Origin: an uncultured Oleispira sp.
GTDB taxonomy: Bacteria > Pseudomonadota > Gammaproteobacteria > Pseudomonadales > Oceanobacteraceae
Assembly (NCBI GenBank): GCA_913019965.1
Contig: CAJVZR010000001.1
Span: 62,001 to 126,000, forward strand
DNA length: 64,000 bases
Direction of reading: 5' to 3'
The translations under genes and the position numbers were made by a program. Every line of letters begins with the position of its first letter. Position 1 is the stretch's first letter. Shown here one piece after another: positions 1-64,000 of the stretch. The notes under the pieces were generated by a model. It did no database searches. It worked only from the letters and a program-made list of their open reading frames with translations, and was not told where the DNA came from.

Positions 1-1241
1 AAATTTCCGAAAACCTGTCGGACATTATTCAACTAGCAAAAGAAAGAGAAAGATTCGAACAGGTGCATCAACAAAACATGCGCCTCATTGACCAGATGAG
101 TTCTGCAGCCATTGGCATTGATAAGCATGACTGTATCACACACTGGAATCATCAAGCAGAAAATTACTTCAACATTGACAACTCTAAAGCCATGAACCAA
201 AGACTATTTGATCTTAAAATACACTGCGACTGGCCTGTTATTATTTCAAAACTCTATGATAGTATCAATGACAATATAACTTCTGAACGCTTTGACGTTA
301 GCTACCGGAAATCGGGCGACGAAAAAGATAGGGTTCTTTCCGTTGCCATTACGCCTTTTGTAGAACCCAACGGTTCTTTCACCGGTTATTTATTACTAAT
401 GGATGATATAACCGAAAAGAAACATATGGAAAAAAGACATCAGCAATCCATGTACCTAGAATCTATAGGCCAGCTCTCTGCGGGGATCGCACATGAGATT
501 AATACCCCCATGCAATACATCAGTGACAACTTAGAATTTCTAAATACCTCATTCACTGATACAGCCAAAGCACTGAGAACGATTAAAAAATCATTAATAT
601 CGGACACTCTTGACATTAAAAAACTCGACTCAATTTTTGAAGAAGCTGACATCGAATATTTAAGTGAAGAGCTCCCACTGGCTTTCAATCAAACAACCGA
701 GGGGGTAAATAGAGTCTGCAATATTGTTAAAGCAATGAAAGAATTCTCCCACCCTAACTCAGAAGAAAAAGTAGCCACAGACATCAATAAGTGCATTGAA
801 AGTACGATAATCATATCTAAACATACTTGGAAATACCATTCTGCTATGGTGACTGAGCTTGCAGATAATTTACCGGAAGTTATGTGCCACCCCGGCCCCT
901 TTAACGAAGTCATACTTAACATCATAGTGAATGCCGCAGACGCCATTCGAGATCGAGTAGAAAACCAAGAAGATTATGAAAAAGGTGAGATTAGAGTCGT
1001 TACAATACAAAAACCTGATTTCATTGAAATCAGAATTAAAGATACGGGCGGTGGGATACCTCAATCTATTCAAGAAAAAATATTTGATCCTTTTTTTACC
1101 ACAAAAGAAGTGGGAAAAGGTACTGGCCAAGGATTAGCGCTTTCTTACAGCATCATTAAAGAGCGACATAATGGGGAGTTAAATTTTGAAACTGATCCAG
1201 GTGAAAGCACAACCTTTATCATTCAACTGCCCTATCAATAA
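1..1241 (+). CDS. PAS-domain sensor histidine kinase (5' truncated by window edge)
   Basis: Frame is open to the window start (…ISENLSDIIQLAKERERFEQVHQQN…); PAS-like region, H-box 'SAGIAHEINTPMQY', N/G boxes 'NIIVNAADAI', 'DTGGGIP', 'GTGQGLAL'. Confidence 0.9.
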   Translation, partial: ISENLSDIIQLAKERERFEQVHQQNMRLIDQMSSAAIGIDKHDCITHWNHQAENYFNIDNSKAMNQRLFDLKIHCDWPVIISKLYDSINDNITSERFDVSYRKSGDEKDRVLSVAITPFVEPNGSFTGYLLLMDDITEKKHMEKRHQQSMYLESIGQLSAGIAHEINTPMQYISDNLEFLNTSFTDTAKALRTIKKSLISDTLDIKKLDSIFEEADIEYLSEELPLAFNQTTEGVNRVCNIVKAMKEFSHPNSEEKVATDINKCIESTIIISKHTWKYHSAMVTELADNLPEVMCHPGPFNEVILNIIVNAADAIRDRVENQEDYEKGEIRVVTIQKPDFIEIRIKDTGGGIPQSIQEKIFDPFFTTKEVGKGTGQGLALSYSIIKERHNGELNFETDPGESTTFIIQLPYQ

Positions 1242-1320
1242 ACAAGACCCCATAAACAAGAATAAAAAAGAAGCCAATTAACCACTTATTATATGAATTT
1301 AGATAATTAGGATTAAAACA

Positions 1321-2460
1321 ATGTCGATCCCAGAAAAAATATTATTTGTTGACGATGAACAGGATATTTTGAGTTCATTCAAGAGACAATTTAGAAAAAA
1401 GGCCGATATTTCAACTGCATTAAGTGGTAAGGAAGCTCTGGAATTAATCGACAATGAAAGTGAGTTTGCCGTCATCGTCTCTGATATGAGAATGCCAAGC
1501 ATGGATGGGGCTGAGTTTTTAGAAAAAGCAAAAAAGAAATCCCCCAATACCATTCGAATTCTTCTAACCGGTCAGACCGATTTAAATTCGGCCATATCAG
1601 CCATTAATCAAGGTCAAATATTCCGTTTCTTAACAAAACCTTGCTCTCAAGATATACTGCAAGAAGCGTTAAAAAGTGCTATTCGCCAATATAGATTATT
1701 AAACGTAGAGAAAGAATTACTGCAAAAAACAGTTAAAGGTTCAATCGAACTACTGAGTGAAATACTTTCAATCGTTAAGCCCCGTGTTTTCAGTAACTTC
1801 AATCGTATCAAAAAATACATTCATTATATTGCTTCTGAGCAAGGTGAAACCGATACTTGGGATTTTGAAGTGGCGGGAATGCTCTCTAGTTTGGGATATT
1901 TAACCTTACCCGAAGACTTGATAGAAAAAGCGCTAAAGCCGAATTCAGAACTTACGGCTTCCGAAAAGCTCGCCCTACAGGATGTTCCTTTAATCAGTAG
2001 CAAGCTAATCAACCACATTCCGAGATTAGAAAACATTGCCGAAATGGTGCGGTTATCTGACAAGGTTAATCATTTAATCCATCAGGATGCTGGCGCTGTA
2101 CAAGGAAGAATATATTTAGGCGCTGATATGTTAAAAATTGCGATTAGTTTTGATCGTTTATTAGAATCTGGTCATAATCACAAATCTGCAATTGATTTAT
2201 TAAGAACAGACGACAGCCTCCATCAAGATCTTGTTGAGAAATTATCTAGTATAAAAATGGGACATGAAGATGACGTTATAACCGTTAATGTTGATAACCT
2301 ACTACCAGGCATGGTTCTTTTAGAAAACATGATTACTGACAATGATTCAACCTTACTCGCGAAAGGAACCGAACTCACAGAAGACCTATTAGTGCGGATA
2401 AAGCTATACACTAAAAACCAAAAAATCAGCCGCCCAATTCGCATCATCGCACCGGGATGA
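1321..2460 (+). CDS. Response regulator with degenerate HD-GYP/HDOD-like output region
   Basis: REC motif 'ILFVDDEQDIL…VSDMRMPSMDG…LLTGQTD…KP'; C-terminal helical domain lacks HD and GYP catalytic motifs. Confidence 0.8.
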   Translation: MSIPEKILFVDDEQDILSSFKRQFRKKADISTALSGKEALELIDNESEFAVIVSDMRMPSMDGAEFLEKAKKKSPNTIRILLTGQTDLNSAISAINQGQIFRFLTKPCSQDILQEALKSAIRQYRLLNVEKELLQKTVKGSIELLSEILSIVKPRVFSNFNRIKKYIHYIASEQGETDTWDFEVAGMLSSLGYLTLPEDLIEKALKPNSELTASEKLALQDVPLISSKLINHIPRLENIAEMVRLSDKVNHLIHQDAGAVQGRIYLGADMLKIAISFDRLLESGHNHKSAIDLLRTDDSLHQDLVEKLSSIKMGHEDDVITVNVDNLLPGMVLLENMITDNDSTLLAKGTELTEDLLVRIKLYTKNQKISRPIRIIAPG

Positions 2461-2481
2461 TAAGACAATCATCGATAAGGA

Positions 2482-4335
2482 TTACCGAGTTAAATTCACA
2501 TATAAACGCGGTAATTCTTTCGGTAGCTGTGCAGGGTCTTTAATTACAACAAAACCATTTTTACCAAATAAATGCGGTAAGTACTCATCTGCTTCTTCAT
2601 CGATCGTGACACAAAATGGCTGTAGGCCCGCTTGCTTAGCCTCAATGATCGCCATTCGGGTGTCCTCTACCCCGTAGCGCCCCTCGTATAAATCAAGATC
2701 ATTGGGTTTGCCATCAGTGATAATCATCAAAACCCTTTGATGACTTTTTTCCGCCGATAGAATTTTAATCGACTGCCTAATGGCTGCTCCCATGCGGGTA
2801 TAATAACCGGGTTTTAGATTTTGTATTCGCCCCCGTATGTCATCTTGATATCGCTCGTTGAAATTCTTAATCATATTAAAACGTACATGCTCACGCTTTA
2901 AAGACGAAAACCCATATACCGAAAAGCGATCGCCCGTTGCTGATAAAGCTTCACACAACAGCTGCAAACTGTCTTGTACTACGTCGATAACACGTTGATG
3001 GTTATTAATATAGGCGTCGGTTGAAAGCGACAAATCAGCCAGTATTAAGCAAGATAAATCCCGCACCTGATTATTAAAAGAGCGATAAAACCCTTGTTCA
3101 CCATTGGTCGTTCCAGCATGGCGGTCTGCCATAAAATGCATCCAGCTGTCCAAATCCAATTCATCGCCATCTTGCTGTCGATTAGACCATTGGCGCACAG
3201 GTTTCAGTCCAGAAAACTGTCGGCGCAATTTAGCAGCGTCTGCTGCAAGATGGGGCGGCAAAGGATAGCCTTTTGCTGGATTATCATCCACTTCTTGGTC
3301 ATTTAAGCCCGAAATCATCGGCTGCAAACAACAAAAATCTTGTAAATAGCTTTGCTTTCGATAATCCCATTCAGGTAGCAATACCCCTTCTCCAAGGCGT
3401 AAATCATCGTGATCATTTGAAGGGAGATCAAGATCGAATTTAATACTCGATGACGCTGCCTGACGGTTTTTAGAGACACTGATAACATCTAGATCATCGG
3501 CAACGCTTTCAGCGTCTTCTTCATTAGTATCGTCCCCTGCACGATCGACTGGCACGAACTCACTAAAGCTGAATAAATTTTCTAAACGGAAAACCATTAA
3601 GCCATTATTCTTTTCGTAATTTTCTACCCGCTCTGCTTTTTTACGCTTGCCCTTCTTTTTATTACCGGTGCCTTTTGCATGTTCATCCGCATCCCCTACG
3701 GTTTGTTCATTGGCCGAACACTCACTCATATTACCAGGGTACAACCATAGATAGACGGGACTAGGAGCGAAAGCTGCGGCGGGGAGGTCTTTGGTAGAAC
3801 CGGGTTCCAGCAACGCTTGACGAATGGCCATTTCTTGCTCTGCCGCATCTGTTGCCAACTCAGTGATATCAGGCCTTAAAGTAATAAAAGCGTCCACCAG
3901 CGCTTGATAAACCAGCTTCATTCCTGGGTAGGCTGCAAGGACTTTTAAGGTGAGTGTTTGATTATCAACAAACCAGTTTTGAAACCCGCTAGCCTGTTGT
4001 GCCGCCAGTGCCGCTAACCAGAGGTATAGGTACTTATTGAGTTTGGCAGTTGAAAATAGGCTTAATTCTTCTGGTAAGCGAAGCGCTTCTTGATCGCGCC
4101 ATGCCAGCTCCACTTGCTCGTGAGTGCCGGCAATTTTCTGTAATAAGGTGCGTCGCATATAATAATCACGAGGAGTGGCCGCATCAATACGTAACCCAGC
4201 CTCCCCACCTAATGCACGGAACAAGACACCAATTTCAAAACCCTGATCTTGAAGTCGAACCTTAGCATCTTTATGGTCGGTAGAGGCTTTACCGGTAATG
4301 TATTCATGCCACTTAAGGCCAACATACTCTTCCAC
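2482..4335 (-). CDS. norD: Nitric oxide reductase activation protein NorD (VWA domain)
   Basis: C-terminal VWA domain ('LILADLSLSTDAY', 'ITDGKPNDLD', 'GVEDTRMAI'); about 617 aa; next to norCB. Confidence 0.9.
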   Translation of the reverse strand: MEEYVGLKWHEYITGKASTDHKDAKVRLQDQGFEIGVLFRALGGEAGLRIDAATPRDYYMRRTLLQKIAGTHEQVELAWRDQEALRLPEELSLFSTAKLNKYLYLWLAALAAQQASGFQNWFVDNQTLTLKVLAAYPGMKLVYQALVDAFITLRPDITELATDAAEQEMAIRQALLEPGSTKDLPAAAFAPSPVYLWLYPGNMSECSANEQTVGDADEHAKGTGNKKKGKRKKAERVENYEKNNGLMVFRLENLFSFSEFVPVDRAGDDTNEEDAESVADDLDVISVSKNRQAASSSIKFDLDLPSNDHDDLRLGEGVLLPEWDYRKQSYLQDFCCLQPMISGLNDQEVDDNPAKGYPLPPHLAADAAKLRRQFSGLKPVRQWSNRQQDGDELDLDSWMHFMADRHAGTTNGEQGFYRSFNNQVRDLSCLILADLSLSTDAYINNHQRVIDVVQDSLQLLCEALSATGDRFSVYGFSSLKREHVRFNMIKNFNERYQDDIRGRIQNLKPGYYTRMGAAIRQSIKILSAEKSHQRVLMIITDGKPNDLDLYEGRYGVEDTRMAIIEAKQAGLQPFCVTIDEEADEYLPHLFGKNGFVVIKDPAQLPKELPRLYVNLTR

Positions 4336-4372
4336 AACGACACCCTAACTAAGTTTACTTAGACTCACTACA

Positions 4373-5320
4373 TTAGGAGTCATTGTGCCCTTTTTTAGGA
4401 TCGATAGTTTTGACCGGAATCAAGGAGCTGTGTCTTGTTTTCTCCCCTTCACTCCAACCCAGTAAACTGCCTGCTGGATTATCCTTCTGCACTTCCTGAC
4501 ACGCACTAATACATTGCGCACACTGGGTGCAGGTAAACTTAGCCCGCTTAAAACTTCTAACCGGCAAGCGCATTGGGCAAGCCTCTTCACAATCTTTATC
4601 ACAACTCTGACAAGCTTTAGCACGATCTCGTTCGAACTTAACCAACATGGCCTTGCTGTTCATCATCCAAAAAAGACTTTGCATCAACCCAAAAGCACAG
4701 CCATATTTACAAAATAAGTGTCGAGCCAGAACAAAATCGATGGTAAAGACCGTCGTAGCCGCCACTAAAAAAATCGTTGGGTATAAATCCACTTCAAAAT
4801 GAATCAAATCGGTATATAAAGGAATGGGTGGCAATAAATACGACAGCAAACCCAGCGCCCATAAGAAGGCGATGGTCACAGACACCCCAACAATAACCAG
4901 CCAATCAATGATTTTGTTACGCTTTGCTTGCCTTTCTTTACTGAATTTTGAGTTTTCCCAAAGCGTCACACTGCCAGTGCGACGATCCATCAAGTCATTG
5001 ACATATTCAACCACTGAAAAGTGAGGACATAACCAACCGCAATACAGACGTCCCCATTTATAAAAAATATAGATGCCGCTGATCACTGTTATAAATAACG
5101 GCAAAATAAAATACGCGAGGATACGAAAACCCGTATCCCAATAATCACTCGCCAAAATCCATTCCGTTGTCATGCCAAAAGAAAGGACCTGGTTAAAAAT
5201 AACAAAATTCGTCGTGGTTAAATCAAAACGAAAGATATTGAGAACCGGCGCCAATAAAAATAATAAAAAGAACGAACTTCTAACCACTAAGCGAGATCGT
5301 TGTAATTGATTTTCTGTCAT
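4373..5320 (-). CDS. Membrane polyferredoxin, NapH/NosR/CcoG-like 4Fe-4S protein
   Basis: 'CGWLCPHFSVVEYVND' and 'CKYGCAFGLMQS' membrane Cys motifs plus two ferredoxin motifs 'CQSCDKDCEEACPM' and 'CTQCAQCISAC'; several TM segments. Confidence 0.8.
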   Translation of the reverse strand: MTENQLQRSRLVVRSSFFLLFLLAPVLNIFRFDLTTTNFVIFNQVLSFGMTTEWILASDYWDTGFRILAYFILPLFITVISGIYIFYKWGRLYCGWLCPHFSVVEYVNDLMDRRTGSVTLWENSKFSKERQAKRNKIIDWLVIVGVSVTIAFLWALGLLSYLLPPIPLYTDLIHFEVDLYPTIFLVAATTVFTIDFVLARHLFCKYGCAFGLMQSLFWMMNSKAMLVKFERDRAKACQSCDKDCEEACPMRLPVRSFKRAKFTCTQCAQCISACQEVQKDNPAGSLLGWSEGEKTRHSSLIPVKTIDPKKGHNDS

Positions 5321-5410
5321 CGTTTACCTTCCAGAATCTCGTTTAAATCATCTAATATTCAATGATTCAACTTACTTTGAGCTTAATTTCATTATGCTCT
5401 TGCTTGAACA

Positions 5411-5451
5411 AAAAAATAGCCGGATCAGTTTGCACCGATCCAGCTATTTTT
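5411..5451 (-). terminator. Rho-independent terminator downstream of norB
   Basis: Inverted repeat AATAGC-c-GGATC…GATCC-a-GCTATT followed by a T-run on the minus strand. Confidence 0.7.
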
Positions 5452-5463
5452 ATCGCTAAACTC

Positions 5464-7306
<1,843 letters not shown>

Positions 7307-7373
7307 GGCTCTCTCTCCTCGACTATTTATAGTTTGTACAAAAGGCACAATACTCTTTACGTATCTTGAAATA

Positions 7374-7387
7374 ATGATCTGAATCAA
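7374..7387. promoter_or_regulatory. FNR/DNR-type box upstream of norC
   Basis: ATGATctgaATCAA, one mismatch to TTGAT-N4-ATCAA, about 68 bp upstream of the norC start. Confidence 0.65.
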
Positions 7388-7634
7388 TACAAAACTAGTA
7401 ATCTAAGAGGGCTGGGGTTGAACTGTAAATAAATGTACAGCTTATTGATTTATGTCGGTTTTTTCTGAGAACGATTTGCAACTAGAAAGAAAACAACACT
7501 TTTGTGATAACCCTACTCCACATTATTGGCAGTAGGCAAAACAGAGTAATGCTGCCTATACTGAAGGAATGTAAAGCGTATAAAAGAGCTGTCATGAGTT
7601 ACAACGATTACTGTAATACGATAGGCATATAGAT

Positions 7635-8444
7635 ATGTATTATGATTCCTGCAAAGGTACATCATTAATAGCCTCTATTTTTCTCCTACTCTGCCCTATA
7701 CACCTAATCGCGGCTGAAGAGAGTGATATCCTCTTATCTGAAACGATTGAGATTCGGGCTTATTGTGAAGACTTCAATCCTTACAGTTTCAAAGAGGATG
7801 GCCAGCTCACAGGCTTTTCTGTTGACCTATTGCGGGCCATGGCCAAGCAAGCAAAGATTAATATTTCAATCGAGCTGGGTCCTTGGAAAAGATACCTAAA
7901 ACTTGTAGAAAAAACCCCTAATACCATGTTATTTACAGCAACACGAAATAGTAATAGAGAAGACCGCTTTAAGTGGGTTGGGCCTATTAATGGAAGAACG
8001 CAAAAATTATTTAAATTGAAAGAGCCTAAAACTGACTGGAAAATGATAATCGATGACAGTTCAAATGCCGCTGCCTTAAACAGCATTGTTAAATATCAAT
8101 ACCCGGTTATTGCAGTCTCAGGAGATGCCAGTGAAAAAAATCTCACAGATCAAGGCTATAACGTTTTCGCAGGGCCTAAGCCCGAACTTAACGTAAAGCA
8201 ATTCATTAATGAAAGAGCGCCATTAATTGTTAATGTCGATATTTCAATCGCATCCAAGTTAAGAATGGAAGGAAGATCATTTTCTGAAGTAGAAGCGATT
8301 GCGGTATTTAACGATCAATATTCGTACTATTACATGTTCAATAAAGAGACCGATACTGAGACAGTCTACCGGCTTCAAAAAGCGTTGGATGTTTTAAAGT
8401 ATAATGGCGTCTATAAAAGCATTAAACACAAATGGCTAAACTAG
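7635..8444 (+). CDS. Periplasmic solute-binding protein, family 3-like
   Basis: Signal peptide; 'IRAYCEDFNPYSFKEDGQLTGFSVDLLRAMAKQ…TRNSNREDRFKWVGPI'. Confidence 0.8.
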   Translation: MYYDSCKGTSLIASIFLLLCPIHLIAAEESDILLSETIEIRAYCEDFNPYSFKEDGQLTGFSVDLLRAMAKQAKINISIELGPWKRYLKLVEKTPNTMLFTATRNSNREDRFKWVGPINGRTQKLFKLKEPKTDWKMIIDDSSNAAALNSIVKYQYPVIAVSGDASEKNLTDQGYNVFAGPKPELNVKQFINERAPLIVNVDISIASKLRMEGRSFSEVEAIAVFNDQYSYYYMFNKETDTETVYRLQKALDVLKYNGVYKSIKHKWLN

Positions 8445-8502
8445 CGCTTAATAATTTCACTTTTAATATAGCACCTCTTATAAAGCACCTTTTATAAATC
8501 CA

Positions 8503-10116
8503 TCAGCGGCCTAAAGTATCGATACGATGATAAAGAGCCAGTTTATTATTTGATTCGGAAAGCTGAAGGCGCATCTCACGTAGACTATCAATCATGGAAC
8601 GCATTGTACTGAGTTGAGATTCTAATTTCATTTCTTCTAGATCCAAATCATTCAGCGCCTGATTAAAAATAGGAGCCTTTACCTGCTCAACATTAACATA
8701 GGTTTGAGTCTTTTCAATTCGTTGAGCTACCTCAGGTCTAGAGTCAAAACCTTCCATTGCAGATGCAACCCATTCACTCAGTTCCAAAGCAACGGCTTGG
8801 CGATCAAATGTCTTATTAATTCCGCCACTGTTTGATCGCTCTTCTCCAGACTGCGCCTGCGTTATATTAAAACTCGCGGTAATATTTAATTCATCCGGGG
8901 AAGTAATACTGACTTGGGTATTTTCATCTCGCTGCAAAAGAATAGGATCCTCAAATTGAAATAACCTCAGTGGAGAAGCGCTATTCGCTCCCCCTTCGGC
9001 CGCATCATCTATACCACTCAAGGCGCGTAAAAACAGCTCACGGTTTTGCTCTGTAGAAGAGGCACCATCGCTTGAGAAGTCGGTTAAATGTACCTCTTGC
9101 ATCAACAAAGTACGCCCATCTTCTGCGAGTGCGATCCCTGATTGTTTTATTTTACCGGCAAATATCCCAGATTCTGTATTCAATTGATAATTCGACTCAA
9201 CTGAGCCTAAATGCAAAGCCCCAATACCCGCCGTCAATAACGATTGAGTCTCACGCCCCTCTTCACCAAAACTCATAATTTCTAATTGATTATAAATGCT
9301 ATCATTTTCATCTATCCAACCATTGCCATCCTCGTCGTATTGCCGCAGCTCTCCATAACCTTGCCCTGTTTCAGGACCAAACATTTCACTGCCATTATCG
9401 ATCTCTCCATTTTTATTTTTATCAAATACCAAATACCCTGAGCCCTTAGCTGTTTGTGCAATAGATTCTAGCGTGCCATCCGAATTCAGATCAAAATCAA
9501 AAGACACATCGCTTAAACCTACAGCCCCTCCCTCTACATTAATAATTAATGGATCGATTAAATTTCGATTCCCTTTAAACTCGCTGATGATTTCTGTATG
9601 TGTCGATCGATCAAAATCCAAAGCCATCATAAAATCAATTTGATAGCCCTCTTCCGTCTTAACTTGCCCAAACGCTTCGAAGGTTAAAGACTCAACAGAT
9701 TCTTGAGTCAGCCGACTTACAACCTCAACTTCTACTTGCGTACTGCTCGCACGAATATCGACATTATTTACCCTAAGGTCCGGACCAGTAACGAACGATC
9801 GATTATTCTCACTGACCGACATTGCGAACTCACTGCTGTGTTCCACAACGTATTGCGCAATCTGTAGTCCTTCATGCTGCTGAATAATGTCACCACTATC
9901 CGCCACTGATACCGTCGAACCGGTTTTAAGGCTCTGCTGTTCGCTGGCTGAATTAGAAAGGGATAGCTTAATGCTGGCAGCATCACTATTGGGTAGATCT
10001 TCATCCGCCCCTTCAACTTGATTTAAAACTGAGACAGATAAACGCTCGAGTTGCGTTGAGAGCACAGTGTTTTGTTGATGCCCATTAATCTGCAGCTGGG
10101 AAGACAATATTTTCAT
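8503..10116 (-). CDS. Hypothetical protein with EF-hand-like Ca2+-binding loops
   Basis: 'DFDLNSDGTLES', 'DKNKNGEIDNGSEMFG', 'DEDGNGWIDENDSIY' acidic loops; no signal peptide seen. Confidence 0.6.
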   Translation of the reverse strand: MKILSSQLQINGHQQNTVLSTQLERLSVSVLNQVEGADEDLPNSDAASIKLSLSNSASEQQSLKTGSTVSVADSGDIIQQHEGLQIAQYVVEHSSEFAMSVSENNRSFVTGPDLRVNNVDIRASSTQVEVEVVSRLTQESVESLTFEAFGQVKTEEGYQIDFMMALDFDRSTHTEIISEFKGNRNLIDPLIINVEGGAVGLSDVSFDFDLNSDGTLESIAQTAKGSGYLVFDKNKNGEIDNGSEMFGPETGQGYGELRQYDEDGNGWIDENDSIYNQLEIMSFGEEGRETQSLLTAGIGALHLGSVESNYQLNTESGIFAGKIKQSGIALAEDGRTLLMQEVHLTDFSSDGASSTEQNRELFLRALSGIDDAAEGGANSASPLRLFQFEDPILLQRDENTQVSITSPDELNITASFNITQAQSGEERSNSGGINKTFDRQAVALELSEWVASAMEGFDSRPEVAQRIEKTQTYVNVEQVKAPIFNQALNDLDLEEMKLESQLSTMRSMIDSLREMRLQLSESNNKLALYHRIDTLGR

Positions 10117-10255
10117 AGCGAGACCGATAATAAAGGTTATCTTCTGTATCGGCCTTGTCGTCTAGGGGTTTAAAATCAATTAGGAATGAAAAAGACAATT
10201 GATAGATTTGATATTTATATCCATCAATTGCTAAAGTACTGAGGCATTAGTCGTA

Positions 10256-11926
10256 CTAAGGCGCTATCTTCTTTTTTAACGCTTTTGCGATAGGCGATGG
10301 AATGCTCTCCATTGCACCCAATAAATGCGGTAAAACTTTCAGCTTTAAGCCTTCATATTCACTAGGAACAATAGCATCGATTAAATGAGGCCCTGGCTCG
10401 CTAAGCGCGCGTTCTAAAGCCGCATTAAACTCTTCTGCGGTGGTTGCGACTTCTGCTGGCATTCCCATACTTTTTGCCATCGCAACAAAATCGATTTCAG
10501 TTTTAGAAAGATCCAGTTGTGATTTCGCTTTTGGACCTGCTCCTTCTGCCCCTACTCGCTCAAGTTCGATATTAAGAATCGCATAAGAACGGTTATTTAA
10601 TACAATCACAGTGACATCCAAGTTTTCATTCATCATGGTCCATAATGATTGAATGGTATACATAGCACTACCATCACCAACCAGACTGATCACAGGGCGA
10701 TTTTTGCCTTCACTATTCATTCCCGCAATAGCCGCACCAATCGCCACAGGCAAGCCTTGGCCTATTGCCCCGCCTGTTAATGTGAGCACATCATGCCTAG
10801 GGGATCCTGCGGTACTGATTGGTAGCTTTAATCCTGACGTTTGAGCTTCATCCGAAATGATTGCATTTTCCGGTAATAACGCACCGACCGCTTGGCAGAC
10901 CTTTCCTGCATTCAACTTACCTGCAGGCAGCTTAGGCCGATCCGCTTGTTGAAGCTTAGGAGCCGTTTGTTCTGCACCGACCGCGGCCACTAATGCTTGT
11001 AAACTCGCAACCGCATCTTGGCTTTCTTTAACAAAATTATGTACGCGACAAGCTTCAGGCACGAGATAGCTCTTTTTGCCAGGGTAAGCGAAAAATGTTA
11101 CCGGTTCAGAGGCATCGATAATTACTAGATGGTCATAGCCTTTTAGTTGAACTGACGCCATTTCAGCCAGATAAGCAATACGCTCTACTTGAGGCAAGCC
11201 TGCTCCACGCTGCAAGCGTGTTGGAAATACTTCTGAAAATAGCTTAGCTCCCGTTCGCTCGGCAATTTTTGAAGCTGCAATTAATCCTTCTTCAAGTAAT
11301 ACACGACGGCCCAATAAGATGGCTGTTTTCTTGCCCTTAGTTAATAAAATATCCCCGACCTGATTAATCATTTCTTCAGATGCTAGATCACTAACAGGCG
11401 CCAAATCAGCTTCAACGACTTCCCCGCCTTCCCCCCAAGAAACATCCGCTGGCAGGATTAAGGTTGATATTTGCTGTGGTGCTTTTTGAGCGACCTCAAT
11501 GGCTTCTGCAGTATCGGCACCAACCTGCTGAGTTTCAGGGCAAGTACGAATCCAGCTTGATACATTTTTGGCCACTGTCACAATGTCAGACTCTAGCGGC
11601 GCATCATATTGCTTATGATAAAGGGCGTGGTCTCCAATAATGTTCACCATCGGCACCCGCGCCTTACGCGCATTATGTAAGTTCGCTAAGCCATTACCTA
11701 AGCCACAACCTAAGTGCAATAAGGTAGCAGCAGGTTTATTCGCAATACGCGCATAGCCATCAGCCGCCCCCGTAGCAACGCCTTCAAATAAGCATAATAC
11801 CGCTCGCATATCCGAACTGTCTAAAGCCGCAACAAAGTGCATCTCAGAAGTGCCTGGATTAGTAAAACAGGTATCAACACCTGAGTTGGATAGAGTTTTG
11901 ATTAATGCTTTTGCGCCGTTGCTCAT
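10256..11926 (-). CDS. Acetolactate synthase large subunit-like thiamine-diphosphate enzyme
   Basis: TPP-enzyme motifs 'GVDTCFTNPGTSEMHF', 'GDGSAMYTIQSLWTMMNENLDVTVIVLNN'. Confidence 0.85.
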   Translation of the reverse strand: MSNGAKALIKTLSNSGVDTCFTNPGTSEMHFVAALDSSDMRAVLCLFEGVATGAADGYARIANKPAATLLHLGCGLGNGLANLHNARKARVPMVNIIGDHALYHKQYDAPLESDIVTVAKNVSSWIRTCPETQQVGADTAEAIEVAQKAPQQISTLILPADVSWGEGGEVVEADLAPVSDLASEEMINQVGDILLTKGKKTAILLGRRVLLEEGLIAASKIAERTGAKLFSEVFPTRLQRGAGLPQVERIAYLAEMASVQLKGYDHLVIIDASEPVTFFAYPGKKSYLVPEACRVHNFVKESQDAVASLQALVAAVGAEQTAPKLQQADRPKLPAGKLNAGKVCQAVGALLPENAIISDEAQTSGLKLPISTAGSPRHDVLTLTGGAIGQGLPVAIGAAIAGMNSEGKNRPVISLVGDGSAMYTIQSLWTMMNENLDVTVIVLNNRSYAILNIELERVGAEGAGPKAKSQLDLSKTEIDFVAMAKSMGMPAEVATTAEEFNAALERALSEPGPHLIDAIVPSEYEGLKLKVLPHLLGAMESIPSPIAKALKKKIAP

Positions 11927-12067
11927 AAATTACCTTTAAAATTTCTGTCGCAGTTATGATCTATTACTCACAAAGATAGAGACTCAAAAAAATTCTACAA
12001 TGGCATAGCAAGACAGATAGAGTGACATTTGCGGCCTAGTTGATTGCAACCCGTTATTAGATCAATG

Positions 12068-12967
12068 TTATTCATCAAGGGCCGGGATATTTTTAAAGAT
12101 ATCTTCAATCCACCGAGTTAAACCAGTCATTTCTTCTGTTTCTTTTTCCTGCTTCGGAGAAACAAGCCAGTAGCCACGATCGATCTCAATTTGATGCTCA
12201 AATGGCATCATTAAACGCTTATTATTAATCCAAGAATTTAACGTTGGGAAAATCCCCATCGCAACTCCTAGTCCATCGGCAGCGGCATTAATCGCTGCGA
12301 TATAAGAGTCGCAAATAATGTTATCGAATTTTTGTATGCTGCCTGTTGGCCAAAACGTCTTTCCCCAGTCAGACATTTCGGGTTCAGCATAAATCAGCCG
12401 ATGTTCATACAATCTAGCAATCTCGCTGAATTCGTCGTTGAACTCATAATTAAAGCCACACACCGGGGCTACCGTCGCATTAGCTAATAAGTGGCACTCT
12501 AAATTTGGCCATTGCCCATCGCCAAAGCGAACCGCAGCATCAATGGTTTCACTATCAAAATCCACATAAGACATTCGAGTTTCAATACGTAATTCAGTAC
12601 CAGGGCAATAATCTGAAAACTTCAGATAATTCGGCATTAAGAGCTCTTGTGCTACAAAGTAAGGAGCACTGACCGTCAACGACTTTTTTTCAAATTGCTT
12701 TTGATAATCAAGATGACCTAAACAATGACTCTTCATCGTCTTTTGCGCTAACTCATAATAATAGAGACCTTCTGGCGTCAAACTCAACGCTCTCGTATGT
12801 CGATTAAATAACGGCCGACCAAGCCAGTGCTCAAACGCCTTTACCTGTTGTGCTATAGCAGGCGCTGTCACACAAAGCTCTTGTGCTGCAAGCTTAAAAC
12901 TTAAATGGCGAGCTGCTGCTTCAAATACGGGGACATATTGTATTGGAGGAACTGACCGATAAGACAT
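12068..12967 (-). CDS. LysR-family transcriptional regulator
   Basis: N-terminal HTH 'FEAAARHLSFKLAAQELCVTAPAIAQQVKAFEHWLGRPLFNR'; GcvA-like effector domain. Confidence 0.92.
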   Translation of the reverse strand: MSYRSVPPIQYVPVFEAAARHLSFKLAAQELCVTAPAIAQQVKAFEHWLGRPLFNRHTRALSLTPEGLYYYELAQKTMKSHCLGHLDYQKQFEKKSLTVSAPYFVAQELLMPNYLKFSDYCPGTELRIETRMSYVDFDSETIDAAVRFGDGQWPNLECHLLANATVAPVCGFNYEFNDEFSEIARLYEHRLIYAEPEMSDWGKTFWPTGSIQKFDNIICDSYIAAINAAADGLGVAMGIFPTLNSWINNKRLMMPFEHQIEIDRGYWLVSPKQEKETEEMTGLTRWIEDIFKNIPALDE

Positions 12968-13073
12968 GAAAAACCTTTGCTATTCTATAAACAACATATA
13001 ATGGTTTGTTTAACCTTTCCCCATAGAATAACTTTCCTATTGCAATTTTAATAGCACACAACAAGGAATATCC

Positions 13074-13460
13074 ATGCTAATTACGCCTATCTATGCAGCA
13101 ATACTGGCAATCATTTACGTAGCCTTGAGTTTCAATGTCATTAGGATGCGGATAAAACTTAAAATCCCATTTGGCGATGGCAAAGATAAACAACTGAAAC
13201 GCGCCATGCGGGTACATGGTAATTTTTCTGAGTACGTGCCCCTCGCTATTATTCTGCTTTATTTTTTAGAATTGCACAGCCAGAACAATCTACTGATCCA
13301 TAGCTTAGGCAGTGCTTTTTTAATCGCTCGCTTGTCTCATATATTCGGCGTCAGCCAAATAAAAGAGAAGATTGCATTTCGAGTATTTGGCTTATTTATA
13401 ACCGGCGGCGTACTTTGCATTTGCGCTTCCACAATTTTATTGAGTGACTCTATTAACTAA
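13074..13460 (+). CDS. MAPEG family membrane protein
   Basis: 'ALSFNVIRMRIK…RAMRVHGNFSEYVPLAIILL' MAPEG signature; 4 TM; divergent to the LysR gene. Confidence 0.88.
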   Translation: MLITPIYAAILAIIYVALSFNVIRMRIKLKIPFGDGKDKQLKRAMRVHGNFSEYVPLAIILLYFLELHSQNNLLIHSLGSAFLIARLSHIFGVSQIKEKIAFRVFGLFITGGVLCICASTILLSDSIN

Positions 13461-13480
13461 GCACCGCATTAAGCCCCTCA

Positions 13481-14419
13481 CTAGAGGGATTTAAAGAAAA
13501 TTGCTATGCGTTTAATCGCGTCACTCGCTTCTGGCAAGAAAGGGGCAAAACCCTGAAATACATGCGGCATGTCGGGCCAAGTATCTAATAATACCTCTCC
13601 CCCTGCTTGCACAACTTTTTCTGCAAAGCGGCGGCTATCATCCAATAAAACCTCCGCTTCTCCCGTTTGCAGCATCAAAGGTGGTAGACCTGATAATTCG
13701 CCAAATAATGGGGAAGCCAACGGATGGGTCAGGCCCTGATTCGATGTTTTAAGATACGCAGCCCCCAGCAAAGGAATTGCCAAAGCATTGATAATTGGGT
13801 CTATTTCTTGATGCGTCTGCATGGATGCACCACTGGCAGTGAAATCAGTACAGGGGGAAATGGCTAACACTTTATCCGGCATTGGTGAATTCTTGTCTTT
13901 TAGAGTGAGCAAGCACGCTAACGACAAATTTCCACCCGCAGAATCACCCGCGATAAAAACTTCATCAGCCATAATGCTTGAAGCTGGCCCATTTTTTCTT
14001 AACCAATAATAAGCATCCAAACAATCATTTAACCCTGCAGGAAAAGGGGCTTCCGGCATCAATGAATAGTCAATAAACAAAATGGCACAATCACAGGCAA
14101 TGGCTAAGCGCGCGACAAAGGCTTTCCAGCCTTCGACCGAGCCCGACATCCAAGAACCCCCATGGATATATAGCATGCGTCTTTGGCCATCATTATTTTC
14201 TGGCACAAACCAATAGCCTGCTCTACTACCTACGGTTACCTCTGCGGGTTCAACCAACGTTTCAACGACCTCAGGAGATACCGAAAAATAGCCATCCAAT
14301 AGTCTGCGCCGCTGGCTAACATCAGTCCCATGCTGAGTTACTTCAATCGCAAGTCTCTTTAAGTGAGTTAAGACCGCTTCCAACTCTTTCGTTTTCGTCA
14401 TTCCATGACCCTTAGTCAA
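13481..14419 (-). CDS. Alpha/beta hydrolase, HSL (GDSAGG) family
   Basis: 'LYIHGGSWMSGS' oxyanion motif and 'IAGDSAGGNL' nucleophile elbow. Confidence 0.9.
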   Translation of the reverse strand: MTKGHGMTKTKELEAVLTHLKRLAIEVTQHGTDVSQRRRLLDGYFSVSPEVVETLVEPAEVTVGSRAGYWFVPENNDGQRRMLYIHGGSWMSGSVEGWKAFVARLAIACDCAILFIDYSLMPEAPFPAGLNDCLDAYYWLRKNGPASSIMADEVFIAGDSAGGNLSLACLLTLKDKNSPMPDKVLAISPCTDFTASGASMQTHQEIDPIINALAIPLLGAAYLKTSNQGLTHPLASPLFGELSGLPPLMLQTGEAEVLLDDSRRFAEKVVQAGGEVLLDTWPDMPHVFQGFAPFLPEASDAIKRIAIFFKSL

Positions 14420-14428
14420 TTTAATAAG

Positions 14429-15214
14429 CTAGATCATACCTCGGGCAATCACTTCCCCTGACTGCCATAATCGCCACTCCCCAGCATCATAGACTTCCCA
14501 TGCTTCGTCCAAAGTTAAGGGCTGGGTAGCTATAATACTGACCACATCATTCGCCGTTGTTTCAGCCGAAAAATCAATACTCACATCCGCATCGGTCAAA
14601 CAGGCAGGGCCAAAAGGCGCACGACGGGTAATGCTGGCAAGCTTGGTACTGCAAAAGGTAAATAACCAATCTCCATTACTCAACAAACAATTAAATACTC
14701 CCTTCTGCGCATAGTCTTGAGCAAAGGATACTAAGCAATTCGCTATTTGTTGATGGCTAGATTCGCGATTAAGACCTTGCTTTAGATGATTCATCATATC
14801 GCAAAAAATACTTTCGCTATCCGTATCACCAATCGGCTCAAAAGCCGCTTCATTCACGTCATATCGAGGAACAAAGTTATTAATCTGTCCGTTATGGGCA
14901 AATACCCAATTTTTTCCCCATAACTCACGAATAAAAGGATGGGTATTGGCCAGACACACATCTCCTACGTTCGCTTGACGAATATGGCAAATCGCAGTTT
15001 CACTTTTGATGGGGTGTTTTTGCACCATATTGGCAATTTTAGACTGACAACTGGGGCTAGAATCATGAAAACTACTCACCCCCTTACCTTCATAAAAAGC
15101 GACGCCCCAGCCATCTTTATGAGGTCCTGTATTTCCTCCTCGCTGGGTCAAACCGGTAAAACTGAAACATAGATCGGTGGGGGTATTCGCGCTCATACCT
15201 AAAAGTTCACACAT
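14429..15214 (-). CDS. Class II glutamine amidotransferase (YafJ-like)
   Basis: N-terminal 'MCELLGMSANTPTD', 'GPHKDGWGVAFYEG', 'AHNGQINNF'. Confidence 0.9.
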   Translation of the reverse strand: MCELLGMSANTPTDLCFSFTGLTQRGGNTGPHKDGWGVAFYEGKGVSSFHDSSPSCQSKIANMVQKHPIKSETAICHIRQANVGDVCLANTHPFIRELWGKNWVFAHNGQINNFVPRYDVNEAAFEPIGDTDSESIFCDMMNHLKQGLNRESSHQQIANCLVSFAQDYAQKGVFNCLLSNGDWLFTFCSTKLASITRRAPFGPACLTDADVSIDFSAETTANDVVSIIATQPLTLDEAWEVYDAGEWRLWQSGEVIARGMI

Positions 15215-15367
15215 AGCACCTCCTGATGATAGATAAAAATTTCCATTGTTAAATCTTCGTTATCACATTAATACGACAGATGTCACGTTACTCTCATTAT
15301 ATGCTATAAAATATGAAACAAGAGTTTATATAGTGCTCCTATCCAGGCGTCAATCTAAAGGAAACGT

Positions 15368-16042
15368 ATGAGTATATTGTTAGTTGAAGATGATCTTGAT
15401 CTCGCGGCTACCGTCACAGAATACCTCAATGACTCGGGCTTTATCGTCGACCATGCCTTCCACGGCGAATCGGCCTTAAACCTAGCCAGCCAAAGGGAAT
15501 ACGACATCATAATACTTGATGTGATGCTGCCAAGACTCAATGGCTTTGAGGTTTGCCAAAGGTTACGTAACGAGCAGGTATATCAAGGCCCTATTCTCTT
15601 TCTAACCGCAATGGATACTCTCGATTTCAAAATACAAGGGTTTAATTCCGGCTGTGATGATTATCTTGTAAAACCTTTTGAGTTGCCTGAACTTGAATGC
15701 CGTTTACATGCATTATCAAAGCGCGGGCGACGTATGGACAGTCGAAATATCATCTTTGGCGAGCTCGTCATCAATGCCGGGGAAAAACGCGTATTCCGAA
15801 ACGACCAAGAAATAGCTTTGAATAAAAATCAGTTTAATTTGTTATGTGAACTGGTTAAGCAAGCACCAAACCCTGTCAGTCGAGAATCACTATCACAAAT
15901 AATTTGGCAAGATGAAGAGCCTGACAGTGATTCGTTACGTAGCCATATCTATCGCTTACGCAACTTAATTGATAAACCCTTTGACTTCAATATGATCGAA
16001 ACCGTCCACCGAATTGGTTTGAGAATTCGTGACCATGTTTAA
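15368..16042 (+). CDS. OmpR-family response regulator
   Basis: REC 'ILLVEDDLDLAATV…IILDVMLPRLNG…KPFELPEL' plus winged-helix DNA-binding domain. Confidence 0.93.
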   Translation: MSILLVEDDLDLAATVTEYLNDSGFIVDHAFHGESALNLASQREYDIIILDVMLPRLNGFEVCQRLRNEQVYQGPILFLTAMDTLDFKIQGFNSGCDDYLVKPFELPELECRLHALSKRGRRMDSRNIIFGELVINAGEKRVFRNDQEIALNKNQFNLLCELVKQAPNPVSRESLSQIIWQDEEPDSDSLRSHIYRLRNLIDKPFDFNMIETVHRIGLRIRDHV

Positions 16043-17234
16043 TAGCCTACGTAATAAGCTGATTATTGCCATGATCAGTTACACCGTTTTTATTGCCGTT
16101 TTCTCTGCGGCCATTTTTTATCGTGGACTATACGCCTCTGAAAACTCCTATTTAAATAGTATCGTAAACTCATATTTTGAATACATTTCTCAGCACCCCT
16201 TACCTGAAACGTTACCCTATAATATTGATATCAATACCCAGTTATTTTTACTTGATAGTCCTGAGCTACCCAGTTTCATTAAACAAACGACCCCAGGTCT
16301 TTATGAAATACAACAAGAAGAAATTCACTATCGCATAGGATTGCACCCTAATGGCCAAATGATCGTCATTATCTTACAAGACATGCTTAAAATGCTTGAT
16401 CAACAAGAAGAACGCCTTGAAGCAATTATCACAAGCATCGTACTAATTACCATACTCGTAGGCAGCATTCTTGTTAGCTATTTGGTTACGCTGCTAATGA
16501 GAAGATTATTAGAATTATCTAACGATGTCGAAACAGCCATTAATCAAAACCTGATTATCCCTGATGCGATTCCTACAGCACCTATTGATGATGCGCATAA
16601 AGACGAAATTGATACCTTACGCGAGGCTTTCTCTCAATACAGCCAACAATTGCTTGATCATGCTGAGCGAGAAAAATATTTTACCCAACATGCCAGCCAT
16701 GAATTAAGAACTCCGATAGCTATTATTCGAAATTGCTTCCATATCCTGATGAAAAGTCCGCTTAATGAACAGCAAAAGAACAACGTTATTCGGATTGGGA
16801 AAGCGGCGGATAAAGCCAAAAATCTCACCGACTGTTTTTTATTACTCGCCCGTCATCATTCCAAGGAATTGGAACTCGTTGACATCGAAATAATATTACT
16901 GGACGTAATCAAAGGTCAAAATACGCTACTGGTCGCGAATGATTTAAAACTAACAGTCACGTCGATGCCTGTCGCTTTATCTTGTCACCCTGCTATGTTT
17001 GATATTTTATGCTCCAACCTTATTGGCAACGCAGTCAAGTATGGTCATGACAATGTTAATATTTGCCTAACGGATCATTCATTAACCATTAAAAACCTAG
17101 CAACCCAAGAGCCAAAAATTCAAGGGTTTGGGTTAATCATCTGTCAGAGAGTATGCAATTATCTAGACTGGAGCATTCATCATGATTACAAGGATCAATT
17201 ATTTTCAACCACCATTCACTTTAATAATCATTAA
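16029..17234 (+). CDS. Sensor histidine kinase partner of the upstream OmpR-family regulator
   Basis: Overlaps upstream RR by 14 bp; two TM segments; H-box 'HASHELRTPIAIIRN'; C-terminal ATPase region. Confidence 0.9.
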   Translation: MTMFNSLRNKLIIAMISYTVFIAVFSAAIFYRGLYASENSYLNSIVNSYFEYISQHPLPETLPYNIDINTQLFLLDSPELPSFIKQTTPGLYEIQQEEIHYRIGLHPNGQMIVIILQDMLKMLDQQEERLEAIITSIVLITILVGSILVSYLVTLLMRRLLELSNDVETAINQNLIIPDAIPTAPIDDAHKDEIDTLREAFSQYSQQLLDHAEREKYFTQHASHELRTPIAIIRNCFHILMKSPLNEQQKNNVIRIGKAADKAKNLTDCFLLLARHHSKELELVDIEIILLDVIKGQNTLLVANDLKLTVTSMPVALSCHPAMFDILCSNLIGNAVKYGHDNVNICLTDHSLTIKNLATQEPKIQGFGLIICQRVCNYLDWSIHHDYKDQLFSTTIHFNNH

Positions 17235-17241
17235 AGAATAT

Positions 17242-18072
17242 TTATTCATCATAAACATATTCTAATTGTTCGCCTGTTAAATAAAGCGCTGCAATTTCTC
17301 TTATCGCACCTGACATTATTAATTTTTTAAACTCAAATAAGAATGCGTCAATATCTCTAAGTTTACCCGCCCCCATAACTACAGGTCCTTCTTCGTGTAA
17401 GTAACTATTATTAGCCCACAGCCAGACTTCTCGCCACTCATAGATAACGGGGACTGCTATTTTATCTTTAAAACCGAGTGCCGAGACATTGCCTAACAAC
17501 CTAATAGCTGGCCCAGCGACGGCGTCAGATCGATTAGTAAGTAACATTTTCAAACTATGCTTATGATCATTAACATATATTTTCTTAGGATTACTCGACC
17601 CTTCTAAGCAAGGACAACCTGACCCTCCTTGCAAAACGGCTAACCTTTTACCCGCTAGCTCCTCAATTGTATGAATAGGATCCTTAGCTCTAGATAATAA
17701 TATAAATGGTGTTCTATATATTTTCTCGAGAGGCCTCATTATGAGCTTTCTTTTAGGCTTAAAAGACATGATAGTTAAATCGGTATAACTGTTAGTACTC
17801 ATGTCATGTTGAATTCGCGCCATCGGATGAAGGTGAATTTCAAGTTTCACTTCGTTGAGAAAATTGATATTGGTATTGATATTCGTTTGAACTTTTTTTA
17901 AAAGATCGGGATAAATCCCTTTAATTTCGCCGTCTTTCCCTTGAAAACTCCATGGGTAACTTTCGAGTAATGCAATGTTGATTTCAGCGTTAGATATCGC
18001 ACTGACTGAGAAAAATAAAAAGGTAGTTAATAGGAGCTTTCCTAACCACATAAACAGCATAATATTTCTCAC
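17242..18072 (-). CDS. Periplasmic solute-binding protein-like
   Basis: Signal peptide; 'IALLESYPWSFQGKDGEIKGIYPDLLKKV'; bilobed SBP-like organisation. Confidence 0.7.
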   Translation of the reverse strand: MRNIMLFMWLGKLLLTTFLFFSVSAISNAEINIALLESYPWSFQGKDGEIKGIYPDLLKKVQTNINTNINFLNEVKLEIHLHPMARIQHDMSTNSYTDLTIMSFKPKRKLIMRPLEKIYRTPFILLSRAKDPIHTIEELAGKRLAVLQGGSGCPCLEGSSNPKKIYVNDHKHSLKMLLTNRSDAVAGPAIRLLGNVSALGFKDKIAVPVIYEWREVWLWANNSYLHEEGPVVMGAGKLRDIDAFLFEFKKLIMSGAIREIAALYLTGEQLEYVYDE

Positions 18073-18356
18073 CTTACTTTTAATCGAGCTAGACCCGAGA
18101 TCCCATCATAAGCCCCCTAATACTAGTATAGACGTATTAACAATCTCCTTCTAATCAGTAAGCTCGCAAACTGTCTGCTAATATTTCCTAGCATCCCCAG
18201 TTATTACAATAATCATTTAAATTAAGCTTCTTTTAGGCCCAATAGTCAGGATATCGTAGAAATACCCCATTGAAGATGTGGAAAACCCTACTTCGTCACA
18301 AGCCTATCACCCTCACTTGATTAAATTAGATGCTCATTCAGAATTTAATCATCATT

Positions 18357-19565
18357 ATGAAAAATATAACGAAGAGTAAACTTATCGGTATAGTTATCAC
18401 ATCCAGCCTATTTTCTGGCTGCGGAGGCGGAACAGGCGATGGAGGCAATGCTTTTCAACTGTTCTCTCCACTCCCCAATAACATAGCCACCCCGATCAAT
18501 AATCCATCCACTACTGAAAAGAACACATTAGGCCAATTATTATTTTGGGACCCCATTTTATCAGGTAATCAAGATGTCGCTTGTGCAACCTGCCACCACC
18601 CCGCCAAAGGCTACGCCGATGCACTGATACTCTCACAAGGAGTCGGAGGTATGGGACTTGGAGAAGATCGAATAGGTGGCAGCCTTGCGAAGCGCAACGC
18701 TCCAACTATTTTAAATACAGCCTTTAATGGCATACATAATCAAGGCCCACATGTCCCAGAACAAGCTCCGATGTTTTGGGATAACCGTATTCGTAGCTTA
18801 GAACACCAAGCAAAGCTTCCCATACTCTCTCAAGAAGAAATGCGCGGCGAAGATATTGCCGAAGATCAAATAATGGCGATCGTTATTGAACGTCTAGAGG
18901 CGATCCCCGAATATAAGCAATTATTCCTTAATGCATTTGGAACCAGTGTCATTACAGAGACGTTAATATTCAAAGCAATCGCCAGTTTTGAACGCTCTTT
19001 AATCGCCAATAATAGCCGCTTTGATCAATTTCTAAAGGGCGATAGCAATGCTTTAACAGCAATCGAGCAAGAAGGCCTAGAGGAGTTTGTTGAGGTGGGT
19101 TGCGCCGAGTGTCATAGCGGCCCCATGCTATCGGATTACCAATTACACGTTATTGGCACCCCTGATTTGACCTTACCAAATGGAACTCTATTAACGGATA
19201 TGGGCGCTGGACAACTCGATTTCCGCACCCCGACTTTGCGTAACTTAAATCTAACCGGCCCTTATATGCATAATGGTATTTTTGAGACCCTTGAAGAAGT
19301 CGTGCAATTTTATCAGCAAGCTTCTCAGGGCGAAAATATTCACCCAAGCTTAAGCTTGCAAGATCTTGCACCACAAATCCAACAACTGGATATGGGTGAT
19401 GGTGATGGCGATGGCGATGGCGATGGTGATGGTGATGGTGATGGTGATGGTGAAGGAGGTAATAATGCCATCGTGAGTTTTCTTAAAAGCTTGCAGGATG
19501 ACCAGTTTGATAAGACCATTCCTGAAAGTGTACCGAGTGGCTTGCAACCCGGTGGAAATATCTAA
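18357..19565 (+). CDS. Di-heme cytochrome c peroxidase/MauG-like lipoprotein
   Basis: 'CATCHHPAKGYAD', 'CAECHSGPMLSD', 'FRTPTLRNLNLTGPYMHNG'; lipobox 'LFSGCGGG'; start moved to MKNITKSK. Confidence 0.88.
   Translation: MKNITKSKLIGIVITSSLFSGCGGGTGDGGNAFQLFSPLPNNIATPINNPSTTEKNTLGQLLFWDPILSGNQDVACATCHHPAKGYADALILSQGVGGMGLGEDRIGGSLAKRNAPTILNTAFNGIHNQGPHVPEQAPMFWDNRIRSLEHQAKLPILSQEEMRGEDIAEDQIMAIVIERLEAIPEYKQLFLNAFGTSVITETLIFKAIASFERSLIANNSRFDQFLKGDSNALTAIEQEGLEEFVEVGCAECHSGPMLSDYQLHVIGTPDLTLPNGTLLTDMGAGQLDFRTPTLRNLNLTGPYMHNGIFETLEEVVQFYQQASQGENIHPSLSLQDLAPQIQQLDMGDGDGDGDGDGDGDGDGDGEGGNNAIVSFLKSLQDDQFDKTIPESVPSGLQPGGNI
19395..19454 (+). repeat. GGYGAT hexanucleotide microsatellite encoding (Gly-Asp)n
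   Basis: Nine consecutive GGT/GGC-GAT units followed by GGTGAA, inside the CCP/MauG-like CDS. Confidence 0.95.
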
Positions 19566-19616
19566 ACACTAGACCTAAACATTTAATCTAAAGTACAAAC
19601 CTAAAGTACAAACCTG

Positions 19617-19646
19617 AAAAATACTCCGGCCAAGGCCGGAGTATTT
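19617..19646. terminator. Bidirectional rho-independent terminator
   Basis: AAAATACTCCGGCC aa GGCCGGAGTATTTT between convergent genes. Confidence 0.88.
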
Positions 19647-19652
19647 TATTTT

Positions 19653-21674
19653 CTAAAAGTTATAGGCCAAATTCATATTAACACTTCGTCCTTCCTCATA
19701 ATACTTAGAAGGCTCTTCATCAGCATAATAACGATTAGCATACGCTCTATCCGTTAAGTTTGTGATACTCACATTCATGGCTAAGTTTTCAGTACTTTGC
19801 GGTTGATAATTAAAGTGTAAATCCACTGTTGTCCAAGCAGCCGTTGTTTGATCATGCTTTTCAGGTAAAGTCCCATACTGAGAAGGTTCTCCACGGCCCT
19901 CAGCAAACCAACCATAAGCCGGCACGCGAGTCAGCGCCAAGGCATGATTAACAACGATCTGAGACGTTAGGTTATCTTGTAAACTCCATTGTGCACTGAA
20001 ACGGAATTTGTCAGACGGCATATCAAACAAGTATTCTTTGTTTTTCGTATCAAAACCAACCGTTTGTGCAAAAGAGGCATCCAGCGCTAAAGCACCATTT
20101 ACATAGTGATCAGATAATTCAAAACCATGAATACGCACAGAGTCTAGGTTTTTATACGAGCCGTCCTTATAATCAGGATTGCTGTACTCTTTGCCAATGT
20201 AGTTTTTCAACTCATTATCAAACACATTCAATTTCACACTGTTTTGGCCATTTTTAAACAAGCCAGACTGAGCCCAGACGAGACCGACTTCCTTGTTTTG
20301 TGCTTGTACTGGTTTAAGGCCCGGATTTGGTTCAAAGCCTTTCCCACTCACATAAAGCTCACTTAATCGTGGGGCAACGAGAGCCTCACTGTAAGAAACA
20401 TGAGTCGTAAGTCCTTCTAACGGCTGCCAGCTAATTCGTAAACCTTTCGATAATTGCGTTTTACTGCTGGCATTACGCCCAACAGGATTGCCATCTACAT
20501 CCACCGCATCATCGGATTGCATTGAGACTTGGTCAAATCGTAAACTGGGTAAAACAGATAGATTGTCTGTTACAGCAAAATCATATAACGCAAATAGCGC
20601 CGACGTTTTCAACTTACCTTGCGGCTCTTTCGTCGGATCGGTACCCACTACGCCATCCTCGGTGAATTCCTGTACTTTGGGTTCAATACTGTCTTCATAA
20701 TATTCAATACCATAGCTTGCAACACCTCTCGAAATTGATGAGAAGTTGGTCAAACTTAAGCCTTTTGTTAAATGAATATCTTCTGTGATACCACCACTTT
20801 CAGTATCGGTCACTTTATGATTACTTTTGTTTTGATATAACCGTGCTTGTAGGTCTAGCCACTTTGATTTGGACTGCCAATCATATCCAAGCACAAGATT
20901 ATTCGCGAAGCGTTCTCTCGTTTCTGTATCTAAGCGTGTGCGCTTATCGGTACCCGAAGTACTGGAATGACTTAAAAATAGTTTTTGCTCAGGGGTCAGC
21001 TGATAGCCAATTTTTGTTAAGCTACTGCTATTATGCATTTCAGATGATGGGCTCTCTACTCCTTCACCAACATTCAGATTTTGTGTCGTAGTACGCGCGC
21101 CACTTACCAGCGCATCCCACTTACCTTGCGCGGTAAACAAAGATAAACTCGCATTCTCTGCACCGTTATTGCTGCGGCTGCCTAACTGAATTTGCCCGCC
21201 CATATTTTTCCCAGGCTGTAATAAGTCCGCCGCAGACTTAGTCTCCATACGTATCAAGCCTGCACCTGCGCCACTGGACGCACCACGAACAACATCCACT
21301 TGCTTTAATAAATTCATCGGCTGAGTAAAACTGCCTGATTTAGTCGCATTAAAGTTATGGCGAGCCCCATCAATGGTGATAGCGATATACTGTCGGTCTA
21401 AACCTCGAATCGTAATATTTCGTGACATGGGGTTATTACTGTCCCCCGCAATATCAATATTTGGCATATTTTTCAACGCATCCGGTAACCACATAACCTC
21501 GTTACGATTTAATTCACTCATATCTAATGTATCGATAGATTGCAGTGACTCATAACTATTTGAAGAGCCTATAACAGTAACGGTTTCTAATTCAGGACGT
21601 GAAGTTTCTTCTGCAGTAACAAGGTAGGAAATACTAGCGAGGTTGATGGCTAATGCCAAAGGGATAAGTTTCAT
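19653..21674 (-). CDS. TonB-dependent outer-membrane receptor
   Basis: Plug domain 'LPDALKNMPNIDIAGDSNNPMSRNITIRGLDRQYIAITIDGARHNF'; β-barrel ending in aromatic 'NLAYNF'; start moved to MKLIPLALAINLA. Confidence 0.92.
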   Translation of the reverse strand: MKLIPLALAINLASISYLVTAEETSRPELETVTVIGSSNSYESLQSIDTLDMSELNRNEVMWLPDALKNMPNIDIAGDSNNPMSRNITIRGLDRQYIAITIDGARHNFNATKSGSFTQPMNLLKQVDVVRGASSGAGAGLIRMETKSAADLLQPGKNMGGQIQLGSRSNNGAENASLSLFTAQGKWDALVSGARTTTQNLNVGEGVESPSSEMHNSSSLTKIGYQLTPEQKLFLSHSSTSGTDKRTRLDTETRERFANNLVLGYDWQSKSKWLDLQARLYQNKSNHKVTDTESGGITEDIHLTKGLSLTNFSSISRGVASYGIEYYEDSIEPKVQEFTEDGVVGTDPTKEPQGKLKTSALFALYDFAVTDNLSVLPSLRFDQVSMQSDDAVDVDGNPVGRNASSKTQLSKGLRISWQPLEGLTTHVSYSEALVAPRLSELYVSGKGFEPNPGLKPVQAQNKEVGLVWAQSGLFKNGQNSVKLNVFDNELKNYIGKEYSNPDYKDGSYKNLDSVRIHGFELSDHYVNGALALDASFAQTVGFDTKNKEYLFDMPSDKFRFSAQWSLQDNLTSQIVVNHALALTRVPAYGWFAEGRGEPSQYGTLPEKHDQTTAAWTTVDLHFNYQPQSTENLAMNVSITNLTDRAYANRYYADEEPSKYYEEGRSVNMNLAYNF

Positions 21675-21704
21675 AAATAACAAAATCTCTGCTTGAATGT
21701 AAAG

Positions 21705-21723
21705 AAGAATCATTATCATTTAA
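21705..21723 (-). promoter_or_regulatory. Fur-like box at the TonB receptor promoter
   Basis: Minus strand TTAAATGATAATGATTCTT; 13/19 to GATAATGATAATCATTATC by hand alignment. Confidence 0.55.
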
Positions 21724-21728
21724 GCAGA

Positions 21729-21745
21729 GTGATAGAAATGTGATA
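21729..21745. promoter_or_regulatory. Direct repeat operator GTGATAgaaatGTGATA
   Basis: Exact GTGATA-N5-GTGATA, 55-71 bp upstream of the TonB receptor start; same motif at 27827, 28849 and 28937. Confidence 0.7.
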
Positions 21746-21767
21746 CTTAAATATTAAGCGTTAAATA

Positions 21768-22601
21768 TCAGTTACTTTTAATATCAAAGGTCAAGAAGCG
21801 CTCTTGAGATAAGTAGTCTGCGTCGCCTTTTCCTGACAAGGTACTTTCTAATTCAACACCTAATAAATAACGCCCTGGGTGCTTAACTTCAAATTCATAA
21901 ATACCGCCTTTCGCTTCTTCGATTTCAACTTCTTCATAATCATCATAATAAATGCGGTTTAAGCTTTTAAGCGCCACCTCACCCTTCTCCATTGGCACAC
22001 CATCAACATAGATAGTAAAGCTGAAAGGCTCATTGGTCTCAATTTTAGAAGGATGCGTATTCGGGATAATCGTTACGCCTTCTTTACGGATTTCTTTTGA
22101 AATTTCACTGATACCATTAAAACTTATATAACTTTCTGAAGCTAAACGCTTCTCGACCGTTTTCTCAATTGTTATACCTTTAGGCAAGGTTGAGTATTGG
22201 CTTTTCGGCATACGAACTTTATGCTCTTTCCCCTCTTCATCTTCATAGAAGGTTAAAAAAACTTGCGTCTCAGTAGCGTTCAAATAATAAGTACCGTACT
22301 CTTTGAATTCAGCTTCATATACTTCTTTATTTTTACCAGGAAATGCCGCTGTATATTCTTTATTCTGTCCTTTTGGTCCGACGATATTCATACGGCCGGT
22401 GTTATGATTTGATTCCGCTAAAAAAGGTTCGGCTGATCGAGATAAATCGATTGAGAAAGTATTTTGTTCATCACTATGAATCTCAAAAGCCCCCATACCA
22501 ATCCAAACATCATGAGCCACCGCTGGCAACGCTAGACCCAGACCTAACGCAGAGACAAGACCCGCTTTCAAACCGAGCACTGATACTTTTTTGCTATTCA
22601 T
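21768..22601 (-). CDS. DUF4198-type periplasmic protein
   Basis: 'AVAHDVWIGMGAFEI' after signal peptide; late 'PFSFTIYVDGVPMEKGEVAL…KHPGRYLLGVE' typical of DUF4198 proteins beside TonB receptors. Confidence 0.75.
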   Translation of the reverse strand: MNSKKVSVLGLKAGLVSALGLGLALPAVAHDVWIGMGAFEIHSDEQNTFSIDLSRSAEPFLAESNHNTGRMNIVGPKGQNKEYTAAFPGKNKEVYEAEFKEYGTYYLNATETQVFLTFYEDEEGKEHKVRMPKSQYSTLPKGITIEKTVEKRLASESYISFNGISEISKEIRKEGVTIIPNTHPSKIETNEPFSFTIYVDGVPMEKGEVALKSLNRIYYDDYEEVEIEEAKGGIYEFEVKHPGRYLLGVELESTLSGKGDADYLSQERFLTFDIKSN

Positions 22602-22659
22602 TTTCTTTTCCTTTTTTCATTTCAATGGTTTAACTGAGTAATATCGATTATTCTATTTT

Positions 22660-23649
22660 CTAATGCATTAAACAAAACTGATTAATTTCTTTTTTCCCTT
22701 CAACGCATGCTTTGCCATCTACCGTCAAAGAGTCCAATGAAAGAATTTCCCGCTCCCCTTTTTCACGCGATACTTCAAGATAAAAAACAATATCTGACAA
22801 GCCCTCACCGGGAAAAAGTGAAACATCAATTTGGCGACTAAATAAACCTGCCTTTCGCGTCGCACCTGAGTGAGCATCAACAAGTGATCGATCCTCTCTG
22901 GCTATTTTTCGCCAGTATGTTTTTAGATCTTTTACCCACTTATAACCCTCAATTAAAACAAAGTGGGTTTTGTATTCGTTGGCACTATTCTTACTGAATA
23001 CAGCGATGTAAGGATTTTCAGTCTTTGTTTCAAACTGACGAATATCAACCAGGGTTTCAAGACTTAAATTTTTGATAGTGACAGCCTCTTCACTATAAGC
23101 CTTTGGCACCACCACAATTAACAGCAAGAGTAACAACCCGCCAAGGGTTAAAACTGTAATGTTTTGGTTCTTTTTCTTAAGGTTTTTCACACTGATCCAC
23201 ACTCCGGTAAGGCACATTAATAAAGTAAAAAAAATAAAAATATCAGCGGCTATCGTCCAAACAATATGAACATGACGGTTTTTATGTAAATCATTGAGTG
23301 TCGCAATAAAGCCATACTGAATCGTTTCAATTTCAACCATGTCACTTTCAATATTGATAACTTTTCGCCAGCCAGGACCTGACAATTCAAGTTCAGAAGT
23401 TTGAGTTAACGTCTCAAATCGAGAGTCTGAAAGTTGGATATCTTGTTGCTGTAAAATGTTAGGCAGTGCATCAATACTCGAAGTTTCTTGCTCGTAAATA
23501 GAGATGGAAGCCTTTTGTTCGAACCATGATGGGTGATTCAAAAAGAAACCCGTGATTAAATAAAAGCATAAAAGAAAGCAGAATATTAACGATAAGTAGC
23601 TGTGAATTTTTCTTATCGTTTTAGGTTTTAAATTGAGAATTGTTGCCAT
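22660..23649 (-). CDS. PepSY-associated TM domain protein
   Basis: 'RKIHSYLSLIFCFLLCFYLITGFFLNHPSWF', 'LNDLHKNRHVHIVWTIAADIFIFFTLLMCLTGVWI'. Confidence 0.8.
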   Translation of the reverse strand: MATILNLKPKTIRKIHSYLSLIFCFLLCFYLITGFFLNHPSWFEQKASISIYEQETSSIDALPNILQQQDIQLSDSRFETLTQTSELELSGPGWRKVINIESDMVEIETIQYGFIATLNDLHKNRHVHIVWTIAADIFIFFTLLMCLTGVWISVKNLKKKNQNITVLTLGGLLLLLLIVVVPKAYSEEAVTIKNLSLETLVDIRQFETKTENPYIAVFSKNSANEYKTHFVLIEGYKWVKDLKTYWRKIAREDRSLVDAHSGATRKAGLFSRQIDVSLFPGEGLSDIVFYLEVSREKGEREILSLDSLTVDGKACVEGKKEINQFCLMH

Positions 23650-23688
23650 GAATAAACCAGTACGTATCTATTTGTACGCATACTAGCG

Positions 23689-23720
23689 ACACCTTTGTGA
23701 CTTTCTTGTCACAAAGGTGT
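23689..23720. repeat. Perfect 13-bp inverted repeat (hairpin) between RND and PepSY genes
   Basis: ACACCTTTGTGAC tttctt GTCACAAAGGTGT; no T-run follows on the minus strand. Confidence 0.9.
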
Positions 23721-23726
23721 TGAACA

Positions 23727-26700
23727 TTACTTTTTACGCCAGTCCATGACAAAAGCATACAAAGAAGGCAATACTAATAAAGTGATGATTGACGAGAAGA
23801 CAATACCCCAGCCCATCACCAAGGCAATTGGCCCCATGTAATTATCATAACCTCCCCAGCCATACGCTAAAGGAATAAGTCCTGCGACCGTCGTAAGCGT
23901 TGTTAGCAAAACTGCGCGAAATCTAATCATCGCCCCAGATATCACAAAATCATCGACATCCTTGACAGCATCAATACTTTGCTTTTGGTAATGACACATT
24001 AAGACTAAGCAATTATTCACCATGACGCCTACCAGTCCGATAGAACCAACGATAGCAAAAAAGCTTAACGGTTCGTTGTGAACAAATAAAACCAAAGCAC
24101 AGGCCGCTACCCCTAACGGTACTATTAGCAAAACCAATACGCTGCGCCAAATAGAATCAAACAATAGAATCATAGTTAACATGATGGCTATCAAAGCGAT
24201 TCCCATTGCCATCGTTAAGCCACTCAATGCTTCCCTTGTTTCCTTTGCTTGTCCACTACTTACAAAACGCACACCCGAATAGTCTTTTGAAGAAAAATGC
24301 GCACGCATTGCATCATCAACTGCGATGGGGTCAGTCACTGACGATTCAATAGACGCTGATACTCGAATACTACGTTCACCGTTATAATGTTTAATAGCGG
24401 CTGGTGCTTCGCTTTGACTCCAGTTAACCAATTCACGTAATTGGATTAACTGGCCATTTGCTGCGCGCACCGTTAACTGTTCGAGTTCAGATAGTTCTCT
24501 GTCGTTACTTTCCAATAACAAGCGATAATGGACTTCTTCGTCACCCGCAAATACTCTACTGATTCGCTCCCCATCAATACTGAGTCTTAACGTCCGTGCA
24601 ATATCAAAGGTAGAAATGCCATAAGCTGCAATTAAGTCATAATCAATATCGACACTGATAATGGATTTCATTTCGGTAGATGCACGATTAACCCTATGCA
24701 CTCCAGGCTGCTGCTCAAGCCAACCTTTAATATCCGTCGCCATTTTATCTCGCATGGCGTCATCGCCTCCGACAACATTTAAATCTACTGGTCGTCCTTT
24801 CGGCGGGCCACCAGCATCAACCTCAAGCTCGATATCAACAAAGCCTTCAAGCTCTTCTACTGCTTGCTGCCAGCTTTGCAATACTTGCTCTGCATTAAGA
24901 CCTCTCTCTTTTGCCGGTTTAAGGCTCACTAAGAAAGAGCTATAAGGGGCACCAATGTCACTATACCAACGAACGACATTGTCTTTATCTGCAGCAATAA
25001 TATCCTCAAGCTGCTTATTTAGACGACGTGCATCATCAATATTGGCACTAGAGGCCACCTCGGTTTCTATTTCAATAATATAAGCTCCGCCTGTTGGGAA
25101 GAATGTATACGGCAGCTGCGTAAAAGCCCAAATCCCAACACTGAGGATAACAATAAACATTGCCGGCACGGTTTTATGGCGCTGCTTAACAAAGCCAGTT
25201 AATAGAACTTCAAACCTCACTGTTAGCGCTTGCATTAACTTAGAATTTTTCTCTTCTTTAAGCAATTGTTCACGTCTGCCTGCGAGTACAGAGCGTAAAT
25301 GTGAAGGCAAAACAAGAATGACATCGATGAACGAAAACAGGAGCGCCAAGCCAATGGTCAACGGCATAACATACAGCATCTTCCCACTATTGCCGGGCAA
25401 GAACATTAAAGGTAAAAACGCTAAGAAAGTCGTTAATAGGCTAGTAAAAACAGCCGGCATCACCTCTTTTATACCCTCTATGATAGCGCTATTGAGTTCT
25501 TCACCTGCTTCAAAGCGTTGCACAATTTTTTCTGAGACCACAACAGCATCATCAACGATAATCCCAATAATCAGAATCATCGCAGCCAGAGTATAGCCAT
25601 CTAAAACCTGCCCTAATGCCGGTAAAAGAGCAATCACGCCTAATAACGAGAAAGGTATCGATAATGCGACCCAGATTGAAACGTTTCGGTTCAACATCAG
25701 AGCAAGGGTTAAAATAACCAAGATCAGGCCCACTAAACCATTATTCTTGACGATATCGAACTTCGATTGAATTTCATCAGATAGATCAAAACCGACGACC
25801 AGCTCAACTTCTTTTATATTCTCGCCATATTGGCTCAGCAAATTTCTTACATCAGCAGCGGTATTTATCACATCCGCAGAATCAGACGTTCTTAAATCAA
25901 AGGCAATGACATGATGCCCATTAATATTGGCATAGCTTTGTGGACGCTCGAACCCAGATATAATATCTTCGGCGAGATCCTCCAGCTTCAATAAAGGCTG
26001 AGAACTTAGAATAATATTTTGCAAACCCTCGATGTCTTTAACTTCGGATAGAGTTAATACATCCTGCGCCGTTTTATAGGACTCAAGGCTTCCTCCTGTC
26101 ATTAAAACATTGCGCTGCTGAATTAAACTCGCAACTTCTGTTATGGTAAAACCATAACGTTCCAACTGTTCAGGCTCTAACTGAATCCAAAACTCTCGTG
26201 CCCGCATGTCCTTACTGATAACTTCGCCGATTCCAGGCAGTCGACGCAAACTAACCTCCAGCGCTCTTGCATGTTGACGCAACTCAGCATACGGCATATC
26301 ACCGCTAATACCGACGACCATAAAATCTAAACTGGATGATTTTTTCGTTCTCACAGAAGGTAATTGAGTAACCCCTGCTGGTAAATCTGATACTCTTGCG
26401 ACGGCATCTCGTATATCTTGATACGATTTTGCAACATCATTAATATCCGACTTGAGTTCAATACTGATTTCTGACTGCCCTTCCTCTGAGACCGAAGAGA
26501 ACTTTTTAATATCTGATAAAGTCAGTAATTCTTTTTCAATTCGACTAGTAACATTCGCTTCCACATCTTCCGCTGATGCCCCTGGATATTGAGTCACAAT
26601 ATCGGCCTTGCCTAAATCAACTCTAGGCAATTCAGCAAGCGGCAACGAGCTAATAGCATACAGACCCAATACTAATACCGCTGTTGTTAAAACATTGGCG

Positions 26701-26741
26701 ACCATCGAGCGATTTAATATGAACTCATATAACTTATTCAT
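23727..26741 (-). CDS. RND efflux transporter, inner-membrane subunit
   Basis: 1004 aa; 'GIIVDDAVVVSEKI', 'PLAELPRVDLGKADIVTQYPGASAEDVEANVTSRIE' AcrB/MexF-like motifs. Confidence 0.95.
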   Translation of the reverse strand: MNKLYEFILNRSMVANVLTTAVLVLGLYAISSLPLAELPRVDLGKADIVTQYPGASAEDVEANVTSRIEKELLTLSDIKKFSSVSEEGQSEISIELKSDINDVAKSYQDIRDAVARVSDLPAGVTQLPSVRTKKSSSLDFMVVGISGDMPYAELRQHARALEVSLRRLPGIGEVISKDMRAREFWIQLEPEQLERYGFTITEVASLIQQRNVLMTGGSLESYKTAQDVLTLSEVKDIEGLQNIILSSQPLLKLEDLAEDIISGFERPQSYANINGHHVIAFDLRTSDSADVINTAADVRNLLSQYGENIKEVELVVGFDLSDEIQSKFDIVKNNGLVGLILVILTLALMLNRNVSIWVALSIPFSLLGVIALLPALGQVLDGYTLAAMILIIGIIVDDAVVVSEKIVQRFEAGEELNSAIIEGIKEVMPAVFTSLLTTFLAFLPLMFLPGNSGKMLYVMPLTIGLALLFSFIDVILVLPSHLRSVLAGRREQLLKEEKNSKLMQALTVRFEVLLTGFVKQRHKTVPAMFIVILSVGIWAFTQLPYTFFPTGGAYIIEIETEVASSANIDDARRLNKQLEDIIAADKDNVVRWYSDIGAPYSSFLVSLKPAKERGLNAEQVLQSWQQAVEELEGFVDIELEVDAGGPPKGRPVDLNVVGGDDAMRDKMATDIKGWLEQQPGVHRVNRASTEMKSIISVDIDYDLIAAYGISTFDIARTLRLSIDGERISRVFAGDEEVHYRLLLESNDRELSELEQLTVRAANGQLIQLRELVNWSQSEAPAAIKHYNGERSIRVSASIESSVTDPIAVDDAMRAHFSSKDYSGVRFVSSGQAKETREALSGLTMAMGIALIAIMLTMILLFDSIWRSVLVLLIVPLGVAACALVLFVHNEPLSFFAIVGSIGLVGVMVNNCLVLMCHYQKQSIDAVKDVDDFVISGAMIRFRAVLLTTLTTVAGLIPLAYGWGGYDNYMGPIALVMGWGIVFSSIITLLVLPSLYAFVMDWRKK

Positions 26742-26742
26742 A

Positions 26743-27537
26743 TTATTCTCCTACGAGCTTCTGCTCAGCATCAGACAAACGAATACGTGCAGTAAAACCT
26801 GGGCGTAATTTAAAATCGCTATTCTCTAATATTGCTTCAACTCGATAACCTGGTTTAATCGTTGATGGTTGAGGGGCGATATGCGCAACCCTTGCCGAGA
26901 AATTAACATCATCGATAGCGGGAATAGTAACATTCACGATATCAAGCACATTAATTTGGGCTAAGTCATTCTCTAACAGATAAAAAACCACCTTTAGCTT
27001 GCTCATATCAACTAAGTCAAACATCATCGTCGATGTACTCAGTAGTTGGCCTTTTTCAATATGGCGTGCTCCCACCCAAGCATCAAACGGTGCAATAACG
27101 TTTGTTTTCTTCAATACGTTTTTGCTTAGTTCTAACTTAGCTTTAGCAACAGCCAGCTGCCCTTGACTGACTTCAAATAACTTTTCGCTTTCATCAAGCT
27201 GGCTTACTGAAGCATTCCCTTTATCATAAAGATCCTTAATACGTATCAATTGGCGTTCATTAGCCTTAAATTCTGCTTGGCTTAAAATAAATTCTGACTC
27301 GGCCAACTTGTACTGCAACTGATAACTTTCACTATCTAAATTGGCTAATACATCTCCCTGTTTAATTACGTCGCCGATATTGACTTTCACACTTTCCACC
27401 AGTGCAGTCACTTCATTACTAATCTGACTCGCCTTTATCGGCTCTAGAATACCAACCACCGTATTATCCCCATATGAAGTAGCTGAAGATAAAATGATTC
27501 CCATGGCATATAAGTAGCTTTTCGAATTATTCATCAA
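26743..27537 (-). CDS. RND periplasmic adaptor (membrane fusion protein)
   Basis: Biotinyl-lipoyl-like 'VESVKVNIGDVIKQGDVLANLDSESYQLQ', 'NVIAPFDAWVGARHIEKGQLLS'. Confidence 0.92.
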   Translation of the reverse strand: MMNNSKSYLYAMGIILSSATSYGDNTVVGILEPIKASQISNEVTALVESVKVNIGDVIKQGDVLANLDSESYQLQYKLAESEFILSQAEFKANERQLIRIKDLYDKGNASVSQLDESEKLFEVSQGQLAVAKAKLELSKNVLKKTNVIAPFDAWVGARHIEKGQLLSTSTMMFDLVDMSKLKVVFYLLENDLAQINVLDIVNVTIPAIDDVNFSARVAHIAPQPSTIKPGYRVEAILENSDFKLRPGFTARIRLSDAEQKLVGE

Positions 27538-27781
27538 TAGCTCCTACCTTCTGAGTAGAGTGTGATAACAATTTTAAATAAGAACAAATTTTCGTAATCA
27601 GAGGTGTCACTAGTACTGCACTTGGAAAAGCAACAATAAATGCTTTAGGCCAGGTCTGAAGCCAAAGGAATAACAAATTCTCAGTTAGGCCGTTGGCAAT
27701 TATTAATAACTGAACTGACATTAGCCCAGACATAAACAAGGCCATAAAAAAGGGGAAGTAAAAGCGTTCTAAAATTTTCAT
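27527..27781 (-). CDS. DUF2798-like small membrane protein
   Basis: 84 aa, 2 TM, 'PFFMALFMSGLMSVQLLIIANG…WPKAFIVAFPSAVLVTPL'; overlaps the adaptor gene by 11 bp. Confidence 0.75.
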   Translation of the reverse strand: MKILERFYFPFFMALFMSGLMSVQLLIIANGLTENLLFLWLQTWPKAFIVAFPSAVLVTPLITKICSYLKLLSHSTQKVGAIDE

Positions 27782-27816
27782 ATTGCTACCTTAGAAATAG
27801 TGAGTCTCTAAGGTAG

Positions 27817-27843
27817 CGCGACATACGTGATAGCTGTGTGATA
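27817..27843. promoter_or_regulatory. Direct repeat operator CGCGACATAcGTGATAgctgtGTGATA
   Basis: GTGATA-N5-GTGATA at 27827-27843 with 9-bp 5' extension CGCGACATA; 46-62 bp upstream of the DUF2798 start. Confidence 0.7.
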
Positions 27844-27855
27844 TTTGATCGATTA

Positions 27856-28800
27856 TTACATTGATTTTAGCGATGCTAAATAAGCCGCGATATTGACAAT
27901 GTCACTATCACTAAGAGGAGAAACTACAGGCAACATCTCTGCCGATATGCGAGTTTTAGATTTAAAACCGTGTAATTGACGAACCGTATAACTGGCAAAA
28001 TTACCAACGATAGAAGGTATCAGACCACCGCCCGTTAGATCTGGCCCATGACAAACAGTACAAGGAGCGGTTTTGCCGCCACCTGTCGTTACTATGTTTT
28101 TACCTTTTGCAATAGCCCCTTTTGGCACGTAACTGATAAAGCGACTTACTGGAACTCTCAATTTTGTCTGCTCTAAGTCCTCTGGAACTTCAATTATTCG
28201 CCCGTTAATCGACTCAACTCCAGCAGGCACAGCCACGGTACGCATTCGCGTATCATCTATGACAGTCAAGGGTACCGCATCAGTTTCAACGACATCCAAA
28301 AAGTCCTGACGTTTCAAGCTTGCAAACCACACCGCAGCCTCTTTTCTTTCTTCCATAGTCATTACTTCAGCCATACGGTTCATATGACCAGAGTAATCCA
28401 AGCGACTACCCGATGAAAAATCTTCCAATTGTCGTTCGATATAAGACGCAGACAGACCGGCTAATGAGGCCGATTCGGGGTGACCCAAGCCTGAAGCTAA
28501 ATGACAAGACGCACAAGCCCATACCTTAGGCTTTTTCCCATGCTTAACAATATCAGGCATTGCCGCGTGGTCACCTTCATTCCAGTCCGGAGCGTTGAAT
28601 TTATCATCGATTGCCTGCTGAGAGTATTGCTTATTACTACCCGCTATTCTCCATAACTTCGTCATATCTTGCTCTTGATCAATCTCCGAACCACGAGTTG
28701 GCGTTGACCATAACGGCGCACCTGCAATCACATTATCGGCTTGAGCTAAAAGCGCATTAAGACAGCCTATGGACAAAGTAAGCGCAATTAATATTTTCAT
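27856..28800 (-). CDS. Diheme cytochrome c (c4-like)
   Basis: Two heme motifs 'CASCHLASGLGHPES' and 'CTVCHGPDLTGGGLIPSIVG'; signal peptide. Confidence 0.88.
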   Translation of the reverse strand: MKILIALTLSIGCLNALLAQADNVIAGAPLWSTPTRGSEIDQEQDMTKLWRIAGSNKQYSQQAIDDKFNAPDWNEGDHAAMPDIVKHGKKPKVWACASCHLASGLGHPESASLAGLSASYIERQLEDFSSGSRLDYSGHMNRMAEVMTMEERKEAAVWFASLKRQDFLDVVETDAVPLTVIDDTRMRTVAVPAGVESINGRIIEVPEDLEQTKLRVPVSRFISYVPKGAIAKGKNIVTTGGGKTAPCTVCHGPDLTGGGLIPSIVGNFASYTVRQLHGFKSKTRISAEMLPVVSPLSDSDIVNIAAYLASLKSM

Positions 28801-28838
28801 TTTTTAAATACCTTTCATTAAACCTGCAACCAAAATAA

Positions 28839-28865
28839 CGCGACATAAGTGATATTTAGGTGATA
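28839..28865. promoter_or_regulatory. Direct repeat operator CGCGACATAaGTGATAtttagGTGATA
   Basis: GTGATA-N5-GTGATA at 28849-28865 with identical 9-bp extension; 49-65 bp upstream of the cytochrome c start. Confidence 0.7.
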
Positions 28866-28936
28866 TCGCTTAATCATGCTTCGGCTTGGTAGCGATTATT
28901 TAAAAGGAAAATTATTTAGATTATATTTTTAACGGT

Positions 28937-28953
28937 GTGATAAGAATGTGATA
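28937..28953. promoter_or_regulatory. Direct repeat operator GTGATAagaatGTGATA
   Basis: Fourth GTGATA-N5-GTGATA, in the divergent intergenic region near the AraC-family gene. Confidence 0.65.
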
Positions 28954-29065
28954 AAAATAAATAAACCCGTCTTTTGTATCTCGACAGGCCAAGAAAATTT
29001 AAATCCTTGACCCATTGAGTAATGCAGCGTTATTTTTATTTCGCTTTACTGATTTTGAGATAGAT

Positions 29066-30082
29066 ATGAATCATCAACCTACCGTCATCGCCAGCTATGT
29101 AAAAACGTTAACCAAATCCCTAATAGACCTAAATATCAAACATGACACTATAGTACCTCTTGCTTGGAGTTCAGCCAGTACGGATAGCAGAATTCCATTA
29201 TCCCAGATTAATACATTTTGGCATTCTCTTGTTTCTCTCAACGCTGACAAAAGCCTTGGATTAAAAGTCGCTCTTAACATTCATAACAATAGCTTCCATC
29301 AACTTGGGCTATTGGCCCAACAATGTAAAAACCTCGAAGAAGCATGGAAAATGGCCACTCAATTTTATCGTTTGGTTTCCGAAGCAGGCACCTTGTCTTC
29401 AGAAATCACTGAAGAACATTTTGTGCTTACTTTCGAACCCTGCAAGATCGTTCCTGAACTAACCGTCCAACAAATGGAAGGGATGATGGGAGCTGTTTTT
29501 CAATATGCTTTAAGTATCATGGAAGGTGACTTTCAATTATATTCTGTAGAATTACAGCATCCTCCTACGTCGAATTCATCCCTTTACCACAAAGTATTTA
29601 AGTGTCCGATTATTTTCAATAGCCGCTATTATCGTCTGTATATCCCAAAGAGCGAATTAATAAAGCCCATTCCTCTGGCCTCTGAATCAATGAGAAAGTT
29701 GCATTTATCGGTTACTCAGAATAAACAGTTAGAATATGAGAATTTGAGACGGCCTGAAGGCGATCTACATTTTAAAATCTATGAGTTGCTACGAATTAGT
29801 TTACCCGAGAAGATTCCGACGTTAGATGAATGTGCTACAAACTTTCATACTTCGGCGAGCACACTTAAAAGAAAGCTCAAAAAAAGTGGTATGTGCTACT
29901 CAGACATTATTAATCAAGTAAGAAAGGATATTGCATTTCAATTACTTAATGATCATCAATTATCCATTAATGACATTGTTTATCGTACTGGTTTTACTTG
30001 CTCAACTAATTTCTATAGATCCTTCAAAAAATGGTCGGACTTAACCCCAGTAGAATATCGTAAAAGTAGAGCTATTAATTGA
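29066..30082 (+). CDS. AraC-family transcriptional regulator (Arabinose_bd-type N-terminus)
   Basis: C-terminal HTH 'PTLDECATNFHTSASTLKRKLKKSGMCYSDIINQVRKDIAFQLLNDHQLSINDIVYRTGFTCSTNFYRSFKKWSDLTPVEYRK'; start moved from TTG 29015 to ATG. Confidence 0.92.
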   Translation: MNHQPTVIASYVKTLTKSLIDLNIKHDTIVPLAWSSASTDSRIPLSQINTFWHSLVSLNADKSLGLKVALNIHNNSFHQLGLLAQQCKNLEEAWKMATQFYRLVSEAGTLSSEITEEHFVLTFEPCKIVPELTVQQMEGMMGAVFQYALSIMEGDFQLYSVELQHPPTSNSSLYHKVFKCPIIFNSRYYRLYIPKSELIKPIPLASESMRKLHLSVTQNKQLEYENLRRPEGDLHFKIYELLRISLPEKIPTLDECATNFHTSASTLKRKLKKSGMCYSDIINQVRKDIAFQLLNDHQLSINDIVYRTGFTCSTNFYRSFKKWSDLTPVEYRKSRAIN

Positions 30083-30273
30083 GCTATATCGATGCAAGTT
30101 TGAACTCAATTACACTATCTCGACGGTGAACAAAATCATAGGATATCACCTCTACAACCTCCTAACTCAATCATTAGAAAACCCGCTCTTAAACAATGGA
30201 ACTGTCATTTGATAATTAACAGCGTTCACCCTATTAAACAGGGCGCGAACACATAATAATAAGAGTACAGAAT

Positions 30274-31356
30274 ATGATAAATAGATTAGCTCTATTCGTT
30301 TTAATAACAATTACTCAGCTGTCTTCTGCTGATAGTTTTCCTCAATCGACGTTTGATAACTTAGATTATGGCCTCTACTGGTCAGGACCTAACAGTCAAT
30401 ATGAAAAAGCAGGAGCTCACACAGCTAACGGCAGTCAATTCTATGACCCAGCCAAACCGACATTAATATACGTTCATGGCTGGGCAGATAAATCCAGCAC
30501 AACTCAAACCCGTGAAGATTTCAATAATACCCGTAACGGTCGACCTGACGTCGATTTTGCTGCGATGTGGAGAAATCACGGTTATAACATTGGTATCATG
30601 TATTGGAACCAATTCTCTGACGAAGCTGAAGTAAAAGATGCCGAAGCAAAAATCTGGTCTGCTACGGGCCGAAAAGGGATGCGCTGGAGAAATAGTCAAG
30701 GCATCTATGCAACGACAAATAGTCGATCAAATGTCAGTGATTTATTAGTACATAGCTACATCACCGCAATGACTCAATATGCTGGCAATGATATTCGTAT
30801 AGCTGGCCACAGTTTAGGTAACCAACTTGCCATTAAAATGACTCATATGCTAAAGCAAGAAGCACAAAGCGGCTTAATTCCTGCTAACATCGTACCTGAT
30901 CGGGTTTCTTTACTGGACTCGTTTTATTCAAAATACGCTAAGGATTATTTGAATGGCCGCTGGAATTCAGGTGTCGCCAAGGACATGGTTGTAGAGTTAA
31001 AAAATTATGGTACCGCCATTGACTCTTATCGTTCCTCATCTATCACGACCACTGAGTTTGCTGGCGACAAAGCCATTCAGCTTCATAACGAAGTCGCATT
31101 TGTAGAGATGGGCAGTAAATTTTTCTATTGGTGGGATATTGGTCGCAAACATATTTCTGCGACTTGGATGTACTTATGGTCCATTGACTCTCCAATGCCT
31201 CACATAAGCAATAGTAGTTATTCTGGCATATCCGCAGCAACTCCCAATTGGATCATTCGTGACTGGATGTATTCAAACCGCAGAGCAGTCCAGAGTCATG
31301 GTTTATATAGCAAAACCCCTGCTGATAATAAATTCACAACCAAAGGCCGCTTATAA
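30274..31356 (+). CDS. Secreted lipase-like alpha/beta hydrolase
   Basis: Signal peptide; 'LIYVHGWAD' and 'IAGHSLGNQLA' nucleophile elbow. Confidence 0.82.
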   Translation: MINRLALFVLITITQLSSADSFPQSTFDNLDYGLYWSGPNSQYEKAGAHTANGSQFYDPAKPTLIYVHGWADKSSTTQTREDFNNTRNGRPDVDFAAMWRNHGYNIGIMYWNQFSDEAEVKDAEAKIWSATGRKGMRWRNSQGIYATTNSRSNVSDLLVHSYITAMTQYAGNDIRIAGHSLGNQLAIKMTHMLKQEAQSGLIPANIVPDRVSLLDSFYSKYAKDYLNGRWNSGVAKDMVVELKNYGTAIDSYRSSSITTTEFAGDKAIQLHNEVAFVEMGSKFFYWWDIGRKHISATWMYLWSIDSPMPHISNSSYSGISAATPNWIIRDWMYSNRRAVQSHGLYSKTPADNKFTTKGRL

Positions 31357-31391
31357 ACACTTAAGCTACCTTATTTTCGAAGAGAGAAACG

Positions 31392-32132
31392 TTGAATATT
31401 TTAATGTTATTACCAGATCTTGATTACGATCCGACAGAAAGTGCCGTACCGTGGAAGAAGTTGTATGATGACAATCATACAATAACGTTCTCAACACCTT
31501 CTGGGAATGTCGCCTATGCTGACGAACGGTTGGTATTCAAGGGATTCTCTCTTCTCTCTCCTTTATTTATGACAAAAAAATCTGATCTAAAAAAGTATCA
31601 ATTGATGATTGAGGCCATGGAGGGTCAGTCAGTTTTAGCACTCGATTGTATTGACCCCTCCATGTATGACGCACTACTTATTCCTGGTGGGCATGCGCAG
31701 GGAGTAAAAGCACTTTTGGAATCTGATGATGCATACCGTATTTGCCGTCATTTTATGTCAGAAGATAAACCCGTAGCAGCCGTTTGCCATGGCGTATTAT
31801 TGCTTGCACGCACAACGGCTAATGATGGCACCTCTGTTCTACATAGCAGAAAGACGACATCTCTAACGAATACCCTTGAATTTCCCGCGTGGCTTCTCAC
31901 TGCACCTTGGCTAGGTAGGTACTACCGTACCTATAATAAAAGCGTGGAATCTGAAGTAAGAGCTGCAATTGGTGGTAAAGGAACATTCCTTTCAGGCCCT
32001 TTATTTCCGATTCGAGATAGTCACACGAATACCGCACCAGGCTTCATTGTTCGTGACGGCAATTATTTATCAGCTCGATGGCCCGGTGATTGTAATAGGT
32101 TCGCACAGGAGTTCGCCAAAATGCTGGATTAA
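31392..32132 (+). CDS. DJ-1/PfpI-family protein
   Basis: 'YDALLIPGGHAQGVKALLES' and 'PVAAVCHGVLLLAR' nucleophile Cys. Confidence 0.9.
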   Translation: MNILMLLPDLDYDPTESAVPWKKLYDDNHTITFSTPSGNVAYADERLVFKGFSLLSPLFMTKKSDLKKYQLMIEAMEGQSVLALDCIDPSMYDALLIPGGHAQGVKALLESDDAYRICRHFMSEDKPVAAVCHGVLLLARTTANDGTSVLHSRKTTSLTNTLEFPAWLLTAPWLGRYYRTYNKSVESEVRAAIGGKGTFLSGPLFPIRDSHTNTAPGFIVRDGNYLSARWPGDCNRFAQEFAKMLD

Positions 32133-32252
32133 AGAGTAATTAATTGACTCTACTTGCACTTTTTTTTGCAATCTCACGACATTCCTTTCGCTTTTATCCG
32201 CCTAAACCTATACTTGTTAAATTAAATCATTACTATTTAGAGGTCTATAATC

Positions 32253-33011
32253 ATGAAGCCTACTCTATTGATTACACTGTTTATTAGCATTACCTTCAGT
32301 TTATTAACCCCCCTATCCTCTTCAGCCAATGAGTTAGATAAACTATCCTATATCACTGAGTTTTATCCGCCGTATAACTTCAAAGATCAAAATCAACTTA
32401 AAGGCATTGCCGTCGATCTTTTGTTAGCCGCTACCAAGCATAGTTCGTCAAAGATTACATCTAATAGTATAAGGTCGTTCCCTTGGCCTAGAGCTTATCG
32501 TATGGCGGAAAAGGGGCCAAAAATTGTGCTCTTCTCAACGACTCGTACTGAGCAAAGAGAACCGTTATTCCATTGGGTCGGTCCTATTAGCCCAACTCGA
32601 ATAGTATTACTTGCAAAGAAAAGTAGCTCCATAAAAATTGAATCCACAGCAGATTTAAATAACTATACTATCGGAGCCATTATTGATGATATTGGGGATC
32701 AACTAGTAAAAAGTAATGGGGTAAAAAGTTCAAATATTAAGTATGTTCCAAACGCAGATTCGATCGCTAAAATGTTAAGTCTTGGCCGAATTCAACTGTG
32801 GGCGTATGAAGAAAATGTAGCCCGTTGGCTTATTAAAAAGGTAGGGTTAAAGAACGATGATTTTGAAACGGTTTACACATTAAATGAAAGCGATTTATAT
32901 TATGCCCTAAGTAAAGATATCGATATCAAAACCGTTAATTTATTACAGCAAGCGATCGATAAAGTTAAGGCCTCTGAAGAATTCACCGCCATTCAAAATA
33001 AATACCTTTAA
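32253..33011 (+). CDS. Periplasmic solute-binding protein, family 3-like
   Basis: Signal peptide; 'YITEFYPPYNFKDQNQLKGIAVDLLLAATK…STTRTEQREPLFHWVGPI'. Confidence 0.83.
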   Translation: MKPTLLITLFISITFSLLTPLSSSANELDKLSYITEFYPPYNFKDQNQLKGIAVDLLLAATKHSSSKITSNSIRSFPWPRAYRMAEKGPKIVLFSTTRTEQREPLFHWVGPISPTRIVLLAKKSSSIKIESTADLNNYTIGAIIDDIGDQLVKSNGVKSSNIKYVPNADSIAKMLSLGRIQLWAYEENVARWLIKKVGLKNDDFETVYTLNESDLYYALSKDIDIKTVNLLQQAIDKVKASEEFTAIQNKYL

Positions 33012-33018
33012 TGCTCAA

Positions 33019-34731
33019 TCATTTTTTCGAGAACTTCTGCAACTGTTTACCTATATGCTCAACCGCCTGATTAATCTCGGCCGCCATGGATAATAGCTGT
33101 TGAGTACTTTCATTCGTTGCGGTTGAGTCTTGATTTATTTTGTTATTATTTTGATTGATCTCTTCACTGATACTCGCCTGCTGCTTTGTTGCAGTAACAA
33201 TTTGTTGATTTTGTTCTTGAATTTCAGTAATTGATTGCCCAACCCATTCTATCATTTCGTTGGTTTCTAAGGCTTTGTTTTGGCTTATCTCAATGCATTT
33301 ATTACCTTCCTCTAAGGTATCCACAGCAAATTTAGCACCTCTTTGTAACTGCTCAATCATTTTATTAATTTCTTCTGTCGATTGCTGAGTACGACTTGCT
33401 AAAGTACGAACCTCATCAGCAACGACCGCAAAACCGCGACCTTGCTCGCCTGCTCTAGCAGCTTCTATCGCAGCATTTAAAGCCAGTAAGTTCGTTTGAT
33501 CTGCGATGTCACGAATCACATCTAGAACCCCTCCAATGTTTTGACTATCTGACTCTAGATCTTTCACCGCCTTAGAAGCATTTTCCATAGTTTTTGATAA
33601 GTTTTCCACAGAGCTAAGGTTGTCCTTAATCATCTCCTGCCCTAAGTCAGCCTGTTTATGAGTATTTTCTGAATTTAATGCAGTACTTGCAGTAATGCTG
33701 GACATCTCTTGTGTAGAAGACATCATCTCCCCCATCGCCGAGACAACTTGGCCAGTGACATCTTGTTGATGATGAGCATTCCCCTGAGTACTTTTTGTAA
33801 CGACTTCCATGGATTTTGTTGTTTCATATAACTGATTAACCTGCTCATTAATTTGACTTAATGTACTATCCAGATGAGCAATAAACTGATTAAACGCTTC
33901 CGCAATAACACCTATTTCATCTTTTGGATTATCAATTAAACGTTGTCCTAAATCCCCGTCCCCAGCTGCAATATCTTGTAATGCACTATGCACTTCTCGA
34001 AGACGATTAGAGATAAGACGACGGAACATAATAAACAGCATGCCGATGGTCGCTGACAAGGTGATCAGTACAATAGTTGCAATTGTAAAGTTAAGATCAA
34101 AGGCTTCTTGTATTTGCTTATCAATAGGAATTTGAACTTCTAATATCCCTCTGACATCCGTTAGTTTCCAGTCATTCTTGGGGGTATCAGGATGGGTATT
34201 ATGACAGTTAACACAACCCTGCTGCGTCATCGTATCAGCAAGCGCGACTCTAACGACTTCCTTACCTTCAATCGTAGCCGTTTCAAAATAGGTCTCTTTA
34301 CTATTGTTATTTAATGACCGCCAAGCTTCTTCTGCAAAAGAATCGAGTATGCGAGACGTTCTATTCGGAAAAGGATAAGGGCTATAGAGTTTTAAACTTA
34401 TAATGTTTTGATCTGAAAATACTTTGCTAATATCGTGAATAAATGTGGCAGGTAGCGGAATCGTATTATCTTGACCTTTATGTACATAATGAGGTCTGAT
34501 TTCATTTCCCGCTAAAACTTTTTTAATGATGTTTTTTGTGTAATAGCCCCTTATCGCCTTATATTGCTTGACCGTATCTTCACCGGTCGAAATAGCACTA
34601 TTAACCATATTATTATGAGTAACCACCGGCACATAGAATATAAGCATGGCCAATACAAAGATAAAAACAACCATGAGTGGTGCAAATAATTTGGTACTTA
34701 GCTTACCTATATAACGAATAGCCATAATCAT
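33019..34731 (-). CDS. Methyl-accepting chemotaxis protein with DUF3365/Tll0287-like heme-binding sensor domain
   Basis: Periplasmic '[30 protein letters not shown]'; HAMP; signalling hairpin '[39 protein letters not shown]'. Confidence 0.93.
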
Positions 34732-34841
34732 ACGCCATAAGTTGATAGTTACTTATTAAGTGTAGATTAATGTTCCGAGATCTAAAACGGTAGGAAAATT
34801 ACATATAAATTGATATGCAACTTTCCTTTATTTCTTATGGT

Positions 34842-36248
34842 TTATGCCGCTCGTTGACGCAGCGAAAAAGATAAGACAACTAACCCTGCCACAATTCCCG
34901 GCAAACCTTCATACACCGCCGACTGCCACCCCATTGCACGCCAAAGTATCGCGACCGATAAACCAACGATTACAGCGGCAATACTTAGCAATTGACTCGG
35001 CTTTCTACCTAGGCATAAGAAGATAAGCAAAGGGGCAAATGCGCTGGCTAGCCCTGACCAAGCCATAATGACTAAACTGAATACACTTTGTTCATTCACC
35101 AAGGCCCAGCATAAAGCAGCACAGGCAATACCAACCGTCGCTAATTTGATGAATAACGGGCGCTCAACTTTTGCCGGTAACAGATCGTGAGTAATCGCCG
35201 CCGAGCAACTCAATACCAAAGAATCAGCCGTCGACATAGTGGCCGCAAAAATACCCGCTAATACCAGCCCTACTAATATCGGTGGAAAAAGTTGTTGTGC
35301 CATCACAGGCAGAGCTAGCTCAGCATCAAAACTGCTGCTTTCGCCGAGATAAATGCGCGATAATAACCCAACAGCCGTTGCCATCATGTAAAAGACAACA
35401 AACCACAGGTAATAATAGAATCTCGCTTTCCGCATCGCACCAAGATCATTCAAAGTCATGAAACGCACCATTATGTGGGGCTGACCAATTACAGAAAAGC
35501 CTGCAAATAACCAACTCAGGGCAAACAATATTCCCCCAGCCAAACCTGGAAGCGCTAAATCTTGCGGGAACCAATCAAGGAAGCCATCAACACCTTGCAT
35601 TTGTATTACGGCCTCTCCGATCCCCCCTAATGAATAGGTCGCAACAATCATCAATAATCCCATCGCTAAGATCATCACAGTCGATTGTGCTGCATCCGTC
35701 CAAATAGATGCGCGAATCCCCCCTGCGAAGCAATACAAGGTCACTAATACGGCCCCCAGTACGGCGCCCGCCCAGGTTGGCCAATCAAAAAGCACATGCA
35801 AAGCTTTACTGCCCGCCACCAGCTGAGCACTGGCATAGGCTAATAAGAAAATTAGAGAAATAATACCGATAAGACGCTGTAAGCGATTATTGTCTGCGCC
35901 ATACCAACCACTAAGCACACCCGCATAGCTCACCTCTCCGGTTCTTGAAGCGGCATCTTTCAAGCGAGCATGTACAAACATTGAAGATAGAAAATCACCG
36001 ACAATCCAGCCGATCATTAACCAAATAGATGCCAGCCCTGTTGCATAGGTATAACCGATAACCCCAATGAACATGTAGCCGCTATTATTGGTGGCTACCG
36101 CAGATAGCCCAACCAGCCAAGGTTTCACCGAACCACTGGCCAGATAATAATCTTGCGCTGTCCCGCGACTTTTCCAAACAGATGATAGCCCAATCAAGGT
36201 AAAGCCGAGTAAGAACGCAATAAAGGAAATAATCATAATCCGAACCAC
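34842..36248 (-). CDS. Sodium:solute symporter (PutP-like)
   Basis: 13-TM-like SSS protein; 'GWIVGDFLSSMFVHARLKDAA', 'STADSLVLSCSAAITHDL'. Confidence 0.88.
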   Translation of the reverse strand: MVRIMIISFIAFLLGFTLIGLSSVWKSRGTAQDYYLASGSVKPWLVGLSAVATNNSGYMFIGVIGYTYATGLASIWLMIGWIVGDFLSSMFVHARLKDAASRTGEVSYAGVLSGWYGADNNRLQRLIGIISLIFLLAYASAQLVAGSKALHVLFDWPTWAGAVLGAVLVTLYCFAGGIRASIWTDAAQSTVMILAMGLLMIVATYSLGGIGEAVIQMQGVDGFLDWFPQDLALPGLAGGILFALSWLFAGFSVIGQPHIMVRFMTLNDLGAMRKARFYYYLWFVVFYMMATAVGLLSRIYLGESSSFDAELALPVMAQQLFPPILVGLVLAGIFAATMSTADSLVLSCSAAITHDLLPAKVERPLFIKLATVGIACAALCWALVNEQSVFSLVIMAWSGLASAFAPLLIFLCLGRKPSQLLSIAAVIVGLSVAILWRAMGWQSAVYEGLPGIVAGLVVLSFSLRQRAA

Positions 36249-36373
36249 CCCATAACAATCTGTTCATTGAGCAGTTGCATTCGTTGCTTGTTCATCTTTC
36301 ATCCTTATTATTATTTTATTACTACGAATGATTGTATGGCAGTGGCTTAACCATTACAAAGGCCCTACTTCAA

Positions 36374-36427
36374 ACAGATGCTTTAGTTAATACAGATGCT
36401 TTAGTTTAAACAGGTGCTCTAGTTAAA
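36374..36427. repeat. 18-bp tandem repeat, 3 copies
   Basis: ACAGATGCTTTAGTTAAT / ACAGATGCTTTAGTTTAA / ACAGGTGCTCTAGTTAAA, with a degenerate partial unit following. Confidence 0.85.
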
Positions 36428-36664
36428 AGAGACGCTTTGGAGGTGAGGATTATCAACGCACACTTCTAATACCGAAATATCACTGAGAATAATCAAGGCT
36501 TCTGTACCTTTAAGGTCGACCTTCATACATTCATCGCGATTTTCATTGAGCTGAGTATCTAAGCCTATGCACTCAATGATACTGCCAGACGTCATCGTCA
36601 GTTTAATCGGGTATTTAAACGTACAAACTATCTCGATGTAGTCATGCTGATCACAACTAATCAT
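36419..36664 (-). CDS. Rof (YaeO)-like Rho-binding antiterminator protein
   Basis: 'MISCDQHDYIEIVCTFKYPIKLTMTSGSIIECIGLDTQ…IILSDISVLEV' matches the Rof family pattern (CDxxDxxE…L.L..G……). Confidence 0.65.
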   Translation of the reverse strand: MISCDQHDYIEIVCTFKYPIKLTMTSGSIIECIGLDTQLNENRDECMKVDLKGTEALIILSDISVLEVCVDNPHLQSVSFN

Positions 36665-36665
36665 A

Positions 36666-37070
36666 TTATGCTCCCAATAAAGGTAGGTGCTTAATTTTAT
36701 GATAGCGCAATGTCATAGAAATACAGGCCTTTAATTCCGGCAATGGCAGCGCCTCAGAGACGTTTAGGACCATCTCTCTATTTCCCTCGTAGATGAAGGT
36801 ATCCCGATATACTTCTTTAAAAGTTTCAATCAGCCGTGTTTTGCAGTTGAAATAAAGCGATAAGGTATGCGGTGACTTTTCCTTCCAATCCAGCCTGAGC
36901 GGACTGCCTCCCATTGTTTGGTAGCTAGCTTCGTTCCATTTCAGGGTTTCAATTACTTCTCCCAAAGACTCTTCTTCAGCAACCGAATAAATCACACCAC
37001 GAACTTCAAGCAGTCGTGATTTGACCTCCTCAGGATAGCGATTGAACTTCACCATCACATCTTTATCCAT
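36666..37070 (-). CDS. DUF1801-like protein
   Basis: 'YPEEVKSRLLEVRGVIYSVAEEESLGEVIETLKWNEASYQT' DUF1801-like. Confidence 0.65.
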   Translation of the reverse strand: MDKDVMVKFNRYPEEVKSRLLEVRGVIYSVAEEESLGEVIETLKWNEASYQTMGGSPLRLDWKEKSPHTLSLYFNCKTRLIETFKEVYRDTFIYEGNREMVLNVSEALPLPELKACISMTLRYHKIKHLPLLGA

Positions 37071-37117
37071 GACCTTTCCCCACTAGCTATTAACCTAATC
37101 CCCTTATCATTGAATAA

Positions 37118-37702
37118 TTAGTTCAAACGCTCGCCCGGCAATATATAATTATCTGCACTCATCAGCTTTGCTTGAGAAATTTTATCCTCGGACTCTTCTT
37201 TAGTAAGAACTCCTTGCTCTACAAGCCAGTTAAACTTACCTATTTCATTCTCAAGCTCATTCTCTGGATTAATATCAGCATACCAATCTACAAGCTGAGC
37301 TTTCCTACGACCATTAAGCTCTTCTAATATTTTTCCATGGTTTTTATCTTGGATCACAAAGATATTGCCACGTTCAGACTTGTAAACCGAATATTTAATT
37401 GTTGAGAAAAACGCCCATGCAACACATGCTAAACCTATGACAATCCAAAACGATTTACCTGATAAAGGGGCTCCTGAATAAATGGCATATCCAAATTGAA
37501 ATATTCCCAGCGCACACCAAAGATAACCAACATTTCTCAGCCATTCATTTTGCTCTATTTGGATTGAAGATTTTTGAGGGAAGTCTGCATAATTGAAATC
37601 AGTATCGCCTGAGCCCGTTTTATCTTCATATGCAAAGTTAAAATGTTCTTTCTCAAAGGTGAATGTATGCTTAGTTGAATTTTTCTTTTGAATTATTTCC
37701 AT
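37118..37702 (-). CDS. Hypothetical membrane protein
   Basis: 194 aa ORF with two predicted TM segments ('GYLWCALGIFQFGYAIYSG', 'FWIVIGLACVAWAFFST'). Confidence 0.6.
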   Translation of the reverse strand: MEIIQKKNSTKHTFTFEKEHFNFAYEDKTGSGDTDFNYADFPQKSSIQIEQNEWLRNVGYLWCALGIFQFGYAIYSGAPLSGKSFWIVIGLACVAWAFFSTIKYSVYKSERGNIFVIQDKNHGKILEELNGRRKAQLVDWYADINPENELENEIGKFNWLVEQGVLTKEESEDKISQAKLMSADNYILPGERLN

Positions 37703-37970
37703 GGATTTACTTCCTTATATAGTACAACTTATTAATCCGTTAACAGGGTATGCTTGAGGAAATGCCCTTCTTTATAATCTGTGAAATATTAGACTTTCTT
37801 CAATTCTAGAGTATTAATGCGCCCCTACTGCGTAATTGCTGATATTACAATGAATAATTAGCAAAATCAAAAGGTAGACAGGCATAAGCGCAATTTAGGA
37901 TACTTAATTCAGCAACGTTTCATCATCACTAAACTGGCCCTATGTTAAAGGCATAATAGCTATATTAGGC

Positions 37971-39254
37971 TCACCACTTTCTATGTGTACCAACTCCTTG
38001 GCATTGCACAACAGGAATATCCGCCCACTTAGTCGTATAAGAAGGCGACTTATAATGCTGGCGCATAGCCCACTTTCGCACCACACCTTCCGCCCCTAAA
38101 AACAGAGTATTACGTCCATGCTCTAAGTTAGTTTTATCCAGCACCTGCATCACTTTATCAGATTGCCCCGACTGTCCCGAGTGAAACAAATCATATTGGT
38201 TGAAGCTGCGATCAAACACATCCATTAGCCCGACCCCAGCTTTTAAATAACGATGCCCTGGGGTAAAAATACTGTCTATGCCTCGCATCACTGCCGCCAC
38301 TATTTCACGACTGTCGTTGGTGGGATAAGCCGTTTGGCACACCGTGCTGCGGCTATGGTAATTGCCTTCGAAAGGCGAGGTATGCAAAAAGACATGAATC
38401 GATTGTGCAAGGGAGTTTTGTGCCCGCAGTTTTTCTGCTGCACGACTGGCGTAAACCGCCACCGCTTGTTTAATCGGCAACAGTTCAGTGAGTTTGTGGC
38501 CAAATGACCGCGTGCAATAAATTTGTTTTTTCGCAGGTGGTTGTTCTTCTAGTGGATAACAGGCAATGCCATTGAGTTCATTAATCGTGCGCTCTAAATT
38601 GACACTGACATCACGCCTGAGGGTTTTACTATCCGCTTGAGCTAGGTCATAAACCGTATGCACCTGGTATTTTTCTAGGCGCTTGGCTAAGCGAGAGCCG
38701 ATTCCCCATACCTTGGTTACCGGTAAGCGCTTTTGCAACCATTGCCATTTATGCGCTTCGTCTAATACACAAACACCCTTGCACTGGGGAATCGTTTTCG
38801 CCGCACGACTGGCCAGCTTACTCAAGGTTTTGGTCGGACCAATACCGACCCCAACAGGCATACGAATATCTTGCCAAAGTTTGTGCTTAATCTCTTGCCC
38901 ATACTCTTTTAAATCCCAGCCCATACCATCAAAGTTTAAAAACATTTCGTCGATGGAATACACCTCCACTTGAGGAGAAAATGCCTTTAGCGTCGACATC
39001 ACCCTGTGGCTAATATCTCCATATAAGGGATAATTACTGCTAAAAATCGCCACGTTATTTTGCTTTAACATGGCCTCCACTTTAAAAAACGGCTGCAAAT
39101 CTTCCAGCCCCAGCAACTTGGCTTCTTTCGAACGCGCGACAATAAAGCCATCGTTATTCGACAACACCACCACGGGCTTCCCTCTAAGCTCTGGACGAAA
39201 AATCTGCTCACAACTGGCATAACAACTGTTGCAATCGACTAACGCAAACATCAA
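37971..39254 (-). CDS. umuC: DNA polymerase V catalytic subunit UmuC
   Basis: '[44 protein letters not shown]', '[11 protein letters not shown]'. Confidence 0.96.
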
Positions 39255-39646
39255 CCCGACCAGTGATATCGAATAGAGGCTTTCACAACCCCTTCAATCA
39301 CCACGTCCTGCTCTTCCGATAATAAGATAGGCGCGTAGTCTTTATTGGCCGAAACCAAGCGTTTACCTTCCACATCAATTTGCTTACAGCACAATTCACC
39401 ATCTACCGCCGCAATCACCACATGGCCGCTTCTAGGAGTTAAAGAGCGATCAATAACCAGCAGGTCTTGGTCATAAATACCGACTCCCTGCATCGAATCT
39501 CCCGAAGCTCTGGCTAAATAGGTGGCCGCAGGATGCGAAATGAGATGCTCATCTAAGCTCAAGGCATCTTCTTTATAGTCTTCCGCAGGGCTAGGAAATC
39601 CCGCAGGCACGGCATCACCAAATAGAATAAGCTTCATCATATGCAC
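39251..39646 (-). CDS. umuD: UmuD translesion accessory protein
   Basis: Cleavage region '[13 protein letters not shown]', catalytic '[10 protein letters not shown]' Ser and 'DGELCCKQ' Lys; overlaps umuC by 4 bp. Confidence 0.95.
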
Positions 39647-39674
39647 TCACTGGTTCTTGTGCTTAAACAAAGCA

Positions 39675-39690
39675 CTGTATATTTAAACAG
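39675..39690. promoter_or_regulatory. LexA (SOS) box
   Basis: CTGTATATTTAAACAG, exact CTGT-N8-ACAG, 29 bp upstream of umuD. Confidence 0.88.
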
Positions 39691-39781
39691 TATATGAGAT
39701 ATTTATAGCAAATGACAAGCGAGAAGCTCACAATAAAACAAGAACGAACAATAGACAGTTTATGTAAGAAGGAACGGAAGT

Positions 39782-40480
39782 ATGTGCGGCCGCTTTAATC
39801 TATCACTCACGCCAACTCAAGTACGCTACTTGGACGAACTGGGCAGCCCCTATCCTTATACTGACGAAGGCAATAGACAAGGTGACCTGCTAAACATTGC
39901 CCCCACAGAGATAGTGCCTGTTTTAGCCAACCAGCCTGTTCAACAAGGCTGGCTACAAGCTCGTTGGTGGTTAGTGCCAAACTGGTCTCATGGCCCAGAT
40001 AGCCAATTCGCTATGTTCAATGCCCGTTCAGAAACACTGCACAGCAGCCGAGCCTTTAAAAAACCGTTTGAATCACAACGCTGCATCATCCCTGCAACGT
40101 CTTATTTAGAATGGAGAAAAGTCACCGGCGGTAAAAAAGTAATGGAGCTGTATGACAAAGAGAAGCCTTTGTTATTCGCAGGCTTATGGGATCAATGGAT
40201 GACTGCGGATAACCAAGCGCTTTACTCTTGCACCATAGTCACCGCCCCTGCACATCACGCCATTGCTGATATACATAGCCGTATGCCGGTTATGCTAGAT
40301 TTGGAGGGGGCTAAAAAATGGTTAGCAACGAACAGTGCAAGAGAAGAGCTCAACCCGCTATTTGCGAGCTACCCGTTCAATATGAAACATAGAGAAGTGC
40401 AGCCCGAGATAGGTAATGCACGTAATAAAGTTAAACCTAAACCGATGGATTCAGCACCCGATCAGCCTAGGTTGTTCTAA
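39782..40480 (+). CDS. SRAP domain protein (YedK/HMCES family)
   Basis: 'MCGRFNLSLTP', 'RCIIPATSYLEW', 'HSRMPVMLD'. Confidence 0.95.
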   Translation: MCGRFNLSLTPTQVRYLDELGSPYPYTDEGNRQGDLLNIAPTEIVPVLANQPVQQGWLQARWWLVPNWSHGPDSQFAMFNARSETLHSSRAFKKPFESQRCIIPATSYLEWRKVTGGKKVMELYDKEKPLLFAGLWDQWMTADNQALYSCTIVTAPAHHAIADIHSRMPVMLDLEGAKKWLATNSAREELNPLFASYPFNMKHREVQPEIGNARNKVKPKPMDSAPDQPRLF

Positions 40481-40568
40481 TCAATAGAACGAATATTAAG
40501 CTTGCTTAATTAACTCTTTAATATCACCTAAAGCGCGACGCATTTCTTCGTTCAGCGATTTTAAACTA

Positions 40569-42275
40569 CTACAAATCAGATTTTAATAAAAACTGTATCG
40601 TAATCTTCGTCCCTTTATCGGGAACACTGGATACGCCAATTTTTCCATTGTATTTTTTCACTATCCCGTAAGAAATCGAAAGTCCCATACCGGTTCCTTC
40701 ACCGACCTCCTTAGTGGTATAAAAAGGATCAAAGATCAGCTTTATTTTCTCTTCTGGAATCCCACAGCCTGTATCAATTATATGGATAAATATGTGTTGC
40801 TCATTACTTTCTGTTTGTATTCGAATAATTCCGTCTGAATTTTCTGAGATCGCCTGCAGAGAATTCATAATAAGATTAAGGAACACCTGTCCTAGCTGAT
40901 TACGATTACTTTGGACGACGAAAGCATTAGCATTAAATTCTGTTGCGATTTGTACATTAACAGGAATTTCGTTTTTCAATAGAAGTAAGGTTGAAGTCAG
41001 TACTTCATGAACATCTACACTATGGATATTTTCTACATCCGGATGGCTGAAACTCTTCATATTTTTGACAATGTCGACTACTCTGGATATACCATCCTCG
41101 GTAGATTTTAGCAGACTTAAGGAGTCAGAGATGATAAATTCAAGGTCTTCCTCTTCTTCATATTGTTGAATACGCCCGAGGATTTTTTTGGCATCTCCAT
41201 CAACTTTCAACCCTGTTTCTACCAGAGATTTGTAATCTTTAATAAGGGTATGAAATGCTTCGTTATATTCCCCAAGTACATTAACATTCTGAAGTACAAA
41301 GGTAATCGGATTATTAATCTCGTGAGCAATGCCCGCAGCAAGCGTGCCTAAAGATGCCATTTTTTCAGAAGCAACCAACTTCACTTGTGCCTGTTTCAAT
41401 TGAATCAGTGAATTGGAAAGTGCAATTTCACCTTTCTTTCTAGATTCAACTTCACTTTTAAGGGCAACCTTTTCTTTATCAAGTTGACTAACCGTGCCCC
41501 TGAGTTTTTGCGTTCGATCCGCTATCTTTGTTTCAAGATCCTTATTAAAACCATCCAACTTTTTAATCGTATCAGTGGTTTTAACCATCATACGGTTCAT
41601 CGCCGTCTGCAATAACCCTAATTCATCTTTCGGGTTATCTGCCACCTTGATTGGCTTAAATTCAGGACTTTCGGTATCAATAGATTCTGCATGATGAGCA
41701 AGTTTTTCTAATGGTCGAGTCAGTAGCCAGTTGAAAACTACCGTCACCAGTATGATAAGCGCAATTGTCTTAATTATGGCATTTATTAGCAGTGTATATA
41801 GCCCTGACTTAATCTGTCCAAGAATAACAAAAGTATTTGAATATATCCTTACTTTACCGATATAGTTGGATAGATCATCCTCAATATAGTTCAGCTCAAA
41901 CTCATGCCAGAACAATCCCTCAGCACTAGCTTGCTCATCCTCGGCCTGGCTATTAGAAAAGTAAAGTGTCGATTCTCCCGGTATAGTAACTTCAATCCTA
42001 GTGATAAAAGGCAAGCGCATCATGCTTTCGGCCGTAATACTCAATTGATCATAGTTATATTCCCACAAATCAGCGGCTAATATGTCGTGAAAGGTGGCCT
42101 CTGAAGCGACGAGCATATGCTGAACAGCTCCTTTTGCACTATAATAGTCAATAGCTATATGAACTGAGGTTACAATCAGGGTCAATATAAAATAGATTGA
42201 TAAGACTGATCTGAGCAGACGTCTTGAAATTGAGTTTTCGACTGAATTAAAGTAACGTTTAAATATATTGATCAT
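40569..42275 (-). CDS. HAMP-domain sensor histidine kinase
   Basis: Two TM, HAMP, coiled coil, H-box 'AAGIAHEINNPITFV', 'DTGCGIPEEK', 'GTGMGLSIS'. Confidence 0.93.
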   Translation of the reverse strand: MINIFKRYFNSVENSISRRLLRSVLSIYFILTLIVTSVHIAIDYYSAKGAVQHMLVASEATFHDILAADLWEYNYDQLSITAESMMRLPFITRIEVTIPGESTLYFSNSQAEDEQASAEGLFWHEFELNYIEDDLSNYIGKVRIYSNTFVILGQIKSGLYTLLINAIIKTIALIILVTVVFNWLLTRPLEKLAHHAESIDTESPEFKPIKVADNPKDELGLLQTAMNRMMVKTTDTIKKLDGFNKDLETKIADRTQKLRGTVSQLDKEKVALKSEVESRKKGEIALSNSLIQLKQAQVKLVASEKMASLGTLAAGIAHEINNPITFVLQNVNVLGEYNEAFHTLIKDYKSLVETGLKVDGDAKKILGRIQQYEEEEDLEFIISDSLSLLKSTEDGISRVVDIVKNMKSFSHPDVENIHSVDVHEVLTSTLLLLKNEIPVNVQIATEFNANAFVVQSNRNQLGQVFLNLIMNSLQAISENSDGIIRIQTESNEQHIFIHIIDTGCGIPEEKIKLIFDPFYTTKEVGEGTGMGLSISYGIVKKYNGKIGVSSVPDKGTKITIQFLLKSDL

Positions 42276-42408
42276 AATAGCTAGATGTTAACTTAATATT
42301 CATTAAATCTAGCAGTAGACTGCATTGATTACCAATTAATGGCTATGAGCCATACTGTGTGTGGTACAGTACTTTGCCCTGCCATTGCATTGATATTCAA
42401 CACATCAC

Positions 42409-42873
42409 TTACTTAACGTTAATATTTGTCCCTATTAAATTTAGGTTGATACTAGAATTTTTCAACTGGGTATATTGAGCTATCAGGTCATGGGCCTCAG
42501 CCCCATTTGGTTTAGCTTTTTTTAATAGTTCCTTGACCCTATCATCTAATGATAAATAATCTTTGTTCTTATGACTGCCTAAAATTTGAAATCCCATTCT
42601 CCAGTTAGCAAACTCACGCTCAAACAATTTATCACTACTATAAATGACATCCATATTTTCATGCCGAGAATCATTAAGTAATTCTTGTTTCATGATTTCA
42701 ATTGAGTCTTGTGGACCTTCTAAAACCTGTAAAAATGCTCCATTGTCATACAGCAACAACCCCGTTAATTCCATGCGTTTATTCTTTTCTCTAGCACGCA
42801 TCATTAATACTCTCAGATCTTCGTCTGTAAAATATTGTTTTTCATTACTGATATAGGCAAATTGATGAAGCAT
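42409..42873 (-). CDS. BLUF-domain blue-light sensor protein
   Basis: 'QFAYISN', 'REKNKRMELTGLLLYDNGAFLQVLEGP', 'FANWRMGF'; the expected flavin-site Tyr, Asn and Gln appear present. Confidence 0.88.
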   Translation of the reverse strand: MLHQFAYISNEKQYFTDEDLRVLMMRAREKNKRMELTGLLLYDNGAFLQVLEGPQDSIEIMKQELLNDSRHENMDVIYSSDKLFEREFANWRMGFQILGSHKNKDYLSLDDRVKELLKKAKPNGAEAHDLIAQYTQLKNSSINLNLIGTNINVK

Positions 42874-43028
42874 GAGATACTCTCACTTAACTAAACGATA
42901 TAATTAGAAAAGACTACATAAGTATATCTCAGGATTCAAAAAATATTAGCAATATATTAAAACGTTACAGCCTATTTTTATCAAAAGCCTATTGCCTATT
43001 TGGTCGATGCTTACGTTAACGCATACAA

Positions 43029-44597
43029 CTAGTGACTCGTCCCCCGCTCATACTGGGTTTTATTCCACACATTGTATTTACCAGAAGGCTTAACCATGGG
43101 TAAGCGCTTTTCTTCTTTTAGAGTATTGGCGTCATAAACAATGATCTCGCCATCCATGTCCCAAATACTCAGAATCACCTTACTACCGTCTTTATTGAAT
43201 TCAACGTGAGCAGCGGTTTTACCCGGCGATGGCCGCAACGTTTTCACAATCTCTAACGTCGCTTTATCAATTACATGAACGGCTTCTTTGTTCGGGCCAA
43301 AGAATACATCTACCCAGGCATACGGTGATTTTTCATGGCTGCGCATGAAGAAGCCTGGGCCTTCCGTTTTGATTTCTTTGATTACTTTCCACGTTTGCAT
43401 ATCGATAACGGAGACCTTGCCTTCTTTCAAGTTCGGTGAGGCCAGAACTTGCTTCATTACCGTTTGGCCCCTGCTGTCTTTTACTGGATAGTCCCAAGTT
43501 ATGCCCGAACCAAGGTGTGGCATACCCGGCAATGGAATTTGGTTTACCACCTTACCTAAATCCAGATCCACAACTTGGCCGCCGATCGCATCGCGAGAAG
43601 CGCCAATTAATAATTTATAATCAGGGTCAAAGAAGAAGTCGTCTAAATAATCATCGACTGTAATTTTGCGAATTTCAGCCGGTTTACCATCGACTGGGTA
43701 TGGAATTTCCCATACTTCTTTCAAATCTTTTAACGCTGCAATATAAGTATTACGAGGTGGCGCGTTATAAACCGCACTCACTCGCGAGTTGGTGCCTTCG
43801 TCATTCACGACAGGATAAACTTTCATTAAATCGAGGCTTTCGGCGTCGAACATGACTAGGTTATTGGGTAAATAATTACCCACAATGACGGACTTGCCAT
43901 CAGATGAAATGGCAAGGTTACGGGTATTAATTCCTGCACGCACTTCCGCAACAACTTTTAGGTTATAAATATCATATTTGGTAATCCAGCCATCACGAGA
44001 AGCGAAATAAACGAAGCGGCCATCCGGTGAGTATTTGGGCCCACCGTGTAAGGCAAAGCGGCTTTTGAAACGATGAATAGGTTCGAAAGTATCGCCATTT
44101 AATAAGGTGACGTGATGATCCCCAAGCTCAACCACTAAAAACAAGTTCATGAGATCGGCTTCGAACACAGTCTTGCTCGGCAGCTCGTCTTTTTTATAAG
44201 AAACCACTTGGGTAGACAGAATATCTTTCTCTGTCCACGTGGGTGTCATCGTTGGTTTTGTATAAATATAATCAACCAGCGCTTTGCGTTGGTCTTCGTT
44301 CAGTACGTTTTTAAATGCTGGCATTTGCGTAGCCGCACGCCCCTCTGCAATCACCTTAGTCGCTTTATTTTTACGCAAGCGCTTTAGGTTATCAGGTAAG
44401 AGCGCGGGCCCCATAGCACCTAAACGCTCGCTGCCATGACAGGCGGCGCAATGCGCGGTGTAGTCTAGTTTGACCTGTGCAGCAGACTCGGCTGAAACTT
44501 CGGTAATTTCTTCAGCTTGAACTAACAAAGCCGAGCCGCTGATGACTGCACCAATAAGTACTAGATGGCCAATCGTCGAAAATTTATTCTTTAACAT
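43029..44597 (-). CDS. nirN: NirN, cytochrome cd1-like dihydro-heme d1 dehydrogenase
   Basis: N-terminal 'CAACHGSERLGAMGPALLPDNL' cytochrome c plus d1-type propeller; end of the nir operon. Confidence 0.92.
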   Translation of the reverse strand: MLKNKFSTIGHLVLIGAVISGSALLVQAEEITEVSAESAAQVKLDYTAHCAACHGSERLGAMGPALLPDNLKRLRKNKATKVIAEGRAATQMPAFKNVLNEDQRKALVDYIYTKPTMTPTWTEKDILSTQVVSYKKDELPSKTVFEADLMNLFLVVELGDHHVTLLNGDTFEPIHRFKSRFALHGGPKYSPDGRFVYFASRDGWITKYDIYNLKVVAEVRAGINTRNLAISSDGKSVIVGNYLPNNLVMFDAESLDLMKVYPVVNDEGTNSRVSAVYNAPPRNTYIAALKDLKEVWEIPYPVDGKPAEIRKITVDDYLDDFFFDPDYKLLIGASRDAIGGQVVDLDLGKVVNQIPLPGMPHLGSGITWDYPVKDSRGQTVMKQVLASPNLKEGKVSVIDMQTWKVIKEIKTEGPGFFMRSHEKSPYAWVDVFFGPNKEAVHVIDKATLEIVKTLRPSPGKTAAHVEFNKDGSKVILSIWDMDGEIIVYDANTLKEEKRLPMVKPSGKYNVWNKTQYERGTSH

Positions 44598-44620
44598 CTC
44601 TTATCCTTAACCAGAGAGGC

Positions 44621-45496
44621 TTAGCAAGCCTGTGGCTCTGATGACTCTGCATTGATTCGCGCATTCTCAGCGGACATTTTTGCATTTTTCTCAGCAATAC
44701 TTACCACTTCACCAACAATCATCATTGTCGGTGGCTTTAAGCCATTATCTTTAATCGCCTGAGGTAATTCAGAGAGCGTGGTAAAAACGGTACGTTGTTG
44801 TAATGTTGTGCCTCGCTCGATTAGTCCTACTGGGGTATCCGCCCCACGCCCTTGTGCTTGTAAGCTATCAGAAATTAACTGGGCATTATTTAGGCCCATG
44901 TAAAACACCACGGTTCTGTCATCGCTGGCTAGCGCTTTCCAATCTAACTCTAATTTTCCATCGTGTTTTATATGCCCAGTCGCCAGCGTGACGGATTGGG
45001 CAAAGTCGCGGTGTGTTAGAGGAAATCCTGCATAAGCCGAGCAGCCCGATGCGGCAGTAATACCGGGGACTATGATAGATTCAATTTGGTAGTTCATTAG
45101 ATATTCGACTTCTTCGCCACCGCGGCCGAATATATAGGGGTCGCCACCTTTTAAGCGTACAACACGCTTACCTAACTTAGCTTGATCGACTAATACTTGA
45201 TTTGTTTGCTCTTGAGTCAGCACATGCTCTTTGCAGCTTTTACCGGCATTAATTAATTCTGCTTTCGCTGGTTTGAGCGCAGCGATTTCGTCAGAGACTA
45301 AACGGTCGCATACCAGCACATCGGCTTGCTGAATTAACATTAGTGCATTTAAGGTTAATAAACCGGGGTCACCTGGACCTGCTCCGATTAACGCGACTTG
45401 GCCAGGTTGTAATTGTGGAATACGTGACATGATATGGGAGGGTAAAACCACGTTAACCATTTTTTTATTTCCTATTACTTCTTGAATCTCAGACAT
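44621..45496 (-). CDS. nirE: Uroporphyrinogen-III C-methyltransferase NirE
   Basis: 'ALIGAGPGDPGLLTLNALMLIQQADVLVCDRLVS', 'RLKGGDPYIFGRGGEE'. Confidence 0.93.
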   Translation of the reverse strand: MSEIQEVIGNKKMVNVVLPSHIMSRIPQLQPGQVALIGAGPGDPGLLTLNALMLIQQADVLVCDRLVSDEIAALKPAKAELINAGKSCKEHVLTQEQTNQVLVDQAKLGKRVVRLKGGDPYIFGRGGEEVEYLMNYQIESIIVPGITAASGCSAYAGFPLTHRDFAQSVTLATGHIKHDGKLELDWKALASDDRTVVFYMGLNNAQLISDSLQAQGRGADTPVGLIERGTTLQQRTVFTTLSELPQAIKDNGLKPPTMMIVGEVVSIAEKNAKMSAENARINAESSEPQAC

Positions 45497-45546
45497 CGGT
45501 AATCTCCATTAAGCTTCTTATCGGCTTTCTGCAGTTCTTTGTTTTT

Positions 45547-46779
45547 TTAAATATTGACTGCATTTATAAATTGTTGCTTCTTTTCAACAGCGGCGGCATG
45601 CTCGACGCTCGGAAGTGGCATGCGCTCGTCTTCTTCGCTTTCGACACCAATTTCTTCATTGGATAAATAACAGGCTGGGTCTTCTGCCCATGGGTCGTCG
45701 GTTAATGAATACGCACGCACTCGAGTATTACCACCACAAATTTTTAAGTACTTACATTCACCACAACGTCCTTTAACCGGGCGTGGTGACATGCGAAACC
45801 CTTTCATGAGTTCGTCATCTGGGTTAGCCCAAATTTCCGAAAACTTTTTATCGCGCACATTTCCTAGGTTATAGTCCCACCAGAAAGTATCAGGGTGAAC
45901 GGTACCAAGGTTATCGATATTGGAAATGTTGACACCGGATGAATTCCCACCCCAGTTTTCTAACCGCTGACGTAATGCATCCACTTCTTCAGGCACATTT
46001 TTTTCGGCCCACTGTAATAAGTACGGGCCATCGGCGTCGTTATTACCCGTGACATATTCGCGTTCAACACCCTGTTTTAGCTCATTCCAGCTGCGTTCAA
46101 AAATCATATCTAACGCATCGCGAGTCATTTGGTGAAAGACATCACGTTTACGATTGCGCTTGCCTCGACCTGCGTAGTTTAGATGGGAAAGATAAAATTT
46201 ATCTAAATCGTACTCGTCCATTAGGTCGAGTATCTGAGGTAACTCGTGGGCATTATCTTGAGTTAGAGTAAAGCGAAGCCCTACTTTAATGCCTTTTTCT
46301 TGGCACAGTTTAATGCCCGCCATGGACTCTTTGAAAGCGCCTTTACGCTGGCGGAATTCATCATGAGTCGCTTCGATACCATCGATGCTCACGCCTATGT
46401 AGTCGTAATTGGCTTCGGCAATTTTATCGATATTAGACTCGTCGATTAACGTACCATTACTGGAAAGCCCAACATAAAACCCCATGTCTTTAGCACGCTT
46501 AGAGATATCCCAAATGTCGGGGCGCAGAAGCGGTTCACCCCCAGAAAGAATGAGTACGGGCACTTTGAATTCTTTTAGATCGTCCATCACGCTATAGACT
46601 TCGTTGGTCGATAATTCGCCCTTAAAGTCGATATCCGCCGAGATGGAATAGCAGTGTTTACAGGTTAAATTACAGCGGCGAATTAAGTTCCAAATAACCA
46701 CCGGTCCTGGCGGCTTTCGTGCAGGGCCAACAGGAGACGGCGTATGCAGTGTTTTCATGTATTGAGTAATGCGAAACAT
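45547..46779 (-). CDS. nirJ: Heme d1 biosynthesis radical SAM protein NirJ
   Basis: 'CNLTCKHCYS' radical SAM motif; C-terminal Cys-rich 'GRCGECKYLKICGGNTRVRAY'. Confidence 0.95.
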   Translation of the reverse strand: MFRITQYMKTLHTPSPVGPARKPPGPVVIWNLIRRCNLTCKHCYSISADIDFKGELSTNEVYSVMDDLKEFKVPVLILSGGEPLLRPDIWDISKRAKDMGFYVGLSSNGTLIDESNIDKIAEANYDYIGVSIDGIEATHDEFRQRKGAFKESMAGIKLCQEKGIKVGLRFTLTQDNAHELPQILDLMDEYDLDKFYLSHLNYAGRGKRNRKRDVFHQMTRDALDMIFERSWNELKQGVEREYVTGNNDADGPYLLQWAEKNVPEEVDALRQRLENWGGNSSGVNISNIDNLGTVHPDTFWWDYNLGNVRDKKFSEIWANPDDELMKGFRMSPRPVKGRCGECKYLKICGGNTRVRAYSLTDDPWAEDPACYLSNEEIGVESEEDERMPLPSVEHAAAVEKKQQFINAVNI

Positions 46780-46780
46780 G

Positions 46781-47395
46781 TTATTTATCTCCTGGGTTTT
46801 CTGGATCGGTCTTTTTAGTAAGACGCATACCGGTTTTTTTCAGAATCTTTGAGCTGTATAAAATCTGATTGCCTAAGCATGAATTGCCTAGAATGGCTTT
46901 CAGTTTTTCTGCTCGCTCTTCTACTTGTGCACGTTCAGTACCGTGAACCATGGCAAATAAATTATACGACCAATAGGGTTCATGTCGTGGACGCTGATAA
47001 CAGTGGCTCACGTAAGGCAGCTCACCAATTTGACGACCGAGGCGCTTGATGTCCTCGTCTTTTACGTTCCATACCGTCATGCCGTTGGCTTTAAAGCCAA
47101 TGCGATAATGGTTTGGAATCACTGCGATGCGACGAATAATGCCGTGTTCTAACATTTTCTCTAAGCGACAAATCACTTCATCTTCGGTAATGCCCACTTC
47201 TTCACCAATGACTTGATAAGGACGCTCGCTTACTGGAAGACCTTCTTGAGTAGCCATCACCAATGCACGATCAATTTCCGTTAAAATAAATTCTTCATGC
47301 TGTTTTGTTGCGTTGCTTTCTTTCGGATTAAAACTTTCTTTCGGGTTAAAGCTATCTTTAGCATCTGGTCTAGAGAGCAAATCTAAGTCCAACAT
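46781..47395 (-). CDS. nirH: Siroheme decarboxylase subunit NirH (Lrp/AsnC-like)
   Basis: 'LPVSERPYQVIGEEVGITEDEVICRLEKMLEHGIIRRIAVIPNHYRIGF'; order D-L-G-H; start moved to MLDLDLL with RBS GGAGGAG. Confidence 0.85.
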   Translation of the reverse strand: MLDLDLLSRPDAKDSFNPKESFNPKESNATKQHEEFILTEIDRALVMATQEGLPVSERPYQVIGEEVGITEDEVICRLEKMLEHGIIRRIAVIPNHYRIGFKANGMTVWNVKDEDIKRLGRQIGELPYVSHCYQRPRHEPYWSYNLFAMVHGTERAQVEERAEKLKAILGNSCLGNQILYSSKILKKTGMRLTKKTDPENPGDK

Positions 47396-47840
47396 AGAAC
47401 TCCTCCTCTTTTGGCATATTAAATACGTGATAGCCAGTCTTTGCTTCCATCTCTTCAATGCATTCGGCGATGCCTTCAGGGGTTTCTGTGGCTAATACAA
47501 ACCACATGTTTAATTCATGCTCGCGACGATAATTATGAGCGACTTCGGAAAAAGCATTAACTTGTTCATTGACCCTTTCGTAATCTTCTTCTTCGACTTT
47601 CATGGCCGCTAAGGTTAGACCACCGCCCATACGTTCAGCTTGATACATAGGGCCAAAACGACTTAAGGTGCCTTCATCTAACAACGCTTGAATGCGCTGC
47701 ATGATTTCTGCTTCGCTAGCCTCAACCCCCATCTCTGCTAATTGCTGCGATACCGTCAGAAAGGGTCTAGCCGTCAAAGGAAAACCGTCTTGTAATAAAT
47801 TAATTAACTTTTTATCTAACTCATTCATAACGCGACTCAT
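47370..47840 (-). CDS. nirG: Siroheme decarboxylase subunit NirG (Lrp/AsnC-like)
   Basis: 'FPLTARPFLTVSQQLAEMGVEASEAEIMQRIQALLDEGTLSRFGPM'; start at MSRVMNELD. Confidence 0.85.
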   Translation of the reverse strand: MSRVMNELDKKLINLLQDGFPLTARPFLTVSQQLAEMGVEASEAEIMQRIQALLDEGTLSRFGPMYQAERMGGGLTLAAMKVEEEDYERVNEQVNAFSEVAHNYRREHELNMWFVLATETPEGIAECIEEMEAKTGYHVFNMPKEEEFYVGLRFAL

Positions 47841-48349
47841 AGTGCAACTCCACCCACAGTAGAAGTTGGTTGAACGTATTGACCACCGCACTGTTTGAAT
47901 AATTTGTAACTAAATAAAACGTCCCGTCCAAAACCGCTTAAGCCATTTTGCTCTACGATGTCGGCCAGTTGTTGTAATACGGTTTCACGATCTTGGCCAT
48001 GAATCATGCTGAACAAGTTATAATTCCAGTGTGGTAACTGACGAGGACGTTGGTAGCATAAAGTGACTGCGTCACATAAACTCAATAACTCACCAACCTC
48101 ATCAACTTTGTTATCGGGAATATCCCAAACCACCATGGCGTTAGCTTTATAGCCTAGGCTGTGATGCTTAACGACCAAACCAAAACGTTTTATTAATCCG
48201 TCTTCTTGCCAATCATTGATGGTTTGCATTACTTGATCTTCGGTTAACCCTAACTCTTCAGCCAAGGTTAAATAAGGCTGTTCGGTAAGCGGCAAACCAT
48301 TTTGAATCGCTTTGCGTAAACGTAATTGTGAGATCTCATCCATATTCAT
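47837..48349 (-). CDS. nirL: Siroheme decarboxylase subunit NirL (Lrp/AsnC-like)
   Basis: 'LPLTEQPYLTLAEELGLTEDQVMQTINDWQEDGLIKRFGLVVKHHSLGYKANAMVVWD'. Confidence 0.85.
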   Translation of the reverse strand: MNMDEISQLRLRKAIQNGLPLTEQPYLTLAEELGLTEDQVMQTINDWQEDGLIKRFGLVVKHHSLGYKANAMVVWDIPDNKVDEVGELLSLCDAVTLCYQRPRQLPHWNYNLFSMIHGQDRETVLQQLADIVEQNGLSGFGRDVLFSYKLFKQCGGQYVQPTSTVGGVAL

Positions 48350-48359
48350 TCCAACCTAA

Positions 48360-48842
48360 TCACTGCCACTTTTTATTTATTGCCACTTCACTTTGAAGCC
48401 ACTTGACCTTAAAACCTAAGTCAATGAAATAACTCTTCACCATGGGTAACGACATCACTTTATAGCCGCCACTCAATTCAATCGCTTTCAGACTGTTTTG
48501 TAATTGATCTTGGTCAGGTGCAGTCACAACAAACCAAAGATTGTATTCATGCTCACGAGCATAGTTATGATTGACACCTTCAAATGCGTTTACACGCTCG
48601 GCCACTGCGGCTAATTCGTTTTCTGGCACGGCCATCGCCGCTAAGGTACTAGCGCCCGCTTTTTTATGATTGAACACAGGGCCAACTCGAGATAATGCGC
48701 CACTGGCTTTCAAATCTTTGAGTTCAGCAATTACGTCTTGCTCAAGACACCCCAATCGCTGGGCCATATCAAAATAAGGACGCGACGTTACCGGTAAACC
48801 TTTTTGGTATTCATCGATTAGTTGTTGCTGTAAAAGATTCAT
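48360..48842 (-). CDS. nirD: Siroheme decarboxylase subunit NirD (Lrp/AsnC-like)
   Basis: 'LPVTSRPYFDMAQRLGCLEQDVIAELKDLKASGALSRVGPVFNHKKAGASTLAAM'. Confidence 0.85.
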   Translation of the reverse strand: MNLLQQQLIDEYQKGLPVTSRPYFDMAQRLGCLEQDVIAELKDLKASGALSRVGPVFNHKKAGASTLAAMAVPENELAAVAERVNAFEGVNHNYAREHEYNLWFVVTAPDQDQLQNSLKAIELSGGYKVMSLPMVKSYFIDLGFKVKWLQSEVAINKKWQ

Positions 48843-48854
48843 TTCATTCTCCTG

Positions 48855-50069
48855 TTACAGACCGATGATGTGGGCACGATTGGTAAAGAAAATACCGCTT
48901 GGGCTTTCCGCTTGGAAACACGTATCTTCAACAAAGGTCTCGGTATCATAAATACACACTTTGTTTTCATCGCGCACGGAGGTCCAAAGCTTTTCACCAC
49001 GAGGATTAAACTCCATGTGCAATACCGCTTTACCGGGTTTTTTCTCATGAATGATTTTCAACGTTTCAGTTTCAATCACTTGCAGCGTATCGTTATTAGG
49101 GTAAGCAAAGTTTACCCAAACGTGGCGACCGTCGGGACGACCCATAACAAAAATAGGCTGGCCATGTACGGGAATCGCCGCTTCTTGCTGCCAGGTATCC
49201 ATATTCAAAACGAGCACTTCGTGACGCCCTACTGCGGGCACAAAGGCACGGTTACCGGAAATGGCCCAGCCTTCTAAATGCGGCATTTTATAAACCGGTA
49301 AACGCTTCTCTCCCATGCCATAATTTGGCAGTATGCGTTTTATGCCTTTTTCGGGATGCCACAAATCCAACATCGCCATACCGTCTTCACCGAATAGACC
49401 CGCTATGTAATAACGACCATCAGGGCTCATTAATGCGTCATAAGGTTTTAAGCCGACATCAAAATATTTTGTTATTTCAGGCTCTCCAGAGGATAGGTCT
49501 ACCAACCAAATTTCTGCCGAATCAAATAAACTGAAAACAAATTTATGACCTGGAGCATCGACTAAACCGACCGTTTTAGATTGTTTTCCGTCGCGGCCAA
49601 TTGCAGGAAGATCAAACTTTAACTCTAATGTGTGCGCATCAAATATTCGCACGCCACCGGGAGTATAATTAGAGACCGCAACCAATTTGCCATCTTGAGA
49701 AATCGCGCCTCCAATACTATTGCCACCTTGAATAATGCGCTTATCGATTTGTTGCTTGGTAATATCGACCTTTGTTAAACCACCATCACGGCCGAATACA
49801 TAAGCAAAACGTTCGTCACGGGAATAAACGATCGAGGCATGAGAAAGGTCACCTAACTGATCGATACGTGCTAGGCTGGTTTGACTTGTGGTGTTCACTA
49901 TTTGCACCGAGCCTGTTGCACGTTCAATGATGACCCCTAAATCCCCAGTAGCAACGGTTTCAACACTTTGGCTAGGCTCTGATAAAAGTGCACAACCCGA
50001 TAAAAGTACACCGCTTGATAAAACAACATTGCAGACGAATGCGGTTATTACATTTTTCTTAAACATCAT
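48855..50069 (-). CDS. nirF: NirF heme d1 biosynthesis protein (lipoprotein)
   Basis: Lipobox 'LLSGCALL', d1-propeller 'GDLGVIIERATGSVQIVNT', no N-terminal CxxCH. Confidence 0.92.
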   Translation of the reverse strand: MMFKKNVITAFVCNVVLSSGVLLSGCALLSEPSQSVETVATGDLGVIIERATGSVQIVNTTSQTSLARIDQLGDLSHASIVYSRDERFAYVFGRDGGLTKVDITKQQIDKRIIQGGNSIGGAISQDGKLVAVSNYTPGGVRIFDAHTLELKFDLPAIGRDGKQSKTVGLVDAPGHKFVFSLFDSAEIWLVDLSSGEPEITKYFDVGLKPYDALMSPDGRYYIAGLFGEDGMAMLDLWHPEKGIKRILPNYGMGEKRLPVYKMPHLEGWAISGNRAFVPAVGRHEVLVLNMDTWQQEAAIPVHGQPIFVMGRPDGRHVWVNFAYPNNDTLQVIETETLKIIHEKKPGKAVLHMEFNPRGEKLWTSVRDENKVCIYDTETFVEDTCFQAESPSGIFFTNRAHIIGL

Positions 50070-50390
50070 TTATTCAATTCCTTCTTTCAGTTGGTCAACC
50101 AACCATTCAATTTCTACGCTGTTCAAAATGCCATCCCAAGCAGGCATAGCTAACGTTTCACGGCCGTACTTAATAGTGTTTTCTAAAATATAATCGGGTG
50201 TTTTAATAAGCGTTGCGGGTAATAGCGCGGGGCCCAAGCCACCCTTCATGGTCATACCATGACAAGAGCCGCAATCTTGTTTTAATAAGTGCATAAGCTC
50301 ATCTTGGCGCTCTGGGGAGACGGCATAACTATTAAATGGCAGAGCCAACATAACGGGCATAACGAACAGAACAATAAATAACTTTTTCAT
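50070..50390 (-). CDS. nirC: Cytochrome c NirC
   Basis: Signal peptide and 'CGSCHGMTMKGGLGPALLPATL'; directly upstream of nirF. Confidence 0.88.
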   Translation of the reverse strand: MKKLFIVLFVMPVMLALPFNSYAVSPERQDELMHLLKQDCGSCHGMTMKGGLGPALLPATLIKTPDYILENTIKYGRETLAMPAWDGILNSVEIEWLVDQLKEGIE

Positions 50391-50489
50391 GTTTTTAAAA
50401 CGCCTCCACTTTTGCCTTTCGTCTTTTCTTTAGAATGAAAAAAGTATAAAGGGAAATAACCGTAGAGATAACACTGACTTAGCTTTTAG

Positions 50490-50503
50490 ATGACTCACAT
50501 CAA
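50490..50503. promoter_or_regulatory. FNR/DNR-type box upstream of nirC operon
   Basis: ATGACtcacATCAA, about 100 bp upstream of the nirC start. Confidence 0.55.
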
Positions 50504-50643
50504 GCAATTTGAAAAGTATTTTTAGACTACAAACTTGGTTTTAATCACGCTCTATTTTAGAGCGTTAAAACACTGATTTAGAACAAGTTTTTAGGGTTAA
50601 GCCAAGGTTTTATAACTGACTAAAATAGTCTGATTTAGAAGGG

Positions 50644-51093
50644 CTATACGACCCTAAAATAAGGCAAGCGAGAGGACATAGCACGAGCAAGATTGATCAT
50701 TCCCCACATCACAAATGAGGTGTGCATAATAGTGAAATATAAAATGATCACGGGCCATGCTTGAGTCGCATTTTCCATTAAAAAATAAATCGATGAGCAG
50801 CCACCCAGAACGCAGCAGCCACCGATAACCGATAACCAAAAGGCCGTCTTTGCATGGGACTGGTCGAGTTCCTTTTGACTAATACTGGTTTCAATTATTC
50901 GCCTTTGCTTTAGATCTTTGCAGTCGTCTAAATTCAAATCTAAAGCATCCCGAATTTTTTGTTTATCGCCGGCTCGCCAGACAAGCTGGCGATACAAGAA
51001 TGCGAGTAACAAAAAAGAGAATCCGGGCAGAGCCAACAGATTGGCTAAATACAATGCTTGCGCTTGTACGGATTTATTCATCAATACAGGCAT
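50644..51093 (-). CDS. Hypothetical membrane protein downstream of nirQ
   Basis: 149 aa with about three TM; overlaps the nirQ stop region. Confidence 0.7.
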   Translation of the reverse strand: MPVLMNKSVQAQALYLANLLALPGFSFLLLAFLYRQLVWRAGDKQKIRDALDLNLDDCKDLKQRRIIETSISQKELDQSHAKTAFWLSVIGGCCVLGGCSSIYFLMENATQAWPVIILYFTIMHTSFVMWGMINLARAMSSRLPYFRVV

Positions 51094-51895
51094 CGATGAC
51101 TGTTTTTAATGCCGCAACGGTCGCTTCATCATCGGATAATGGCTCTGCCATTGCTGCGTAGCAGGCTTGCTTAATATCAATACCACTCACCACCAGTTTA
51201 GCAGCATAGATTAATAAACGCGTCGATGCGGCTTCTTCCAGATCGTGATCTTTTAGATTACGCAAGGCAGCGCCTAAACGTACAAGTTGCTGAACCAATT
51301 CAATCGGTGCACCACTTTCTTGAGCCACAATTTTCGCTTCAACATCAGTGCTTGGGTAATCAAAACTCATCGCCATGAAACGTTGGCGGGTACTGGGTTT
51401 CATACCTTTAATAAGGTTCTGATAACCAGGGTTGTAAGAGACGACCAACATAAATCCTGGAGCGGCTTCTAAATATTCACCGGTACGTTCAATTGGCAAT
51501 ACGCGTCGATCATCCGCCAATGGGTGTAATACCACAGTGGTATCTTTGCGCGCTTCAACCACCTCATCGAGATAACAGATCCCACCTTCACGCACAGCCT
51601 TGCTCAGAGGGCCATCTTGCCAGTAAGTGCCTTCAGGGCCAATTAGGTGGCGCCCGACTAAATCAGCAGCGGTGAGATCATCGTGACACGATACTGTATA
51701 AAGTGGTCGCCCTAGCTTCTCAGCCATAGCGGCGATAAAACGGGTTTTACCACAACCTGTGGGGCCTTTAATCAATACAGGCAGATTGTTTTGGTAAGCA
51801 TGGGTAAACAGATCGACTTCGTTACCCTGAGGCTCGTAATACAGGTCGTCAGCCTTATTACCATCAGAATTATTTACAGCAATTTCAATCGTCAT
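51074..51895 (-). CDS. nirQ: NirQ/NorQ MoxR-type AAA+ ATPase
   Basis: Walker A 'LIKGPTGCGKTRFIAAMAEKL', 'GICYLDEVVEARKDTTVVLHPLADDRR'. Confidence 0.92.
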   Translation of the reverse strand: MTIEIAVNNSDGNKADDLYYEPQGNEVDLFTHAYQNNLPVLIKGPTGCGKTRFIAAMAEKLGRPLYTVSCHDDLTAADLVGRHLIGPEGTYWQDGPLSKAVREGGICYLDEVVEARKDTTVVLHPLADDRRVLPIERTGEYLEAAPGFMLVVSYNPGYQNLIKGMKPSTRQRFMAMSFDYPSTDVEAKIVAQESGAPIELVQQLVRLGAALRNLKDHDLEEAASTRLLIYAAKLVVSGIDIKQACYAAMAEPLSDDEATVAALKTVIDACIDE

Positions 51896-51963
51896 AGTCT
51901 TTCCTCACGCTTATGACTTTATACAATATGCTGCTTATAGTAGTGAACTATTCGCAAAGGCTA

Positions 51964-51977
51964 TTGATTAGCATCAG
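51964..51977. promoter_or_regulatory. FNR/DNR-type box between nirQ and a zinc-ribbon ORF
   Basis: TTGATtagcATCAG, one mismatch to TTGAT-N4-ATCAA. Confidence 0.65.
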
Positions 51978-52061
51978 GTTTTAACGGGTTAATACGCAGT
52001 GTCAGGGAGTTTTGTGGCAAACTGCCAACATAGAAAATATTACTTATAAGTATGTGTTGAT

Positions 52062-52283
52062 ATGAAACAAGTAGAAAATAATGCAGAAATACAAGCTCCA
52101 CAGCGACAATGCGATAACTGCCAGGGTCAGGTTGGGATAAAAGATAAGATGTGCAGCCGCTGTGGATTCGCCTTATCTCCTATACGGAGTACTAAGGTTA
52201 AATGGCGTGGAATCAGCTTTCCCGTATTTGTCTTTTGGGTCTCGGTTTTTTGTGCTTTGATGATTCTTTGGTTACCTCGCTAA
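52062..52283 (+). CDS. Small zinc-ribbon, single-TM protein (DnrP-like?)
   Basis: 'CDNCQGQVGIKDKMCSRCGFAL' treble-clef ribbon plus a C-terminal TM. Confidence 0.7.
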   Translation: MKQVENNAEIQAPQRQCDNCQGQVGIKDKMCSRCGFALSPIRSTKVKWRGISFPVFVFWVSVFCALMILWLPR

Positions 52284-52361
52284 ATCCCCGCTATACTTAA
52301 TAATTGAACGGCCTTCAAATTACCGCTAACGCCTAAGCATAGAAGTCATGATCAATTTAAA

Positions 52362-53345
52362 ATGATTACTGAGATAGAGCAATATAAGACTACTATTTAC
52401 TTATATTTCAATGCGTTAGGTGGCCTTTCTGTGGTTACCTTTGCTATTTTGCAACTTCTCCGTGGGGATTATGCCACTGGTGTAATATCCTTAATCGGCT
52501 TTGTATATTTCGCCATTATTGTTTACTTCTTACTATTTAAAAGAATCTATCTATGGAAAGGACGTGGGTTTGTACTATTCATTCCCGTTACCATACTCAA
52601 TGTAACTAACCTCCACCCAGAGTTCGGTATTTATTGGGCATACGTCGGAGTATTAAGCTTCTTTCTAGTACTTGAATTAAGAGACGCTTGCATTAGCGCT
52701 TCTATTTTTACCGCGGCAATTTTCTATGTCGTTAGCATGCACTTCCCGATAGCCGTTCAGTTGCGAATATATTCCTCCTTACTTTTAGTCGGCTTGTTTT
52801 CGTTCTTACTGTCATATTTTATCAATCGATTATTAATTCAAGTCAATATTTTAGTCACCCGTGATTCGTTAACCCATGCCTACAATCGCCATACGTTTCA
52901 GTCCTCAATGAAGCGCGCCTTATATTCGGTTCAGCGCTACAAAACCCCCGTTTCACTGTTTATTTATGATTTGGACTTTTTTAAGAAGATTAATGACAAC
53001 CATGGCCACTTGGCTGGCGATCAAGTACTTAAATTAGTCACTAGTACAATCCAACACCGATTAAGGGATAGCGATCGCCTATTTCGTTACGGTGGCGAAG
53101 AGTTTGCAGTTTTGCTACATCAAACTAACGAAGAGGCCGCTATCAAACTCGCAGATGAACTGAGAGCCTTAGTTGAAGATCAGGATTATGGTCTAGGCCA
53201 AGCAGTGACGATCAGTGGTGGAGTATCAGAGGCAAAGGCCTCTGATCAAGTGAGCTCTTGGATTGAGCGCTGTGATAAAGCACTTTATGAGGCCAAGTCG
53301 AATGGACGCAATAAGGTCGTACTGAGTCGCTCAGAACCCTCTTGA
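52362..53345 (+). CDS. Membrane-bound GGDEF diguanylate cyclase
   Basis: N-terminal TM domain; 'FRYGGEEFAVLL' (GGEEF) active site. Confidence 0.95.
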   Translation: MITEIEQYKTTIYLYFNALGGLSVVTFAILQLLRGDYATGVISLIGFVYFAIIVYFLLFKRIYLWKGRGFVLFIPVTILNVTNLHPEFGIYWAYVGVLSFFLVLELRDACISASIFTAAIFYVVSMHFPIAVQLRIYSSLLLVGLFSFLLSYFINRLLIQVNILVTRDSLTHAYNRHTFQSSMKRALYSVQRYKTPVSLFIYDLDFFKKINDNHGHLAGDQVLKLVTSTIQHRLRDSDRLFRYGGEEFAVLLHQTNEEAAIKLADELRALVEDQDYGLGQAVTISGGVSEAKASDQVSSWIERCDKALYEAKSNGRNKVVLSRSEPS

Positions 53346-53366
53346 GGCCCTAACTCAGTAATAGAA

Positions 53367-53801
53367 TTACCTTTTACGATTGAAACTAGCAACCAGTTTA
53401 CCCGCTTGTAACAGCTCAGCACTATTATAAAGTTCACCTTCTGTTTGAGAAACTACTAGCTCAAATTTTAAGTTCGTTTTTTCTGCAGAACCATCCCCGC
53501 ATTGTACATCTAACGTAGTCGCTGTCTTCGCTTGCCATACGCACCAGAGATCCTCTTTACCTTCTTGATTTGGCATGAGCTGATTAGGATGTAATGTCCC
53601 CTTACCATCGAACTCAGCTTCTAATGCACTGTATTGTGAGCTTGAATATTCTAAATGCGTTGATTGCAAACTGGATTCCCAATGCCCAGCGCCTGGGTGG
53701 CCACTACAGCCTTGCATTGATATCGAGGCTAATAGTGCAAACGATACTGATACAGTAGAAATGATTTTATTATTCATACAGTCTCTATTTTTTTTCAACA
53801 T
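53367..53801 (-). CDS. Putative lipoprotein
   Basis: Lipobox 'ISMQGCSG'; small secreted ORF downstream of the cupredoxin gene. Confidence 0.7.
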   Translation of the reverse strand: MLKKNRDCMNNKIISTVSVSFALLASISMQGCSGHPGAGHWESSLQSTHLEYSSSQYSALEAEFDGKGTLHPNQLMPNQEGKEDLWCVWQAKTATTLDVQCGDGSAEKTNLKFELVVSQTEGELYNSAELLQAGKLVASFNRKR

Positions 53802-54114
53802 GGATAACCCCTGTCATTTTAGGATGGGGGCCACATAAATAGTTAAAAGTTCCAACTAGATTGAACGTCCGCTGATAAAGCTCACCGGGAAAAAAGTAAT
53901 CAGGTTCTTTATCACCGGCTTCTTTGAACCAAACACTGTGATACTGACGCTTTTCCTTATTGGTCCAAACAACCGTATCACCCACATTAATGGTTAATTG
54001 CTGAGGGATGAATTTAAATTTTTTAATCTCTACCTGAATAATCTCTGCATTCACGCCAAGACTGCTTAACAAACTCACAACCATCAAGGTTAGTTTCACG
54101 CCTGCTTTCAGCAT
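53785..54114 (-). CDS. Cupredoxin (plastocyanin/pseudoazurin-like)
   Basis: Signal peptide; type 1 Cu site 'REYHSV'-like 'KRQYHSVWF' and 'YLCGPHPKMTGVIHV'; start moved to MLKAGVKL. Confidence 0.85.
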   Translation of the reverse strand: MLKAGVKLTLMVVSLLSSLGVNAEIIQVEIKKFKFIPQQLTINVGDTVVWTNKEKRQYHSVWFKEAGDKEPDYFFPGELYQRTFNLVGTFNYLCGPHPKMTGVIHVEKK

Positions 54115-54249
54115 CTTTTCTAGTTCCTTTTCAACCACTAGCCTGTACTCAACTTTTTGTAGTTTAAAGAACTTGCGAACATTTACCTTGATTAGAAGCA
54201 ACTATCGATAAAGTGGCTTGCAAAAAAATATCCATTAACAGGCACGTAT

Positions 54250-54282
54250 AAAAAAGGCACTTAATGTTGCCATTAAATGCCT
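54250..54282 (-). terminator. Rho-independent terminator downstream of the NirT fusion gene
   Basis: Minus strand AGGCATTTAATG gcaa CATTAAGTGCCT TTTTT. Confidence 0.82.
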
Positions 54283-54313
54283 CAATCTCGCTTAACACGT
54301 TTATTATTGCAGA

Positions 54314-56122
54314 TTATTGCTTAGCTGCATTCAGCTCGGCCTCGTCATTATCCAATCCTAGCTTGTAGCCTAGTGATACATGGTGGAAACGAGAGTTAGT
54401 ATAATCATCGTGGATTGCAAAACCGAAGTTGTACAAACCTTCCTTACTAATATTCACATCACCTTGCTTATCAGATACCAGCTTACGTTTCATGATCACT
54501 GACCAAGTACCGTTCTTAAGCTTGGCATCAAACTCAGCGCCTTGACCACCCGCCATGTTACGATCCGCAGAGATATGTCCATCTTCGACAATCGCTTGGC
54601 CTGATTTGTAGCGAACGATGTCCATATACGCTTTTTCATCCATCAAACTCTTTAACTTATCTTCAGACTTAAGCTTGTCCCAACCCCCTTTCTTTTTACC
54701 ACGACGGCCTTTGATTTCAAGTTTAGTGCGGGTTTCTTTTAGGTACTTAGTTACCCCGTCTTCCAAATTAATCTGCTTAGAAAATTCACTCCCTTCAAGA
54801 GTTTTAGCATCTGGAGCATGAGGCATATTCTTCGCATCATGGTGGCAGGTTCCCCAGCAACCGGCACGATCAGCGTACTCGACATTATCGTTAGCAAACA
54901 TCACAGCTAACTTCATAGGGTTCTCAGGATCCATCTTGCCACCCTCAACAAACGGTACTGGAACATGATCGCCATCAGCCCAACTAAAACGCATATAGAG
55001 ATAGTCAGAATCGTAAGTCGTATCAACCATAACAGGAATACTGCCACGCTTGCCTGCGATAGGTGATTCTTCAGCAGTCTCTCCACTAACGATTTTAGCG
55101 CCCATATCCGCTGTCTCTTTATCGTGACAGGTTACGCAACGATCTCCCCCTTTAGTAAACGGACGTGCACCACCATGATCGCGACCATTAAGAATCCATT
55201 CAATTGAAGTCTGTCCTGGATAAAAGATCGTAATCTCACGACTATTAGCTTTCGACCAATTCACCTTGATATTCGACGCTGAGGCTTCGGCTTTTTTGCC
55301 TGGAGATTTCTTACTGGCAGGGGCATTTTCTTGCTTGTAAGTCTCTAGCGCTTCTTTAATCGCATTATCAATGGCTTTCTGCTCTTTTTCTTTTGCCGCT
55401 GATTTTTCAGCTGCATCTTCAGCTGCTTTTGCTTTTTCTTTCTCTTCAATGCGCGCTAAGCCATCGATATACATCTGTGGAATTTCACGAATGTACTCCG
55501 GATTGGGTTTTTCAAGTTCTTCCAGCTCTTCGTCAGACAACTGATGACGAACACTCTTGTGTGCAATGCCTTTGTGGCAATCGATGCAAGTTTGGCCTTC
55601 TTTAAACGCATTCATATGCTGCTTACGCGCACGAGGCTTTTGAAATTCTGGATTCATTGAATCAATGGTATGACAGTTTCTGCATTCGCGAGAATCCGTT
55701 GTCTTCATTGCATTCCAAACACTCTTAGACATTTCCAAGCGGTGATCTTCAAACTCTTCTTTTGTATCAATTTTACCGGTTAACCAAGAGAAGACTTCTT
55801 TCGAGGCTTGGATCTTACGCACCATTTTATGTATCCACGGGCGTGGCACATGGCAGTCAGGACAGCCCGCTCGTACACCAGTACGGTTCGAATAATGAAT
55901 AGTGGGTAAATATTCTTGATAAACATTAGCTTCCATTTCGTGGCAGCCAATACAAAATTCCATCTGGTTAGTCGCTTCCATTGCGGTATTAAAACCACCC
56001 CAAAATACGACACCTACAATAAAAAATATAACAGCACCTGCTATGGTACTGCCCAGCGCTAGCCGTCTATTAAAAAAACTAGGCTTATGAACAATTTCTT
56101 CAGTCGCTCTATCATCAGTCAT
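54314..56122 (-). CDS. NapC/NirT tetraheme cytochrome fused to a C-terminal EB_dh/cytochrome c-552-like heme-binding domain
   Basis: N-terminal anchor and 4 CxxCH (CIGCH, CPDCH, CRNCH, CIDCH), Lys/Glu/Ala-rich linker, then CVTCH and CWGTCH. Confidence 0.85.
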   Translation of the reverse strand: MTDDRATEEIVHKPSFFNRRLALGSTIAGAVIFFIVGVVFWGGFNTAMEATNQMEFCIGCHEMEANVYQEYLPTIHYSNRTGVRAGCPDCHVPRPWIHKMVRKIQASKEVFSWLTGKIDTKEEFEDHRLEMSKSVWNAMKTTDSRECRNCHTIDSMNPEFQKPRARKQHMNAFKEGQTCIDCHKGIAHKSVRHQLSDEELEELEKPNPEYIREIPQMYIDGLARIEEKEKAKAAEDAAEKSAAKEKEQKAIDNAIKEALETYKQENAPASKKSPGKKAEASASNIKVNWSKANSREITIFYPGQTSIEWILNGRDHGGARPFTKGGDRCVTCHDKETADMGAKIVSGETAEESPIAGKRGSIPVMVDTTYDSDYLYMRFSWADGDHVPVPFVEGGKMDPENPMKLAVMFANDNVEYADRAGCWGTCHHDAKNMPHAPDAKTLEGSEFSKQINLEDGVTKYLKETRTKLEIKGRRGKKKGGWDKLKSEDKLKSLMDEKAYMDIVRYKSGQAIVEDGHISADRNMAGGQGAEFDAKLKNGTWSVIMKRKLVSDKQGDVNISKEGLYNFGFAIHDDYTNSRFHHVSLGYKLGLDNDEAELNAAKQ

Positions 56123-56197
56123 AATAATTTCGCCATCAAGGGTACTACATAGGCCTTAGGAGTTTTATAAATAGAAGTTTCATAAATAGGCCCTTGT

Positions 56198-56224
56198 TAA
56201 AAAGGGCAAGGAGTTCCTTGCCCT
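56198..56224 (-). terminator. Rho-independent terminator downstream of nirS
   Basis: Minus strand AGGGCAAGGA-ac-TCCTTGCCCT then TTTTT. Confidence 0.83.
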
Positions 56225-56242
56225 ATCACGCTTAATCAAACA

Positions 56243-57871
56243 CTAAGTTTTATGATTCATACGGTTATAAACGTTGAACTTACCAGTAGGAGTCGTTAAG
56301 CCTTTAATGCGCTTGATCTCTTTAAGAGTTTTCGCATCATAAACAACAATCTCACCTGTTGGGTTCTTGTTATCAGAACGGTTCCATACAGAAACCCAAA
56401 CTTCGCTACCGTCTTTGTTGAATTCCATGTGAAGAGCAGCTTTACCTTCTTCTTCAGTTACACGGATAGTCTTAACGATTTCACGAGTTTTCTTATCGAA
56501 AACTTGTACAGACTGCTGAACTTCTGGCTCAGGGTGCTTAAGCTGATCAGCCCAAACGTAGTCTGAAGTTTCGTGAGTACGAATGAACGCACCAGCACCA
56601 TCAGTTTCAACTTCGTAGCAAAGTTTCCATGCTTGATCTTTATGACCAATCGGATCGTTACCCCATACAGATACTAGACCTGTACCTAGGTGAGTTGTAC
56701 CGCCAACAGGGCCACACTTCTCATCAATCCAGTTAGCACCTGGACCTGGGTGAGGTAATGAATCAACATCGATTTGCGCTTCTAATTTGCCAGTCTTGGT
56801 ATCAACAACAACCATCTTGTTTGACGCGTTAGCCGCGATCTGGAAGTAACGACCTGTTGGATCGTAGAAGCCGTCATGTAAGAACTCAGAAGATGCAATA
56901 CTAGTAATGGTTAAGTTATCTAGATCTGAATAATCAACTTGCAACATTTGACCTGTTTCTTTAACAGCAACAGTAAACTCAGATTCGTTAGGAGAAGTGT
57001 AAACCGCAGCTACACGTGCTTCTTTAACGTACTCACCTTTTGTGTTGTAACCACGAGTAGTAACAACTTTAAGTGGGTTTAATGTTACAGCGTCCATGAT
57101 CACGAAATGCGCAGGCCAGTAACCACCGGCAATAACGTATTTACCGTCACCAGAAACTGCGATATCACGTGCGTCATAAGCCATCTTGGTTTCAGCAACC
57201 AACATCTTATCTGGAGTTTGCCATAGATCGATTTTATTCACTTTGCCATCACGACCAATCGTGTACCAGAAACGACCGATGTCTTTTGCAGTGTCTTTCT
57301 TGTGCTTCTCAGTCCCTTTAATTACGTGTACCGCATAACCGGTATTGATGTGAGTGATCACTTCTTTAGTATCGCCATCAATGATGGCTGCTTTACCTGC
57401 GTCACGTTCGATAACAACGAAGAAATTCTTCCAGTTACGGCCATGTAATGGCTTAGTTGGATAATCTTTAGGTGCAATATATTCTTTTGTATGCGAACGC
57501 ATTTGCTCAAGAGACATTTCAGGTGGAACCGGTGGCTCCATTTGAATGTAGGTAGCAAGGTCGGCAATTTCTTCTTTAGAGAAGATATCGTCAAAGTTAT
57601 TCATGCCGCCTTCAGTACCGTAGGAAATAATTTTTTCCAAGCGTGCCTGACCTTTCTTAAGCATCGATTTAGGCTCTAGGTTTTTACCCGTAGCACCTTT
57701 ACGCAATACACCATGACAACCAGCACAACGCTGGAAATACATTAAATTCGCTTTTTCGAATTCCTGTTCCGTTAATGTAGGACCGCCCGCTGCTGCAGAA
57801 AAACTCAAACCTGCAGTTGCCATACCGATGGCCAAGCCAATTGTAGAAATACCAAACTTCATCTTTTTCAT
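56243..57871 (-). CDS. nirS: Cytochrome cd1 nitrite reductase NirS
   Basis: 'CAGCHGVLRKGATGKNLEPKSMLKKG' plus d1 propeller; 542 aa. Confidence 0.97.
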   Translation of the reverse strand: MKKMKFGISTIGLAIGMATAGLSFSAAAGGPTLTEQEFEKANLMYFQRCAGCHGVLRKGATGKNLEPKSMLKKGQARLEKIISYGTEGGMNNFDDIFSKEEIADLATYIQMEPPVPPEMSLEQMRSHTKEYIAPKDYPTKPLHGRNWKNFFVVIERDAGKAAIIDGDTKEVITHINTGYAVHVIKGTEKHKKDTAKDIGRFWYTIGRDGKVNKIDLWQTPDKMLVAETKMAYDARDIAVSGDGKYVIAGGYWPAHFVIMDAVTLNPLKVVTTRGYNTKGEYVKEARVAAVYTSPNESEFTVAVKETGQMLQVDYSDLDNLTITSIASSEFLHDGFYDPTGRYFQIAANASNKMVVVDTKTGKLEAQIDVDSLPHPGPGANWIDEKCGPVGGTTHLGTGLVSVWGNDPIGHKDQAWKLCYEVETDGAGAFIRTHETSDYVWADQLKHPEPEVQQSVQVFDKKTREIVKTIRVTEEEGKAALHMEFNKDGSEVWVSVWNRSDNKNPTGEIVVYDAKTLKEIKRIKGLTTPTGKFNVYNRMNHKT

Positions 57872-57980
57872 AAGACACTCTCTCCAGTGCTATAAAGGTA
57901 AACACAATAAAAAAAAAGCAATATGCTGTTTTTCTTTACATTGCTTGACGGACACTATGGTTGATTTTAAAAGTAAAATA

Positions 57981-57994
57981 ATGACTTCAGTCAA
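57981..57994. promoter_or_regulatory. FNR/DNR-type box upstream of nirS
   Basis: ATGACttcaGTCAA palindrome, about 110 bp upstream of the nirS start. Confidence 0.55.
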
Positions 57995-58029
57995 TTGATT
58001 AAGCTGAGAATAAAACAATTTTTATTTTG

Positions 58030-58043
58030 TTGATCTAACTCAA
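58030..58043. promoter_or_regulatory. Second FNR/DNR-like box, nirS-bacteriohemerythrin intergenic region
   Basis: TTGATctaaCTCAA, one mismatch; about 97 bp upstream of the hemerythrin start. Confidence 0.45.
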
Positions 58044-58139
58044 TAATAAATCGTAAAACCCTGTTGCATTGACTCTTTTATGTAAAGCTTATGCTCAATT
58101 AGAACTTTTATTTTTTGACTGATGAGTTGGATGTAGATT

Positions 58140-58706
58140 ATGAACAAACGATCAAACGCTTTAGTATTTGCTGTGTTAATAGGATTAATTATCGTTGCGA
58201 TTGGTTTAGGATTTCTTATCGGCTTAGATAATCCGATCCCGTGGATTTTAATTGCCGTCCTTTTCCTTATTCCTATTGCTTACAAAAAATACTTTAAAAA
58301 CGACGCGATCATCTGGAAAGAAGAATACAGCGTTGGCATTCAATCTCTCGACGACGACCATAAACGATTGATCTATTTATTGAATCAATTCAAAACTGCT
58401 TACGAGTACGATACCAGCGCAGAATTTGAACGTCAGGCGCTAGGGCAGTTAGTTGAATATACGCGTTTTCATTTTTCACGCGAAGAAGACATGATGCAAG
58501 AAGCAGGCTATGACGATTTTGAAGAGCATAAAAAGCAGCATGAACGAATGATTGCTCAAGTCGAAGAGTTTGTTGGCTTATATAATCGCGAAGGCCACGA
58601 TAGCTTAAATGAAGTGAGTACCTACTTAACCAATTGGCTGATTAATCATATTAACGGCACGGATAAGCAATACACAGAAGTGATGCAACAACACGGAATT
58701 AAGTAA
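58140..58706 (+). CDS. Membrane-anchored bacteriohemerythrin
   Basis: Two N-terminal TM then 'DDDHKRLIYLLNQF…HFSREEDMMQEAGYDDFEEHKKQHERM…LINHINGTDKQY'. Confidence 0.93.
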   Translation: MNKRSNALVFAVLIGLIIVAIGLGFLIGLDNPIPWILIAVLFLIPIAYKKYFKNDAIIWKEEYSVGIQSLDDDHKRLIYLLNQFKTAYEYDTSAEFERQALGQLVEYTRFHFSREEDMMQEAGYDDFEEHKKQHERMIAQVEEFVGLYNREGHDSLNEVSTYLTNWLINHINGTDKQYTEVMQQHGIK

Positions 58707-58719
58707 TGACTAGAAGCGA

Positions 58720-58810
58720 TTAACCACAGAGAAAGAGAAGAAAATAAATTTAAAAACAATAAGTTGTCTCATAATTAATTTATCTTTTCCTCTGTGCTCT
58801 CTGTGGTTAA
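58720..58810. repeat. Large imperfect palindrome with TTAACCACAGAGA ends
   Basis: TTAACCACAGAGAaagaga… paired with …ctctgtgctcTCTGTGGTTAA between convergent genes. Confidence 0.85.
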
Positions 58811-58840
58811 TATTCTCTTGTCTTTTGCCCTAGATTGAAA

Positions 58841-59479
58841 CTAAGGCGCAAGGCGTTCAACACTCCACTCACCCCGTTCATCCTTGGTATACATAAAACG
58901 ATCGTGTAGACGGTTTTCTCTCCCCTGCCAGAATTCTATTTGAACGGGTTTAATACGAACTCCCCCCCAAAAAGAAGGCAAGCTAATATCACCCGTTTTG
59001 AATTTATTCTTTAACTGCAAAAATTTCTCTTCAAGCATTGCCCGCGAGTTGATTGGGCGGCTTTGATGTGACGCTAAGGCGGCAATCTGGCTATCTTTAG
59101 GGCGACTCAAGAAGTATTTCATCGACTCCGCCGTCGAGACAAATTCAGCCTCGCCAGTAATGATGACTTGACGCTCTAGGTCGGTCCAAGGAAATAGCAG
59201 AGATATCTTATTATTCTGTTTTAATTCTCGGGCTTTACGGCTATCGAGGTTGGTAAAAAAAACAAAGCCTTTTTCATTGTAGTATTTCAACAATACCGTT
59301 CGCAATGATGGCATACCGTTTTCCCCCACAGTCGCGACACTCATCGCAGTGGGATCTGACATGGAGGTTCTCGTGGCGATAGAGAGCCACTGGTCAAACT
59401 GTTGCATAGGATCGGCTTGTAGCTCACTGCGCTTCAAACCATCTCTCATATATTCGCGGCGTATATTTTCAATATCCAT
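58841..59479 (-). CDS. pdxH: Pyridoxamine 5'-phosphate oxidase
   Basis: 'MRDGLKRSELQADPMQQFDQWL', 'RTVLLKYYNEKGFVFFTNLDSRKARELKQN', 'ENRLHDRFMY…RLAP'. Confidence 0.95.
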   Translation of the reverse strand: MDIENIRREYMRDGLKRSELQADPMQQFDQWLSIATRTSMSDPTAMSVATVGENGMPSLRTVLLKYYNEKGFVFFTNLDSRKARELKQNNKISLLFPWTDLERQVIITGEAEFVSTAESMKYFLSRPKDSQIAALASHQSRPINSRAMLEEKFLQLKNKFKTGDISLPSFWGGVRIKPVQIEFWQGRENRLHDRFMYTKDERGEWSVERLAP

Positions 59480-59561
59480 AATAATCTTCTTACGTTAACT
59501 CTTTAACTTGATGCTTAATGAATAACGGCACCTTTAAATAATAGCGCAATAAGATACTAAG

Positions 59562-60269
59562 CTAGCCGCATTTAGAGTCGCCACAGTTTAGGCAGGTTAA
59601 ACAACCGTCCATCAAAATTGTTGCTTTAGTGTGGCATTTCTTGCAGATTTTAGCTTCTTCGGGAAAGTCCCCTTGTGAAGATTGCCCGGCCTGATTGGCT
59701 AATTCATTAGCGGATTCAAACTGAGCGCGCTTCTCATCCAGTATCTTTTGCTGATGGGCAGGGATTTTAGCAGGCTTCATCAATCCAATCATAATTAAAT
59801 GTTTTTCAAGGGCATGGCCAATCTCAGCCACAAGAGAAGGCATGTAGATTCCGCCTTTCTTAAGGTAACCCCCATGAGGATCGAATACCGCTTTGAATTC
59901 TTCAACTAAGAAGGTGACATCCCCGCCTTTACGAAATACGGCCGAAGCGACCCGGGTTAAAGCTACAATCCATTGAAACTGATCCATATTCTTGGAATTA
60001 ATGAACATTTCAAAGGGTCTACGCAGCTCGTGCTCGGTATCTGGATTTAGTACCACGTCGTTAATCGTCACATATAATGCGTGGTCTGCCATTGGAGGTT
60101 TGATTTTATAAGTCGACCCCAATAGCATTTCTGGACGCTTGAGGCTCTCATGCATTTGTTCAATATCAGTCTCAGCGCTTTGACCTTGACCAGCGTTATG
60201 CTGGGCAAGCTTCACGGACTCCAGATCAACGACCTCATAAGCCGTTATTTTCTTATCAATTTTCAACAT
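59562..60269 (-). CDS. nrdJb: Class II ribonucleotide reductase small component NrdJb
   Basis: C-terminal Zn/Cys motif 'CKKCHTKATILMDGCLTCLNCGDSKCG'; directly downstream of NrdJa. Confidence 0.82.
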   Translation of the reverse strand: MLKIDKKITAYEVVDLESVKLAQHNAGQGQSAETDIEQMHESLKRPEMLLGSTYKIKPPMADHALYVTINDVVLNPDTEHELRRPFEMFINSKNMDQFQWIVALTRVASAVFRKGGDVTFLVEEFKAVFDPHGGYLKKGGIYMPSLVAEIGHALEKHLIMIGLMKPAKIPAHQQKILDEKRAQFESANELANQAGQSSQGDFPEEAKICKKCHTKATILMDGCLTCLNCGDSKCG

Positions 60270-60289
60270 TTTATTATTCCTTAATTCCG

Positions 60290-62482
60290 TTATAACTTGC
60301 CGTAATAGCCTTCTTTCAAAGCATCGTAAAGATTGGCAGCGCTATGAGTTTCACCATCGTATTCCACCATGTCATTCCCTTTTAGCTCTACAACCTGGCC
60401 GTCACTTAAGGTGAACTTATATAGGGTATTTTCGAGATCTTTCTCTTGCACGAGTACGCCCTGAAAAACCTCAGGATTAAAACGAAAGGTTGTGCAGCCT
60501 TTAAGAGATTTGTCGTAAGCGTATTGGTAAATATGCTTGAATTTTTCGAATGGATAATCACTGGGTACATTGGCTGTTTTAGATATAGAAGAGTCTATCC
60601 ATTTCTGCGCTGCGGCTTGTATATCTACATGCTGCTGTGGAGTTACGGCATCTGAAGTAATAAAATAATTGGGCAAATCCAGCTCACTTCCCACTCTCTC
60701 TCCTTCGGCTAACCCCAATTTAGCTCGATATGCGAGTAGCTCGTAAGAATAAACGTCAATTTTTTCCTTGGTCTTACGCCCTGGCTTTATAATATTGCGG
60801 GCATAATGATGGGCAAAACTGGGCTCGATACCATTACTGGCATTATTCGCCACCGATAAACTGATTGTTCCTGTCGGTGCAATAGAACTATGGTGGCTAA
60901 AGCGCGATCCTACCAACTCAAGGTCTTTAATTAATTGCGGATCTTCTTCACTCAACTGCTGCATATAACGGCTGTATTTAGCGTGCAAAACCTTGCCTTT
61001 AACCTTATCGCCCAGCTTATAACCATCGCTAGCCAATTCAGGGCGCTGGCGAAAGTGTGCATTTTTAAGCTCAAACAGCTCCTCCATAATTGGAGCTGGG
61101 CCCTTCTCTTTCGCAAGCGCTAAGCCCTGCTGCCAACCAACAAGGGCTAGCTGACGGGTAACTTCTTCAGTGAAAAGTTGTGAAGCTTCATCACCGTATT
61201 GCATGCCTAACATGGTGATTGATGAACCTAGGCCTAAATAACCCATACCATGACGGCGTTTATTACGAATTTCATGGGCTTGCTCTGATAGGGGTAAGCC
61301 ATTAATTTCTACAACGTTGTCTAACATTCGGGTAAAAATAGCGACAACTTGCTTAAATTTCACCCAATTAAATTGAGCCTGCTCGGTAAATGGACGATCA
61401 ACAAATCGCGTTAAATTAATAGACCCCAATAAACAACTACCATAAGGAGGAAGTGGCTGCTCTCCGCAAGGGTTAGTAGCGCGGATGTTCTCGCAGAACC
61501 AGTTATTATTCATTTGATTGACTTTATCAATCAATATAAATCCAGGCTCGGCAAAATCATAGGTAGAACTCATTATGACATTCCACAATTTTTCGGCCGC
61601 TATGGTGCGATAGACTTTACAAGCAACTTGCCCTAGATCATTAACCAAGTAATCCTCTTGCACTGGCCAGTCTCGCCAAATGACTTGCTTGGAATCTGTT
61701 AAATCCAATGCTTCACGCTTCTGCTCTTTTTCGCACAATGGAAATACCAGCGGCCAAGGTGATTTATTTTTAACCGCCAGCATGAATTCGTCGGTAATTA
61801 ATAACGACAAATTAAACTGCCGTAAGCGTCCGTCTTCTCGCTTTGCTTTTATAAAATCTAAAACATCTGGGTGCGAAACATCAAACGTCGCCATCTGCGC
61901 ACCTCGTCGCCCTCCTGCCGAAGAAACGGTAAAACACATCCTGTCAAAGATATCCATAAATGAGAGTGGGCCGGATGTATAAGCGCCTGCGCCGTTTACA
62001 AAGGCATCTTTTGGCCGCAGAGTTGAAAACTCATAACCAATACCACACCCCGCTTTAAGGGTTAACCCTGCCTGCTGCACCTTATCCAATATACTTCGCA
62101 TCGAATCCTCAACGATGCCGGATACCGTACAATTAATTGTCGATGTTGCCGGCTTGTGCTCTGCAGCACCTGCATTCGACATTATTCGACCCGCAGGAAT
62201 TGCTCCCCAACGCATGGCCCACTCAAACTTTTTCTGCCATTTTACTTGTAGCGCTTTATTCTTCTCAACGTCCGATATTGCTTTCGCTACACGTTTAAAT
62301 GTCGCCTCAATATCTTGATCTAGTGACTTGCCATCAGCAGACTTTAGTCGGTACTTGCTATCCCAAATGTCCATGGACGCATCTTGCAGTGGTAATACAA
62401 AAGATTCCGCCCCCTCAAGCGGTTTCTCTTGCCTTTCCTTGTTTAAATTAACCAACTGATCACCGATTAAATCTTCGCTCAT
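60290..62482 (-). CDS. nrdJa: B12-dependent (class II) ribonucleotide reductase catalytic component NrdJa
   Basis: 'AGRIMSNAGAAEHKPATSTINCTVSGIVEDSM', 'NPCGEQPLPPYGSCLLGSINL', 'IAPTGTISLSVANNASNGIEPSFAHHYAR'. Confidence 0.93.
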   Translation of the reverse strand: MSEDLIGDQLVNLNKERQEKPLEGAESFVLPLQDASMDIWDSKYRLKSADGKSLDQDIEATFKRVAKAISDVEKNKALQVKWQKKFEWAMRWGAIPAGRIMSNAGAAEHKPATSTINCTVSGIVEDSMRSILDKVQQAGLTLKAGCGIGYEFSTLRPKDAFVNGAGAYTSGPLSFMDIFDRMCFTVSSAGGRRGAQMATFDVSHPDVLDFIKAKREDGRLRQFNLSLLITDEFMLAVKNKSPWPLVFPLCEKEQKREALDLTDSKQVIWRDWPVQEDYLVNDLGQVACKVYRTIAAEKLWNVIMSSTYDFAEPGFILIDKVNQMNNNWFCENIRATNPCGEQPLPPYGSCLLGSINLTRFVDRPFTEQAQFNWVKFKQVVAIFTRMLDNVVEINGLPLSEQAHEIRNKRRHGMGYLGLGSSITMLGMQYGDEASQLFTEEVTRQLALVGWQQGLALAKEKGPAPIMEELFELKNAHFRQRPELASDGYKLGDKVKGKVLHAKYSRYMQQLSEEDPQLIKDLELVGSRFSHHSSIAPTGTISLSVANNASNGIEPSFAHHYARNIIKPGRKTKEKIDVYSYELLAYRAKLGLAEGERVGSELDLPNYFITSDAVTPQQHVDIQAAAQKWIDSSISKTANVPSDYPFEKFKHIYQYAYDKSLKGCTTFRFNPEVFQGVLVQEKDLENTLYKFTLSDGQVVELKGNDMVEYDGETHSAANLYDALKEGYYGKL

Positions 62483-62525
62483 AACCTTATCCCTTGGAAT
62501 AACCCACGTATAAAAGATGAATAAA

Positions 62526-62541
62526 TCACTATATGTAGTAC
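62526..62541. promoter_or_regulatory. NrdR-like box 1
   Basis: TCACTATATGTAGTAC, 12/16 to ACACWATATATWGTGT. Confidence 0.6.
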
Positions 62542-62557
62542 TAATGACAAACTCAAG

Positions 62558-62573
62558 ATACTAGATATGGTTT
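62558..62573. promoter_or_regulatory. NrdR-like box 2
   Basis: ATACTAGATATGGTTT, 12/16 to consensus; 32 bp centre-to-centre from box 1. Confidence 0.5.
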
Positions 62574-62629
62574 TATAAAAGTTGATATAGATTAAGAAAA
62601 ATCAGATTGGTAATTAAATTACTTTCTCC

Positions 62630-62643
62630 TTGATACGCATCAA
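62630..62643. promoter_or_regulatory. Perfect FNR/DNR box in nrdJ / binding-protein intergenic region
   Basis: TTGATacgcATCAA, exact TTGAT-N4-ATCAA. Confidence 0.75.
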
Positions 62644-62701
62644 GAAGGAAAGCAGTGACTGCAGTAGATTGTTTAAATTCAGATAACATGGCTTAAAAAC
62701 A

Positions 62702-63463
62702 ATGCCCATCTATATACTTAACGTTCTTTTAGTGCTGATTTGCTTAGCAAGCTCTGGAGCTGTGAAAGCGATGCCCCTTGGCTTGCGTTTAGATTTATCC
62801 GAAGGTGGACGCTTAAGCCCTAATGCAATTTCTCAATTTGAGAACTATATGGCTCAGCAAGATTGTGAGATACGCGTATTAACAAAGGGCCCTAAGGATA
62901 TTGATATAAATAGCCAAATTAATAGCGACATTTATTTTACTACACAGCCTATTACAAACGATCAGCCAGCCTACCTACGATTAATGAAAGCATACGCCCT
63001 AGATCACCAACCATTAACAATTACCATTTTGGTCAAAAGCAGTACGAGCCTTAAAAATTTAAGCAGTGTTGAAGGTGAGCGCTTAGCCATCATTTCTCAG
63101 CAATCCTATTTAGGCGGCGAGCAGGTATTAAAATTATTGGCCAATGCCGGGATTCAGCAAGCAAAAGATAAGGTTTATGAAACAGGAAATTATTTAGGTG
63201 CTATGTCCTTACTGCTTCATGGTGATGTTTTTATTGCCGCTATACCAGGGCCTCTCGCACGAAAATGGCTGGGGCATAATAAGTTATCAATTATTGCTGA
63301 ATCTCAAGCGTTTACCTTAGGTGAATTATTCTTTAGTCGTTCTTTATCGAGAAAAAGAATTGAAACTTGTACTCTGGCCTTTTCAGATCTTAAGCAACTA
63401 AATCGACGAGACAAAAAGATGCAGATTTTTCCATCTTGGCTGGAGGGATTTGAAAGACGTTAA
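62702..63463 (+). CDS. Periplasmic phosphonate/phosphite-type (PhnD-like) solute-binding protein
   Basis: Signal peptide; 'LRLDLSEGGRLSPNAISQFENYMAQQDCEIRV…GGEQVLKLLANAGI'. Confidence 0.65.
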   Translation: MPIYILNVLLVLICLASSGAVKAMPLGLRLDLSEGGRLSPNAISQFENYMAQQDCEIRVLTKGPKDIDINSQINSDIYFTTQPITNDQPAYLRLMKAYALDHQPLTITILVKSSTSLKNLSSVEGERLAIISQQSYLGGEQVLKLLANAGIQQAKDKVYETGNYLGAMSLLLHGDVFIAAIPGPLARKWLGHNKLSIIAESQAFTLGELFFSRSLSRKRIETCTLAFSDLKQLNRRDKKMQIFPSWLEGFERR

Positions 63464-64000
63464 GTTGTTAAACTATTATCACCGGTCTTATCATAGTGCT
63501 TGGGCAATTGGATTTCCAAACCAAAACCCTTTACTGGTGACAATAGTTCAATTTTACCCTGCATTACCTTCACTATTTGATTATGGAGTATATACATGCC
63601 CAAACCTGAGTTGTCTTTTTTTCGACTATTACCTGTGAAGAATGGAATAAAAATATTATCGCGCTCTGCTTCTTCCAAACCGCGTCCATCATCAAAATAT
63701 TCTATAAAGTAAAAACGCTCATCTTGCTCTAGGCGTATTGTAATTTCTCCTAATGATGCATATTCACTATAAGCGTGATTATAACTATTAGAAAATAACC
63801 GTAATATAGCATCAGAAAGGATATCGTAATCACTCGTGATTAAGTCAACTCCATTCGTCATTATGTTTATGTTCAAATCACATTCTTTACCTTGCTCGCT
63901 AAGTTGTGATTTGAAATAACCAAATAAGTCTTCAAACAGCGTCGCCGTTTTAATGTCTGACAAATTTAATTGGCTGCGTGTATTAATGCTATAACGTAAG
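63460..64000 (-). CDS. Histidine kinase C-terminal region (5' truncated by window edge)
   Basis: 'LFSNSYNHAYSEY', 'EYFDDGRGLEEAERDNIFIPFFTGNSRKKDNSGLGMYILHNQIV'; frame open to window end. Confidence 0.88.
   Translation of the reverse strand, partial: LRYSINTRSQLNLSDIKTATLFEDLFGYFKSQLSEQGKECDLNINIMTNGVDLITSDYDILSDAILRLFSNSYNHAYSEYASLGEITIRLEQDERFYFIEYFDDGRGLEEAERDNIFIPFFTGNSRKKDNSGLGMYILHNQIVKVMQGKIELLSPVKGFGLEIQLPKHYDKTGDNSLTT

Follow-up and report, generated by a model that had tools for sequence, protein, structure and literature searches.

The hexamer pair GTGATA-N5-GTGATA stands four times in a 64,000-nucleotide stretch of DNA from an uncultured Oleispira sp. (the window). What does this repeat do, and which protein reads it? 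In the direction of the genes that follow, the box is TATCAC-N5-TATCAC. An initial annotation took it for the mark of a regulon controlled by an AraC-family protein. The genes of this island, together with the AraC-family gene beside it, are as follows:

15368..16042, plus strand: OmpR/PhoB-family response regulator (Response_reg + Trans_reg_C); preferred candidate binder of the box
16029..17234, plus strand: sensor histidine kinase (HisKA); its gene overlaps that of the regulator
18330..19565, plus strand: di-heme cytochrome c peroxidase (CCP)/MauG-like protein
19653..21719, minus strand: TonB-dependent receptor, heme/hemoglobin type (TIGR01785 above cut-off)
21768-22601, minus strand: DUF4198 protein
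22660-23649, minus strand: PepSY_TM-like/DUF2271 protein with a flavinylation-type SGAT motif
23727-26741, minus strand: RND permease
26743-27537, minus strand: RND periplasmic adaptor
27527-27781, minus strand: DUF2798 protein
27856..28800, minus strand: periplasmic cytochrome c with two CXXCH motifs
29066..30082, plus strand: AraC-family regulator whose N-terminal domain is PF12625 (Arabinose_bd); the rival candidate for binding the box, located beyond the outermost boxes

The regulator/kinase operon forms the left end of the island and the cytochrome c promoters form the right end; araC lies outside, divergent at the cluster edge as the initial annotation had it. Two DNA-binding proteins are recognised at the island: the response regulator and the AraC-family protein. 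Inside the MauG-like gene (19395-19453), about ten copies of the hexanucleotide GGTGAT encode a (GD)n tract; this repeat is in frame, so changes in its length keep the frame.

Rescanning the window recovers all four exact copies that had been reported:

21729..21745, minus strand: exact box; -10 GATAAT at 21717-21712; before the TonB heme/siderophore receptor gene
27817..27843, minus strand: exact box plus extension TATGTCGCG; -10 TACCTT at 27815-27810; before DUF2798 - RND adaptor - RND permease - PepSY/DUF2271 - DUF4198
28839..28865, minus strand: exact box plus extension TATGTCGCG; -10 TATTTT at 28837-28832; before the cytochrome c gene
28937..28953, minus strand: exact box; perfect -10 TATAAT at 28925-28920; second, upstream cytochrome c promoter, facing away from araC

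At each of the four sites the hexamers are identical, the spacer is 5 bp and the period is 11 bp. Spacers and flanks vary among the copies; hexamers, orientation and the spacing to the -10 are constant. The exact copies have no third hexamer in register, nor is there a further site in register some 21 bp off. All four lie wholly in non-coding DNA, which makes up 8.7% of the window, and 100 dinucleotide shuffles gave no exact box. The genome sequence is 94% complete and comprises 4,321,370 bases on 160 contigs. In it the exact box occurs at these four places only, all within the island, and the reversed control pattern does not occur; the motif is not scattered, which is the point for which the initial annotation had proposed a genome-wide scan. 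Boxes with one mismatch are found elsewhere in the genome at background level (15, vs 18 for the control). Across 392 genomes of the order the exact box occurs about 0.4 times per genome, which is also background; neighbouring exact-box hits in these genomes, among the matches listed, are tandem arrays with a repeated spacer. A search of Rfam matched nothing.

A -10-like hexamer lies exactly 11 bp behind each exact box (TATAAT, GATAAT, TATTTT and TACCTT). The mean -10 score is 4.26 at this spacing and -0.16 at the next best of the 23 spacings, and none of 20,000 random non-coding sets reaches the score seen at 11 bp. A2 and T6, the two best-conserved positions of the -10, are present behind 4/4 exact boxes vs 0/15 one-mismatch background sites (Fisher p = 2.6e-4). 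There is strong support for a small local regulon defined by the repeat, because the box is unique to the island genome-wide and keeps a fixed distance to -10-like elements; in this respect the initial annotation holds. That the repeat is real and regulatory can be said with high confidence. The cytochrome c gene has two boxed promoters 88 bp apart (28825-28953), the upstream one being that with the perfect TATAAT. Their predicted transcription starts are near 28825 and 28913.

The promoters also bear on where two of the genes begin. At the TonB receptor gene, the predicted transcription start (about 21705) is downstream of the longest-ORF start (21719) and upstream of the ATG at 21674, which opens a signal-peptide-like sequence. 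Since the predicted transcription start falls after 21719, the start codon is probably ATG 21674. The 55 bp first given between box and receptor gene needs this internal ATG as start; the distances given for DUF2798 (46 bp) and cytochrome c (49 bp) are correct as they stand. The MauG-like gene shows the same pattern (longest-ORF start 18330, predicted transcription start about 18334, internal start 18357) and probably starts at 18357, with a lipoprotein-like signal. Corrected start codons are thus suggested for both genes. A Fur-box-like sequence (21699-21723, minus strand; best 14/19) lies over the TonB receptor -10 and would be plausible for a heme/iron receptor; at 13-14/19 matches it is not significant, as the window holds 53 such hits.

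A 13-bp perfect inverted repeat precedes DUF2798 (27785-27817, minus strand; -18.6 kcal/mol, z = -5.3). The ribosome-binding AAGG lies in its right arm, and the predicted -10 in its left. In read-through RNA from cytochrome c, the ribosome site would be hidden by this structure; RNA begun at the local DUF2798 promoter (about 27803), without the left arm, could be translatable.

The extension TATGTCGCG (gene direction) stands directly behind the box. The initial annotation was right that the 27.8 and 28.8 kb copies share a 9-bp extension, CGCGACATA, with the same spacing in both. With up to 3 mismatches allowed, the 20-base extended pattern has exactly three matches in the genome, and the reversed control has none. 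Two are the DUF2798 and cytochrome c sites; the third precedes the response regulator/histidine kinase operon. It is given here with a degenerate copy of the plain box:

15261..15287, plus strand: degenerate extended box TATCACATTAATACGACagATGTCaCG with 3 mismatches in 20 fixed bases; -10-like TACTCT at 15289-15294; before the response regulator/histidine kinase operon
18294..18310, plus strand: degenerate box CGTCAC-N5-TATCAC with 2 mismatches; -10-like TAAATT at 18322-18327, at 11 bp; before the CCP/MauG-like gene

The site at 15261-15287 sits 81-107 bp before the regulator gene, and the next best match to the extended pattern in the window carries 5 mismatches. Two of its own mismatches fall in the second hexamer. 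Its -10, TACTCT, which would place the transcript start near 15301, is weak; a better-looking one, TATAAA, lies 16 bp further on. At the regulator operon the box could instead lie upstream of the -35, with a -10 located 44-50 bp from the box start; for cytochrome c and DUF2798 this arrangement was dismissed, since it would put the transcript start behind the ribosome-binding site. The 18294 box is tentative and could be of chance origin, since about half a non-coding site of equal quality is expected by chance in the window. Neither site was part of the initial annotation, nor was the -10-like hexamer at a fixed distance behind the copies.

Between box and -10, the element TGTCRCG is found only at the promoters of the regulator operon, cytochrome c and DUF2798-RND. 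It might conceivably be the site of a second regulator, perhaps the AraC protein. If so, a heme-uptake, electron-transfer and efflux island would be gated jointly by the two-component system and the AraC protein; the odds are clearly against this.

On the evidence of its sequence, the island from 15.3 to 28.9 kb is probably an autoregulated, island-private OmpR/PhoB-type regulon under the local response regulator. The geometry of the box favours this protein as the binder, because the hexamers are identical, the period is 11 bp, the orientation is always the same, the -10 lies at 11 bp and the regulator's own operon carries a site. We infer that the local regulator binds the box and that the effect is activation. 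TATCAC-N5-TATCAC would be the head-to-tail dimer site of the response regulator (15368-16042). Once the kinase (16029-17234) is activated, two phosphorylated regulator molecules would occupy the two hexamers, both on the same face of the DNA. The bound regulator would substitute for a good -35 and bring sigma-70 RNA polymerase to the -10 lying 11 bp downstream. Targets switched on in this way would be the regulator's own operon, cytochrome c via its two tandem promoters, the DUF2798-RND efflux-PepSY/DUF2271-DUF4198 genes, the TonB heme/siderophore receptor and possibly the MauG-like protein.

Boxes of the OmpR/PhoB family consist of two direct half-sites with an 11-bp period in a class II position (fixed orientation, some 10-12 bp before the -10, overlapping the -35), and it is common, though not universal, for the cognate regulator to be present with a site on its own operon. 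All of these features are found here, and the regulator in the window falls in the family that includes PmrA, KdpE and PhoP. The KdpE site is two 6-bp repeats with a 5-bp spacer (PMC3264566), PmrA hexamers are 5 bp apart (PMC3973317), and HP1043 has TTTAAG hexamers with a 5-bp spacer (PMC8345958). As in the PmrA (BasR) box and the KdpE site, the 6-bp direct repeats here would each take one winged-helix monomer; the hexamer and the target genes are different. BasR, one of the nearest relatives of known structure, is only distantly related to the regulator (122 bits). PhoB boxes precede a TAN3T -10 by 10 bp (PMC1906773); the Pho box shares with the present one its direct repeats, 11-bp period and approximate distance to the -10, and differs in repeat sequence, signal and targets. 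The Salmonella PhoP box of architecture I (mgtA, phoP, slyB) occurs in direct orientation only, 12 or 11 nt before the -10, and overlaps the -35 (PMC3335776). It has the same two hexamers with a 5-bp spacer, and the regulator's own operon is likewise boxed. However, the PhoP hexamer is (T/G)GTTTA and not TATCAC, and unlike the PhoP regulon, the one proposed here is limited to a single island and three of its sites add TGTCRCG between box and -10.

Pump loci in other genomes offer moderate support for the local regulator. The RND permease has relatives of 46-49% in three genomes of another family. In one of these, at locus L080, the pump genes diverge from a regulator/kinase pair belonging to the same subfamily; in two other genomes, at L095 and L096 (37% permeases), such a pair is directly upstream of the pump. 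The regulators at all three loci are reciprocal best hits of the one in the window. The support is only moderate because the subfamily is large (104/392 genomes of the order) and there are closer relatives that lack the pump linkage; as strong evidence the linkage was dropped, as most of the nearest 40 regulator relatives are not beside this type of pump. Upstream of 48 related regulators (40-51% identity, with no close orthologue among them) no common motif was found, despite a similar recognition helix. A TTAA signal of period 11 occurs in four of these loci, scattered, and there is also a CTGG signal. Related pump loci (L080:13120-13156; L081:8488-8500; L094) share CATTTTTTTCAC upstream of the adaptor gene, and at L080, where regulator and pump genes diverge, it lies between them as an inverted repeat; it is perhaps the own operator of these loci. 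Downstream of the pump locus in L081 (15041-18176) there are regular repeated ORF fragments (VHCRTGSLE / FLSCLCGSE) which resemble a CRISPR array.

It is improbable that the AraC-family protein (29066-30082) binds GTGATA-N5-GTGATA, with one helix-turn-helix unit per hexamer, and switches on the island along with its two-component operon. Its gene is local and divergent, two boxes are less than 220 bp from its start codon, and AraC-family proteins can overlap the -35. However, repeats of this family are spaced at about 21 bp, and no hexamer is in register at that distance from the boxes. MarA sets two helix-turn-helix units in successive major grooves at its A- and B-boxes, but in MarA/Rob sites these boxes differ in sequence and the A-box dominates binding (PMC8279559), whereas the hexamers here are identical at four sites. 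The boxes likewise depart from the AraC/XylS operator, which is about 17 bp long with two non-identical boxes and is often repeated some 21 bp away. The box nearest araC faces away from it, and the other end of the island is the response-regulator promoter. The related pump loci yielded no relative of the AraC protein. Footprinting with AraC orthologues yielded no near-full-length relative of >30% identity in 46 genomes of the family or in a genome-contig scan; the search also covered plasmids. The binder named in the initial annotation is therefore not supported: the geometry is of the OmpR/PhoB type, and the extended third site is on the operon of an OmpR/PhoB-family regulator.

There is a slim chance that the boxes are bound by a regulator encoded elsewhere in the genome, such as another OmpR/PhoB-family protein. 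About a dozen such proteins are present (12 matches including the local one), and the architecture of the box points to a family, not to one protein. Against this, all exact and extended sites in the genome are within 14 kb of the local regulator, whose own operon carries one, and one-mismatch sites elsewhere are only at background. That the repeats are non-regulatory, by chance or as copied or mobile sequence, is hardly credible: the extended portions of two copies are alike, and promoter duplication could yield such repeats, but spacers and flanks differ where hexamers, orientation and -10 spacing are constant, and shuffles give none.

The genes under the proposed response-regulator control are for iron/heme uptake, electron transfer and efflux. 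The SGAT motif has been reported as a flavinylation site (PMC8238504), and the PepSY/DUF2271 protein of the island is a probable flavin-based periplasmic iron reductase; no apbE is among the genes annotated in the window. Known iron-reduction clusters (PMC8238504, PMC7190382) similarly hold PepSY_TM + DUF2271 with SGAT, DUF4198 and a TonB receptor together; the window differs in that they are accompanied by c-type cytochromes, a two-component system and an RND pump. In Alteromonas and Caulobacter, iron limitation elicits a response from PepSY/DUF2271/DUF4198/TonB genes (PMC7190382, PMC12004947). Given this response and the nature of the target genes, iron or redox stress is a reasonable guess for the signal.

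A non-exhaustive comparison with the literature found no description of the TATCAC hexamer or of this combination of genes. Mechanisms of this kind are known; the present example is new and well delimited. An unannotated repeat becomes a testable map of binding site, promoter elements, transcript starts, members and probable regulator, and the proposed regulator shifts from the AraC protein to a two-component response regulator. An uncharacterised two-component system is thereby linked to heme/siderophore uptake, a probable iron reductase, c-type cytochromes and RND efflux.
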